Assembly: GCA_003251535.1 (NCBI GenBank)
Contig: QKFD01000052.1
Span: 1 to 43,671 of the forward strand
Source of the DNA: Chromatiales bacterium
GTDB taxonomy: Bacteria; Pseudomonadota; Gammaproteobacteria; Thiohalomonadales; Thiohalomonadaceae
DNA: 43,671 nt
Reading direction: 5' to 3'
The stretch's first letter is position 1, and each line of letters starts with the position of its first letter. The notes beneath the pieces were generated by a model. It was not told where the DNA came from. It saw nothing but the letters and a program-made list of their open reading frames with translations, and searched no databases. Positions 1 to 43,671 of this stretch are shown here, one piece after another. Both the position numbers and the translations under genes were made by a program.

Positions 1-28
1 GATCATCCAGCGCCTGACGGGTCCACAT
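1..28 (-). CDS. ParE/RelE-like toxin, N-terminal fragment cut by window edge
   Basis: An ATG at 28-26 on the minus strand overlaps the stop codon of the upstream antitoxin gene as TGATG. Only nine codons are visible, reading MWTRQALDD. This matches the usual opening of ParE/RelE-superfamily mRNA interferase or gyrase toxins, which commonly begin with a short strand and then Trp-Thr/Ser-x-x-Ala-Leu-x-Asp-Leu. The position after a small antitoxin-like gene supports the call. The rest of the protein lies outside the window, so family and activity are inferred from very little sequence. Confidence 0.5.
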
Positions 29-207
29 CACGCGAGCCACTGCCGTACCTCCTCCCACGCCGTTTGCTGTTCGATCAATTGACCCTCGGCGACCTGCTTT
101 AGGCCCTGTTCCACCTTAGAGATGAGATAGAGCTGCTCCATGGCGTTGTCAAAACTGCTGTCATCAGTGAGATCGGTCAAGGCGGCAAAAAAGGATTCAG
201 CGTCCAT
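28..207 (-). CDS. Small type II antitoxin-like protein (59 aa)
   Basis: This 59-residue acidic protein has a C-terminal half reading LYLISKVEQGLKQVAEGQ followed by a Trp-Glu-Glu-Val segment. That resembles the toxin-wrapping tail of ParD/Phd-like antitoxins, in which a helix of the form KxExGLxDxExG precedes HEEV. No clear DNA-binding fold is visible in the short N-terminus. The ATG at 207 overlaps the nrdJ stop as TGATG and is preferred over the in-frame TTG at 210. The stop in turn overlaps the ATG of a ParE-like toxin. Both overlaps suggest translational coupling, so the pair may be read from the nrdJ transcript. The antitoxin role is inferred from its tail and the neighbour. Confidence 0.6.
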   Translation of the reverse strand: MDAESFFAALTDLTDDSSFDNAMEQLYLISKVEQGLKQVAEGQLIEQQTAWEEVRQWLA

Positions 208-2429
208 CAAAACTTCCCGTAGTAGCCTTCTTTCAACGCATCGAATAGGTTGGCCGCGGTGTGGAGTTCACCGTCATACTCCACCTCATCGTTACCCTTC
301 AACTCCACCATCTCTCCCCCTTCTAACTCGAAGCGGTAGAGGGTGTTCTCCAGATCTTTCTCCTTCACCAGTACGCCCTGGAACGCCTCTGGATTGAAGC
401 GGAAGGTGGTGCACCCCTTCAGTCCCTGGTCGTAGGCGTAGAGGTAGATATCCTTGAACTCCTCATAGGGGAAATCGGTGGGGACGTTCGCCGTTTTGGA
501 GATGGAGGAGTCGATCCAGCGCTGGGCCGCCGCTTGGACATCGACGTGCTGTTTGGGGGTGACCTCTTCTGCTGAAATGAAGTAGTCCGGCAGCCGCTCA
601 TCGGCCTGCACGGAGTCGGGCATGGCCTGGGGATTGACCAGCTCGCGGTAGGCCAGCAGCTCAAAGGAGTAGACATCGACCTTCTCTTTACTCTTCTTGC
701 CCTCACGGATCACATTGCGTGAGTAGTGGTGGGCAAACGAGGGCTCGATGCCGTTGCTGGCATTGTTGGCCAGGGACAGAGAGATGGTGCCGGTGGGGGC
801 GATGGAGCTGTGGTGGGTAAAGCGGCATCCCACTTCGGCCAGTGCCTCTACCAGTTCAGGATCGACCTGCGCCACCCGTTGCATATAGCGGCTATAGCGG
901 GCGTGGAGCAAGCGGCCCGGCAGTTTATCGCCCAGCTGGTAGCCATCCCGCTTCAGCTCCGGGCGCTTGCGCAGCATGTCGGCGGTGATCTCGAACTCCT
1001 CCTCCATGATGGGGGCGGGTCCCTTCTCCTTGGCCAGCTCCAAGCCAGTGCGCCAGCCGGTGATGGCCAGCTCCTGGGTGACCTGCTCGGTGAAGGCGAG
1101 GGACTGAGGCGATCCGTATTTCATGCGCAGCATGGTGAGGGTGGATCCGAGGCCGAGATAGCCCATGCCGTGGCGCCGTTTGCGGCGGATCTCTTCGCGC
1201 TGCTGCGCCAGCGGCAGACCGTTGATCTCCACCACGTTGTCCAACATGCGGGTGAAGATAGCCACCGCCTCGCGGAACTTGTCGAAGTTGAAGGCGGCCC
1301 GCTCGGTGAACGGCTGTTCGACAAACTTGGTGAGGTTGATGGAGCCGAGCAGGCAGGCCCCATATGGGGGGAGGCCCTGTTCGCCGCAGGGGTTGGTGGC
1401 GCGGATGTTCTCACACCACCAGTTGTTGTTCATGTCGTTGTATTGGTCGATGAGGATGAAGCCGGGTTCGGCAAAGTCGTAGGTGGAGGCCATGATGAGG
1501 TCCCACAGCCGCCGCGCCTTCATGGTCTTGTAGATCTTGCAGGCCACTAGCCCCTGCTCATTGACGATGAAGTCGTCGGCGTAGGGCCATTCACGCCAGA
1601 TCACCTGCTGGCTGTCGGCCAGATCCAGGTGATCGATCTCCACCTCTTTCCAGGTGAGAGGGAAGGCGAGCTGCCACTGCTCATCGGCCTTCACCGCCTC
1701 CATGAATTCAGCGGTCACCAGCAGCGATAGGTTGAACTGCCGCAGCCGCCCCGACTCGCGCTTGGCGCGGATGAAGTCGGTGACGTCGGGGTGGCCGACG
1801 TCGAAGGTGGCCATCTGCGCGCCGCGCCGCCCGCCGGCAGAGGAGACGGTGAAGCACATCTTGTCGTAGATGTCCATGAATGAGAGAGGACCGGAGGTGT
1901 AGGCCCCCGCTCCCGCCACGAAGGCACCGCGTGGCCGCAGGGTGCTGAACTCGTAGCCAATGCCGCAGCCCGCCTTCAGCGTCAGGCCGGCCTCATGCAC
2001 CTTGGCCAGGATGTCATCCATGGAGTCGTGGATGGTGCCGGAGACGGTGCAGTTGATGGTGGAGGTGGCCGGCTTGTAGGCCAATGCCCCGGCGTTGGAG
2101 GTGATCCGGCCTGCGGGGATGGCCCCCTGACGGAGGGCCCAGAGGAACTTTTCGTACCAGTGTTCTTGGCGTGCGGCATCTAGCTCGGTGGCTGCCAAGG
2201 CGCGGGCGATGCGCTTGTAGGTGTCGTCCACACTGTGATCTATCACCTCTCCCAGCTTGGTCTTGAGGCGATATTTCTTATCCCAGATATCCAGGGAGGC
2301 GGGCTGGAAGGGGATCTCAGTGATGGCGGTGGGCACGGCCTTCAATTGGGCAGAACTTTTGGTCACGCGGTGCTCTCCGGGGTTATCTTTTTTCATCGGG
2401 AGGGACACAACATCTTGTGTTGGCGGCAT
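207..2429 (-). CDS. nrdJ: Adenosylcobalamin-dependent (class II) ribonucleotide reductase NrdJ
   Basis: NrdJ reduces ribonucleotides to deoxyribonucleotides using adenosylcobalamin as radical source, so it works with or without oxygen. The 740-residue product has the class II active-site region, including NPCGEQGLPPYGACLLGS and the upstream INCTVSGT segment carrying the reducing cysteine, and a C-terminal GCTTFRFNPE segment with another redox cysteine. No N-terminal ATP cone is evident. The start is uncertain: ATG 2429 has an AGGGAG about ten bases upstream, but a NrdR-box-like palindrome then falls inside codons 4-9. ATG 2396 (MKKDNPGEH) would place the box in the leader but lacks a good ribosome site. 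The 3' end is coupled to a toxin-antitoxin pair. Confidence 0.95.
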   Translation of the reverse strand: MPPTQDVVSLPMKKDNPGEHRVTKSSAQLKAVPTAITEIPFQPASLDIWDKKYRLKTKLGEVIDHSVDDTYKRIARALAATELDAARQEHWYEKFLWALRQGAIPAGRITSNAGALAYKPATSTINCTVSGTIHDSMDDILAKVHEAGLTLKAGCGIGYEFSTLRPRGAFVAGAGAYTSGPLSFMDIYDKMCFTVSSAGGRRGAQMATFDVGHPDVTDFIRAKRESGRLRQFNLSLLVTAEFMEAVKADEQWQLAFPLTWKEVEIDHLDLADSQQVIWREWPYADDFIVNEQGLVACKIYKTMKARRLWDLIMASTYDFAEPGFILIDQYNDMNNNWWCENIRATNPCGEQGLPPYGACLLGSINLTKFVEQPFTERAAFNFDKFREAVAIFTRMLDNVVEINGLPLAQQREEIRRKRRHGMGYLGLGSTLTMLRMKYGSPQSLAFTEQVTQELAITGWRTGLELAKEKGPAPIMEEEFEITADMLRKRPELKRDGYQLGDKLPGRLLHARYSRYMQRVAQVDPELVEALAEVGCRFTHHSSIAPTGTISLSLANNASNGIEPSFAHHYSRNVIREGKKSKEKVDVYSFELLAYRELVNPQAMPDSVQADERLPDYFISAEEVTPKQHVDVQAAAQRWIDSSISKTANVPTDFPYEEFKDIYLYAYDQGLKGCTTFRFNPEAFQGVLVKEKDLENTLYRFELEGGEMVELKGNDEVEYDGELHTAANLFDALKEGYYGKF
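2405..2420. promoter_or_regulatory. NrdR-box-like palindrome at the nrdJ start
   Basis: The 16-base sequence ACACAACATCTTGTGT is a near-perfect palindrome fitting the NrdR box (acaC-tATAt-GtGt type). NrdR is the ATP/dATP-sensing repressor of ribonucleotide reductase genes. It overlaps the first codons of nrdJ as called, or lies just upstream of the alternative ATG at 2396. Confidence 0.65.
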
Positions 2430-2483
2430 AGGCTAGGGACTCCCTGGCGGGCTGTCAACTGTCACATGACGATTTGTAACCAT

Positions 2484-2497
2484 TTGAAATATAACAA
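2484..2497. promoter_or_regulatory. Possible FNR/ANR-like site upstream of nrdJ
   Basis: TTGAAATATAACAA matches 8 of the 10 fixed positions of the FNR/ANR consensus TTGAT-N4-ATCAA. It lies in an AT-rich stretch (about 2478-2530) that stands out in this GC-rich window and probably holds the nrdJ promoter. Oxygen-dependent control of a class II reductase would make sense, but the match is imperfect. Confidence 0.25.
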
Positions 2498-2559
2498 TAT
2501 ATCAATATTTTCTTGTGCATTATCAGCAACATACGGGAGGCCCTAAACGAGGGGTTGAG

Positions 2560-2575
2560 GCACAATATCTTGTGT
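2560..2575. promoter_or_regulatory. Second NrdR-box-like palindrome
   Basis: GCACAATATCTTGTGT repeats the palindrome at 2405-2420 (shared core CACAA-AT-TTGTGT), about 155 bases further from nrdJ. Known NrdR operators usually come as a pair of boxes, but normally only about 30 bases apart; the wide spacing here is unusual. Confidence 0.6.
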
Positions 2576-2656
2576 CTTAGGCGGTAAGCCGAAACGGCTC
2601 AAAAAAGCAAGTCGGAGATCCGCCGGTGTGGTTGCGTTAAGGGGGTCGGTGAGGGG

Positions 2657-2681
2657 TTGAAATTGGCTTGAGAGCGCATAT
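2657..2681 (+). promoter_or_regulatory. Possible sigma-32 (heat shock) promoter of hsp20
   Basis: TTGAAA at 2657-2662, an 11-base spacer and GCGCATAT at 2674-2681 resemble the heat-shock pattern CTTGAAA / CCCCATnT. It lies about 58 bases before the hsp20 start codon, which fits the gene's expected control. Confidence 0.4.
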
Positions 2682-2738
2682 CTGATAGGTCAGAGATAGA
2701 GAATGTGTCTAGTCAATTCACAATAAGGAGGCACGGCA

Positions 2739-3182
2739 ATGAGCATCGTCCGATATGACCCATGGGCCTTCCTCGACCAGTTCCGGCGCGACATGGAACG
2801 GCTCTATGAAGGGCGTGGCGGCACCCCAGGGGATGCCGGTACCACAGCCAGTGACTGGGTGCCCGCTGTCGATGTGCGGGAGGAGCCCAATGCCTTTGTT
2901 ATCGTGGCCGATCTCCCGGGGGTGGAGCCGGGGCAGATCGAGATCCACAGTGAGCAGGGGACGTTAACCATTAAGGGCGAGCGGGAGGGCGAGCAGCAGG
3001 TGCAGAAGGAGGGTTATAAGCGTGTTGAGCGCAGTCGTGGCACCTTCTTCCGCCGCTTCACCCTGCCCGACACCGCAAATACGGAGGGGATAGAGGCGCG
3101 CAGCCGCAACGGCGTGCTGGAGATCACCATCCCTAAACATGAGAAGGTACAGCCGCGTCGTATCAGCGTGGCCGGGGAGTAA
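2739..3182 (+). CDS. Small heat shock protein, Hsp20/alpha-crystallin family
   Basis: This ATP-independent holdase binds unfolding proteins in the cytoplasm until the DnaK and ClpB machines refold them. The 147 residues show the family order: an N-terminal arm starting MSIVRYDPWAFLDQF, an alpha-crystallin domain from about residue 43 to 135 (WVPAVDVREE, then GVLEITIPK near its end), and a short tail. The GVLEITIPK motif is the family signature. AAGGAGG at 2725-2731 sits seven bases before ATG 2739. The gene is divergent from nrdJ and is followed by a clear intrinsic terminator, so it is probably transcribed alone. Confidence 0.95.
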   Translation: MSIVRYDPWAFLDQFRRDMERLYEGRGGTPGDAGTTASDWVPAVDVREEPNAFVIVADLPGVEPGQIEIHSEQGTLTIKGEREGEQQVQKEGYKRVERSRGTFFRRFTLPDTANTEGIEARSRNGVLEITIPKHEKVQPRRISVAGE

Positions 3183-3235
3183 GCCCCCTCAGGCAGCCGC
3201 TAGGCCACCCTGTGTCAGATGGTCAGCTGCATCGC

Positions 3236-3264
3236 CCCCACCGCGTACTGCGGTGGGGGTTTCC
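3236..3264 (+). terminator. Intrinsic terminator after hsp20
   Basis: CCCCCACCGC (3236-3245) and GCGGTGGGGG (3251-3260) form a perfect 10-bp stem with a 5-base loop, followed by a short TTT run. Confidence 0.8.
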
Positions 3265-3352
3265 CCTCTCCCCTCCCTCTTGGCCCGCTAAATAGCGCAC
3301 TCTATGTCCGCCGCAGGGTGGGTTCGGCCTAGTCGGGGTGGGGTGGCGAGGG

Positions 3353-3381
3353 GGAACTTTCCCTTTGTGGCCATTGTCACT
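3353..3381 (+). promoter_or_regulatory. Possible sigma-E (RpoE) promoter of the OmpA-lipoprotein/DegP region
   Basis: GGAACTT at 3353-3359 is a perfect sigma-E -35 element. TCAC at 3377-3380 could serve as the -10 element after a 17-base spacer. It lies about 90 bases before a YiaD-like lipoprotein gene and upstream of a DegP-family protease, both of which are known sigma-E targets in enterobacteria. The -10 match is weak. Confidence 0.4.
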
Positions 3382-3471
3382 TCGACGAGTCCGAACAGAG
3401 CACCATAATCGGCTGGCGCGGGCCAGCGGGCCCGCCCATCCGTTCACGATACGAATGCCTGAGGAGGCTCC

Positions 3472-4227
3472 ATGTACAAGAAAGCGGTTGTTGCGGCCCT
3501 GCTGGGTGGCCTGCTCGCCGGGTGTGCCAACGATCCGAACCAGAGTTACCAGCGTACCGGTACCGGCGCCGTCATTGGTGCCATTGCCGGTGGCGTGATC
3601 GGCCACCAGGTGGACCATAAGAGCGGTGCCGTGGTTGGGGCGGTGCTCGGTGGCGCCGCCGGTGCCGCCATTGGCCATGCCATGGATCAACAGGAGCAGG
3701 AGTTCAATCGCGCCCTGGCCACTGAGCAGCAGCAGCGGGAGGTGGAGGTGGAGCGGGTGCGGGATGACCTGCTCAAGCTCACCCTGGATAGCGAGGTGAG
3801 CTTCGATTTTGACAAGGCCACCATTCGTCCCAGTTTCCGCCGCACCCTCGATAAGCTGGCGCAGGTGTTGAATAAATACCAGCGCAGCTATGTCACGGTG
3901 GTGGGCCACACCGACTCCAAGGGGAGCGAGAGCTACAACCAGCAGCTCTCTGAGGATCGGGCCCGGGCGGTGGCGGACTATCTCGCCACCCGCGGCGTAG
4001 AGCAGTGGCGGCTGCGCACCGAGGGACGGGGCGAGAGCGAACCGCGCGCCTCGAACGCCACCGAGGCCGGGCGTCAGCTCAATCGCCGGGTAGAGATCTT
4101 TGTGCAGCCGGAGGAGGCGGTGCAGGGCTCTTCATCCGGGGGTCGCTCTGAAGATCGGTACAACGATCGCTATGACGACCGTTATGACGATCGCAGCCAG
4201 GATCGCTACTACGACGATCGGCGCTGA
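3472..4227 (+). CDS. OmpA-family outer-membrane lipoprotein, YiaD-like
   Basis: This is a predicted peptidoglycan-binding lipoprotein. Residues 1-19 form a lipoprotein signal ending in the lipobox LAGC. A glycine-zipper region (about 28-70, with GAVIGAIAGGVIGH and a second similar run) is followed by a short charged helix. The OmpA C-terminal domain (about 102-215) shows VSFDFDKATIRP, VVGHTDSKGS, NQQLSEDRA and LNRRVEIFV, which form the diaminopimelate-binding fold. The last 25 residues are an unusual Asp-Arg-Tyr repeat. GAGGAGG at 3461-3467 precedes ATG 3472. A sigma-E-like -35 element upstream and a periplasmic protease downstream suggest an envelope-stress role. Confidence 0.9.
   Translation: MYKKAVVAALLGGLLAGCANDPNQSYQRTGTGAVIGAIAGGVIGHQVDHKSGAVVGAVLGGAAGAAIGHAMDQQEQEFNRALATEQQQREVEVERVRDDLLKLTLDSEVSFDFDKATIRPSFRRTLDKLAQVLNKYQRSYVTVVGHTDSKGSESYNQQLSEDRARAVADYLATRGVEQWRLRTEGRGESEPRASNATEAGRQLNRRVEIFVQPEEAVQGSSSGGRSEDRYNDRYDDRYDDRSQDRYYDDRR
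4154..4224 (+). repeat. Degenerate tandem repeat encoding a D-R-Y-rich tail
   Basis: The 3' end of the OmpA-family gene carries imperfect repeats of a unit reading GAT/GAC-CGC/CGT-TAT/TAC-GAC. It encodes repeated Asp-Arg-Tyr-Asp units at the C-terminus, outside the conserved domain. Such tracts can change length by slippage. Confidence 0.7.
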
Positions 4228-4229
4228 TC

Positions 4230-4285
4230 CCGCCCTCCAGCCCCCTTGGCAGTCTGCCACCACCGGTGGGCTGTCGAGGGGGCGG
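4230..4285. terminator. Large inverted repeat between the lipoprotein and protease genes
   Basis: CCGCCC (4230-4235) pairs with GGGCGG (4280-4285), and CAGCCC (4238-4243) with GGGCTG (4268-4273), giving a two-step stem. There is no T-run, so it may act as a partial or Rho-type terminator, or as a processing site that lets some transcription reach the protease gene. Confidence 0.4.
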
Positions 4286-4357
4286 TAGAGATAGTGCCGG
4301 TGACTGCCGGTCCCCATCACCGCGGCGCAGCGCCTCTCCCCCCTTCCTTCACAGTGG

Positions 4358-5740
4358 ATGCTAGCCATGTCCAAGTCTAAAAACGCCATCGCTTTAGCCT
4401 TTGCCGGCTTTGTTGCCATCACTTCAGCTGCCTATGCTGCGCTGCCTTTTGCCGATAGTCAGGAGACCCCTCTGCCGACCTTGGCTCCGATGGTTGAGCG
4501 GACCATGCCGGCGGTGGTCAACGTCTTCTCCCGGGCACGGATCCCGGTGGAGCGCAACCCCATGCTCTCCGATCCCTTCTTTCGCCGCTTCTTCAATGTC
4601 CCTGAGCAGCCGCGTGAGCGGCAGGCGCAGAGCTTAGGCTCTGGGGTCATTGTCGATGCCAATCATGGTTACATCCTCACCAACCACCATGTGGTGGCCG
4701 AGGCAGATGAGATCTCGGTACAGCTCTCCGACGGCCGCAATCTGACAGCCCGCTTAGTGGGGAGCGATTCTGAGACCGATATCGCCCTGTTGCAGGTAGA
4801 TGACACCAGTGGCCTCGTGGCCCTTCCCTTCGCCAACTCTGATCAACTACGGGTGGGTGATTTTGTGGTGGCCATCGGTAATCCGTTTGGCCTCGGTCAC
4901 TCGGTCACCTCCGGTATTGTCTCCGGGCTTGGCCGCTCTGGCCTAGGTATCGAAGGGTACGAGGACTTTATCCAGACCGATGCCTCCATCAACCCCGGCA
5001 ACTCCGGGGGGGCCCTGGTGAATCTGCGCGGGGAGCTGGTTGGGGTAAATACCGCGATCCTCTCTAAGAGCGGGGGCAACATGGGGATCGGTTTTGCCAT
5101 CCCCATCAATATGGCGCGCAATATCCTCAATCAGTTGTCGGAGTTTGGTGAGGTGCAGCGCGGTCGGCTGGGGGTCTCGGTGCAGAATCTCACCCCTGAT
5201 CTGGCCCGGGCGTTTGGTATCACTGACCGGCACGGGGCGGTGGTGACACAGGTGGAGCCGGGTTCAGCGGCGGAGCGGGCCGGTCTTCAGTCGGGCGACA
5301 TTGTGCTAGAGGTGAATGGCCAGGCGGTGCAGTCGGCGGCCGATCTACGCAACGTTGTCGGATTGATGCGGGTGGGGGAGGAGGTCACCTTGAAGGTGCA
5401 GCGCGGTAGTGAGCAGCGCACCCTCTCCACCAAGGTGAAGGCACCACAGTTGACCCAAGTGGAGGGGGAGAAGATCCACCCCCGCTTTGCCGGGGCTGCA
5501 CTCGGCAACATTGTGGAGGGGATGCCAGAGTTTGGCCGTCTGCATGGGGTGGTGGTGACGGCAGTGGATCGCCGCTCACCCGCTGCTGTAGCTGGGTTGC
5601 GGCCGGGGGATATCATCACCCAGGCCAATCGGCGTTCAGTGCAGGATATTGACGGCCTACGCCAGGCTGTGCAGGGGAGCGGTAATCTGTTGCTCAATGT
5701 GCAGCGGGGGGGCGGGGCGTTTTACATCTTGTTGCAGTAG
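4358..5740 (+). CDS. Periplasmic serine endoprotease DegP/DegQ (HtrA family)
   Basis: HtrA proteases degrade or refold misfolded periplasmic proteins. The 460-residue protein has an N-terminal signal peptide (about residues 1-30, ending in AYA), a trypsin-like domain and two PDZ domains (about 258-350 and 365-460). The catalytic triad is visible as His111 in TNHHVV, Asp141 in ETDIALL and Ser216 in GNSGGAL. Two PDZ domains and a cleavable signal fit DegP/DegQ rather than DegS. ATG 4358 and an in-frame ATG at 4367 are both possible starts; neither has a strong ribosome site. It follows an OmpA-type lipoprotein gene with which it may share a sigma-E-like promoter. Confidence 0.93.
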   Translation: MLAMSKSKNAIALAFAGFVAITSAAYAALPFADSQETPLPTLAPMVERTMPAVVNVFSRARIPVERNPMLSDPFFRRFFNVPEQPRERQAQSLGSGVIVDANHGYILTNHHVVAEADEISVQLSDGRNLTARLVGSDSETDIALLQVDDTSGLVALPFANSDQLRVGDFVVAIGNPFGLGHSVTSGIVSGLGRSGLGIEGYEDFIQTDASINPGNSGGALVNLRGELVGVNTAILSKSGGNMGIGFAIPINMARNILNQLSEFGEVQRGRLGVSVQNLTPDLARAFGITDRHGAVVTQVEPGSAAERAGLQSGDIVLEVNGQAVQSAADLRNVVGLMRVGEEVTLKVQRGSEQRTLSTKVKAPQLTQVEGEKIHPRFAGAALGNIVEGMPEFGRLHGVVVTAVDRRSPAAVAGLRPGDIITQANRRSVQDIDGLRQAVQGSGNLLLNVQRGGGAFYILLQ

Positions 5741-5769
5741 CGCGGCGCCCCCTTCTTAACGGGCATCCA

Positions 5770-5793
5770 GGCCACCCCAGCGGTGGGGTGGCC
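5770..5793. terminator. Bidirectional hairpin between convergent genes
   Basis: GGCCACCCC (5770-5778) and GGGGTGGCC (5785-5793) form a perfect 9-bp stem with a 6-base loop. It lies between the convergent protease and lipoprotein genes. No T-run follows on either side. Confidence 0.6.
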
Positions 5794-5800
5794 GCGGCTG

Positions 5801-6211
5801 TTACGAGCGCTCCTCTCGGCGATCCAGGCGCCACCCCTTCTCGGTGCGGATAAAGCGATAACGTGCCTCCTGATGCAGGGTGTCGCCCGCACGGAAATCG
5901 CCATACTCCACCCCCAATGAGAAGGCCGCCGCCCCGGCGGCAAAGATGCTGCCGGTCTCCCGCTGGAGTTCGGCGACCGCCCGTTCTAGATCCATCTTGA
6001 AGTAGAGATCGTAACTCACCTCTATGCTGTAGCTATTCTTGTCCCGTGGGATACCGTTGACCTTGGTGAGATTCCGCACCTCGTAGACTCGATCACGCCC
6101 CCCGCTCAGCAGGTCGTCGGTGACTTGGGTTGTGATGTCGGCCTCGCTGGGGCGATCGGCGCAGGCCGCAAGCAGCAGGGAGAGGAGGGTGATAAGCACT
6201 ATGCGGTACAT
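5801..6211 (-). CDS. Predicted lipoprotein of unknown function
   Basis: I do not recognise this family. The start is taken at MYRIVLITLLSLLLAAC (ATG 6211), which has a GGAG in front of it and gives a classic lipoprotein signal with lipobox LAAC at residues 14-17. The earlier ATG at 6241 would put an Arg/Pro-rich stretch before the signal. The mature part is about 120 residues and looks like a mixed alpha/beta fold, with VRNLTKVNGIPRDKNSY and a C-terminal YRFIRTEKGWRL strand pair. It resembles small periplasmic domains with DUF4878-like or NTF2-like shape, but this is only an impression. It converges on the protease gene. Confidence 0.75.
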   Translation of the reverse strand: MYRIVLITLLSLLLAACADRPSEADITTQVTDDLLSGGRDRVYEVRNLTKVNGIPRDKNSYSIEVSYDLYFKMDLERAVAELQRETGSIFAAGAAAFSLGVEYGDFRAGDTLHQEARYRFIRTEKGWRLDRREERS

Positions 6212-6396
6212 CGGACAGCTCCGTGGGGGCGGGGAGCGCATTATGGCGCCGAACTTGCGTATCTCTCCACTCTTGCTATCCCAGTGACCGGTTTTGCTGC
6301 GCCTCTATACTTGATAAAAACAGTCAGAATACCCACCTCCGAGTATATGGGCATTTGCTTATGTGCTCATAAACTCAATAGATGAGGAGGTGCAAC

Positions 6397-6849
6397 ATGG
6401 CAGGCCAATTGATCCACAACTTCCCGCACGATGGGGTGGTCACCATCAATCGGGTCATCCTCAAAGCGGGCTACAGCATCGACGACCTCCAGGAGCGGGT
6501 GGCCATGCTGTGCGAGAACGTCAAGACCTTTCACTCCGATACCGGTTTTGTGGGGGGCTTTGTCGCCTTGAACAGCGGCCAGATCTCCAATGAGGGCTCT
6601 ACGGTGGGCCAGGCCGTGGAGAGCCCGCTGGCGCAGCGAGAGGCGCTGATCGTCACCTTTTGGCGCTCGTTTGAGGAGCATGAGCGCTCCCACCGTTCGG
6701 AGACCTTCCAGCCGCTATTCCGCGAGGTGCTGGCGCTGTGCGAGAACGGGAATGAGGAGATAGCCTACGAGATGTTGTGGTCAGGGGCCGCCTACTCGGC
6801 CCAAGAGGCGCTGGCGGCGCAGGAGGCGAAGCGGCTCTACGCCCATTGA
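6397..6849 (+). CDS. Unknown 150-aa protein, possible ABM-like dimeric barrel
   Basis: A strong ribosome site (GAGGAGGTG) precedes ATG 6397, preferred over ATG 6382. The 150-residue soluble protein has no signal or membrane segment. The central part, LIVTFWRSFEEHERSHRS, resembles the strand-helix core of antibiotic-biosynthesis-monooxygenase-like ferredoxin folds, where a Tyr/Phe-Trp strand is followed by an EEHxxSH helix; a second strand follows near residue 125. Function is unknown. It stands alone between a divergent lipoprotein gene and a signalling pair. A perfect 8-bp inverted repeat begins at its stop codon. Confidence 0.7.
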   Translation: MAGQLIHNFPHDGVVTINRVILKAGYSIDDLQERVAMLCENVKTFHSDTGFVGGFVALNSGQISNEGSTVGQAVESPLAQREALIVTFWRSFEEHERSHRSETFQPLFREVLALCENGNEEIAYEMLWSGAAYSAQEALAAQEAKRLYAH

Positions 6850-6882
6850 GGGTGAGTTGACGGGGCCCTCATCCCTCACCCT
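6849..6882. terminator. Inverted repeat at the end of the 150-aa gene
   Basis: AGGGTGAG (6849-6856) pairs with CTCACCCT (6875-6882) across an 18-base loop. It starts in the stop codon. There is no T-run directly after it, but TTTT occurs about 35 bases further on. Confidence 0.4.
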
Positions 6883-7072
6883 GCTTAGGATGGGGGGTGG
6901 GGGTTTTGCGTTTGCCCTCGGTAAAACGGGGTCAGAATATATGTATTCAGCTCGCTGTTCCCGTGAAGCGAACCACAATCGATGGTGATGTCACCGCTTC
7001 CGCCTTGCGCAGAACCGGCAAAGTCGATAGTTTCGCCCCTCACAATCCGAATGAGAAATGCGAGGCGAAACG

Positions 7073-7792
7073 ATGCATGGGGCGGTCCTGGTGGTGGATG
7101 AGCAGGATGTGTTCGATCTGGCAGCGCCAGTTCTCCGGCGCGAGCTGGAGTGCGACCGCATCATCCACGAACGCAACCTGGCGGGGGCGTTGGCGCGACT
7201 CAAGGAACACACCCCTATAGAGCTGGTGCTGGCCGACTGGGATCTGGCCGGTCCCCCTTTCATCTCTGCGCTGCGGGCCGATCCGGCCACCCAGCACATC
7301 CCACTCATTGTGACCTCGCACCACGATACAGATGAGGAGATCGCCGCCTGCATCCGTCTGGGGGCCAGTGATCACCTCGCCAAGCCGTTTCTCGCCAAAG
7401 GATTGGCGCATAAGTTGCAACGCCTTGTTCAGCTGCGGGAGCGGCGGCGGTTGCGCCGGGTCCATCCGCCCCACCCGGTGATGGTGACCCTCACCATCCC
7501 GGGTAGTGCGCCGAATGAGTTTGCCCTGGCCGATATCTCCGCTGCCGGCTGCCAGCTACGGGTACCGCGGGCGGCTGGGGAGTGGTTGCGCATCTATCAG
7601 CAGGCCAGCCTGACCTTGGAAGGACTGCACTTTCAGGGGGAGCTGCTGCGAATTGCCGCCGATCCCGATATTGAGGAGAGCGATCTCCTCGTGGCGTTCC
7701 ATTTCCACGAGCCGGAGGCCATTGAGGGCGAGCGCTTTGCCGAGCTGCTCGATGATTGGCGCGAGGCGTGGCAACAACGAGAGGAGAAGTGA
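7073..7792 (+). CDS. Response regulator with C-terminal PilZ (c-di-GMP binding) domain
   Basis: Residues 1-120 form a receiver domain with acidic residues in VVDEQD, a phosphoacceptor Asp in LVLADWDL, the switch region VTSHHD and the conserved Lys in AKPF. Residues about 128-235 form a PilZ domain, with the arginine-rich RRLRR motif and DISAAGCQL (the D-x-S-x-x-G motif) that together bind cyclic di-GMP. It probably turns both phosphorylation and c-di-GMP into an output. GAGG precedes ATG 7073 by seven bases, a better start than ATG 7058. The GAF-protein gene begins one base after its stop, so the two are probably co-translated. Confidence 0.85.
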   Translation: MHGAVLVVDEQDVFDLAAPVLRRELECDRIIHERNLAGALARLKEHTPIELVLADWDLAGPPFISALRADPATQHIPLIVTSHHDTDEEIAACIRLGASDHLAKPFLAKGLAHKLQRLVQLRERRRLRRVHPPHPVMVTLTIPGSAPNEFALADISAAGCQLRVPRAAGEWLRIYQQASLTLEGLHFQGELLRIAADPDIEESDLLVAFHFHEPEAIEGERFAELLDDWREAWQQREEK

Positions 7793-7793
7793 G

Positions 7794-8396
7794 ATGGCGG
7801 ACGAGCGCACCACGATCCAACAAACCATCGAGAAGCTGAAGGAGAAACAGGAGCAGATCGATTCCGCATGGCGTAAAACCGGCAATCGGCCGCTACTCGA
7901 CTTCTTTGTCGATATTATGCCCAAGGCGCTCCACTGTGAGCGGTGCAGCATCTTTATCCTCGATCCGCAGAAGGATAACGTCTGGGTCGAGTGTGGCACT
8001 GGGGTGGCGGAGATGGAGATCACTGTGCCTAAACAGGGCTCCATGGTGGGTGAGGTCATTGCCACTGGCCGCACCATCATCCGCAACAACCTGGAGGATA
8101 TGAGCGGCGCCCACGGCTGGGTTGACTCCATTACCGGCTTCCGTACCCGCAACGCTATCTGTGTCCCCATTTTTGGGGTCAATAGCCAGCAGGTGGTGGG
8201 GGCGATCCAGATGCTCAATACCCGTGATGGCAAGCGTGGTTTTGGGGACGAGGATAAAGCGATGCTGGAGCGGTTGGGGGTCCAGATCGAGATGAATATC
8301 GAGAACCTGTTTCTCAAACAGGAGTGGGCCCGCATCTCACAGGAGCTGAGCCGTCGCATTAAAAAACTGGAGTCAGATCTCAAAAAAGCGGGCTGA
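7794..8396 (+). CDS. Stand-alone GAF-domain sensor protein
   Basis: This 200-residue soluble protein has a short N-terminal coiled coil (about residues 5-28, TIEKLKEKQEQID), a GAF domain (about 30-170, with ERCSIFILDP, GSMVGEVIATGR, VPIFGVNSQQVVGAIQMLN) and a C-terminal coiled coil. GAF domains bind small ligands such as cyclic nucleotides, or haem, and the ligand here cannot be read from sequence. No output domain is present, so it probably works by contact with a partner. The adjacent REC-PilZ regulator is the obvious candidate: the genes are one base apart and the GAF ribosome site (GAGGAGAAG) lies in the end of that gene. Confidence 0.85.
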   Translation: MADERTTIQQTIEKLKEKQEQIDSAWRKTGNRPLLDFFVDIMPKALHCERCSIFILDPQKDNVWVECGTGVAEMEITVPKQGSMVGEVIATGRTIIRNNLEDMSGAHGWVDSITGFRTRNAICVPIFGVNSQQVVGAIQMLNTRDGKRGFGDEDKAMLERLGVQIEMNIENLFLKQEWARISQELSRRIKKLESDLKKAG

Positions 8397-8610
8397 AATT
8401 TTCATCCACCACCGACCCTGGGCGGCCCGCTTTGCGCCGGGGAGGTGTACGATGAGCAGCGGCGTGACCTGATGTTAGGGATGCCTGGCTAGGTGCTGAG
8501 CGCACCAAGCCCCGGGGCGGGGAGGTCGCCGCTCCTTTTCATAAGAAACCATAAGAATATAGTACGTCGGCCGGCAGGCTGGGGGGGAGTGTCTATCGTC
8601 TTGGTATTGG

Positions 8611-8627
8611 GTGCCCAAACTGGGCAC
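8611..8627. promoter_or_regulatory. Perfect inverted repeat ahead of the membrane-protein gene
   Basis: GTGCCCA (8611-8617) and TGGGCAC (8621-8627) are separated by AAC. The repeat lies immediately before the AGGAG ribosome site (8630-8634), so it could be a regulator site or a leader hairpin that hides the site. A TATAGT at 8558-8563 may be the promoter -10. Confidence 0.4.
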
Positions 8628-8640
8628 ATAGGAGCCTGCC

Positions 8641-9180
8641 ATGCAGTTTGAAATCCCTGAATCCGATCGCAAACGGGCCAAAACCCCCCACGAGCTTTTC
8701 GTCATCAATCTGTTTGCCTTCCACCTTCTCCTGGCACCGGCGGCCATTGCCCTCGATATCGGCCGTTTTGCCCTGCTCGTGCCACTCTTCCTCTCCTCCC
8801 TTGTGATTACCTTCATCTATCTCCGCGGGCGCGCCCTCAAGGCCTCTGCCCCGTGGTTTGTGGCGGCACACTGGGGCTTTGCCTTCCGCCGCTGCCTGCT
8901 GTTGATGGGGGGATACGCCGGTAGTGCGGGGGTCTTTGCGCTCGCCTGGCTCCTCACCTCAGGCTCTGATAGCCACACCCAGGGGCTACTACTGACGGTC
9001 TTTACCCGTATTGCGGTGATGCCCACCTTCATCCTCATCCTCATCACCTTTTTCCTTGAATCCGGCGCCATCAATCAAGCCGTGCGGGGTGAGCTACCCG
9101 ATGCCATGGTGCAGCGTATGCCGCCGCCCAGCGGGGTGGTGGTGCTCAACCAAGTTGAGGAGGAGGGGGTGGAAGAGTAG
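8641..9180 (+). CDS. Small integral membrane protein of unknown function
   Basis: The 179-residue protein has about four predicted membrane segments: near residues 20-38, 42-62, 85-105 and 118-138. A soluble acidic C-terminal tail follows. The polar N-terminus (MQFEIPESDRKRAK) and the tail probably face the cytoplasm. AGGAG precedes ATG 8641 by six bases. I do not recognise the family and see no catalytic motif. It stands alone with its own upstream inverted repeat, about 240 bases after the GAF gene. Confidence 0.75.
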   Translation: MQFEIPESDRKRAKTPHELFVINLFAFHLLLAPAAIALDIGRFALLVPLFLSSLVITFIYLRGRALKASAPWFVAAHWGFAFRRCLLLMGGYAGSAGVFALAWLLTSGSDSHTQGLLLTVFTRIAVMPTFILILITFFLESGAINQAVRGELPDAMVQRMPPPSGVVVLNQVEEEGVEE

Positions 9181-9458
9181 CCACCCACACGCTGAGCTGG
9201 GCAGGGGGCGTTGCGGAGCGGGTAAGAGGGACTTTTGTTCGCTTCGCAGGGCTGCGAAGGGTGAAATCAGATCATATATTGGCCTATTATTCCAATGGAG
9301 TGGTTTCTGTCAGATGGATCTGTTGCCTATTCAGAACCGAAGAGGTCCTATTACTCGCTCTCTGCGAGGGAGAGAGGGGCGGGGGTGCTATGGAAGTTTC
9401 GCTTGCGCCACCGTAACCTATCGTCCTTCGTTGACCGCTCGAATGGATCCGCCAAAGC
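9181..9458. other. Non-coding stretch with several short hairpins
   Basis: No convincing gene is seen here. The stretch has lower GC than its surroundings and holds CTTCGCAG (9242-9249) pairing with CTGCGAAG (9252-9259), and CTCTC/GAGAG near 9358-9376. It could be a long leader of the following binding-protein gene or a small RNA; no T-run terminator supports the latter. Confidence 0.35.
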
Positions 9459-10424
9459 ATGATTTGGCCTCGGCAGGGAAAGGGCGGCAGGCCGGCAGGG
9501 GGCTGGCACGTCATCCCCTCTGGCGCTGCCATCGTCGTTATGTGGCTGCTGCTGGCGCCAGCCGCCGCTCGGGCAGAGGTGCGGCTGGGCGTCCTGTATC
9601 CAAAGGTCAGCGGCGCCTACACCCAGGTGTTTCAGAACATCATCACCGGCCTCTCTTCAGTGGCTGGCTTGGAGGTGGTCGCCCACGAGCTTCAGGGAGA
9701 TGCCGAGGTCAATGGGGTACGCACCTGGCTCGCCGAGAACCAGGTGGCGGGGGTTGTGGCACTGGGGCAGACCAGTTACCAGTTGGCGCAACGCCTGAAG
9801 TTGGAGCTGCCAGTGGTGGTTGGCGCCGCGCTTCTCTCCCCTGGCGCCCTACCCGGTATCAGCCTGGCGGCCGATCCAGAGGCGCTCTTTGCCCACCTCG
9901 ATACCCTCGCCCCACCGGTCAAGAGGGTCTTCGTTATCTATAATCCCGCCACCTCCGGTTGGCTGCTGCCACGGGCGGAGGCGGCGGCGCAGCGGCGTGG
10001 CATCAAGCTGGTGGCCCACGCCGCCACTGACACCCGCGAAGCGGCGTTGGCCTATCGCCAAGTGCTAGAGCAGGAGGCTCAGGAGGGGGAGGATGCCCTC
10101 TGGCTGCCCCTCGACAACGTAGCGCCAGATGCCACTGTGTTGCCGATGGTCTTGGAGGCGGCTTGGCGGAAGCGGCTGGTGGTCTTCTCCAACAACGCCG
10201 CCCATGCCCGCAAAGGGGCGCTCTTTGCCCTTTTCCCCGATGAGGTGGGGATGGGTCAGCGGTTGGGTGAACTCTTTCTCCAGGTAAAGCAGCACGCCAA
10301 CCACGAGGTGATACCGCTTAACGACCTCAAGGTGGCGGTCAACGTCCGTACCGCCAGCCACCTCGGCAAACTCTACTCCAGCGGGGAGCAGCGTAGCTTC
10401 GCCCTGGTATTCCCAGGACAGTGA
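9459..10424 (+). CDS. ABC_sub_bind-family periplasmic binding protein
   Basis: The protein resembles the ABC_sub_bind (PF04392, TrpX-like) family of periplasmic solute-binding proteins. A hydrophobic signal ends at AARA (about residue 39 from ATG 9459). The mature part has two Rossmann-like lobes: GVLYPKVSGAYTQVFQN, then VVALGQTSYQLAQRL, and later VFVIYNPATSGW and LVVFSNNAAHARKGALFAL. The start is unsure: ATG 9459 gives a long basic n-region, while ATG 9540 leaves a very short signal. No ABC permease or ATPase gene is near. A histidine kinase gene follows directly, so it may present a ligand to the kinase rather than to a transporter. Confidence 0.8.
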   Translation: MIWPRQGKGGRPAGGWHVIPSGAAIVVMWLLLAPAAARAEVRLGVLYPKVSGAYTQVFQNIITGLSSVAGLEVVAHELQGDAEVNGVRTWLAENQVAGVVALGQTSYQLAQRLKLELPVVVGAALLSPGALPGISLAADPEALFAHLDTLAPPVKRVFVIYNPATSGWLLPRAEAAAQRRGIKLVAHAATDTREAALAYRQVLEQEAQEGEDALWLPLDNVAPDATVLPMVLEAAWRKRLVVFSNNAAHARKGALFALFPDEVGMGQRLGELFLQVKQHANHEVIPLNDLKVAVNVRTASHLGKLYSSGEQRSFALVFPGQ

Positions 10425-10426
10425 CC

Positions 10427-12031
10427 ATGGTGGTGGGCGGCACTCGCGTCAGTTTCCGCACCCTCCTCCTCATCACCACCGCCATCGGCTTGTTGGCCTT
10501 GGCGTTTACCTCCTCCCTGGCCACTGCCTGGGTCACCTCCCAGCGCACGCGCGATCTCCTCTTGGCGCAGGGGACGCAGATCACCGGTAGTCTGGCCAGG
10601 CAGAGCGTGTTGGCGTTGCTCTACCAGAGCGGTGACAACGCCCAGGAGGCGGTGCGGGCGACCCTCGCCTTTCCCGATGTGCGCTACGTAGCCCTCTTGG
10701 ATCAGCGCGGTCAGATCCTCTATCAGCGCGGCTCCGGGCCGGCGGCGGTGCCGACGGCATGGGAGTTGGCTGAGACCTCCATCAGTGACGGACCCCTGCT
10801 CATCCGGGAGGACGGAGAGGCGTGGCACTTTGTGGCGCCGGTCTACACCCACAGTGGCGAGGATGGCGCGGTGCCCGCGTATGCCATGGATCAACCAACC
10901 CCCGGCGAGCTGCTGGGCCATGTCTATGTGGTGGTAGCCAAGTCAGGGCTGCACTCTATCCAGGCCAAGGTGTTCACCAACAATATCCTCATCAGCTTCG
11001 GGGTCGCGCTGCTGTTGCTACTGGCCAGCCAGAGCCTGCTCAATCGGTTGACGCGCCCCCTCTCGGCCTTGGCGGGGGTGATGCAAGAGGCGGCTAACGG
11101 TCGTGTGACCACTCGGGCCCGGCCCTGCGGGCCGCGAGAGGTGGCCACCATCGCCGATATCTTCAACGCCATGATGGACGCCTTGGAGGCGAGCCACGAT
11201 GCCCTCCGGCAACACAATGAGCTGCTGGAGTCCGAGGTGGCGCTGCGGACCCGCGAGCTGGTGGCAGCCCGCGATGTGGCCATCGCGGCCAATCGCCACA
11301 AGAGCGAGTTCCTGGCCAATGTGACCCACGAGTTGCGTACCCCGCTCCAGGCCATCATCGGCTATACCGATGTCGTGCAGGAGGCGCTGGAGGATGAGGG
11401 GTTGGAGGAGTACGCCGGTGATCTGGAGCGGGTGTTAAACCGGGCCCAGCATCTGTTATCGCTCATCAACGATGTCCTCGACCTCGCCAAGATCGAGGCG
11501 GGGCGTATGGAGCTGCACCTGGAGCAGGTCAATCTGCGGCGGCTGTTACAGGAGGCGGAGGAGGGGATCAAACCGCTCATCCAGAAGAACGGTAACCACC
11601 TCACGGTGGTGCTGGAGCAGGAGCAGGAGTTGCTGGAGATCGACCCCGGACGGCTGCTACAGATCCTGTTCAACCTACTCTCCAATGCCGCCAAATTTAC
11701 CGACCATGGCGAGGTGGGACTCCATGCCACGCTGAGCCATGAGCGGCTGGAACTCAAGATTGAGGACTCCGGTATCGGTATCGCCCCGGAGTACCAGCGG
11801 GCCATTTTTGATGAGTTTCGTCAGGTGGATGGCAGCGATGCGCGCTACTACAGCGGTACGGGCCTCGGCCTCTCCATCACCCGTCGTCTCTGTCAGCTGA
11901 TGGGGGGCGATGTGGCAGTGGCCAGTACACCCGGCCAGGGGACCTGTTTCACCGTCACCATTCCCCTGCCGATCGAGTTGGTGGGGCCAGAGCGGGGGAC
12001 CACTAAGGAGTCCGCTCTGGCCGAAGTGTAG
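10427..12031 (+). CDS. Membrane-bound sensor histidine kinase
   Basis: This 534-residue kinase has two membrane segments (about 8-30 and 183-205) flanking a periplasmic domain of about 150 residues with a Cache-like look (FPDVRYVALLDQRGQ). A HAMP linker and coiled coil follow, then HisKA with the phospho-accepting His301 in FLANVTHELRTPL. The ATPase domain shows the N box LLSNAAKF, DSGIGIAPE and GTGLGLSI. There is no attached receiver. ATG 10427 has AGGA eight bases upstream and is preferred over GTG 10421; both lie at the stop of the binding-protein gene. The likely input is that protein. The partner regulator is not adjacent; the REC-REC regulator starting at 14053 is a candidate. Confidence 0.92.
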   Translation: MVVGGTRVSFRTLLLITTAIGLLALAFTSSLATAWVTSQRTRDLLLAQGTQITGSLARQSVLALLYQSGDNAQEAVRATLAFPDVRYVALLDQRGQILYQRGSGPAAVPTAWELAETSISDGPLLIREDGEAWHFVAPVYTHSGEDGAVPAYAMDQPTPGELLGHVYVVVAKSGLHSIQAKVFTNNILISFGVALLLLLASQSLLNRLTRPLSALAGVMQEAANGRVTTRARPCGPREVATIADIFNAMMDALEASHDALRQHNELLESEVALRTRELVAARDVAIAANRHKSEFLANVTHELRTPLQAIIGYTDVVQEALEDEGLEEYAGDLERVLNRAQHLLSLINDVLDLAKIEAGRMELHLEQVNLRRLLQEAEEGIKPLIQKNGNHLTVVLEQEQELLEIDPGRLLQILFNLLSNAAKFTDHGEVGLHATLSHERLELKIEDSGIGIAPEYQRAIFDEFRQVDGSDARYYSGTGLGLSITRRLCQLMGGDVAVASTPGQGTCFTVTIPLPIELVGPERGTTKESALAEV

Positions 12032-12068
12032 GGCGCAGGCTAACGGTGCCGCTCGCTGCCGCGTGTCT

Positions 12069-13838
12069 TCATACCTCAACGGGATCGTTTTGGCGGTTAC
12101 CCGCCAGGGTGCGGACCCGGGTACCGATGGGTGGGATCGCCTCGGCATCGATCACCACATCTAGCACCACCGGCCCTGAACAACCCAGCTCCTCCCAGGG
12201 CAGTCCATCGAGGGTCTCGGAGCTGTCTACTCGGAAGCCGATGGCACCCATGGCCCGGGCCATGGCGGCAAAATCCACGGGTGGTAGTTCAAAGGCGATC
12301 GATTCAGCACCACCGAGTCGCTGGCCATGTTTCACCATCCCCAGTGCCGAGTCGTTCAGGATGACAAACAGCACCGGTAGGCGGTGGACCACCGCACAGG
12401 TCAGCTCCTGACCGCTCATCAACATGCTGCCGTCGCCGGTGATGCAGACCACCGGCGTGCCGTGGCAGCCAAAGGAGGTACCCACCGCTGCGCCGATGGC
12501 CCAGCCCATGGAGCCAAACCCCATCGCTACCCGGTAGGTGCCGGCCCGTTGGGGATGGAGATAGTGGGTGGTCCAGGCGAAGCTGTTGCCGGCATCCGCC
12601 AGGAAGCGGGTCTCCGGTGGGAGGTGGCGGACCAGCGAGCAGAGTAGATAGGGCGGTTCCACCGCCCCCTCGCTCCGGCGATAGGCGGCAGGATTGAGGT
12701 GGACCAGGTTGGTTGGGGCACAGCGTAGCTCTGGTGAGCCGCGTCGCTCCGGCAGTGTCTCCAGCGGCGGCGCCAGCGCCATCCGTCGGCAGTCGCGGCC
12801 GGCGGCCTGCTCTGCCTCTAGGCGGGCGAGGAGCCGCTCAAAGATGGCGCCGATGTCGCCCAGCACATGGAGCTGGGCCATGGGCGAGCGGACGAAATCG
12901 GCTGGATCTTCGTGGATATGGACCAGCCGCTCATTGAGTAGCGCCTCCCGATCCCAGCCGCCCGTGGCGAACTCATCGAGACGGGTACCAGCGGCGAGGA
13001 TGAGATCAACACTGGGATCCAGCAGCGTGAGGCGGGCGCTAGGGTGGCCGGCAAAGCCAAAGACACCGCGATAGAGGGGGTGATAGGGATCCACCCACTC
13101 TTTGCCTTGAGGCATGGCAATCACCGGGGCCGACAGGTGCTCGGCGAACCTCATTAGCTTGTCGATACCGCTGCCGCAGCGCTCTCCTACCACAATCACC
13201 GCCCGGCGGGAGTTGCGCATGGTGAGGCAGAGCGACTCCACGGCTGCGTGATCCACCAACCTTGGCCTGGGCAGCTGGCCGAAGAGATCATACTTGGTGC
13301 GCGGATCCACCTCGATGCGCAGGACATCACGCGGGATGCTGAGATGGGCCGGTCCACCGGGGGTGCGGGTGGCGGTAATGACCGCGGAGAAGAGCTTATG
13401 TTCCAGCTGGTCAGGGTGGGAGACGAGGCTGTTGTAGACCGTGCAGTCGTCGAACATCGCCACGGTGTTGATGGCGGTACAGGAGGACTCCTGGAGGGCG
13501 CCGCGACCGAAGTCGGGCAGGGCGGTTTGGGCGCTGATCACCAGCATCGGCACCCGCTCCAGATAGGCGGAGGCGACGCCTGTTATGAGATTGGTGGTGC
13601 CGGGGCCGGTGGTGGCGCACACCACGCCGAGGCGCCCCGTTTCACGGGCATAACCCTCGGCCATGAAGGCGGCACCGGTTTCATGGCGCGCCACTACCGC
13701 GTGGGGCCCGCCACGCCGGGCGCTACGGGCAAGGGCGTCATAGAGGGGTTCGATGGCGCCTCCCGGCACACCGAACACATACTCAACGCCGATCTGTTCA
13801 AGATAGTTGAGTAGCAGGTCGCTCAGTTCCTTTTTCAT
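12069..13838 (-). CDS. Thiamine-diphosphate enzyme, acetolactate synthase-like
   Basis: The 589-residue protein has the three-domain layout of the acetolactate synthase/pyruvate oxidase superfamily. The N-terminal Pyr domain carries the activating Glu in RHETGAAFMAEGYA and the segment TTGPGTTNLITG. The C-terminal PP domain carries GDGSMLMSGQELTCAV followed by NDSALG, which bind Mg-ThDP. The family acts on 2-oxo acids, but the substrate here is unknown. There is no regulatory small subunit (ilvN/ilvH) and no ilvC beside it, so a role in branched-chain amino acid synthesis is not indicated. GGAG precedes ATG 13838; ATG 13862 is an alternative. It lies between two signalling genes and converges with the histidine kinase. 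Confidence 0.85.
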   Translation of the reverse strand: MKKELSDLLLNYLEQIGVEYVFGVPGGAIEPLYDALARSARRGGPHAVVARHETGAAFMAEGYARETGRLGVVCATTGPGTTNLITGVASAYLERVPMLVISAQTALPDFGRGALQESSCTAINTVAMFDDCTVYNSLVSHPDQLEHKLFSAVITATRTPGGPAHLSIPRDVLRIEVDPRTKYDLFGQLPRPRLVDHAAVESLCLTMRNSRRAVIVVGERCGSGIDKLMRFAEHLSAPVIAMPQGKEWVDPYHPLYRGVFGFAGHPSARLTLLDPSVDLILAAGTRLDEFATGGWDREALLNERLVHIHEDPADFVRSPMAQLHVLGDIGAIFERLLARLEAEQAAGRDCRRMALAPPLETLPERRGSPELRCAPTNLVHLNPAAYRRSEGAVEPPYLLCSLVRHLPPETRFLADAGNSFAWTTHYLHPQRAGTYRVAMGFGSMGWAIGAAVGTSFGCHGTPVVCITGDGSMLMSGQELTCAVVHRLPVLFVILNDSALGMVKHGQRLGGAESIAFELPPVDFAAMARAMGAIGFRVDSSETLDGLPWEELGCSGPVVLDVVIDAEAIPPIGTRVRTLAGNRQNDPVEV

Positions 13839-14052
13839 CTCACTCCGTGCCTCGTTTCCCATCCCATTGCACTCGCCCTAACTCTCCAGGTAGCAGGAAT
13901 CCACCGGCCCTGCGGCCCGCTTGCTACGCTGATAGGTGAGATATCTAAGCGAGTGGTGACTTAACCTTGCCTAAGGTGGCGATCTTGATATCATCCTGGC
14001 AAATATTCCTACCGATATCTCGTCTATGCAATCGGCTGAAGGGAATCTCGCC

Positions 14053-16539
14053 ATGGACGCACGCTTGGAGCATTTTCGACTTTTGCTGGTATTGCCTGAT
14101 CCCGAAGTAGCGCTGCTATTGGTGCGGGCCTTGGAGAGTGCCGGATTCGGTACGGTATCCCTCGCCACCAACGGCAGTGATGCGGTTAAGCAGCTCAAGG
14201 GTGGCCCGTTCGATGCGCTGGTCACCGACATCCCGCTGGGCGATCTCGATGGTTGGCGCCTCTCCCGCCTGGTGCGCTCCGGCGTTTTTCAGTGCGATAG
14301 CGAGATCCCCATCGTGGTGGTGACGCGCAGCTACAGCGAGCGTATCGCTGAGGTGACCGCCAAGGAGTTCGAGATCGACCGCTTCCTCCCCTTTGAGGAG
14401 CGCCAGCGGCTGCCGGAGATCCTCGCCTCCCTGCTGCTCCAGACCGAACACTCCTCGCGGCGCGCCAGCCTGTTGGTGGTGGAGGACAACCCTGACACCG
14501 TGCAGGTGGTACGCCGGGTGTTGGAGAAGCGCTTCGATATCGAGATAGCTTATGACGGTCGCAGCGGATTGGCCGCCTGGCAGGCGCGCCGCCATAGCCT
14601 AGTGTTGCTGGATGTGATGCTGCCGGGTATGTCCGGTCCCGAGGTGCTCAAGGAGATCTTGGCCCTGCGGCCTACCCAGTCGGTGGTGATCATGACCGCC
14701 GATGGCACGCCAGAGCGGGCGGGGGATCTGGTACTGCACGGCGCGGCCGATTTCATTGCCAAACCCTTTCGTGCCGAGCAGCTGCGCCGGGTGTGTGATA
14801 TCGCCGTGCGGCGTGAGGATTTCCTCCAGAGCAATGATCAGTTCGCCCGCCAGCTGGTGGCCCTGAACCGCGAGCGTGAGCGGGCACTGGTGACGCTGGA
14901 GTCGATCGCCGATGGGGTTATTACCACCGATGTCGATGGTCGGGTGGAGATCCTCAACCCGGTGGCGGAGCGCTTCACCGGCTGGAGTTCGCAGAAGGCG
15001 CGCGGCCGCTCCATCTCCGAGGTGTTTCGGGTGGGGGGTGAGTTTGGCCAGCATGTCGATCACGATCCGGTGCAGCGGGTGCTGCGGGATGGCTTGCCGG
15101 TGGAGCTGCCACTGCGCAGCCTGTTGATCCACCGCACTGGCTCCACGACCCCCATCAGTGCCAGTGTCGCGCCGATCAAGGCGCGGGGTGGCGCGGTGAC
15201 CGGTACGGTGATGGTCTTTCACGACGTCACCGAGGCGCGCAATCTCAATCGCCAGCTCTCCTACCAGGCGAGTCACGACGCCCTCACCGGCCTCATCAAT
15301 CGCAGCGCCTTTGAACGCCAACTCGCCCGTCTGGAGGAGGAGAGCCAGGAGCAGGGCTCGGAGCATGTGCTCGGTTATCTGGATCTGGATCAGTTCAAAC
15401 TGGTCAACGACACCTGTGGCCATGCCGCCGGTGATCAGCTGCTGCGCGAGGTGGTGGCGATCCTCCAGCACCACGTCCGCCAGCGCGATACCGTCGCCCG
15501 CCTAGGGGGTGATGAGTTCGGCATCCTGCTGGAGTACTGCACCTTGGAGCGGGGGGTTGAGGTGGCCGAGGCGATCCGGGACGCGCTGCGCGCCTTCCGC
15601 TTTCCCTGGGAGGAGCAGCTCTTCACCGTGGGTGGGAGCATCGGTCTGGTGCCCATTGGCCCAGGGATGCACAACCAAGACCCGCTGCGCACCGCCGACG
15701 CCGCCTGCTACATCGCCAAAGAGGCGGGACGCGATCGCATCCACGTCTATCACGAAGGCGATGACGAGCTGGTGCAGCGGCATGGCGAGATGCAGTGGGT
15801 CTCCCGGGTCAATCGGGCGCTGGAGGAGGGGCGTTTCCAGCTCTTTTTCCAGACCATCTGCCCGGTGATTGCCAGTGACGACGAAGGGGAGCACTACGAA
15901 CTGCTGGTGCGCATGGTGAACGAGAGCGGCGAGATGGTACCGCCAGGGGTCTTTCTTCCGGCGGTGGAGCGGTATGGCCTCGCCGGTACGCTAGACCGTT
16001 GGGTGGTGCGCACCGCTATCCAGTGGTTGGCGGATCACCCCGATCGACTACAGCGGCTGCACAGTTGTGCCATCAACCTCTCCGGCCGCACATTGGGCGA
16101 TGATCACTTCTACGACTTCGCCAGCGAGCTGTTCCAGATCACCGGGGTCTCACCGGAGAAGATCTGTTTTGAGGTGACCGAGACCGTCGCCATCACCAAT
16201 CTCGCCAAAGCGACCGGCTTCATCCAACTATTTAAGGGGCTGGGCTGCCGTTTCGCCCTCGACGATTTTGGCAGTGGCATGTCCTCCTTCGCCTATCTGA
16301 AGAACCTGCCGGTGGACTATCTCAAGATCGATGGCGGCTTCGTCAAGGATATCGCCCGCGATCCCATCGATCTGGCCATGGTCCGCTCCATCAACGAGAT
16401 CGGCCACACCATGGGGCTGAAGACCATCGCCGAGTTTGTTGAGGATGGGCAGATCCTCTCGATGTTGGAGGCGCTGGGGGTGGACTATGCCCAGGGGTTC
16501 CACATCGCCCGCCCGCAGCCATTGACCCAGTTTGAGTAG
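14053..16539 (+). CDS. c-di-GMP regulator: REC-REC-PAS-GGDEF-EAL
   Basis: This 828-residue protein makes and/or breaks cyclic di-GMP. The first receiver (about 1-125) is degenerate: the acidic pair is lost (LPDPE) and the conserved Lys is missing (RFLPF). The second (about 138-255) is canonical, with VVEDN, Asp187 in LLDVMLPG and AKPF. A PAS domain (about 280-390) precedes GGDEF, with intact GGDEF near residue 485 and an upstream RQRD inhibitory site. The EAL domain has ELL near residue 616, INLSG, FEVTET, DDFGSG, LKIDG, AEFVED and YAQGF, so its active site looks complete. AAGGGA precedes ATG 14053, preferred over ATG 14026. It may be the partner of the nearby kinase. Confidence 0.93.
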   Translation: MDARLEHFRLLLVLPDPEVALLLVRALESAGFGTVSLATNGSDAVKQLKGGPFDALVTDIPLGDLDGWRLSRLVRSGVFQCDSEIPIVVVTRSYSERIAEVTAKEFEIDRFLPFEERQRLPEILASLLLQTEHSSRRASLLVVEDNPDTVQVVRRVLEKRFDIEIAYDGRSGLAAWQARRHSLVLLDVMLPGMSGPEVLKEILALRPTQSVVIMTADGTPERAGDLVLHGAADFIAKPFRAEQLRRVCDIAVRREDFLQSNDQFARQLVALNRERERALVTLESIADGVITTDVDGRVEILNPVAERFTGWSSQKARGRSISEVFRVGGEFGQHVDHDPVQRVLRDGLPVELPLRSLLIHRTGSTTPISASVAPIKARGGAVTGTVMVFHDVTEARNLNRQLSYQASHDALTGLINRSAFERQLARLEEESQEQGSEHVLGYLDLDQFKLVNDTCGHAAGDQLLREVVAILQHHVRQRDTVARLGGDEFGILLEYCTLERGVEVAEAIRDALRAFRFPWEEQLFTVGGSIGLVPIGPGMHNQDPLRTADAACYIAKEAGRDRIHVYHEGDDELVQRHGEMQWVSRVNRALEEGRFQLFFQTICPVIASDDEGEHYELLVRMVNESGEMVPPGVFLPAVERYGLAGTLDRWVVRTAIQWLADHPDRLQRLHSCAINLSGRTLGDDHFYDFASELFQITGVSPEKICFEVTETVAITNLAKATGFIQLFKGLGCRFALDDFGSGMSSFAYLKNLPVDYLKIDGGFVKDIARDPIDLAMVRSINEIGHTMGLKTIAEFVEDGQILSMLEALGVDYAQGFHIARPQPLTQFE

Positions 16540-16544
16540 CGGGG

Positions 16545-16560
16545 CCCCCTCCCTAGGGGG
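16545..16560 (+). terminator. GC-rich hairpin after the GGDEF-EAL gene
   Basis: CCCCCT (16545-16550) pairs with AGGGGG (16555-16560) over a 4-base loop just after the stop codon. No T-run follows. Confidence 0.5.
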
Positions 16561-16564
16561 TGCA

Positions 16565-16593
16565 TTGACCTTTGGGACGCTGAAAAATACCCT
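16565..16593 (+). promoter_or_regulatory. Possible sigma-70 promoter of dsrS
   Basis: TTGACC (16565-16570), a 17-base spacer and TACCCT (16588-16593). The -35 is good and the -10 is poor. A perfect inverted repeat follows, ATGCCCC (16610-16616) with GGGGCAT (16624-16630), and would form a hairpin early in the transcript. Confidence 0.35.
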
Positions 16594-16670
16594 ATTAGTT
16601 CTCTAGGACATGCCCCGGTAGCTGGGGCATGGTAGCCCTCCCCGTTCCCTTAGCGAGAAGATCCCCCGCC

Positions 16671-17786
16671 GTGCTGACCGCAGAAGACTCCCTCCGCCTC
16701 AACGTCCTTGTTGCCACTGCCGAGGCCATTCGTATCGATGAAGGGCGCCTCTGCGTCTATGGACTCGATGCCGATCAAGAGCTGAAGGTGGAGTTGAACC
16801 CCAACTGCCGGGCGGAGCAGTACCTCAGCCAGGTGCGCGAACTGCTCTCCGGGGCGGTGCTGGGCTCCCCCGGCGGCTATCCGGTGTTTCTGCGGCGCTG
16901 GACCCGCATGGGGCAGGTGGATAACGACCAGCTGGATAAGCTGCTCAAGATCGGCGAGCCGGAGGCGGTGATTGCGGTGAGCTGTGCCCCCTCGCTTACC
17001 GATGATCTGGCGCGCCGCGCCTGGTGGGCCGCACCGGAGGCGGAGAACGCCCGGCGCATGTTGAAGAGCCCGGCGGTGGTGGCCGGGCATATGGGACGGG
17101 TGTTGGCGGAGTATCTGATTGACTACCTGCCGTTTGAGAGCGAGCACCGCGATGCCATCGAGTCGGTGCGGCTGGTGCTGCAACCGGGGTTGGTGGATGA
17201 GGCGACCCAGCAGCGGCTGTGGGAGGCGGGACGTAACCGCCGTAGCTATCGGGTCGGTTTTCTGGCAGCCCTGCCCGACGCCCTGCCCGATGCCGAACCG
17301 GCCCGGATCGATCTCGCTGACCACGCCGCGGCCCTGATGGCCCTGGTGGCGGCCGGGAACGGCCACGCCAGGCTGCTACAACGACTCATGGATGCCCCAG
17401 GGCAGACCTTCCTCCGTGAGGTGCAGGAGGCGCTGCGCCGACCGGCAGACCAGGAGGTCTATAGCGCCATCCTGGAGGCGGTTGGGGGCTATTTCCGGGG
17501 GGGGAGGGAGGCGGCTGCGAATCTGCCCCGTGGGGTTGAGGCGCTCAGCGAGCGGGTGGTGGGGCATATGGCGGCGCCGCCGGCAGCGCTCGCCGATCTG
17601 CTGAACGCCGTGCCGACGCTGGCCGCGGAGTTGGCGGCCATGGAGACCCTGGCCCTAGTCAGTGATGCCCTGGTGGTCTCCATCTTTGCCCACTCCAGTG
17701 CGGTGGGTTCGGTGATGCGGAAGAAGGTGGAGCCCGTGACTCAGTGCCTAAGCGGGGCCCTCTCCACCCTGCGCGGCGGCTCCTAA
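16671..17786 (+). CDS. dsrS: DsrS-like protein, linked to sulfur oxidation
   Basis: The sequence matches my memory of the DsrS family, the last gene of the dsr cluster in purple sulfur bacteria, whose role in oxidising stored sulfur is not established. Family-like segments include EDSLRLNVLVA, LNPNCRAEQYL, GSPGGYPVFLRRWTRMGQ, RRAWWAAPEAENARRML and RLVLQPGLVDE. The protein is soluble, about 371 residues and mostly helical. The start is set at GTG 16671 (VLTAEDSLRLN) because the earlier ATG at 16629 lies inside a hairpin and would add a proline-rich leader; ATG 16629 is the alternative. No other dsr gene is in the window: it sits between a c-di-GMP regulator and adk. Confidence 0.75.
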   Translation: MLTAEDSLRLNVLVATAEAIRIDEGRLCVYGLDADQELKVELNPNCRAEQYLSQVRELLSGAVLGSPGGYPVFLRRWTRMGQVDNDQLDKLLKIGEPEAVIAVSCAPSLTDDLARRAWWAAPEAENARRMLKSPAVVAGHMGRVLAEYLIDYLPFESEHRDAIESVRLVLQPGLVDEATQQRLWEAGRNRRSYRVGFLAALPDALPDAEPARIDLADHAAALMALVAAGNGHARLLQRLMDAPGQTFLREVQEALRRPADQEVYSAILEAVGGYFRGGREAAANLPRGVEALSERVVGHMAAPPAALADLLNAVPTLAAELAAMETLALVSDALVVSIFAHSSAVGSVMRKKVEPVTQCLSGALSTLRGGS

Positions 17787-17910
17787 GCCTCCACTCCGGG
17801 CCGCACTCTCAGCCACCCGCCAACAGGTCCGATGGCGGCGGGGCGATAAACTCCTCCCATTGGCCCATCGAATCCGTTGGTCTGTGACCCCTTCGCGCAC
17901 GGGGGCATAA

Positions 17911-18615
<705 letters not shown>

Positions 18616-18639
18616 GCCGACCACTGCTGGGCACCCAAG

Positions 18640-18671
18640 GGCGCCGTGGGGAGACCCCGGCGCCTTTTTTT
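18640..18671 (+). terminator. Intrinsic terminator after adk
   Basis: GGCGCC (18640-18645) plus GGGG (18648-18651) pair with CCCC (18655-18658) plus GGCGCC (18659-18664), with a 2-base bulge and a 3-base loop. Seven T residues follow (18665-18671). Confidence 0.9.
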
Positions 18672-18761
18672 ATGCCCGCCCCGCTACGCTGGCGGTATCC
18701 TCCCACCCGCTTGGCCGGGTAGACTGGCGGCCATCGTCCTTGGCGGATCCGCGGCCCCTCT

Positions 18762-19754
18762 ATGCAATCGGCACCTATCGGCCTGCTCATCACCAATCTC
18801 GGTACCCCCGATGCCCCCACTGCCCCGGCCCTGCGCCGGTATCTGGCAGAGTTCCTCTGGGATCGCCGGGTCGTCGATCTACCTCGGCCGCTCTGGTGGC
18901 TCATCCTCCACGGCATCATTCTGCGCACCCGCCCGGCCCGCTCCGCCCGCCTCTACGAGAAGATCTGGACCCGCGAGGGGGCGCCACTCCTGGCCATCTC
19001 CCTGCGCCAGGCGCGGGCGCTGGCCGCGCTCCTGGGGCGGCGGCGGCCGGAGCTGAAGGTGGTGCTGGGGATGCGCTACGGCCAACCGGCCATCAGTACC
19101 GCCCTGTGCGAGCTGCGGGCCAGCGGTTGCCGCCAGATCGTAGTGCTGCCGCTCTACCCGCAGAACTCCTGCTCCACCACCGCCTCCACCTTTGACGCGG
19201 TGGCCGCCGAGCTGGCCAGTTGGCGCGAGCTGCCGGCGCTGCGCTTCATCAGCGACTACCACCTCCACCCTGGCTATCTGGAGGCGCTGGTGGCCTCTAT
19301 TCGGGAGGCCTGGCGTGGGCGTCCACCGGCGGCCCGTTTACTCTTCTCTTTTCACGGTACCCCGGCCCGTTATCGCGCCGAAGGGGATCCTTACTATCAG
19401 CAGTGCCTCGACACCGCCAGCGCCGTGGCCGCCCGCCTCGGGCTGGAACCAGGGCGCTGGCAGGTGGCGTTTCAGTCCCGTTTTGGCCGCGAGGAGTGGC
19501 TGCAACCCTATACCGATGAGGTGCTGGGTGAAATGGGGCAGGCCGGGGTCGCCTCGGTCGAGGTGGTCTGTCCCGGCTTTGCTGCCGACTGCCTGGAGAC
19601 GCTGGAGGAGATCGCCGGTGAGAATCGCTCCCTCTTCCTAAAGGCAGGCGGGCGTGAGTACCACTACATCCCAGCCCTCAACGACCGCAGCGACCACATC
19701 ACCGCCCTGGCCGATAGGGTCGAGGCGGAGCTGCGGGGCTGGGGTTTTCCGTAG
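18762..19754 (+). CDS. hemH: Ferrochelatase
   Basis: HemH inserts ferrous iron into protoporphyrin IX, the last step of protohaem synthesis. The 330-residue protein shows LLITNLGTPDAP at the N-terminus, YPQNSCSTTAST, the active-site SFHGTPARY (His in SFHG), FQSRFGREEWLQPYT, and CPGFAADCLETLEEI. All are family landmarks; the length is normal. No iron-sulfur cysteine cluster is visible at the C-terminus. ATG 18762 is the likely start, with only a weak ribosome site. It follows the adk terminator, so it has its own promoter, not clearly seen. Confidence 0.97.
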   Translation: MQSAPIGLLITNLGTPDAPTAPALRRYLAEFLWDRRVVDLPRPLWWLILHGIILRTRPARSARLYEKIWTREGAPLLAISLRQARALAALLGRRRPELKVVLGMRYGQPAISTALCELRASGCRQIVVLPLYPQNSCSTTASTFDAVAAELASWRELPALRFISDYHLHPGYLEALVASIREAWRGRPPAARLLFSFHGTPARYRAEGDPYYQQCLDTASAVAARLGLEPGRWQVAFQSRFGREEWLQPYTDEVLGEMGQAGVASVEVVCPGFAADCLETLEEIAGENRSLFLKAGGREYHYIPALNDRSDHITALADRVEAELRGWGFP

Positions 19755-19755
19755 G

Positions 19756-20112
19756 TTAGCCGGGGTGCGACGGGTCCGTTGGGGGGGACTCCATCGGTTT
19801 GGCCGGGGCCGGCTCAGGCGTGGGCTCCACCTGGTCCAGAAGTCGTTCATAGGTAGGCAGGATGCGATACATGAGGCGCAGATTGCGTCGGCCGCGCATC
19901 AGCAACCAGAGTAGGTAACCGATGAGGCCGACGGCCCCCAAGGCGGCACCCCAGGCGAGCCCCACCGCCAGGCCGCAGAGTGCCAGGGTGGCAAAGGGGA
20001 GTATGGTGGCGAGGTGGCCCGCCCAGTACTCCTCCGGCGCCGGGCGCGGATCAAGAAACTGGGCGATGAAGCGGCGCTCCTCGCGGCTGAATGGGTCTGG
20101 TGTGGCGTTCAT
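19756..20112 (-). CDS. Small membrane protein, two predicted helices
   Basis: This 118-residue protein has a soluble N-terminus (PFSREERRFIAQFLD), two adjacent membrane segments (about residues 33-52 and 56-75) joined by a tight turn, and a cytoplasmic tail ending in a proline-rich run. A GGGGGGAG directly before ATG 20112 supports that start over the upstream ATG at 20145. I do not recognise the family. It converges with hemH one base from its stop; no functional link is evident. Confidence 0.7.
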   Translation of the reverse strand: MNATPDPFSREERRFIAQFLDPRPAPEEYWAGHLATILPFATLALCGLAVGLAWGAALGAVGLIGYLLWLLMRGRRNLRLMYRILPTYERLLDQVEPTPEPAPAKPMESPPTDPSHPG

Positions 20113-20308
20113 CTCCCCCCTCACACGGTGTGCGGGGCGCACCAACGGCGCCCATCTGCCCAGAGGCCGTGAGTGGGGTCAAGCTGGCCTTCGCTGACGC
20201 CGTGCGGTAGCTCAGCACTAGGGTTGCAGAGGCTGAGTACCCTTTTTCACCACCTCACCGCATGAGATTAGGTCGCTTGGTGCCAGGTACAAGGGGGGAG
20301 GGGGATCA

Positions 20309-20620
20309 CTACGGCCCCTCTGCCACCCGCTCCTCAAGGGCGAGATCTAACACCTCGCTCGGCACCCCAAGCTCCCGCAACCGGTTCACTAGCCCTGTGA
20401 CAGGGTCCCGCTGTTCGCCGAGGGCCCGGAGATCGCTGGCGAGGCCACGCCCGATATAGGCGCGGATGAGGGGTTGGTAGCCGCAGTAGCCCAGCTGGGG
20501 GGCGAGGCGCTTGAGTTCAGTCACCAGCTCCGCCGGGATGCGCATACTGATAGTGACCATGGGACGCGGCCGTGACCGCGACGCTGTGTCGAAGTTCTCT
20601 GTGTCCATCTCTGCTTCCAC
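20309..20620 (-). CDS. CopG/ribbon-helix-helix-type protein, antitoxin-like
   Basis: The middle of this 103-residue protein, MVTISMRIPAELVTELKRLA, is a strand followed by a helix, as in ribbon-helix-helix DNA-binding proteins. The next part, GYCGYQPLIRAYIGRGL, matches the second helix seen in CopG/BrnA-type antitoxins. The strand lies at residues about 21-27, after a charged, flexible N-terminus. The start may be GTG 20620 or ATG 20608 (MDTENF), the latter with GGAAG upstream. No toxin gene is visible on either side, so it may be an orphan antitoxin or a plain transcription regulator. Confidence 0.7.
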   Translation of the reverse strand: MEAEMDTENFDTASRSRPRPMVTISMRIPAELVTELKRLAPQLGYCGYQPLIRAYIGRGLASDLRALGEQRDPVTGLVNRLRELGVPSEVLDLALEERVAEGP

Positions 20621-20747
20621 TTGTGGTGGGCAGCCTCCTCAGCCCAGCAGGAGAGGGGCCACCTCGTGTTATTCGACCGGGCGCCCCCGCAGGCACTCGA
20701 TCGAGGGGGCGGAAAGCTAACCGGGATGTCCCCGCAACGTCAATGCA

Positions 20748-21545
20748 ATGTTGGAAAAAATTGATCATGTGTCGGCGGCTGTCACCTCTCTTGTCTATCG
20801 GGAGCAGCCCCCGCCGATGCGCCTGGCCGGTCAGGTGAGTGCCCTCTGGCAGCTGGTGGGCAGCGCCGGCGCAGGGCGCCCCTGGCGGGTGCTACCCGAT
20901 GGCAGCGGTGATCTCCTACTGCGGTTGGATCCCCTAGGGGGCGGCCCGCCCACGGTCACCTTGGTAGGGGCGATGCGCAGTGCCCAGGTGGTGCCACTCA
21001 GCGGCCCGCAACGCCTCTTGGGGGTGCGGTTGCGACCCGGGGCGATGGGTAGCTGCCTAGGGATTGCCGCCCGTAGCGTGACGGATGCGGAGCTACCGCT
21101 GGCGGAGTTGGGGGCGCCGTGGGGGACGTTGGCGGAGCAGCTGGCGGGGGCCGGCCACGGCCACCTGGGGCCGCTGTGGGAGCACTTGGCCAGGGTGCCA
21201 TCGCCACCACCCGAGGTGATGGCACTGCTAACAGCGATGGGGCAGAGTACGGCCCCATCCGTGGCCCGCTTTGCCCAAGGGTGTGGGGTTGGGGTACGGC
21301 GGTTGGAGCGGCTATTTGCCTACCACGTTGGCATCACCCCCAAAGAGCAGCTGATGCAGCTGCGGGTGCGGCGCTTGTTGGCGGCCGCTGCCGGAGGCGC
21401 CCCCGATGGGTGGGCGGCGCTGGCGGTTAGGCACGGCTTTTTCGATCAGGCCCATCTGATCCACGAGGTGCGGCGCTTCACCGGTCTCACCCCGGGTGCG
21501 TGGTTGTCGCAAATCTCCAAGCCGGCAGGGGCCGAGGGGGGCTAG
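20748..21545 (+). CDS. AraC-family transcription regulator
   Basis: The C-terminal part (about residues 165-258) is an AraC-type double helix-turn-helix. It shows SVARFAQGCGVGVRRLERLF for the first unit, GITPKEQLMQLRVRRLL as linker, and AVRHGFFDQAHLIHEVRRFTGLTP for the second. The N-terminal part (about 15-115), ending its conserved core in LLGVRLRPGA, resembles the DUF6597 sensor domain common in this subgroup. The ligand is unknown. The start at ATG 20748 lies in a short AT-rich stretch with a weak ribosome site. A VOC-family gene begins 35 bases downstream and is probably in the same transcript. Confidence 0.9.
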   Translation: MLEKIDHVSAAVTSLVYREQPPPMRLAGQVSALWQLVGSAGAGRPWRVLPDGSGDLLLRLDPLGGGPPTVTLVGAMRSAQVVPLSGPQRLLGVRLRPGAMGSCLGIAARSVTDAELPLAELGAPWGTLAEQLAGAGHGHLGPLWEHLARVPSPPPEVMALLTAMGQSTAPSVARFAQGCGVGVRRLERLFAYHVGITPKEQLMQLRVRRLLAAAAGGAPDGWAALAVRHGFFDQAHLIHEVRRFTGLTPGAWLSQISKPAGAEGG

Positions 21546-21580
21546 GCTCGTCTCTCCCAACCGAAACCAGGAGTCGTGCC

Positions 21581-22003
21581 GTGCCGTTCCAAAAACTGAC
21601 CCCCAATCTGATGGTGGCCGATGTGGTGCAAACGGTGACCTTCTACCGCGATCACCTTGGCTTCCAGTTGGTGATGGCCGTGCCGCTGGCGAGCGAGGCG
21701 GTGGTGACCCAGCTCGACGGGCGACCGATGCAGTACGCCTTGGTGCAGCGGGATGGGGTAGAGCTGATGTTCCAGCAGCGGGAGAGCCTGCGGCGGGAGC
21801 TGCCCCAGCTGCCGTCAACCATCGGTGCCTCGCTCACCCTCTACTGTGAGGTGACCGATCTCGCCACCTGGGCAGCCCAGCTCCCCGCCTCGCTGCTCGT
21901 CAAGCCGCTGGCTACCACCTTCTATGGAATGCGTGAACTCTATCTGCGCGATCTCAACGGCTACATCCTCTGCCTAGCGGAGCCGGTGTCGGCTACTGGG
22001 TGA
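21581..22003 (+). CDS. VOC-superfamily (glyoxalase/bleomycin-resistance-like) protein
   Basis: The start is the GTG at 21581, with AGGAG seven bases upstream; this gives 140 residues beginning PFQKLTPNLMVADV after the initiator. The protein has the paired beta-alpha-beta-beta-beta units of the vicinal-oxygen-chelate fold, with VQTVTFYRDHLGFQ in the first unit and FYGMRELYLRDLNGY near the end. The VOC fold includes metal-dependent enzymes and antibiotic-binding proteins; the substrate cannot be told. Metal ligands of glyoxalase I are not clearly conserved, so a binding role is possible. It follows an AraC regulator that may control it. Confidence 0.85.
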   Translation: MPFQKLTPNLMVADVVQTVTFYRDHLGFQLVMAVPLASEAVVTQLDGRPMQYALVQRDGVELMFQQRESLRRELPQLPSTIGASLTLYCEVTDLATWAAQLPASLLVKPLATTFYGMRELYLRDLNGYILCLAEPVSATG

Positions 22004-22171
22004 GCCAGCTGCCAACGGGGTGGGGCACGGACTGCCCACTACCCCTCTCCGCTGGGCCGGGGTCCCAGGATACCTCCTCTGCCCCGCGGGATGCCGCGTA
22101 CCGATTTGCCCCCGCCCTGCCCGCCGTGTTAAGAGGGGCCCTCCGCTTGTAATCCCCTTGGAGGAGTGCCC

Positions 22172-23194
22172 ATGACCCGCCCCATCGAACAGCCCATCTC
22201 GCCGGAGGCTGAGGCGTTTCTGCGCCAGGCCCTGGGCCACTTCCGCGAGAAACAGGAGCGTCTGCGAGAGGCGTGGCAGCTGGATGGGGTGGCCCAGTGG
22301 GGACTGGCCACCGAGGAGGGGATCGCCCAATTTGCCTGGCCCGATGGCCGGGTGGCGGAGGGGGAGGTGGTGGGCCTCGGCCTATTTCGCCCAACTGAAG
22401 GGGTGTGGGAGTGGGGCTGGTATGGTGGTGAGCTGCCCGCCGCGGGGCTCGATGAGCCGCTGCGGCTCGCTGGCGAGCGGTTGGGGCTCGGCTACCTGCA
22501 AGTGGGTCGGGTCGAGCTGCCGGATCAGGGTTTAGTCACCCTGCTTACCGCCGCGGCGGTGGAGATCGCCGAGTTGGAGGGGGCCTTCTTTGGCGAGTCG
22601 GAGGGGGTGATGGTGGTGCTCGGTATCGAGCAACTCACCTGGTTGGACTCCCCCACCGCCTCGGAGGCACCGGCAGAGTCTCTGCTGCCAGCGGCGGATC
22701 CCGTCTCGCCGTCGGCAGTGGCGCCGGGGGCCATCCCGGGGCTTACCAGCCCAGCGACCGTGCCGCCGTTGGCCGCGGTGGACCACGCCTATCTGTTTCA
22801 GCCCGCCCTCTGGGAGGGGGAGGGGCGGATGGATGTCGCCGTGATCCCGACCCCCCAGCCGGTCAGCTGCACGGTGCGAGTGGGCCACGCCCCTGGGCGC
22901 TGGCAGTTGGAGGTGGTATTGGGGGAGGGGCAGACCCGTTGGGAGTTGGAGCCGCCCGCCCCTGGCGAACAATCCCTTCGGCTCCACGGCCACAGTCCCG
23001 ATTTTGGCGCCTTAACGGGGCTGCTCACGGTGGTGGATGAGAGTCTACTGCTCTTCTATGAGTCGGCTGACGGTAGTATGAAAGGGGGCGAGACCCTCCA
23101 ACGCCTGACGGCCGACAGCTACCAGCTGCGCGGGGCGCTGTTTATCGATGGCGACCGCTTTACCAGTTGGAGTGTACGCCTGCGGCGTGTCTGA
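22172..23194 (+). CDS. Two-part protein, N-terminal DUF6882-like
   Basis: The start is ATG 22172 after a GGAGGAG. Residues about 12-150 look like a DUF6882 domain: HFREKQERLREAW, then GVWEWGWYG and LLTAAAVEIAELEGAFFG. A proline/alanine-rich linker (about 160-200) joins a C-terminal beta-rich part of about 135 residues, with YLFQPALWEGEGRMDV and a later run of strands, possibly a lipocalin-like barrel. No signal peptide is seen, so it is probably cytoplasmic. Function is unknown. The next gene, for a membrane-anchored TPR-like protein, starts about 125 bases later. Confidence 0.75.
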   Translation: MTRPIEQPISPEAEAFLRQALGHFREKQERLREAWQLDGVAQWGLATEEGIAQFAWPDGRVAEGEVVGLGLFRPTEGVWEWGWYGGELPAAGLDEPLRLAGERLGLGYLQVGRVELPDQGLVTLLTAAAVEIAELEGAFFGESEGVMVVLGIEQLTWLDSPTASEAPAESLLPAADPVSPSAVAPGAIPGLTSPATVPPLAAVDHAYLFQPALWEGEGRMDVAVIPTPQPVSCTVRVGHAPGRWQLEVVLGEGQTRWELEPPAPGEQSLRLHGHSPDFGALTGLLTVVDESLLLFYESADGSMKGGETLQRLTADSYQLRGALFIDGDRFTSWSVRLRRV

Positions 23195-23319
23195 GCCGCA
23201 TCGCCCTAGCACTGCCGCTACTGCTGTCCGATAGTTTTAGCGGACTCCTCACCCGGCGCCGCGCCAGCGGCGGTAGAGGGGCCGCCCACTCCATTGAGAC
23301 CCAGACACCCCGTTGCTCC

Positions 23320-24105
23320 ATGACCACTGCCCGCCACCACCCCCTGCTACTGTTACTTATTGGCGCCGGACTCCTTGTTGTCGCGGCCGCCCTGTTCACC
23401 CCCGCACTGCGCCACCTCCTGCCGTGGCGGGAGGGGGCCCACCCCATCGAGGTGGGGGATCGCTGGTACACCGCCTGCGCCGACTATGTGCGGCAGGCGG
23501 AGGCGATCCGCCGCGATATCGGGGCGGTGGTCCAGATCGCCATCACCGCCGGTGAGACCGGCGCCAACCGCCGAGTGGCGAGCGGGGATGGGCAGCGCTT
23601 TACCTGTCTGTTGGAGGTGCAGGGGGAGCAGGGGAGCGGGATTATCCGCCTCTACGGCAACGCCCACGCTGGGGAGCTGGGGTTTGAGCAGATCGAGTGG
23701 CACTTCGGCGACCAGACGGTGCTGCTCTCCCGTGATGGCCGCCTGGGTGAGGCGGCTTGGGCGGAGCGGCAGTTGGCGGCAGAGGCGACGCGCTTTCGCC
23801 AGCGGCTGCTGGAGCTGCGTCAGGCGGGCCGCTATCAAGAGTTACTGGAGGCGCTCGATATCTTGCAGCGGCCCGGCAACGAGGCGCTGCGGCAGCGGTT
23901 TGAGGCCGATCTGCTCACCCTGTGGCGGGCCGAGGCCTATCAGGCACTCGGCCGTCCGCGTACCGCCGCCGAGGACTACGCCACCTACGGTTGGCTCCAT
24001 CTGGACGACCCTGCCACCGCCCGTCCAGCCTTGGAACAGGCCCTGCTGCTCGATCCAAATAACCTCCGGGCGCGCGAATACTTAGAGCAGTTGGGTGAAC
24101 GCTAA
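23320..24105 (+). CDS. Membrane-anchored protein with Coa1-like and TPR-like parts
   Basis: The start is set at ATG 23320 (MTTARHHPLLLLLIG), which puts one membrane anchor at residues about 8-28. The following part (about 45-145) has AIRRDIGAVVQIAITAGETG and GSGIIRLYGNAHAGELG. It resembles the small Coa1/Tim21-like domain seen in proteins that move between membrane compartments or assemble oxidases. The C-terminal part (about 160-261) is helical with TPR-like repeats, ending ALLLDPNNLRAREYLEQL. The function is unknown and the Coa1 link is a resemblance only. Confidence 0.7.
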   Translation: MTTARHHPLLLLLIGAGLLVVAAALFTPALRHLLPWREGAHPIEVGDRWYTACADYVRQAEAIRRDIGAVVQIAITAGETGANRRVASGDGQRFTCLLEVQGEQGSGIIRLYGNAHAGELGFEQIEWHFGDQTVLLSRDGRLGEAAWAERQLAAEATRFRQRLLELRQAGRYQELLEALDILQRPGNEALRQRFEADLLTLWRAEAYQALGRPRTAAEDYATYGWLHLDDPATARPALEQALLLDPNNLRAREYLEQLGER

Positions 24106-24188
24106 CGTTCATTGCCAACTTGTTGGAGTGATTGTTAACCTGCGCCGGATCGACCCCCGTTCCGGCTCCCTACCCGAGGTGAACAGCG

Positions 24189-25568
24189 ATGGCTGATTCC
24201 AAGGACACTCAGCAGATCTCCGAAGAGGATATCGATGCCCTGCTGAGCGCAGCCGGCGTGGGTGATCAAGATCCCCTGCTCACCGATTTTGACGCCACCG
24301 AACCGGAGCCGGCCGCCGCCGCCAAGACGGCCACCGGCATGAATGACGACGACCTGGCGGAACTGGATGCCTTCCTCGATGAGTTTGGCCAAGAGCCTGC
24401 CATGGATGAGCCGGGCGAAGAGGAGGCGCTGTGGGGCGATGAGCTCTCCGCGGCCATGGCGGAGGCGGAACAGGCCTCTGAGAGCGAGCCGATGCCGGAG
24501 CCAGAGCCGGAGGAGTTCTCTGCCGATGTAGGGCTCTCCGCCGAGGAGCTAGATCTGGATGATGGCAGCGGGGAGGAGCCCGTCTCCCCACCCCTGGGTG
24601 AGCCCGCCGACGATCTCTTTACCCCTTCATCGCGGGCCCAGGGTCTGGTGGCCCCACCGCCCGCCGCGCCGGTGCCGCCACCCACTGTGAGTGAGCGGGC
24701 TGAGCCGACTCCGCCACCGGCGGCGGAGCCCCCGCCCGCTGCCCCACCCGCCAAACCGGCCGCCGTCAGTGAACCCTTCTCGGCCCGGCGTGAATCCCCG
24801 CCACCGGTGGCACCGCTCGACCGGCGCCCCTTCAAGGCCGCCGCTGCCGCGATGGTGATCGCGCTGCTGTTGGGTGGGGGCAGTAGTTGGTTGGTCCTGG
24901 GGCTCAATAGCGAGCTGAAACAGCTGAGCGAGCAGGTGGCGCAGCTGAGTAGCCAGGCACCGGCCCTGGCCAATGCCGATCCCTCGCTCCGCGGTCGGGT
25001 GGAGGAGTTGGCAGCGGAGGTGGCCCAGCTGCATAAGCAGCTAGAGGAGCTATCGGTCCTGGTGGAGGGGCCGCTCTCCCATATTGAGGATCGCAGCACC
25101 CGCGAGTTGACCGATTTCGATGCTCGGTTGGTCGCACTAGAGCAGCAGCTCACCGAGTTGGGTCAGGCCAAGCCTAAGACGGTTGCCGCCCCGCCCGCGG
25201 AGACGGCCAAGCCCGCTGCCCAAGAGCGCACTACCCCCAAGGCGCCACCCCCTAAACCGAAGCCGGAGCCTAAGCCAGAACCGAAGCCCAAGCCGGAACC
25301 CAAGCGGGCCCCCGCTGAGCCTCCGCAGCCCCAGGGGGGGGATTGGGTGGTCAACCTCACCTCCCTCTCCAGTGAACAGGACGCCAAGCACGAGTTGCAG
25401 CTCTTGAAAAAACGGGGGGTGCCAGCTGAGGTGCAGGTGGCTGTAGTGGATGGCAAGACCTGGTATCGGTTGCGGGTGGTCGGCTTTCCCACCCGCGAGG
25501 CGGCCGCTCAGTTCGCCTCCCGCGCCAAGTCCCGGTACGGTGTGGCGCCCTGGCTGACCAAGCAGTAA
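24189..25568 (+). CDS. SPOR-domain membrane protein with FliM-like N-terminal motif
   Basis: This 459-residue protein has four parts. The acidic N-terminus holds ISEEDIDALLSAAG (about residues 10-23), which looks like the CheY-binding motif of FliM (SQxEIDALL), and a looser copy DDLAELDAFLDEFG near residue 54. A long acidic and proline-rich stretch leads to one membrane segment (about 215-236). A coiled coil (about 240-320), a Lys-Pro-Glu repeat, and a C-terminal SPOR domain (about 380-459, with DWVVNLTSLSSEQDA and RLRVVGFPTREAA) follow. SPOR domains bind denuded peptidoglycan, often at the septum. The N-terminus should face the cytoplasm and the SPOR part the periplasm. Confidence 0.85.
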   Translation: MADSKDTQQISEEDIDALLSAAGVGDQDPLLTDFDATEPEPAAAAKTATGMNDDDLAELDAFLDEFGQEPAMDEPGEEEALWGDELSAAMAEAEQASESEPMPEPEPEEFSADVGLSAEELDLDDGSGEEPVSPPLGEPADDLFTPSSRAQGLVAPPPAAPVPPPTVSERAEPTPPPAAEPPPAAPPAKPAAVSEPFSARRESPPPVAPLDRRPFKAAAAAMVIALLLGGGSSWLVLGLNSELKQLSEQVAQLSSQAPALANADPSLRGRVEELAAEVAQLHKQLEELSVLVEGPLSHIEDRSTRELTDFDARLVALEQQLTELGQAKPKTVAAPPAETAKPAAQERTTPKAPPPKPKPEPKPEPKPKPEPKRAPAEPPQPQGGDWVVNLTSLSSEQDAKHELQLLKKRGVPAEVQVAVVDGKTWYRLRVVGFPTREAAAQFASRAKSRYGVAPWLTKQ

Positions 25569-25617
25569 AAGGCGGTTTGGCTCAGGGGTAGGGCTGCGCC
25601 CCGGCGGTCTTGGGCGC

Positions 25618-25998
25618 TCACCTCCAGCCTTGGGTGCAGTCCAGGTGGCGCCAAACCCAATCCATACCGGCCAGGCCATCATCGATCATCACCGCCAACG
25701 GCGCTGTCCCAAAGTAGGGGTTACGGTTGCGTAGCCAGAAGGCCGGTTGGCGCGGATTGCGTGGGAAGACCACCTGCAACGCCTCGTGGATGCCGAGGAT
25801 GTGGCGGGCCCGCTCCAGCATCTGCTCATCATCTGGGAGGGGGGTACCGTGGCGCCAGCGGGTCAATTCGCGTTGGCTGGCGGTGTGGTCGCGCCCTATC
25901 AGCTCTAGCTGCTCCTCGGGGTCGAGTCGCCAATCCTCAAAAATCCCCATCACCAGTATGGCGAGATCACCCCGATCCTGCTCCGACATCTGCGTCAT
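25618..25998 (-). CDS. MbcA/ParS/Xre-type antitoxin-like protein
   Basis: The C-terminal part (about residues 70-126) matches the MbcA/ParS toxin-binding domain (DUF2384), with a helix around HEALQVVFP, then PAFWLRNRNPYFG and a PLAVMIDDGLAGMDWVWRHLD helix. The N-terminal half (about 5-65) is helical, with RELTRWRHGTPLP, and could be the helix-turn-helix part. GAGGG precedes ATG 25998. Partners of this family are RES-domain NAD-degrading toxins, but no RES gene is beside it: the SPOR gene ends downstream and a gap of almost 500 bases lies upstream. It may be an orphan, or work as a DNA-binding regulator. Confidence 0.8.
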   Translation of the reverse strand: MTQMSEQDRGDLAILVMGIFEDWRLDPEEQLELIGRDHTASQRELTRWRHGTPLPDDEQMLERARHILGIHEALQVVFPRNPRQPAFWLRNRNPYFGTAPLAVMIDDGLAGMDWVWRHLDCTQGWR

Positions 25999-26022
25999 GG
26001 GTCGCCCTCTATTTTCCGACAA

Positions 26023-26492
26023 ATGAACTAAACATTATCTCTAGGCAGCTCCGCGGGCGTCAAACGGCGGCAGGCCGACTGCTCGCCGGGCTGGATGGGG
26101 TGGGACTGTGGTTGCAAGGTGGGCGTGCTAAGCTCAGACCCGTTCTCATTGAGCCAGGCTGATTGGGGGACTTGGGAGGGCGTCACGCCGTAGGTGGGGC
26201 GCCCCTCCCGGGGGCCAGGTAACCCCGGAGTCGCTGCTACACCCTAGTTGGCCCGCGGGCGGCAAGGGGGCAGTGGGTGACTGCGCCCGTCGTCAGCCCC
26301 ATCGGTCTGGCCGTGGGGACAAAGTGCGGTAGTGGGGCCATACACAACCTATCGCCATCACCATAACTATCACTGCGAAACCTAACGGGTGGCGGTCTGC
26401 TGTGCCGGTCCGGGATGTGCTGCTGGCGTCCTGGTCGGCGGGCCGCTGATCGCACCAACGATAACAATCGCAGGCGTCATGAGGGGAAAGTC
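26023..26492. other. Long intergenic stretch with hairpins, no gene seen
   Basis: No convincing gene, tRNA or known RNA is seen here. The middle holds a structured segment: GGGAGGGCG (26174-26182) pairs with CGCCCCTCCC (26200-26209) with one bulge, and CCGGGG/CCCCGG follows at about 26208-26229. It may contain leaders of the divergent antitoxin and DUF302 genes or an unknown RNA. I compared it with RNase P RNA and tmRNA and saw no match to their conserved parts. Confidence 0.35.
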
Positions 26493-27080
26493 ATGCATGT
26501 GATCCGGAATGTTTTTGCCATTATCGGTCTCTTGGCGGTGATCGCCATCACCACTGCGCTGGTGCGTTTTGGACCGATCTATGAGGGGATAAAGGGGCTC
26601 GATCCCAAGGCGGGCGAGACCTATCTCACCATGGCCAAGCAGTTGGTGGAGAGCGGTTCTTCGGCCGAGGCGACGGTGTGGAAGTTTGCCGTCAAAGAGG
26701 GGATCTCCGCCGATGAGGTGGAGGAGACCATGAAGTTTGTGGCCAATGAACACAACATCATGAATGTGGGTGAGCTGCCGCTCTACAAGCAGGTGGAGGC
26801 GATGAGCGGCAAGCCCTATCGAGTGGTGAAGATCTTCATGTTCTGCAACGCCCTCACCGCCGCCATGATGATCGACTACGACCCCGCCATGTCGGCCTAT
26901 CTCCCCTGTCGCATCACCCTGGTGGAGGATCAAAAGGGCAAGCTCTGGCTCTACTCCCTCAACATGGACCTGATGATCCACGGTGGTCGCTCGCTGCCGC
27001 CGGAGTTGAATGCGGAGGCGGTCAAGGTAAAGGAGATCATCCTCGACATCATGCAGCGGGGGGCCAGCGGCGACTTCTAA
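26493..27080 (+). CDS. DUF302 protein with N-terminal membrane anchor
   Basis: The start is set at ATG 26493 (MHVIRNVFAIIGLLAV) with GAGGGGAAA upstream. A single hydrophobic segment (residues about 4-24) is an anchor or uncleaved signal. The rest, with EHNIMNVGELPLYKQVEAM, VVKIFMFCNALTAAMMI and PCRITLVEDQKGKLWLYSLN, is a DUF302 domain (about 75-170). DUF302 proteins are often found in sulfur-oxidising and other chemolithotrophic bacteria; the function is unknown. One cysteine lies in each of the FCNA and PCRI segments. A strong hairpin follows the gene. Confidence 0.9.
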   Translation: MHVIRNVFAIIGLLAVIAITTALVRFGPIYEGIKGLDPKAGETYLTMAKQLVESGSSAEATVWKFAVKEGISADEVEETMKFVANEHNIMNVGELPLYKQVEAMSGKPYRVVKIFMFCNALTAAMMIDYDPAMSAYLPCRITLVEDQKGKLWLYSLNMDLMIHGGRSLPPELNAEAVKVKEIILDIMQRGASGDF

Positions 27081-27094
27081 ACCGCCCCTCTCAG

Positions 27095-27130
27095 CGGCAG
27101 GGTAGGGGGTCCTCCCCCCTACCTTTGCCG
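27095..27130 (+). terminator. Strong hairpin after the DUF302 gene
   Basis: GGTAGGGGG (27101-27109) pairs perfectly with CCCCCTACC (27115-27123); CGGCA (27095-27099) and TGCCG (27126-27130) extend the stem beyond small internal loops. Only TTT follows the inner stem. Confidence 0.6.
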
Positions 27131-27180
27131 GCCGATTTCGGGATAATCGCCCCTCCCGTTAGCCAGCAGGGCCACGCCCC

Positions 27181-27513
27181 ATGTTTACCTCTATCGCCTC
27201 GCCCGAGGCATTCGACGCCTTCATCGCCCAGCATGGTGCCGCCCTGATCTACTTTGGCGGGGCCGACTGCGGCGTCTGTCAGGTGCTGCGGCCGAAGGTG
27301 GAGGCGCTGCTTGAGCAGCGCTTTCCGCAGCTGGCCGCCGCCTTGGTAGAGGCGCCGGAGCAGCCGGAGATCGCCGGTCAGCAGCGGGTCTTTACGCTGC
27401 CGACCGTGGTGATCTACTTCGATGGCCACGAGCTGTTGCGCAAGGTGCGCAACTTCACCCCGACGGAGTTGGCCGAGGAGTTGGAGCGCCCCTACGGGCT
27501 CTACTTTGGCTGA
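27181..27513 (+). CDS. Thioredoxin-fold protein with CGVC motif
   Basis: This 110-residue cytoplasmic protein has the thioredoxin order: ALIYFGGADCGVCQVLRPKVE with a redox CGVC motif in place of the usual CGPC, a cis-proline in FTLPTVVIYFDG, and a C-terminal helix. It probably reduces or exchanges disulfides, but the target is not known. The CGVC centre and the absence of the usual Trp before it set it apart from classical thioredoxin. It is short and has no signal peptide. It converges with lon, whose stop lies 12 bases away. Confidence 0.88.
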   Translation: MFTSIASPEAFDAFIAQHGAALIYFGGADCGVCQVLRPKVEALLEQRFPQLAAALVEAPEQPEIAGQQRVFTLPTVVIYFDGHELLRKVRNFTPTELAEELERPYGLYFG

Positions 27514-27525
27514 GTGCCTCGCCCC

Positions 27526-29931
27526 TCACGGCGTGCCAAACACCGCGGTCACCACCTGGCGGAAGTGATCGGCAAAGTGGACCTGCAACCCGGCCCGGAT
27601 ATGCTCCGGCAGTTCGTCAAAATCGCCACGGTTGGCGGCTGGCAGGATCAGCTCCATCACCTTGCTGCGGCGGGCGGCGATCACCTTCTCACGGATCCCA
27701 CCTACCGGCAGGACATAGCCGGTGAGGGTCAACTCGCCGGTCATCGCCAGTGGCCGCTTCAGCTTCTCGTTGCGGGCGAGGGAGAGCAGGGCGGTGGCCA
27801 TGGTGATACCGGCAGAGGGGCCATCTTTGGGGGTTGCCCCCTCCGGGACGTGGAGATGGACAAAGGCCTCGTCGAAAAAGGTGGTGGCGCCGTGATACTC
27901 CGCCAGATGGGAGGCGATGTAGCTGTAGGCGATCTCCGCCGACTCCCGCATCACCTCGCCCAGTTTGCCCGTCAGTTTGAAGCCACGGTTCTTGCTGTGG
28001 ACCAAGGTGGCCTCGATGCTGAGGGTGGTGCCACCGAGGGCGGTCCATGCCAGGCCCGTCACTACGCCGACCCCGGAGAGGGTCTTCTCCTTCTGGAACA
28101 CCGCCTTGCCGAGGAGCGCCTCCAGCTGGTTGGGACCCACCTTGATAGGTCCTTTGGTGCCACTCAACAGCTGCACCACCGCCTTGCGTACGATACGTCC
28201 CAGCTGCTTCTCCAGGTTGCGCACCCCCGCCTCGCGGGCGTAGCCCTCGATGATCTGGCGCAGGGCGGAGTCGGAGAGTTTTATCTTGCTCGGTTTGACC
28301 CCCGCCTTTTCCAACTGCTTTGGCCAGAGGTGGTGGCGGGCGATGGCCATCTTCTCTTCGGTGATGTAGCCGGAGAGGCGGATCACCTCCATCCGATCCA
28401 GCAGCGGCCCGGGGATGGTGTCGAGCTGGTTGGCGGTGCAGACGAAGAGTACTTTGGAGAGATCGAAGCGGAGATCGAGATAGTGATCGAGGAAGTCGTT
28501 GTTCTGCTCCGGGTCCAGCACCTCCAGTAGGGCGGAGGCGGGGTCGCCCCGGTAGGAGGCGCCGATCTTGTCGATCTCATCGAGCATGATCACCGGATTT
28601 TGGCTGCCCGCCTCCTTGATGGCCTGGATGAACTTGCCTGGCAGGGCACCGATGTAGGTCCGCCGGTGGCCCTTGATCTCCGCCTCATCGCGCATCCCGC
28701 CAAGAGAGAAGCGGTAGAACTTGCGCTCCAGGGCGGTGGCGATGGAGCGGCCGATGGAGGTCTTACCCACCCCCGGCGGCCCCACCAGCAGGATGATGGA
28801 GCCGGCCACCTCGCCCTTCATTGCCCCCACCGCCAGGAACTCGATGATGCGCTGTTTCACGTCATCGAGGCCGTCGTGGTCGTGGTCGAGGACTGTGCGG
28901 GCCCGCTCCAGATCGAGGTTATCAGTGGATTGGAGCCCCCAGGGGAGCTGGGTGAGCCAGTCGAGATAGTTGCGGGTGACGGTATATTCGGGCGAGCCCA
29001 CCTCTAGGATGGAGAGCTTATTTAGCTCGTCATCGAACCGCTTTTGGGCGTGTTCCGGCAGGGTGAGGGGGGCCACCCGCTCGCGGAAGCGCTCGACATC
29101 GGCGGTGCGGTCATCCTTCTCCAACCCCAGCTCCTGCTGGATCTGCTTGAGCTGCTCGCGCAGGAAGAACTTGCGCTGCTGCTCGCTCATCCGCTCCTCC
29201 ACCTTCTGGCGGATCTGGGTCTGGAGCTTGGCGACCTCCAGCTCTTTGCGGATGATGATGAGCACCTTCTTCATCCGTTCCAGCACCGGGAAGGTCTCCA
29301 GCACCTCCTGGAGGTCCTGTTTGCTGGCGGTGCTCATGGCGGCGGCGAAATCGGCCAGCGGTGAGGGCTCGTTGGGGCCGAAGCGGGAGAGGAAGTATTT
29401 CAACTCCTCGGAGAAGAGTGGATTGAGGGGGAGCAGCTCTTTGATGGTGTTGATGATGGCGACGGCGTAGGCCTTGATCTCATCGGAGGTGCGCAGCTCA
29501 TCCTCGCGCGGATACTCCACCTGGGCCAGGTAGGGCGGGGTGATGGAGAGCCACTTGATGATGCGGAAGCGCTGTACCCCCTCGGCGATGAACTGGAGTT
29601 TTTTGTCTGCCTTGGCGGGATGGTGCAGGCGTACCACCGAGCCCACTTGGTAGAACTCGTTCTCCGTCAAATCGGCTGGGTCACCGCCGCCGTCGCGCAT
29701 CAAGATGAGTCCGGCCACACGGTGGGGGGTGTCGCCGATCTTCTCTATAGTCTCCAGCCAGGGCTTCTCATCCATGATGATGGGGAAGGCCTGGGCCGGG
29801 AAGAAGGGGCGATCGGTCATCGGCAGCAGATAGATGGTATCCGGCAGTACGGTGCCTGGTAGTGCCAGGCCGGCACTGGGCCACTCTTCTTCGCGTATCA
29901 CCTCGGGCTCGATGGGCTCACGGTGGGTCAT
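27526..29931 (-). CDS. lon: ATP-dependent Lon protease
   Basis: Lon degrades misfolded and short-lived regulatory proteins in the cytoplasm. The 801-residue protein has the N-terminal substrate-binding domain (from about residue 35, [17 protein letters not shown]), a coiled coil with [17 protein letters not shown], the AAA domain with Walker [10 protein letters not shown] and [11 protein letters not shown], and the protease domain with Ser706 in [10 protein letters not shown] and Lys749 in GGIREKV. These 43 residues apart form the Lon Ser-Lys dyad. GAGGAG precedes ATG 29931, so the upstream in-frame extension is not used. It is divergent from the isomerase-like gene, with about 95 bases between. 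Confidence 0.97.
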
Positions 29932-30025
29932 TACAGCTCCTCTGTGCGGTCGCGCGGTGGGTGGGATTTTCCCTGATCGATTTGGGGAATATGGGAGCCG
30001 CTGGGCGCGGTTCAAAGGGGGAGAG

Positions 30026-30631
30026 GTGGAGAGAGCGATAGAGATCTGGTTCGACTTCGGTAGTCCCTACAGTTATCTCAGTGTCATGCGCATTGAGGCG
30101 GCGGCGGCCCGGCATGGTGTGACGGTTCATTGGCGACCGTTTCTGCTTGGTGTCGTCTTCCGCGCCCTAGGTTGGGAGCGCTCCCCTCTGCTGCTAGATA
30201 GGGAGCGGGGTGCCTACATGTGGATCGACATGGCGCGCCAGTGCCGCAAGTACCAACTGCCGTGGCACTGTCCCAGTGAGTTTCCGCGACGGGCCGTGGT
30301 GCCGACGCGGGTGGCGCTCTGGGGGGCGCAGATGCCGTGGGTGGGGGAGTTCTGCCGGCGGCTGATGCAGCTCAACTTTGTGGCCGATTGCCCCATTGAG
30401 GGTGAGGCGGTGAGTGGCGAGGTGCTGACGGCGCTTGGTCTGCCGGCGGGCGAAATTGTGGCCGCCGCCCAGGCGGAGGGGCAGAAGCTGCGCTTGCGAG
30501 AGCAGACCGAGAGTGCGCGCCAGCGTGGCGTCTTTGGCGCCCCTACCTTTTTTGTCGGCGCTGAGATGTTCTGGGGCAATGACCGCTTGGATGACGCCTT
30601 GGCGTTGGCTGCCTGGGGGGTTGAGGCGTGA
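30026..30631 (+). CDS. DsbA-family 2-hydroxychromene-2-carboxylate isomerase-like protein
   Basis: The start is GTG 30026 after AAAGGGG. The 201-residue protein opens with IEIWFDFGSPYSYLSVMRIE, the signature of the 2-hydroxychromene-2-carboxylate isomerase / kappa-class GST group, where Ser replaces the first cysteine of the DsbA CxxC. GVFGAPTFFVGAEMFWGNDRL near the C-terminus carries the cis-proline and substrate loop. These enzymes are glutathione dependent and often act on aromatic breakdown products; the substrate here is unknown as no aromatic pathway gene is near. Its TGA overlaps the GTG of the following thioesterase gene, so the two are coupled. Confidence 0.9.
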   Translation: MERAIEIWFDFGSPYSYLSVMRIEAAAARHGVTVHWRPFLLGVVFRALGWERSPLLLDRERGAYMWIDMARQCRKYQLPWHCPSEFPRRAVVPTRVALWGAQMPWVGEFCRRLMQLNFVADCPIEGEAVSGEVLTALGLPAGEIVAAAQAEGQKLRLREQTESARQRGVFGAPTFFVGAEMFWGNDRLDDALALAAWGVEA

Positions 30632-31068
30632 CGGCACCAGAGTGGGAGCGTAGCTGGTTGGCTGAGGGGTTTGCGCAGGTCTCCCCGCCCGATCCCTTTC
30701 TCGCCCAGCAGGTGCGGCTGTTTGCCCTACGCGGTGCTGAGGAGACGCGCTTTCGACTGACCATTGAACCCCACCACTGCAACGCCTTTGGCACCGCCCA
30801 TGGGGGGTTTCTCTCCACCCTGGCCGATCTGGTGTTGGCGGCCAACCTGCTCCAGCAGCTGCCGGCCACCGCCCACATCGTCACGGCCCGTCTGGAGGTG
30901 GATTTCCTCCGGCCGGTGGCGACCGGCAGCTGGCTGGAGAGCCGGCTCGATGGGGTGAAGCTCGGGCCGCACCGCTGTCGGATCCAGGGTGTGCTGCTGC
31001 GGGAGGGGGCGGCAGCGGTGTCGATGGTCGGCCTCTTTGCCCTCATCGATGGTCCGCAGCGGGGGTGA
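30628..31068 (+). CDS. PaaI-family hotdog thioesterase
   Basis: The 146-residue protein starts at GTG 30628, overlapping the upstream stop as GTGA. It has the PaaI-type hotdog fold: NAFGTAHGGFLSTLADLVLA, in which the HGG turn and the Asp of the long helix are active-site features, followed by strands in ARLEVDFLRPVATGSWLE. Family members hydrolyse acyl-CoA thioesters; the acyl group here is not known. The coupling to the isomerase-like gene suggests both act in one, probably catabolic or detoxifying, pathway. It converges with the rhodanese gene. Confidence 0.9.
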   Translation: MTAPEWERSWLAEGFAQVSPPDPFLAQQVRLFALRGAEETRFRLTIEPHHCNAFGTAHGGFLSTLADLVLAANLLQQLPATAHIVTARLEVDFLRPVATGSWLESRLDGVKLGPHRCRIQGVLLREGAAAVSMVGLFALIDGPQRG

Positions 31069-31077
31069 GTGGAGGGG

Positions 31078-31920
31078 TCAACCGGTGGCGATTGGCCGGG
31101 CCGGATCGCGGATCCACTCGCTCCAAGAGCCGGCATAGAGGCGCGAGCCAGGGAGACCGGCCAGCTCCATCGCCAGCATGTTGTGGAGGGCGGTGACACC
31201 GGAGCCGCACATGTGGACCACCGTAGCGGGTGGGCGGGTCGCCAGCAGGGGCGCGTAGAGGGCATACAGATCCGCGGCGGGGAGGAAGCGACCATCGGCC
31301 GCCAGGTTGCGTTGGAGCGGGAGATTGACCGCGCCGGGCACCCGGCCGGCGACTGGATCGATGGGCTCCTGTTCACCGCGAAAGCGTATCTCGGTGCGGG
31401 CGTCGATGAGTAGCAGGCTGCCATCTGCCACCCCCTGGGCGACCGCGGCGGTGGTGAGCCACTGCCGGTCATCCGCTTCACCGCTGAAGTGGCGTGGCGC
31501 CACGTTGGGGTCGCTCTGCTCCAGGGAACCGCCCTGGGCGCTCCAGTGGGGTAGGCCGCCATCCAACAGCGCCACCGCCTGGTGGCCGAGCCAGCGCAGC
31601 AGCCACCAGAGCCGTACCGCCATCGCCCCTCCGCAGTCGTCGTAGAGCACCACTTGGCTGCGACTATCGATGCCCCACGCCCCCAGCTGCTGCGCCAACT
31701 GCTGTGGATTGGGTAGTGGGTGGCGGCCGCTGCTGGCCGTGATAGGCCCGGAGAGTTGCCGATCCAGGTGGGCGTAGCGGGCCGTAGGGAGGTGGCCCGC
31801 CCGCCAGGCCCGCTCGCCGGCAGCGGGATCGGCGAGGGAGAAGCGACAGTCCACCACCACCCAGTCGGGGTGGTGGAGGTGGCTTTTCAGGGTGGCGGCA
31901 TCGACGAGGGTGGTGTACAT
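31078..31920 (-). CDS. Thiosulfate/3-mercaptopyruvate sulfurtransferase (two rhodanese domains)
   Basis: The 280-residue protein has two rhodanese domains. The N-terminal one (about 1-140) starts MYTTLVDAATLKSHL and lacks a catalytic Cys. The C-terminal one (about 155-280) carries LIDARTEIRFRGE and the active-site loop CGSGVTA, where the Cys takes a sulfane sulfur. The CGSGVTA loop is typical of 3-mercaptopyruvate sulfurtransferases of the SseA type. The gene starts 13 bases after moeA on the same strand and is probably in its transcript. That might link it to sulfur supply for cofactors, though it could equally serve general sulfur metabolism in this organism. Confidence 0.92.
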   Translation of the reverse strand: MYTTLVDAATLKSHLHHPDWVVVDCRFSLADPAAGERAWRAGHLPTARYAHLDRQLSGPITASSGRHPLPNPQQLAQQLGAWGIDSRSQVVLYDDCGGAMAVRLWWLLRWLGHQAVALLDGGLPHWSAQGGSLEQSDPNVAPRHFSGEADDRQWLTTAAVAQGVADGSLLLIDARTEIRFRGEQEPIDPVAGRVPGAVNLPLQRNLAADGRFLPAADLYALYAPLLATRPPATVVHMCGSGVTALHNMLAMELAGLPGSRLYAGSWSEWIRDPARPIATG

Positions 31921-31933
31921 GGCGGGGCCTGGG

Positions 31934-33169
31934 TCACATCATGCCGGCAAACGGTTGGACCTCTACCAGGCTGCCCGCCTCCACACTGCCGCTCTCCGCC
32001 GGCAGCACGATAAAGCAGTCGGCCAGGCTCATGGAGCGCAGGATATGGGAGCCCTGCGACCCGGTGGCGCGCACGCTCAGCTGGCCATTGGCGTCGCGCT
32101 GGAGCTGGCCACGCTGAAAGTCGAGACGGCCAGGCTCCTTCTTCAGGGCGGTGGTGCAGGGCAGATGCAGGCTGATAGGCTCCACCTGCTCCTCACCCAT
32201 CAACCGGCGCAGGGCGGGCTGGACGATCTGGTAGAAGGTGACCATGGCCGAGACCGGGTTGCCTGGGAGCCCGAAGAACCATGCCTGGCGGAGGCGACCA
32301 AAGGCGAGCGGCTTGCCCGGCTTCATGGCGATCTTCCACAGCCGTACCTCGCCCAGCGCCTCCAGCGCCTCCTTCACATAGTCCGCCTCACCCACCGAGA
32401 CCCCGCCGGAGGTGATCACCACATCGGCCATGGCCGCCGCCTGCTCGAAGGCAGCGTGGACCGCCTCCCGCTGATCGGGGATGACGCCGAGATCCAGCAG
32501 CTCCACCCCGAGGCGGCTCAACATGCCGTGCAGGGTGTAGCGGTTGCTGTCGTAGATCTCACCGCTACCCAGCGGCTCACCGAGGGAGCGCAACTCATCG
32601 CCGGTGGAGAAGAAGGCGATGCGCGGTCGGCGCGTCACCCGCACCTCTGGGATCCCGAGGGAGGCGATGAGCCCCAGCTCCGGCGGTAGCAGCCGTTTGC
32701 CCGCCTCCAGCACCCGCTCACCGCGGGTGAGATCCTCACCCGCCAGGCGCACATTGGCCCCCAGCTTGACTCCAGCGGGGACGAAGACCGTCTCCCCCTC
32801 GCGCCGTACCCGCTCCTGGATCACCACGCTATCGGCCCCTTGGGGCAGGGGCGCACCGGTCATGATGCGCACCGCTTGGGTCGCTGCCAGGGTGCCCTCA
32901 AAGGCGTGACCAGCAAAGCTCTCGCCGATCACCGTCAAACCCACCTCGCCACTCTGGGGCAGGTCGCCGGCGCGGATGGCGTAGCCGTCCATAGCAGAGT
33001 TGACGTAGGAGGGGACATCGATAGGGGAGATCAGTGGCGCCGCCAACACCCGGCCCAGGGCGCTGCGCAGTGGCAGCTGCTCGCTGCCTGGGAGTGGGCT
33101 GAGATCGGTGAGGATGCGCTGGCGCGCCTCGCCCAACGGCATGAGAGGGGAGGATTTGGGATCGGCCAT
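31934..33169 (-). CDS. moeA: Molybdopterin molybdotransferase MoeA
   Basis: MoeA inserts molybdate into adenylylated molybdopterin to form the molybdenum cofactor. The 411-residue protein has the family landmarks: PSYVNSAMDGYAIR, RIMTGAPLPQGADSVV, FFSTGDELRSLGEP, YDSNRYTL, ITSGGVSVGEADYVKE, KIAMKPGKPLAFG and GLPGNPVSAMVTF. It should serve molybdenum enzymes such as MsrP, encoded about 3.7 kb away. A terminator separates it from yebC upstream, so it has its own promoter; TTATA lies 20-25 bases before ATG 33169. A sulfurtransferase gene follows closely. Confidence 0.97.
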   Translation of the reverse strand: MADPKSSPLMPLGEARQRILTDLSPLPGSEQLPLRSALGRVLAAPLISPIDVPSYVNSAMDGYAIRAGDLPQSGEVGLTVIGESFAGHAFEGTLAATQAVRIMTGAPLPQGADSVVIQERVRREGETVFVPAGVKLGANVRLAGEDLTRGERVLEAGKRLLPPELGLIASLGIPEVRVTRRPRIAFFSTGDELRSLGEPLGSGEIYDSNRYTLHGMLSRLGVELLDLGVIPDQREAVHAAFEQAAAMADVVITSGGVSVGEADYVKEALEALGEVRLWKIAMKPGKPLAFGRLRQAWFFGLPGNPVSAMVTFYQIVQPALRRLMGEEQVEPISLHLPCTTALKKEPGRLDFQRGQLQRDANGQLSVRATGSQGSHILRSMSLADCFIVLPAESGSVEAGSLVEVQPFAGMM

Positions 33170-33199
33170 GGTTATATTCGGCTCTCTATAACGGTTGCG

Positions 33200-33234
33200 A
33201 AAAGCCCCCCTGCGGGCAGGCCCGCAACCGGGGC
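33200..33234 (-). terminator. Terminator after yebC (minus strand)
   Basis: On the minus strand GCCCC plus GCGGGC pair with GCCCGC plus GGGGC around an internal loop, followed by TTTT (complement of AAAA at 33200-33203). The core stem covers 33212-33225. Confidence 0.65.
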
Positions 33235-33264
33235 GTGGTGTCCCGATTGCGGGGGCGGAGGGGT

Positions 33265-33966
33265 TTAGTCTGCTAGACCCGCGTAGACGGTCTGCACGTC
33301 GTCATCGGCGTCGATCGCCTCCAGGAACGCCTCTACCTCGGTCCGCTCCGCCTCGCCCACCGTCATCGGGTTTTTGGGGCGGTAGCCCAACTGGGCGGAG
33401 TTGACGCTAAAACCGTGCTCGGGCAGGGCGCGGCTGACGGCATCCAGATCGGAGGGCTCGGTGTAGAACAGGGTGTCCCCCTCGTCGCCCGGCTCCAGAT
33501 CGGTGGCACCTGCCTCAATGGCCGCCAGCTCCGGATCGGCATCGGCACTGCTGGGGGTCGCATCGATGATGCCGAGGTGATCGAAATCCCAGGAGACAGA
33601 ACCGGAGGAGCCGAGCTGCCCCTTGCGGAACAGTACCCGCATACTGGAGATGGTGCGGTTGACGTTGTCGGTGAGGCACTCGACGATCACCGGTACCCGG
33701 TGGGGGGCAAAGCCCTCGTAGATCACCTTCTCATAGCTCACACCGGCGTCCAGGAGGCCGGCCCCCTTTTTGATGGCCCGCTCCAACGTATCCTTCGGCA
33801 TAGAGGCCTTTTTGGCCTGATCTACGGCGAGTCGGAGCCGGGGATTGGAGTCGGGATCGGCACCGTTGCGCGCCGCCACCATGATCTCTTTTGCCAGTTT
33901 GGTGAACAGCCGCCCTTTGGCATTGGCGGCGGCCTCTTTACCTTTTGCTTTCCACTGTGCGCCCAT
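33265..33966 (-). CDS. YebC/TACO1-family protein
   Basis: The 233-residue protein begins [18 protein letters not shown] and continues [15 protein letters not shown], the family's N-terminal signature; the more usual start is MAGHSKWANIKHRK, so this is a divergent member. Later landmarks are [42 protein letters not shown] and GSVSWDFD. YebC proteins bind the ribosome and help translation of difficult stretches such as polyproline runs; older work describes them as DNA-binding regulators. The variant N-terminus suggests the YeeN-like subgroup. ATG 33966 is well placed. A terminator follows before moeA. Confidence 0.9.
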
Positions 33967-34304
33967 GTTGGTTCCTCAGATTCATCACCCCGCAACGGGG
34001 GACGAAGGCGTGGATGTTATTGAAATCACTGCTTATCACCCCGGCGCGGCCCCATTTCTTACCACCGTCCGAACGCGCCGTAACGGTGCTGAGAGATCCA
34101 GGCCGATCGGCAGCTGCCGCCGTGACCGGGTGCGGTAGGGCAGGGATCCTACCTGTGCGCTCGACGATGCACCAGCGGGGAGGTGAGCGGCAGGGGAGGG
34201 TTGTGATGAAAAAGTGAGATCTGCGCGAAAGGGGCGTGAGACCCGAGGTTCATGCTGCTTCCCAACACGGCGGATGGTCCGCCCTGTTAAACGGAGGAAT
34301 CCCA
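33967..34304. other. Intergenic stretch ahead of the hvf operon
   Basis: This 338-base gap separates yebC from hvfA and should contain both promoters. A short CCCC/GGGG stem lies at 33989-34001. GTAACG at 34080-34085 recalls ECF-sigma -35 elements, but I see no well-spaced -10. An AT-rich patch occurs near 34200-34225. No gene of convincing quality is seen. Confidence 0.4.
34264..34288 (+). promoter_or_regulatory. Hairpin just before the hvfA ribosome site
   Basis: AACA-C-GGCGGA pairs with TCCGCC-C-TGTT around a TGG loop: a 10-bp stem with one C-C mismatch. It ends two bases before the ACGGAGGAAT ribosome site, so it could affect translation or mRNA stability of the precursor gene. Confidence 0.5.
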
Positions 34305-34589
34305 ATGAAACAGACCACCGGCATCACCCTTGGCCTCGCCCTCGGCGGCGTATTTGCTTTTGGCTCCGCCCTGGCCGATGGCGGCAACCCCTTCACCACC
34401 GTTGAGCACGGCCCCCTACAGGTCGCGGCTGCCGGTGAGGCGCAGTGCGGTGAGGCGAAGTGCGGCGGTAATAAGAAGCCCACCCCTGCCACCGACATGC
34501 CGAGCACCCCGGAGGCGAAGTGCGGTGCCAACACCGGTGATAAGGGGGAGCCGGCGCCGGGCGAAGCCAAGTGCGGCGCTAACAAGTAG
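34305..34589 (+). CDS. hvfA: HvfA-like precursor of a copper/metal-binding RiPP
   Basis: This 94-residue precursor has a Sec signal (residues 1-24, ending SALA) and a Gly/Pro/Lys-rich mature part. It holds four cysteines, each in a Glu-Ala-Lys/Gln-Cys-Gly motif: C48, C53, C73 and C90. The first two motifs are directly joined (EAQCGEAKCG). In related HvfA/GigA peptides the cysteines of EGKCG motifs are turned into oxazolone/thioamide rings by a DUF692 enzyme, and the product binds copper (or other soft metals). The next three genes encode that machinery. GGAGG precedes ATG 34305. Unlike the common EGKCG, the second position is Ala in every motif here. Confidence 0.88.
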   Translation: MKQTTGITLGLALGGVFAFGSALADGGNPFTTVEHGPLQVAAAGEAQCGEAKCGGNKKPTPATDMPSTPEAKCGANTGDKGEPAPGEAKCGANK

Positions 34590-34601
34590 TCGGTGACGGT
34601 C

Positions 34602-35444
34602 ATGGAGCACCGTCACCTGCAAGGTGCCGGTCTGGGTCTGCGGCGCGCCCTGATGGGCGCGCTCGCCGACGCCCCGACCGCTGCCATCGATTTCCTGGAG
34701 CTGGCCCCGGAGAACTGGCTGGGGCTGGGTGGCTACTACCCGCGGGCCTTGGCGGCGCTGGGGGAGCGCTGGCCCTTGGTGTGTCATGGTCTCTCCCTCT
34801 CCCTGGGTTCACCCGACCCGCTGGATGGGGCGCTGCTCGACCAGTTAAAGGGCTTTTTTCAGCGCTATGAGGTCCCGCTCTATTCGGAACACCTCTCCTA
34901 CTGCTCCGCTGACGGCCACCTCTACGACCTGCTGCCGCTGCCCTTTACGGAGGAGGCAGTACACCACGTTGCCGGCCGTATCCGGCAGGTGCAGGAGCGG
35001 TTGGAGCGGCGCATCGCGGTGGAGAACATCTCGGCCTATCTGCGTCCACCCGGGACCTTGGGGGAGGCGGAGTTCATCTGTGCCGTGCTGGCGGAGGCCG
35101 ATTGTGATCTGTTGTTGGATGTCAACAACGCCTACGTCAACGGCGTCAATCACGGGGAGGACCCGGTCGCCTTCATCCGCGCCCTGCCACCGGAGCGGGT
35201 GGTCTATATCCACGTGGCCGGCCACTACCGCGAGGCGACCGATCTACTGATCGATACCCATGGGGCGGCGGTGGTCGATCCCGTCTGGTCACTGTTGGGC
35301 GTCGCCTACGACCACTGTGGGGTACGCCCGACGCTCCTGGAGCGGGACTTCAATCTGCCACCACTACCGCAGCTACTGGCGGAGGTGGAGACCATCCGCC
35401 ATCTACAACGGCAGGGAGGGTGGCGCCATGCAGCCTGTGCCTGA
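34602..35444 (+). CDS. hvfB: DUF692/MNIO multinuclear iron oxygenase (HvfB-like)
   Basis: HvfB-type enzymes use a cluster of two or three irons and oxygen to remodel cysteine residues of a RiPP precursor. The 280-residue TIM-barrel protein shows the family residues in order: [96 protein letters not shown] and LLERDFN. The His, Asp, Glu and Asn residues of these segments form the iron sites. ATG 34602 is preferred; GTG 34593 is possible. It lies 12 bases after hvfA and its end overlaps hvfC by 17 bases. Confidence 0.95.
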
Positions 35445-36174
35445 ACTGGCGGCGGGGCAGTTCGCCTTTGCCAACCACCTGCGTGACCCTGCCCGGCGGC
35501 CACCACCGGAGGGGTGTGCGCCAGAGCGGGTGGCCGTTTATGGCGAACTCTTTTTTAACAATATTGATGGTGTCCTGGGTGACGCCCTGCCGCAGCTGCG
35601 AGGACAGTTAGGGGCGGGGCAGTGGCAGCAGCTGGTGCGCCGTTTCTATGCCGAACAGAACCATCGAGAGCCGCTGTTTCATCGCCTGCCGGGGGAGTTT
35701 GTCACCTGGCTGGCCGGCGGTGGGGCGCTGCTGCCACTCCCTCTGCTGGAGCTGGCCGACTTTGAGTGGCAGCGATTGAGTCTGAGCTGGGCCGAAGCGG
35801 CGGCGGTGCCACCCACCGTCGCTGGGGGCTTACGGCTCCTGGCGCCGCAGCGACTGCTGGGCTACCGCTATCCAGTCCACCGCCTGCCTGGGTCTGCCGT
35901 GGCCGAGAGCAGTTGGTTGTTACTGTGGCGTAACCGCCACGATAGGGTGGAGTTGATGGAGCTGACGCCAGCCGGGGCGCTGCTGCTGTCGCGTGTGGCG
36001 GCCAACCCTAGCCATCGCAGTGGGGAGCTACTGGCCGAGGTCGCTACGACCATCGGCCATCCCGATCCGGCGGCGGCCAGCGCCTTTGGCCGGCAGCTAC
36101 TGGTGCGCTGGCGGGAGCTGGGGGTGATCGCGGGGGAGATCGACGGAGGGTCAGGGCATGAAGCTACTCACTGA
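35428..36174 (+). CDS. hvfC: DUF2063 RiPP maturation partner (HvfC-like)
   Basis: The 248-residue protein starts at ATG 35428 after GGGAGGG and overlaps hvfB by 17 bases. It has the DUF2063 domain at the N-terminus (about 5-95): [19 protein letters not shown], then [22 protein letters not shown] and [21 protein letters not shown]. The C-terminal half has a winged-helix-like part ([13 protein letters not shown] and following). In this RiPP class the DUF2063 protein is thought to bind the precursor and deliver it to the DUF692 enzyme. The motif RxYxE/L-FFNN is conserved in the family. The end overlaps hvfX by 17 bases. Confidence 0.92.
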
Positions 36175-36760
36175 GATACAGCGCCTGATGGTGCTGACCC
36201 AGCGGGCGGATCTGTTGGCACCCCTGCTGTTGCGGCTCTATCTGGTCCCCATCCTCTGGGAGTCAGGGGGCCGTAAGTTGGCCCATATGGAGGCGACCAT
36301 CAGCTGGTTTGGCAACCCGGAGTGGGGCCTGGGGCTGCCCTTTCCGGCCCTGCTGGCGTGGCTTGCCACCCTCACCGAGGTTGGGGGGGCGGTGGCACTA
36401 CTACTGGGGTTGGGGGTGCGCTGGATGGCCATCCCCTTGATGATCACCATGCTGGTGGCGGCCCTGACCGCCCATTGGGAGAACGGCTGGTTGGCCATCG
36501 CGGCCAGCGATTCGGTCGCGGCGTTGCGTTTGGATGGGCTACTGGAGTGGTTGGCGCAAGAGCACCCAGGGCGTTATCACTACATCACTGAACTCGGCAC
36601 GCCGGTGGTACTCAATAACGGCATTGAGTTTGCCGCCACCTACTTTGTGATGCTCCTGGCCCTCTTCTTCCTCGGCGCCGGCCGTTGGCTCAGCCTCGAC
36701 TACTGGCTGGGTCGCTACCTGTTCGGCTACCACCGGCCGTGCACACCGGCCACGCCCTGA
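36158..36760 (+). CDS. hvfX: DoxX-family membrane protein (HvfX-like)
   Basis: This 200-residue protein has four predicted membrane segments, near residues 17-35, 60-84, 88-108 and 150-170, as in the DoxX family. Landmarks are RLYLVPILWESGGRKLAHM, FPALLAWLATLTEVGGAVAL and NNGIEFAATYFVMLLALFF. In copper-RiPP operons the DoxX-like protein is the usual fourth gene and may handle the metal or electrons at the inner membrane; its exact role is unclear. GGAGGG precedes ATG 36158. The coding end of hvfC overlaps it. A 126-base gap with an 8-bp inverted repeat leads to msrP. Confidence 0.9.
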   Translation: MKLLTEIQRLMVLTQRADLLAPLLLRLYLVPILWESGGRKLAHMEATISWFGNPEWGLGLPFPALLAWLATLTEVGGAVALLLGLGVRWMAIPLMITMLVAALTAHWENGWLAIAASDSVAALRLDGLLEWLAQEHPGRYHYITELGTPVVLNNGIEFAATYFVMLLALFFLGAGRWLSLDYWLGRYLFGYHRPCTPATP

Positions 36761-36767
36761 GATGGGG

Positions 36768-36813
36768 GCGCCGGCCAGTAGGCAGAGTGCCCTTCCACCC
36801 CTTCCGCCGGCGC
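36768..36813. repeat. Inverted repeat between hvfX and msrP
   Basis: GCGCCGGC (36768-36775) and GCCGGCGC (36806-36813) are perfect complements across a 30-base loop. It may weaken read-through from hvf into msrPQ or shape the msrP leader; no T-run follows. Confidence 0.4.
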
Positions 36814-36886
36814 AGTGGTTGGGCTGTGCCACGCGGATCTCTACGACCGATCAGACCCCTCTGCTGGGGTCCTTGGGAGAGCTGCC

Positions 36887-37846
36887 ATGTTGATTCGACG
36901 AGCCGCCGATATCCGCCCCTCAGAGATCACCGATGAGAAGGTGTGGCGCGCCCGCCGCGACTTCCTGCGGTTGGGGGCTGCTGGGGCGTTACTGCTCACC
37001 TCGCCGGCCCGTGCCGGTCTGTTCGATAGCACCCCAGAGCCGCCGCCGGGCCGGGCCGACTTCACCGGCCTCAATACCACCTGGGGCAGCGAGCTGAAGG
37101 CCAACAGCTGGCAGGAGATCACCACCTACAACAACTTCTACGAGCTGGGTACCGACAAGGCCGATCCGGCCCAGAATGCCCACTACTTCACCCCCCAACC
37201 GTGGTCGGTTGCCATTGAGGGGGAGGTGGCGCGGCCAGGTCGCTTAGGCGTTGAGGACCTCATCGCCCGCCACCCGCTGGAGGAGCGGATCTACCGGCTG
37301 CGCTGTGTGGAGGGGTGGTCGATGGTGATCCCTTGGGTGGGGTTTCCGCTGGCCGACCTACTCAAGCGCTTCGAACCTACCGCCAATGCCAAATATGTGG
37401 AGTTCACCACCCTCCATGATCCGCAGCGGCTGCCCGGGCAGCAGCGTGCCGTCCTCCCTTGGCCCTATGTGGAGGGGCTGCGAATGGACGAGGCGATGCA
37501 CCCTCTCAGTCTCATCGCCGTGGGGCTCTATGGGCGGATGCTCCCGGCCCAGAATGGGGCGCCGCTACGGCTAGTGGTGCCGTGGAAGTATGGCTTTAAG
37601 AGCATCAAATCCATCGTCCGCATCCGGCTGACGGAGCAGATGCCGCAGACCACCTGGCACCGGGCCAATGCCCATGAGTATGGTTTTTATGCCAACGTCA
37701 ATCCGGCCGTGGACCACCCGCGCTGGAGTCAGGCCCGGGAGCGGCGCATCGGTGAGTTTTTGAAGCGCGATACCCTACCGTTCAATGGCTATGGGGAGCA
37801 GGTGGCCTCCCTCTATAGCGGCATGGATCTGACGCAATGGTTTTAA
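36887..37846 (+). CDS. msrP: Protein-methionine-sulfoxide reductase MsrP, molybdenum catalytic subunit
   Basis: MsrP reduces oxidised methionines in periplasmic proteins. The 319-residue protein has a Tat signal, with [16 protein letters not shown] at residues about 23-38, as expected for a cofactor-bearing exported protein. The molybdenum-ligand Cys lies in [29 protein letters not shown] and the C-terminal [10 protein letters not shown] are family landmarks. GGAGAG precedes ATG 36887, giving a proper Tat signal. Its 3' end overlaps msrQ by 10 bases. It lies just behind a copper-RiPP operon, and moeA is encoded nearby. Confidence 0.96.
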
Positions 37847-38487
37847 CCACCCCCATGGACCGAGCCCAGGGGCGCGCCAGGCAGTCGTCCGACCCCGTGC
37901 GTTGGCTAAAACCTCTGCTATTCGGCTTGGCGTTACTCCCCCTGGCCCTCATGGGGTGGGATACGGTGAGTGGTGGCCTGGGGGCCAACCCCATTGAGAG
38001 CCTCATCCGCCGTAATGGCGACTGGGCGTTGCGGTTTCTACTCTTGACCCTGACCATCACCCCGCTGCGGGAGTTGAGCGGCTGGAGCGGTGCCATTCGG
38101 TTGCGCCGGATGATCGGGCTGTTTGCCTTCTTCTATGCCACCCTCCATCTTGCCGGCTATGTGGTGTTGGAGCAGTTTTTCGACTGGCCGGCGATGGGGG
38201 CCGATCTCCTGAAACGGCCCTATATCACCCTGGGCATGGGCTGCTTTTTGCTCCTGCTGCCCCTCGCCATCACCTCCACCAACGGCATGATTAGGCGGTT
38301 GGGGGGACGGCGCTGGCGGGCCCTGCACCGGCTTATCTATCCCGCCGCCCTGTTGGCGGTGGCCCACTACTTCCTGTTGGTCAAGGCGGATCTGCGCGAG
38401 CCAATACTTTACGGCGCCCTGTTGGCCCTGCTCCTGGGCTATCGGCTGGTGCGGGCGCTGCCGGGGCGGCATTCAGCCGCTGGATAG
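37837..38487 (+). CDS. msrQ: MsrQ haem-binding membrane subunit
   Basis: MsrQ passes electrons from the quinone pool or flavin reductase to MsrP. The 216-residue protein has about six membrane segments and belongs to the ferric-reductase-like transmembrane family. Landmarks are GALRFLLL-type helix 2 ([18 protein letters not shown]), [20 protein letters not shown] with haem-ligand His, PYITLGM, and [22 protein letters not shown] with further haem-ligand His residues. The ATG at 37837 overlaps the msrP end; ATG 37855 is an alternative that would trim the leader. The N-terminal segment is polar, as is common. The pair is probably always made together. Confidence 0.95.
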
Positions 38488-38736
38488 GGGGGGACTCACA
38501 ATCGTCATAGGGTTGACTTGGACATTAGCGGCCATATGAACAAGACTGCTAAGCGGTCGGTCAGCGTGAGCCATACCGGCTGAGGCGGCTGAAGCGGGTA
38601 TGCAAACTGATGTACAGTGCTCGCAACTATCCGCTATTCTTTATGGCTTAAGTCAACAACCAAGAATCGTTCTAACCGGCCCGGCCGGCCCTGGAACCCC
38701 CCCAGATTCCCAACACGGAGCAAGAAGGAGTCAATG

Positions 38737-39321
38737 ATGAAGCACGAACTGCCTGCCCTGCCCTACGCCAAGAACGCCCTGGAGCCGCACATCTCTGCCG
38801 AGACCCTGGAGTTCCACCACGGCAAGCACCACCAGACCTACGTGGACAACCTCAACAAGCTGGTGCCGGGGACCGAGTTTGAGAACGCCTCCCTGGAGGA
38901 GATCATCAAGAAGGCGTCGGCGGGTGGCATCTTCAACAATGCAGCCCAGGTCTGGAACCACACCTTCTACTGGAACTGCATGGGGCCGGGTGCCGGCGGC
39001 GAGCCCACGGGCGCCCTGGCCGAGGCGATCAACCAGGCGTTTGGCTCCTTCGAGGCCTTTAAGGAGAAGTTTTCCACCTCCGGTGCCACCAACTTCGGTT
39101 CTGGCTGGACCTGGCTGGTGAAGGGGACCGATGGCGCCCTGGAGATCGTCAACACCTCCAACGCCGGTAACCCGATGACCGATGGTAAGACCCCGCTGCT
39201 CACCTGCGATGTCTGGGAGCACGCCTACTACATCGACTATCGCAACGCCCGTCCCAAATATATCGCCTCCTTCTGGTCCCTGGTGAACTGGGCCTTTGTG
39301 GCCGAGCAGTTCGCCGCCTGA
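38737..39321 (+). CDS. sodB: Iron superoxide dismutase
   Basis: SodB turns superoxide to oxygen and hydrogen peroxide in the cytoplasm. The 194-residue protein shows the metal ligands His27 (LEFHHGKHH), a second His in [12 protein letters not shown], and Asp and His in [12 protein letters not shown]. The segment [12 protein letters not shown] with its Gln is typical of the iron type rather than the manganese type. AAGGAG at 38725-38730 lies six bases before ATG 38737, preferred over ATG 38734. A 7-bp stem lies shortly after the gene (GGCCCCG 39357-39363 with CGGGGCC 39388-39394). It joins the oxidant-defence theme of the msrPQ region. Confidence 0.97.
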
Positions 39322-39429
39322 GGGTAGTGCCAGAGGGGTAACACTCCTCGCAGATAGGCCCCGGATCGCCGCTCAGTCGCGTCGGTTCGGGGCCGATTTG
39401 CCGTAAATGAGTTGCAGCTCTGTTGCCCG

Positions 39430-39458
39430 TTGCACCCCTCCCGATCACCCATTAGAAT
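39430..39458 (+). promoter_or_regulatory. Possible sigma-70 promoter of argD
   Basis: TTGCAC (39430-39435), a 17-base spacer and TAGAAT (39453-39458). The -10 is good (5 of 6) and the -35 only partial. Transcription would start near 39465, about ten bases before a terminator-like hairpin. Confidence 0.4.
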
Positions 39459-39475
39459 CCCCCCTTTGGCTGATC

Positions 39476-39511
39476 GGCAGTCTTCGTTCGGGACTGCCTT
39501 TTTGCTTTTTT
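39476..39511 (+). terminator. Terminator-like hairpin in the argD leader
   Basis: GGCAGTC (39476-39482) pairs with GACTGCC (39492-39498) over a 9-base loop, followed by TTTTTGCTTTTTT (39499-39511). The T-run ends 15 bases before the argD start codon. It may end sodB transcription or act as an attenuator of argD. Confidence 0.8.
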
Positions 39512-39525
39512 GAGCGGGGAAAACG

Positions 39526-40716
39526 ATGTCCGACGCACTGATGACCACCTACGCACGGCTGCCGGTGACCTTTGAGCGGGGGGAAGGCGCCTGGCTCTGG
39601 GATACCGAGGGTAAGAAGTACCTCGATGCCATCAGTGGCATCGCTGTTTGCAACTTGGGACATGCTCATCCCCGAGTGGCAGAGGCGATCTGTGATCAGG
39701 CTCGTCGCCTGGTTCACACCTCCAATGTCTATGGCATCGCTAACCAGGCGGCGCTGGGTGAGCGGTTGACGGCGCTGTCGGGGATGGAGCGGGTCTTTTT
39801 CGCCAACTCCGGCGCCGAGGCCAATGAGGCCGCCATCAAGCTGGCACGGCTCTATGGCCATAAGCGTGGCATCGACACCCCGGTCACCATTGTCGCCGAG
39901 CGCAGTTTCCACGGCCGCACCATGGCCACCCTTACCGCCACGGGTAATCGCAAGATCCAAGCGGGTTTTGAGCCGCTGGTGAGTGGCTTTGCGCGGGTCC
40001 CCTACGACGATATCGAGTCGATCCGTACCGTCGGCAAGAACGCCCCCGGCGTGGTTGCGGTGCTGGTGGAGCCGGTGCAGGGGGAGGGCGGGGTACGGAT
40101 CCCTGCCAGTGACTATCTACAGCAGCTGCGCGCCCTCTGCGATGAGAACGGCTGGCTGCTGATGCTGGATGAGATCCAGACAGGTATGGGGCGGACCGGC
40201 CAGTGGTTCGGTTATCAGAACAGCGGCGTCCTGCCGGATGTCATCACCCTCGCCAAAGGGCTCGGCAACGGTGTCCCCATCGGTGCCTGCCTGGCCCGCG
40301 GAGAGGCGGCAACCCTATTCCAGCCGGGTAACCACGGCTCCACCTTTGGTGGTAACCCCCTCGCCTGCGCGGCGGGGTTGGCGGTGTGTGATGCCCTGGA
40401 GCAGGGGGCCCTGGTGGAGCGGGCGCGGCTGCTCGGTGAGCGGATGTTGAACGGTTTCCGTAGCCAGCTGGCAGAGCAGCCCTTTGTCAGCGAGATCCGC
40501 GGTCAGGGGCTGCTACTGGGTATCGAGCTGGATCGCCCCTGTGGGATCTTGATGCAGCGCGCCTTGGCGGCGGGTCTGCTCATCAATGTCACTGCCGACT
40601 CCACGGTACGACTGCTCCCCCCCTTCGTCCTCACCGATGACGAGGCGGATCAGATCGTCGCCGAGGTGAGCCGGCTTATCATCGAATTCGGCCAAGAGCC
40701 GCAGCAGCAGGGCTGA
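39526..40716 (+). CDS. argD: Acetylornithine aminotransferase
   Basis: ArgD is a pyridoxal-phosphate enzyme that makes N-acetylornithine in arginine synthesis, and can act on succinyl-diaminopimelate in lysine synthesis. The 396-residue protein shows AISGIAVCNLGHAHP, FFANSGAEANEAAIKLAR, FHGRTMATL, VLVEPVQGEGG, LMLDEIQTGMGRTG and the PLP lysine in ITLAKGLGNGVPIGA. ATG 39526 has GAGCGGGG about nine bases upstream. The gene begins just after an intrinsic-terminator-like hairpin and is followed three bases later by argF, so the pair forms an operon. Confidence 0.97.
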   Translation: MSDALMTTYARLPVTFERGEGAWLWDTEGKKYLDAISGIAVCNLGHAHPRVAEAICDQARRLVHTSNVYGIANQAALGERLTALSGMERVFFANSGAEANEAAIKLARLYGHKRGIDTPVTIVAERSFHGRTMATLTATGNRKIQAGFEPLVSGFARVPYDDIESIRTVGKNAPGVVAVLVEPVQGEGGVRIPASDYLQQLRALCDENGWLLMLDEIQTGMGRTGQWFGYQNSGVLPDVITLAKGLGNGVPIGACLARGEAATLFQPGNHGSTFGGNPLACAAGLAVCDALEQGALVERARLLGERMLNGFRSQLAEQPFVSEIRGQGLLLGIELDRPCGILMQRALAAGLLINVTADSTVRLLPPFVLTDDEADQIVAEVSRLIIEFGQEPQQQG

Positions 40717-40719
40717 GCC

Positions 40720-41646
40720 ATGGCCGTTCGCCACTTTCTCACTCTCCATGATCTCTCGTCGGGCGAGTTACACGCCCTCATTGCCCGCGCCATCGAGCTG
40801 AAGGCGCTATGGCGTAGCGGGGGCGGTTTTGAACCGCTCAAAAACCGGGTGATGGGGATGCTGTTTGAAAAGTCCTCCACCCGGACCCGGGTCTCCTTCG
40901 AGACCGCCATGGCCCACTTTGGCGGTCACGCTATCTTCCTCTCACCGCGCGATACCCAGCTGGGGCGCGGTGAGCCGGTGGAGGATACTGCGCGGGTGCT
41001 ATCGCGCATGGTGGATGTGGTGATGATCCGCACCTTTGAACACGCCAAGCTACAGCGCTTTGCCGACTTCTCTCGTGTGCCGGTGATCAACGCCCTCACC
41101 GACGATCACCACCCCTGCCAGCTACTGGCAGACGTGCAGACCTTTACCGAGCTGCGCGGCGCGATTACCGGGCGGCGGGTGGCGTGGATAGGGGACGGCA
41201 ACAATATGTGCAACTCCTACATCGACGCCGCCTGTCAGTTCGATTTTGAGCTGGTCATCGCCGCCCCAGAGGGCTACGAGCCTAACCCTGCCCTAGTGGC
41301 CGCGGCGGGTGGTAGGGTGCATCTGGTGCGCGACCCGCGGGAGGCGGTGGCGGGTGCCCACCTAGTGACCACCGATGTCTGGGCCAGTATGGGTCAGGAG
41401 GAGGAGCAGGCGGCCCGCGCTAAGGCCTTTGCCAACTATCAGGTGGATATGGCCCTCATGGCCTGTGCCGACCCCAACGTGCTGTTCCTCCACTGCCTCC
41501 CCGCCCACCGTGGCGAGGAGGTGGCCGCTGAGGTGATCGACGGTCCGCAGAGTGCCGTATGGGAGCAGGCGGAGAATCGCCTCCACAGCCAAAAGGCGCT
41601 GCTGGAGCTACTGCTGTGTGACCCCTCCTGGGCCGCCGATCGCTGA
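40720..41646 (+). CDS. argF: Ornithine carbamoyltransferase
   Basis: ArgF joins carbamoyl phosphate to ornithine to make citrulline. The 308-residue protein shows the carbamoyl-phosphate site [10 protein letters not shown], the [11 protein letters not shown] segment, [23 protein letters not shown] for the ornithine site, and [11 protein letters not shown]. The length is normal for an anabolic ArgF. The gene starts three bases after the argD stop. An almost perfect 10-bp hairpin follows it. Confidence 0.97.
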
Positions 41647-41665
41647 TCCCCACCCCTCTACCTGT

Positions 41666-41694
41666 GAGCCCCCGGTTCATCTCACCGGGGGCTC
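41666..41694 (+). terminator. Hairpin after argF
   Basis: GAGCCCCCGG (41666-41675) and CCGGGGGCTC (41685-41694) form a perfect 10-bp stem with a 9-base loop. The following sequence has no T-run, so it may be a Rho-type or stabilising hairpin. Confidence 0.65.
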
Positions 41695-42025
41695 GCGGTT
41701 GCTCCTCCCGCCCCTCTCCCCCTCATCACCCTGTTTCCGCCGAGCTGTGCGTGGCTGAACCGCCCGCTGTTGGTTATCCTTAGCGCTAGCCTGAGATTAG
41801 CGAGCATTGGTGGCGGAGGCGGCTAAGATCAGGGGGTTACCGCCTGATCGTCAAAGTGCAACCGGAGTCAGTTAGGCTGCGGTGGTCTCCGTTGATAACC
41901 CCTTCGCGCCCACCCGTCCCGATGCCTCCCTATCTTTCGCTGCCGGTTGTATCCCGCTTGGACGGGGCATATCGTAGTGCACTCTTCGCCGCGCGGGCGG
42001 CGCCAGAACGAAGGAAAGCTCGCAC
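41695..42025. other. Intergenic stretch ahead of porG
   Basis: No gene of convincing quality is seen. GATCAGG (41827-41833) pairs with CCTGATC (41843-41849) and could be a hairpin or regulator site. TTGTAT (41947-41952), 17 bases, then TATCGT (41970-41975) is a weak promoter candidate for porG. The ribosome site before ATG 42026 (GAAGGAAAG) is good. Confidence 0.35.
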
Positions 42026-42607
42026 ATGTCGTTGATAGAGATCCGCATCCATGGACGCGGTGGCCAAGGTAACGTGGTGGCCGCCAACCTCCTTGCCACG
42101 GCCGCCTTTGAAATGGGGCGCCACGGTCAGGCCTTCCCCAACTTCGGCGCTGAACGCCGTGGGGCGCCGGTGGTCGCCTTTGTCCGTATCGCCGACCAGC
42201 CTATCCTGCGCCGCTGTCAGGTGCTCACCCCGGCCTACCTCATCATCCAGGACGAGGCGCTGCTCCACGTCCCCGGGGTGACTGACGGCCTCAAAGCCGG
42301 TGGGGGGGTGCTTATTAATAGCAATCGTCCCGCCAGCGACTTCCCGATGGCCAATGGCGTCTCGGTGGCCACGCTGCCGGCGTCACAACTGGCCAAGGAG
42401 TTCCTGGGTCGGCCTGTGCCCAACACTGCGCTGTTGGCCGGATTCCTCAGCTTGACCGGACTGCTGCCGGTGGAGGCGCTGATTAAGATACTGGGCCACA
42501 AGTTCAAGGGGGAGGTATTAGAGAAGAACGCCGCCCTCATCACCGAGGCCGCCGGTCGCGTTGAGCCTTTGATCTGGAAGGAGATCGCTGATGTTGCAGC
42601 CGCTTGA
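42026..42607 (+). CDS. porG: 2-oxoacid:ferredoxin oxidoreductase, gamma subunit (PorG-like)
   Basis: The 193-residue protein is the gamma subunit of a pyruvate/2-oxoacid:acceptor oxidoreductase, which exchanges 2-oxo acid plus CoA for acyl-CoA, CO2 and reduced ferredoxin. It starts SLIEIRIHGRGGQGNVVAANLLA after the initiator and shows AFPNFGAERRGAPVVAFVRI and VPNTALLAGFLSLTG, all typical. Its 3' end overlaps the alpha-subunit gene by 17 bases. No delta (4Fe-4S) subunit gene lies between them, unlike the common gamma-delta-alpha-beta order. The substrate is taken as pyruvate by similarity, but other 2-oxo acids are possible. Confidence 0.88.
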   Translation: MSLIEIRIHGRGGQGNVVAANLLATAAFEMGRHGQAFPNFGAERRGAPVVAFVRIADQPILRRCQVLTPAYLIIQDEALLHVPGVTDGLKAGGGVLINSNRPASDFPMANGVSVATLPASQLAKEFLGRPVPNTALLAGFLSLTGLLPVEALIKILGHKFKGEVLEKNAALITEAAGRVEPLIWKEIADVAAA

Positions 42608-43671
42608 AGGCTCCCAAGCCCTCGCCCAGGCGGTGGCGCTGTGCCACCCGCAGGTGGTGGCCGCCTACCCCATCACCCCGCAGACCCACATCGTGGAGAA
42701 CCTCTCCAAGTTGGTGGCCGATGGCAAACTGCGGTGTGAATTTGTCTCGGTGGAGAGTGAGTTCTCGGCCGCCTCTGTGGTGCTCGGCGCCGCGGCTGCC
42801 GGCTCCCGTACCTACACCGCCACCGCCTCCCAAGGGCTGTTACTGATGGCGGAGGTGCTCTACAACATCGCCGGGATGCGCATCCCCGTGGTGATGACCT
42901 GCGCCAACCGGGCGGTTTCAGCCCCTCTCTCCATCTGGAACGACCAGCAGGACTCCATGGCGGTGCGTGATGCCGGCTGGATCCAGCTCTACTGTGCCGA
43001 CAACCAGGAGGCGGTCGATACCACCATCCAGGCCTACCGCATCGCCGAGCGTTGCGAGTTGCCGGTGATGGTCTGTGTCGATGGCTTCACCTTGACCCAT
43101 ACCCTGGAGGGGATCGACATCCCGAGCCAGGCCCAGGTGGATGAGTTTCTACCGCCGTTCCAGTTTGCCCGCCGGCTCGATCCGCAGCGCCCCATCTCCA
43201 TGGGGACCCTGCTCTCGCCGGACTTCTACCCGGAGGCGCGTCACTCCCATCACAGCGCCCTGCTGAAGGCCCAGGAGGAGATTATCGCCGTTGATGAGGC
43301 ATTCGCCGCGGTGGTGGGGCGCCAGTCGGGTGGGCTGCTCACGGTGGAGGGGCCAGAGGAGGCGCGCATTGGCGTGCTGACCTTGGGCTCGATCCTGGGG
43401 ACCTTCCGCGAGGCGGTAGAGATCTATCCCGATGCCCCGCCGGCCAAGCTCATCAAGCTGCGCAGCTTCCGCCCCTTCCCGGTGGATGCCCTGAAGGAGG
43501 CGGTGGCCGGCCTGACCGATCTCATCGTGGTGGAACGGGCCCTCTCTGTGGGGGGCGGTGGCATTGTGGGGCCGGAGGTTCGGGCCGCCCTGTCGGAACT
43601 GGCCAACCCGCCGCGGGTCCACAATGTGGCCATTGGCCTCGGTGGACGTGACGTGCCGCTGGCCGCCTGGC
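42591..43671 (+). CDS. porA: 2-oxoacid:ferredoxin oxidoreductase, alpha subunit (PorA-like), cut by window end
   Basis: The reading frame runs from ATG 42591 (after GGAAGGAG) to the window edge without a stop, giving 360 visible codons. MLQPLEGSQALAQAVALC leads to VVAAYPITPQTHIVENL, and later come EFVSVESEFSAASVVLGAA and TATASQGLLLMAEVLYNIAG, the alpha-subunit pyrimidine-binding domain. Beyond residue 240 comes the transketolase-C-like part with IGVLTLGSILGTFREAVE. The usual alpha subunit is about 390 residues, so little is missing. It overlaps porG by 17 bases. The beta subunit (ThDP domain) should follow beyond the window. Confidence 0.9.
   Translation, partial: MLQPLEGSQALAQAVALCHPQVVAAYPITPQTHIVENLSKLVADGKLRCEFVSVESEFSAASVVLGAAAAGSRTYTATASQGLLLMAEVLYNIAGMRIPVVMTCANRAVSAPLSIWNDQQDSMAVRDAGWIQLYCADNQEAVDTTIQAYRIAERCELPVMVCVDGFTLTHTLEGIDIPSQAQVDEFLPPFQFARRLDPQRPISMGTLLSPDFYPEARHSHHSALLKAQEEIIAVDEAFAAVVGRQSGGLLTVEGPEEARIGVLTLGSILGTFREAVEIYPDAPPAKLIKLRSFRPFPVDALKEAVAGLTDLIVVERALSVGGGGIVGPEVRAALSELANPPRVHNVAIGLGGRDVPLAAW

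Follow-up and report, generated by a model that had tools for sequence, protein, structure and literature searches.

The window, i.e. the whole stretch of DNA analysed (43,671 nucleotides of contig QKFD01000052.1 from a bacterium of the order Thiohalomonadales), carries hvfA-hvfB-hvfC-hvfX (34305-36760), msrP-msrQ (36887-38487) and sodB (38734), all on the same strand and preceded by a putative operator:

34203..34239, + strand: putative operator; four direct repeats GTGA/GTGA/GCGA/GTGA at an exact 11-bp spacing; putative OmpR-family response-regulator site
34251..34256, + strand: -10-like box CATGCT, 15 bp downstream of where the last repeat begins; the 11 training promoters have a box in this register
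34305..34589, + strand: hvfA, secreted-type precursor peptide of 94 aa with 4 Cys in EAQCG/EAKCG repeats; NF050137 at 25.4 bits (cut-off 19.5); alignment with relatives
34593..35444, + strand: hvfB, MNIO RiPP maturase; NF003818 at 405.7 bits (cut-off 360); PDB 3bww, E 1e-76
35428..36174, + strand: hvfC, DUF2063/RRE-type MNIO partner; NF050145 at 192.6 bits (cut-off 142); PDB 3dee, E 1.5e-9
36158..36760, + strand: hvfX, DoxX-family membrane protein; NF050144 at 212.6 bits (cut-off 80)
36887..37846, + strand: msrP, periplasmic molybdenum methionine-sulfoxide reductase with a twin-arginine-like signal; NF003767 at 466.4 bits (cut-off 207); PDB 1xdq, E 1.8e-103
37837..38487, + strand: msrQ, haem-binding membrane partner of MsrP; NF003831 at 185.9 bits (cut-off 130)
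38734..39321, + strand: sodB, iron/manganese superoxide dismutase with Sod_Fe_N and Sod_Fe_C; best NCBIfam model 335.8 against 348, i.e. below cut-off

MNIO enzymes are multinuclear non-haem iron oxidative enzymes. The initial annotation had read hvfABCX and msrPQ as a six-gene same-strand arrangement, and all six genes lie where it placed them. Its description of hvfB-hvfC-hvfX as one overlapping unit also holds, with overlaps of 17 bp at both hvfB/hvfC and hvfC/hvfX; msrP and msrQ overlap by 10 bp. The hvfX-msrP spacing of 126 bases that it gave is correct from the likely msrP ATG at 36887 and shrinks to 54 bp if the in-frame GTG at 36815 is the start. The start of hvfB may be the GTG at 34593 or, alternatively, the ATG at 34602.

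HvfB, HvfC, HvfX, MsrP and MsrQ all pass curated NCBIfam cut-offs, and HvfA passes only a domain model; its designation as an HvfA-like precursor stands at the level of NF050137 but not at that of the equivalog NF050188 (25.0 against a cut-off of 95). A clear EGKCG relative, in genome G010, also falls below this equivalog cut-off (60.7 vs 95). The repeats read EAQCG, EAKCG, EAKCG and EAKCG, in that order, so the EGKCG peptide of the initial annotation needs correcting. The precursor shares a signal-like N-terminus and an NPF motif with its relatives, and its predicted mature form has a single Met in 67 residues, i.e. it is not a Met-rich peptide of the MrpX type; the HvfA of a linked relative, G380, has 9 Met in 74 residues and 2 Cys. 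The hvf gene set probably makes a copper-binding peptide. The MsrP signal reads RRDFL, and the 1xdq match covers the RCVE segment, the Cys of which we take to be the Mo ligand.

The GTGA repeats before hvfA, absent from the initial annotation, are common to relatives. Allowing up to two mismatches, the window contains no other match to the operator pattern (dinucleotide shuffles give a mean of 0.01), and a matrix whose training set excluded the sites of this genome ranks the operator first of 87,226 window positions. In the third repeat, GCGA stands in place of GTGA. Paired boxes also precede the response-regulator gene discussed below, both in the window genome and in relatives.

Conservation of the hvf-msrP junction

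Does the link between the two modules recur, as the initial annotation proposed to check by a neighbourhood search? Within the window's order it does: HvfB scores over cut-off in 10 of 20 genomes, 7 of which have msrP as the next gene after the hvf cassette, so a one-off adjacency can be rejected. This goes against the absence of conserved adjacency that the initial annotation named among the refuting outcomes. Two further loci, L053 and L068, were not counted as independent genomes, being identical to G384 and G375. Junctions in the six relatives run from -23 to +23 bp (14 bp between hvfX and msrP in G375, for example), and the 126 bp of the window is the widest of the seven. The three HvfB-bearing genomes of the order that lack the adjacency are G378, G369 and G240; the first two have no kinase of the type described below and no box at their hvf and msrP loci. 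In a quick tree of HvfB, the linked sequences fall into three supported groups, a pattern compatible with one origin.

The wider neighbourhood tempers what gene order can tell us. The msrPQ-sodB-argD-argF block, with sodB behind msrPQ, occurs in relatives both with and without hvf; three genomes without an HvfB match (G379, G382 and G125) keep it, as does G378, whose hvf genes lie elsewhere, and synteny alone is therefore weak evidence. Of the two neighbours singled out by the initial annotation, SodB belongs to this conserved block, and MoeA, on the opposite strand and beyond YebC, looks incidental; we do not count it in the unit because the maps of 23 loci contain no MoeA or YebC match.

Outside the order, adjacency of HvfB and MsrP is rare among the matches listed: at least one further genome (G010) of the 369 in the class sample has it, and HvfB and MsrP lie within 5 kb of each other in at least 2 of the 68 class genomes listing both. 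For MNIO genes in general, the same sample has MNIO and msrP genes no more than 5 kb apart in at least five genomes of four families, where about 0.44 would be expected for a genome size taken as 3.2 Mb and with kinship uncorrected. These class counts are lower bounds, as the matches listed cover 150 of 160 MsrP genomes and 118 of 137 BufB genomes; the MsrP genomes beyond them include the HvfB carriers G158, G269 and G363. The HvfB loci referred to by name represent the 80 best of 449 found, and 63 of the 80 have at least 4 kb downstream. MNIO-msrPQ joins also occur in three other families, with different architectures. The earlier suggestion that hvf and msrPQ act together is supported in part, by the conserved adjacency and the control box; it is partial because the adjacency is rare outside the order and MoeA looks incidental.

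A candidate two-component regulator and its boxes

Elsewhere in the order, an OmpR-family response regulator and a HAMP/HisKA kinase are encoded upstream of hvf; in the window genome the pair lies on another contig. A kinase homolog is present in 9 of the 20 order genomes, 8 of which have HvfB over cut-off, and in the ninth (G373) HvfB is cut by the contig end, behind kinase and operator. Curated models did not identify the system as HprSR or CusSR: in G384 (locus L152), the regulator scores 173 against 353 for HprR and 165 against 420 for the copper/silver regulator, the kinase scores 128 against 423 for the Cu/Ag kinase and 203 against 292.6 for the heavy-metal kinase subfamily, and the pair lies below the cut-offs of the listed metal- and chlorine-sensing models. 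Our literature search yielded no paper on this regulator; OrhK/OrhR was compared by description. All 49 aligned kinase homologs carry the same Met in the predicted sensor region. Among the 40 kinase neighbourhoods covered (of 63 kinase matches), five place the kinase near MsrAB, MsrB or MsrPQ, twice with a Met-rich secreted sequence, the shuffles for these neighbourhoods preserving base content only; as a control, MsrA/MsrB motifs were found in none of 80 HvfB loci (best 80 of 449). Spondin_N was seen by motif in 12 of the 40 kinase neighbourhoods and was Pfam-checked in two loci, one of which the motif had missed.

Is the box found before msrP where msrP stands apart from hvf? In G240, with no MsrQ seen beside msrP, that gene is preceded by a weaker copy (2 mismatches in 16 letters) with TATACT in the same register, and this site is the best outside the hvfA and regulator promoters among 775,398 positions (15.1; next 4.4). 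With a matrix built without G240's own hvfA site, the msrP site tops its locus but comes second among 449,642 positions. A higher-scoring site in G010 (17.7 vs 14.6 for G240 msrP) has no GTGA repeats, and the matrix is therefore not fully specific. A reversed-pattern control at two mismatches gave 0-3 matches per strand per genome, and 0 in G240. G010 itself, with hvf beside msrPQ and the kinase present, has no box match at that locus. More broadly, of 30 genomes with the kinase, 5 have a triple box ahead of msrP, against 0 of 30 kinase-less ones (Fisher p 0.052), the controls being the best-scoring MsrP matches rather than a random draw; the other 25 kinase-bearing genomes have no box before msrP. 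The stretches searched were about 550 bases, except in the kinase-bearing G093 (73), the control G048 (446) and G178 (901). In G178 the order is regulator-kinase-operator-redoxin-msrP-msrQ, and the box precedes the redoxin gene.

Relation to described systems

The comparisons that follow draw on portions of the cited papers. Thiooxazole metallophores of the HvfABCX/oxazolin type, for which the name captophorins has been proposed, are described in Haemophilus influenzae, Neisseria gonorrhoeae and Fontimonas thermophila (PMC13097082). Their clusters and the window share protein families, a secreted Cys-repeat precursor, an MNIO with its RRE partner and, frequently, a DoxX protein (PMC13097082), whereas the window has EAKCG in place of EGKCG, a continuation into msrPQ conserved in one order, and a putative operator with a candidate two-component partner. 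The type of join seen here has already been noted in print, in small numbers and as domains: a 2025 MNIO survey (PMC12452194) records genes of the PF00174 and ferric-reductase kinds in a few of the EGKCG clusters. PF00174 and ferric reductase are the domains of MsrP and MsrQ, respectively.

Joint regulation has precedents as well. Caulobacter sigma-F controls two MNIO operons (CC3254-3257 and CC2907-2905) together with YedY/MsrP (CC2748), YedY being read by the authors as a sulfite oxidase (PMC3511200); this regulon, as excerpted, differs from the window in being spread over three transcription units, in its ECF sigma factor and in its DUF2282 (bufferin) precursors. The H. influenzae RpoE2 and Neisseria SigE regulons bring together the hvf cluster and methionine-sulfoxide reductases of the periplasm (PMC7907618), although in the text available these are MsrAB and MtsZ rather than MsrPQ, the gene clusters are apart and the regulator is again an ECF sigma factor. 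In E. coli, hiuH-msrPQ is under HprSR and CusSR, with copper induction via CusSR, and MsrP restores CusF under copper (PMC9302797). Two-component control of msrPQ is common to E. coli and, putatively, the window; the E. coli system has other regulators and, in the portion seen, no RiPP. In uropathogenic E. coli, an operon for a putative methionine-sulfoxide reductase is under direct activation by OrhK/OrhR, which is H2O2-induced (PMC8550376); it is likened to the present system by description, and it has other joined genes and, as excerpted, no RiPP. Finally, the MrpX/BcrX-MsrPQ systems of Azospira and Brucella co-express a secreted peptide with MsrPQ (PMC8315932); unlike HvfA, it is a Met-rich sacrificial peptide, the regulator is an ECF sigma factor, and the available part of the account names no MNIO (PMC8315932).

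Interpretation and alternatives

We consider it probable that the locus is one co-regulated periplasmic copper/oxidant defence unit. The two-component system encoded on the other contig would bind at the quartet of GTGA repeats that precedes hvfA, and the bound regulator would activate one transcript. HvfB and HvfC would convert the HvfA cysteines, probably to 5-thiooxazoles, and the peptide would be exported and trap copper, HvfX assisting. Read-through across the 126-bp gap into msrPQ would supply MsrP and MsrQ, which would reduce methionine sulfoxides made in periplasmic proteins by copper and by reactive oxygen or chlorine species. HvfA itself is not favoured as an MsrP substrate in the window genome, given the single Met of its mature form.

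Could the neighbourhood instead be passive, an hvf cassette having come to lie in front of an older msrPQ-sodB-argDF block, with the two modules expressed and used independently? The persistence of that block in genomes where HvfB was not found or where hvf lies elsewhere, the synteny of the functionally unrelated argD and argF, the few class genomes (at least 2 of 68) with HvfB close to MsrP and the 126-bp gap would all fit. We nevertheless judge this unlikely, as the junctions overlap or nearly abut in six relatives, the box also precedes the non-adjacent msrP of G240 and msrP in other families, MNIO-msrPQ joins occur in three other families, and the Caulobacter sigma-F regulon offers a precedent (PMC3511200, in the part available). 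Separate control, with hvf under the two-component system and msrPQ in this genome driven from an unrelated promoter within or ahead of the gap, seems similarly improbable. Such an arrangement would suit the widest gap of the seven linked genomes and a terminator-like site inside hvfX (36498-36521), of a kind about as frequent in shuffled sequence (5 such sites in the stretch vs 3.5 expected); no terminator-like site was found between 36760 and 36887. Against it, the gap contains no GTGA box and, in a crude scan, no sigma-70-type promoter, though that scan finds none before hvfA either.

The signal is the subject of a further alternative, in which the unit responds chiefly to oxidants, such as HOCl and other reactive species of chlorine or oxygen, and the Cys peptide works as a scavenger of the thiol type or as a secondary metal buffer, like the Met-rich peptides that accompany MsrPQ elsewhere. 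The kinase homologs near methionine-sulfoxide reductases set against the empty HvfB control, the invariant sensor Met, the Met-rich HvfA of G380, the induction of Brucella BcrXQP by HOCl (PMC8315932, as excerpted) and the OrhK/OrhR precedent (PMC8550376, likewise) point in this direction. HvfB, HvfC and HvfX are, however, full members of copper-RiPP families, and captophorin peptides bind copper (PMC13097082, in the portion seen), and we hold this alternative to be rather unlikely. Returning to the co-regulated unit, we offer one extension as a tentative possibility: a two-component system unmatched to a described one may read methionine oxidation, through its invariant sensor Met, or copper in the periplasm, and its GTGA regulon may pair secreted scavenger peptides (Cys-RiPP metallophores in the order, Met-rich peptides elsewhere, mixed Met/Cys in G380) with the methionine-sulfoxide reductase available in each lineage, such that trapping and repair would form one interchangeable module.

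Studies usually treat copper-binding MNIO peptides and methionine repair in the periplasm separately, with shared regulons hinted at. Here, a conserved gene unit comes with an identifiable promoter box and a candidate regulator. Within a single class sample, joins between MNIO and msrPQ genes turn up in four families and differ in architecture; it is therefore directly testable whether trapping copper and repairing methionines belong to a single physiological response. The locus points to a candidate envelope-stress regulator, and close relatives that keep both modules behind a shared control site suggest that the cell activates metal trapping and oxidation repair as a joint defence.

Gene order and other MNIO clusters

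The initial annotation described an HvfA/B/C/X cassette and MsrPQ, and proposed that the two act together against copper and oxidant stress. By their coordinates, hvfA, hvfB, hvfC and hvfX are indeed followed by msrP and msrQ on one strand, and five of the proteins exceed curated NCBIfam cut-offs.

Features of the locus
34203, 34214, 34225 (GCGA) and 34236, + strand: GTGA repeats at 11-bp spacing
34251, + strand: -10-like box CATGCT behind these repeats
34305-34589, + strand: hvfA; over the KCG-repeat domain model, under the HvfA equivalog cut-off (NCBIfam)
34593-35444, + strand: hvfB; over the curated NCBIfam cut-off, matches PDB 3bww
35428-36174, + strand: hvfC; over the curated NCBIfam cut-off, matches PDB 3dee
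36158-36760, + strand: hvfX; over the curated NCBIfam cut-off
36887-37846, + strand: msrP; over the curated NCBIfam cut-off, matches PDB 1xdq
37837-38487, + strand: msrQ; over the curated NCBIfam cut-off
38734-39321, + strand: sodB; passes Pfam, under the cut-off of its NCBIfam model

HvfA is a secreted-type peptide of 94 residues with four cysteines, in EAQCG/EAKCG repeats, and an NPF motif common to most relatives in the alignment. We file the locus under the Hvf/captophorin kind rather than setting it apart.

The window genome (G000) has four matches to the MNIO maturase family, which includes HvfB and BufB, and one to MsrP. A second MNIO cluster (L181, contig C31, 5175-9216) pairs a BufB over cut-off with a bufC-like partner; a 669-residue protein without NCBIfam match precedes it, and no bufferin precursor was seen beside it among the listed ORFs. 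Two other, distant MNIO matches, at L182 (contig C38, 6518-7360; 80 bits), by eye among transporter-like genes, and at L004/L183 (contig C33; 78 bits), are possibly other RiPP clusters. Elsewhere, some HvfA-type precursors are also Met-rich in their mature parts, with 31 Met in 127 residues at L087, 11 in 86 at L058 (both named loci) and 9 in 74 at L151 (G380); these are mixed Cys-metallophore and Met-rich peptides.

Recurrence of the hvf-msrP join

Among 20 genomes searched from the window's order, HvfB exceeds its cut-off in 10 and MsrP is found in 17. The link recurs within the order: in seven of the ten genomes with HvfB (G000, G375, G376, G380, G381, G383 and G384, the last a Thiohalomonas denitrificans MAG), the gene immediately 3' of the hvf set, in the same orientation, is msrP. 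In the other three (G240, G369, G378) it is not. The junction to msrP measures -11 bp in G383 and G384, -23 in G381, +19 in G376, +14 in G375 and, counted from hvfC, +23 in G380, whose join is without hvfX; in the window it is +126 bp, or +54 from a GTG start. An msrPQ-sodB-argD-argF block is seen downstream together with hvf and also occurs in G378 and in G379, G382 and G125, in which HvfB was not found; because this block is kept with and without hvf, hvf looks like a module that comes and goes.

Across 369 genomes of the class, HvfB exceeds its cut-off in 117 and MsrP is found in 160; among the matches listed, at least 68 genomes have both (odds ratio 2.9, p 5e-6, uncorrected for kinship). 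Also among the matches listed, at least G000 and G010 have HvfB and MsrP within 5 kb, and at least G227, G110 and G047 have BufB and MsrP so placed (~0.22 expected in each case). Gene order varies: it is msrP-msrQ-hvfA-hvfB-hvfC in G010, and a bufA2-type precursor, bufB, bufC-like, msrP and msrQ in G110 and G227. In G047 (L185, 3154-9475) one strand carries two bufferin-like precursors, bufB, bufC-like, a DoxX protein, an ECF sigma factor, a protein of 223 residues that matches no family, and then msrP and msrQ. MsrP was nearby in 2 of the best 80 of 449 named HvfB loci, both from order genomes already counted. Together, these counts indicate a join conserved in one order and sporadic, yet recurrent, beyond it.

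A GTGA box and its candidate two-component partner

What might control such a unit? The hvfA upstream regions share GTGA direct repeats at exact 11-bp spacing, with a -10-like box 15 bp after them; their best shared word carries 17 mismatches in all, versus 23-25 at best in shuffles. The hvfA repeats are the only window match at up to two mismatches (0.01 in shuffles), and the site ranks first of 87,226 positions with a matrix lacking this genome's sites. At one mismatch, the 4.6-Mb window genome has four matches, including hvfA and a response-regulator promoter on contig C106, and none to the reversed pattern; at two mismatches, a search across the order with that reversed pattern finds 0-3 matches on each strand of a genome, so a lone two-mismatch site calls for further grounds.

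The kinase on contig C106 shares 61% identity with its homolog upstream of hvfA in G384, and regulator-kinase pairs of this type lie upstream of hvf in all six linked relatives, G240 and G373. Nine of the 20 order genomes have the kinase; in eight of them HvfB exceeds its cut-off, and in the remaining one a contig end truncates HvfB. HvfB occurs without the kinase in G369, where an ECF sigma/anti-sigma pair adjoins hvfA, and G378.

The box also appears at msrP genes elsewhere. With a matrix built from 11 hvfA and regulator sites (775,398 positions scanned), the G240 msrP promoter heads the sites that belong to neither hvfA nor regulator promoters (15.1; next 4.4). In G240 msrP stands apart from hvf, and no neighbouring MsrQ was seen. 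Without the G240 hvfA site in the matrix, this msrP site tops its own locus; over 449,642 positions it comes second, behind a G010 stretch without GTGA repeats. With up to one mismatch allowed, five of 30 class genomes with the kinase (G101, G178, G184, G291, G318) carry a triple box upstream of msrP, and none of 30 without the kinase does (Fisher p 0.052); allowing up to two mismatches gives 8 and 1.

Kinase homologs occur in 62 of the 369 class genomes, with one Met in the predicted sensor region invariant in all 49 aligned. Of 40 mapped kinase neighbourhoods, 15 have a triple box within 3 kb; none of 800 base-shuffled pieces has one. By motif, 12 of the 40 encode Spondin_N-like secreted proteins; the box precedes some of these beside the two-component system (L248-L287). 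MsrAB or MsrB occurs in four of the 40, two with a Met-rich secreted sequence, and MsrA/MsrB motifs in none of 80 control HvfB loci. Other kinase neighbourhoods hold msrPQ 3' of a four-repeat box (G178) and a divergent bufB-like/bufC-like pair (G124). At L265 (G228, 4544-5893), an MsrA-MsrB protein whose N-terminus bears a Met-rich repeat adjoins DUF1223 and the two-component system.

Precedents and a proposed mechanism

A 2012 paper on Caulobacter sigma-F placed MNIO operons and YedY (MsrP), there taken as a sulfite oxidase, under common control (PMC3511200), and hvf has been joined with MsrAB/MtsZ regulation in Haemophilus and Neisseria (PMC7907618). A 2025 survey of MNIO clusters records PF00174 and ferric-reductase genes in small numbers of EGKCG clusters, and a word search of its main text returns none of MsrP, MsrQ, YedY, sulfoxide or methionine (PMC12452194). 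MsrP is PF00174 and MsrQ a ferric-reductase by domain; thus, these neighbours had been seen before, apparently neither named nor followed. Searching MsrP with DUF692 returned no paper, and no title or abstract start among the papers listed described the hvf-msrPQ join. Within the scope of these searches, what is new is that hvf and msrPQ form a unit conserved in one order, together with the GTGA-repeat promoter, its candidate two-component partner, and the box at msrP genes elsewhere.

We infer regulator binding to the GTGA box, read-through across the 126 bp and the identity of the signal; hvfX contains a weak terminator-like site. The chemistry proposed for HvfA and MsrP follows characterised members, namely EGKCG-type peptides, which carry thiooxazoles and bind copper (PMC13097082), and E. 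coli MsrP, which restores oxidised CusF (PMC9302797). The two-component regulator would activate a single transcript starting at hvfA, HvfBC would modify the HvfA cysteines, and the exported peptide would, by analogy, bind copper, while MsrPQ would repair oxidised periplasmic methionines and SodB may add superoxide removal.
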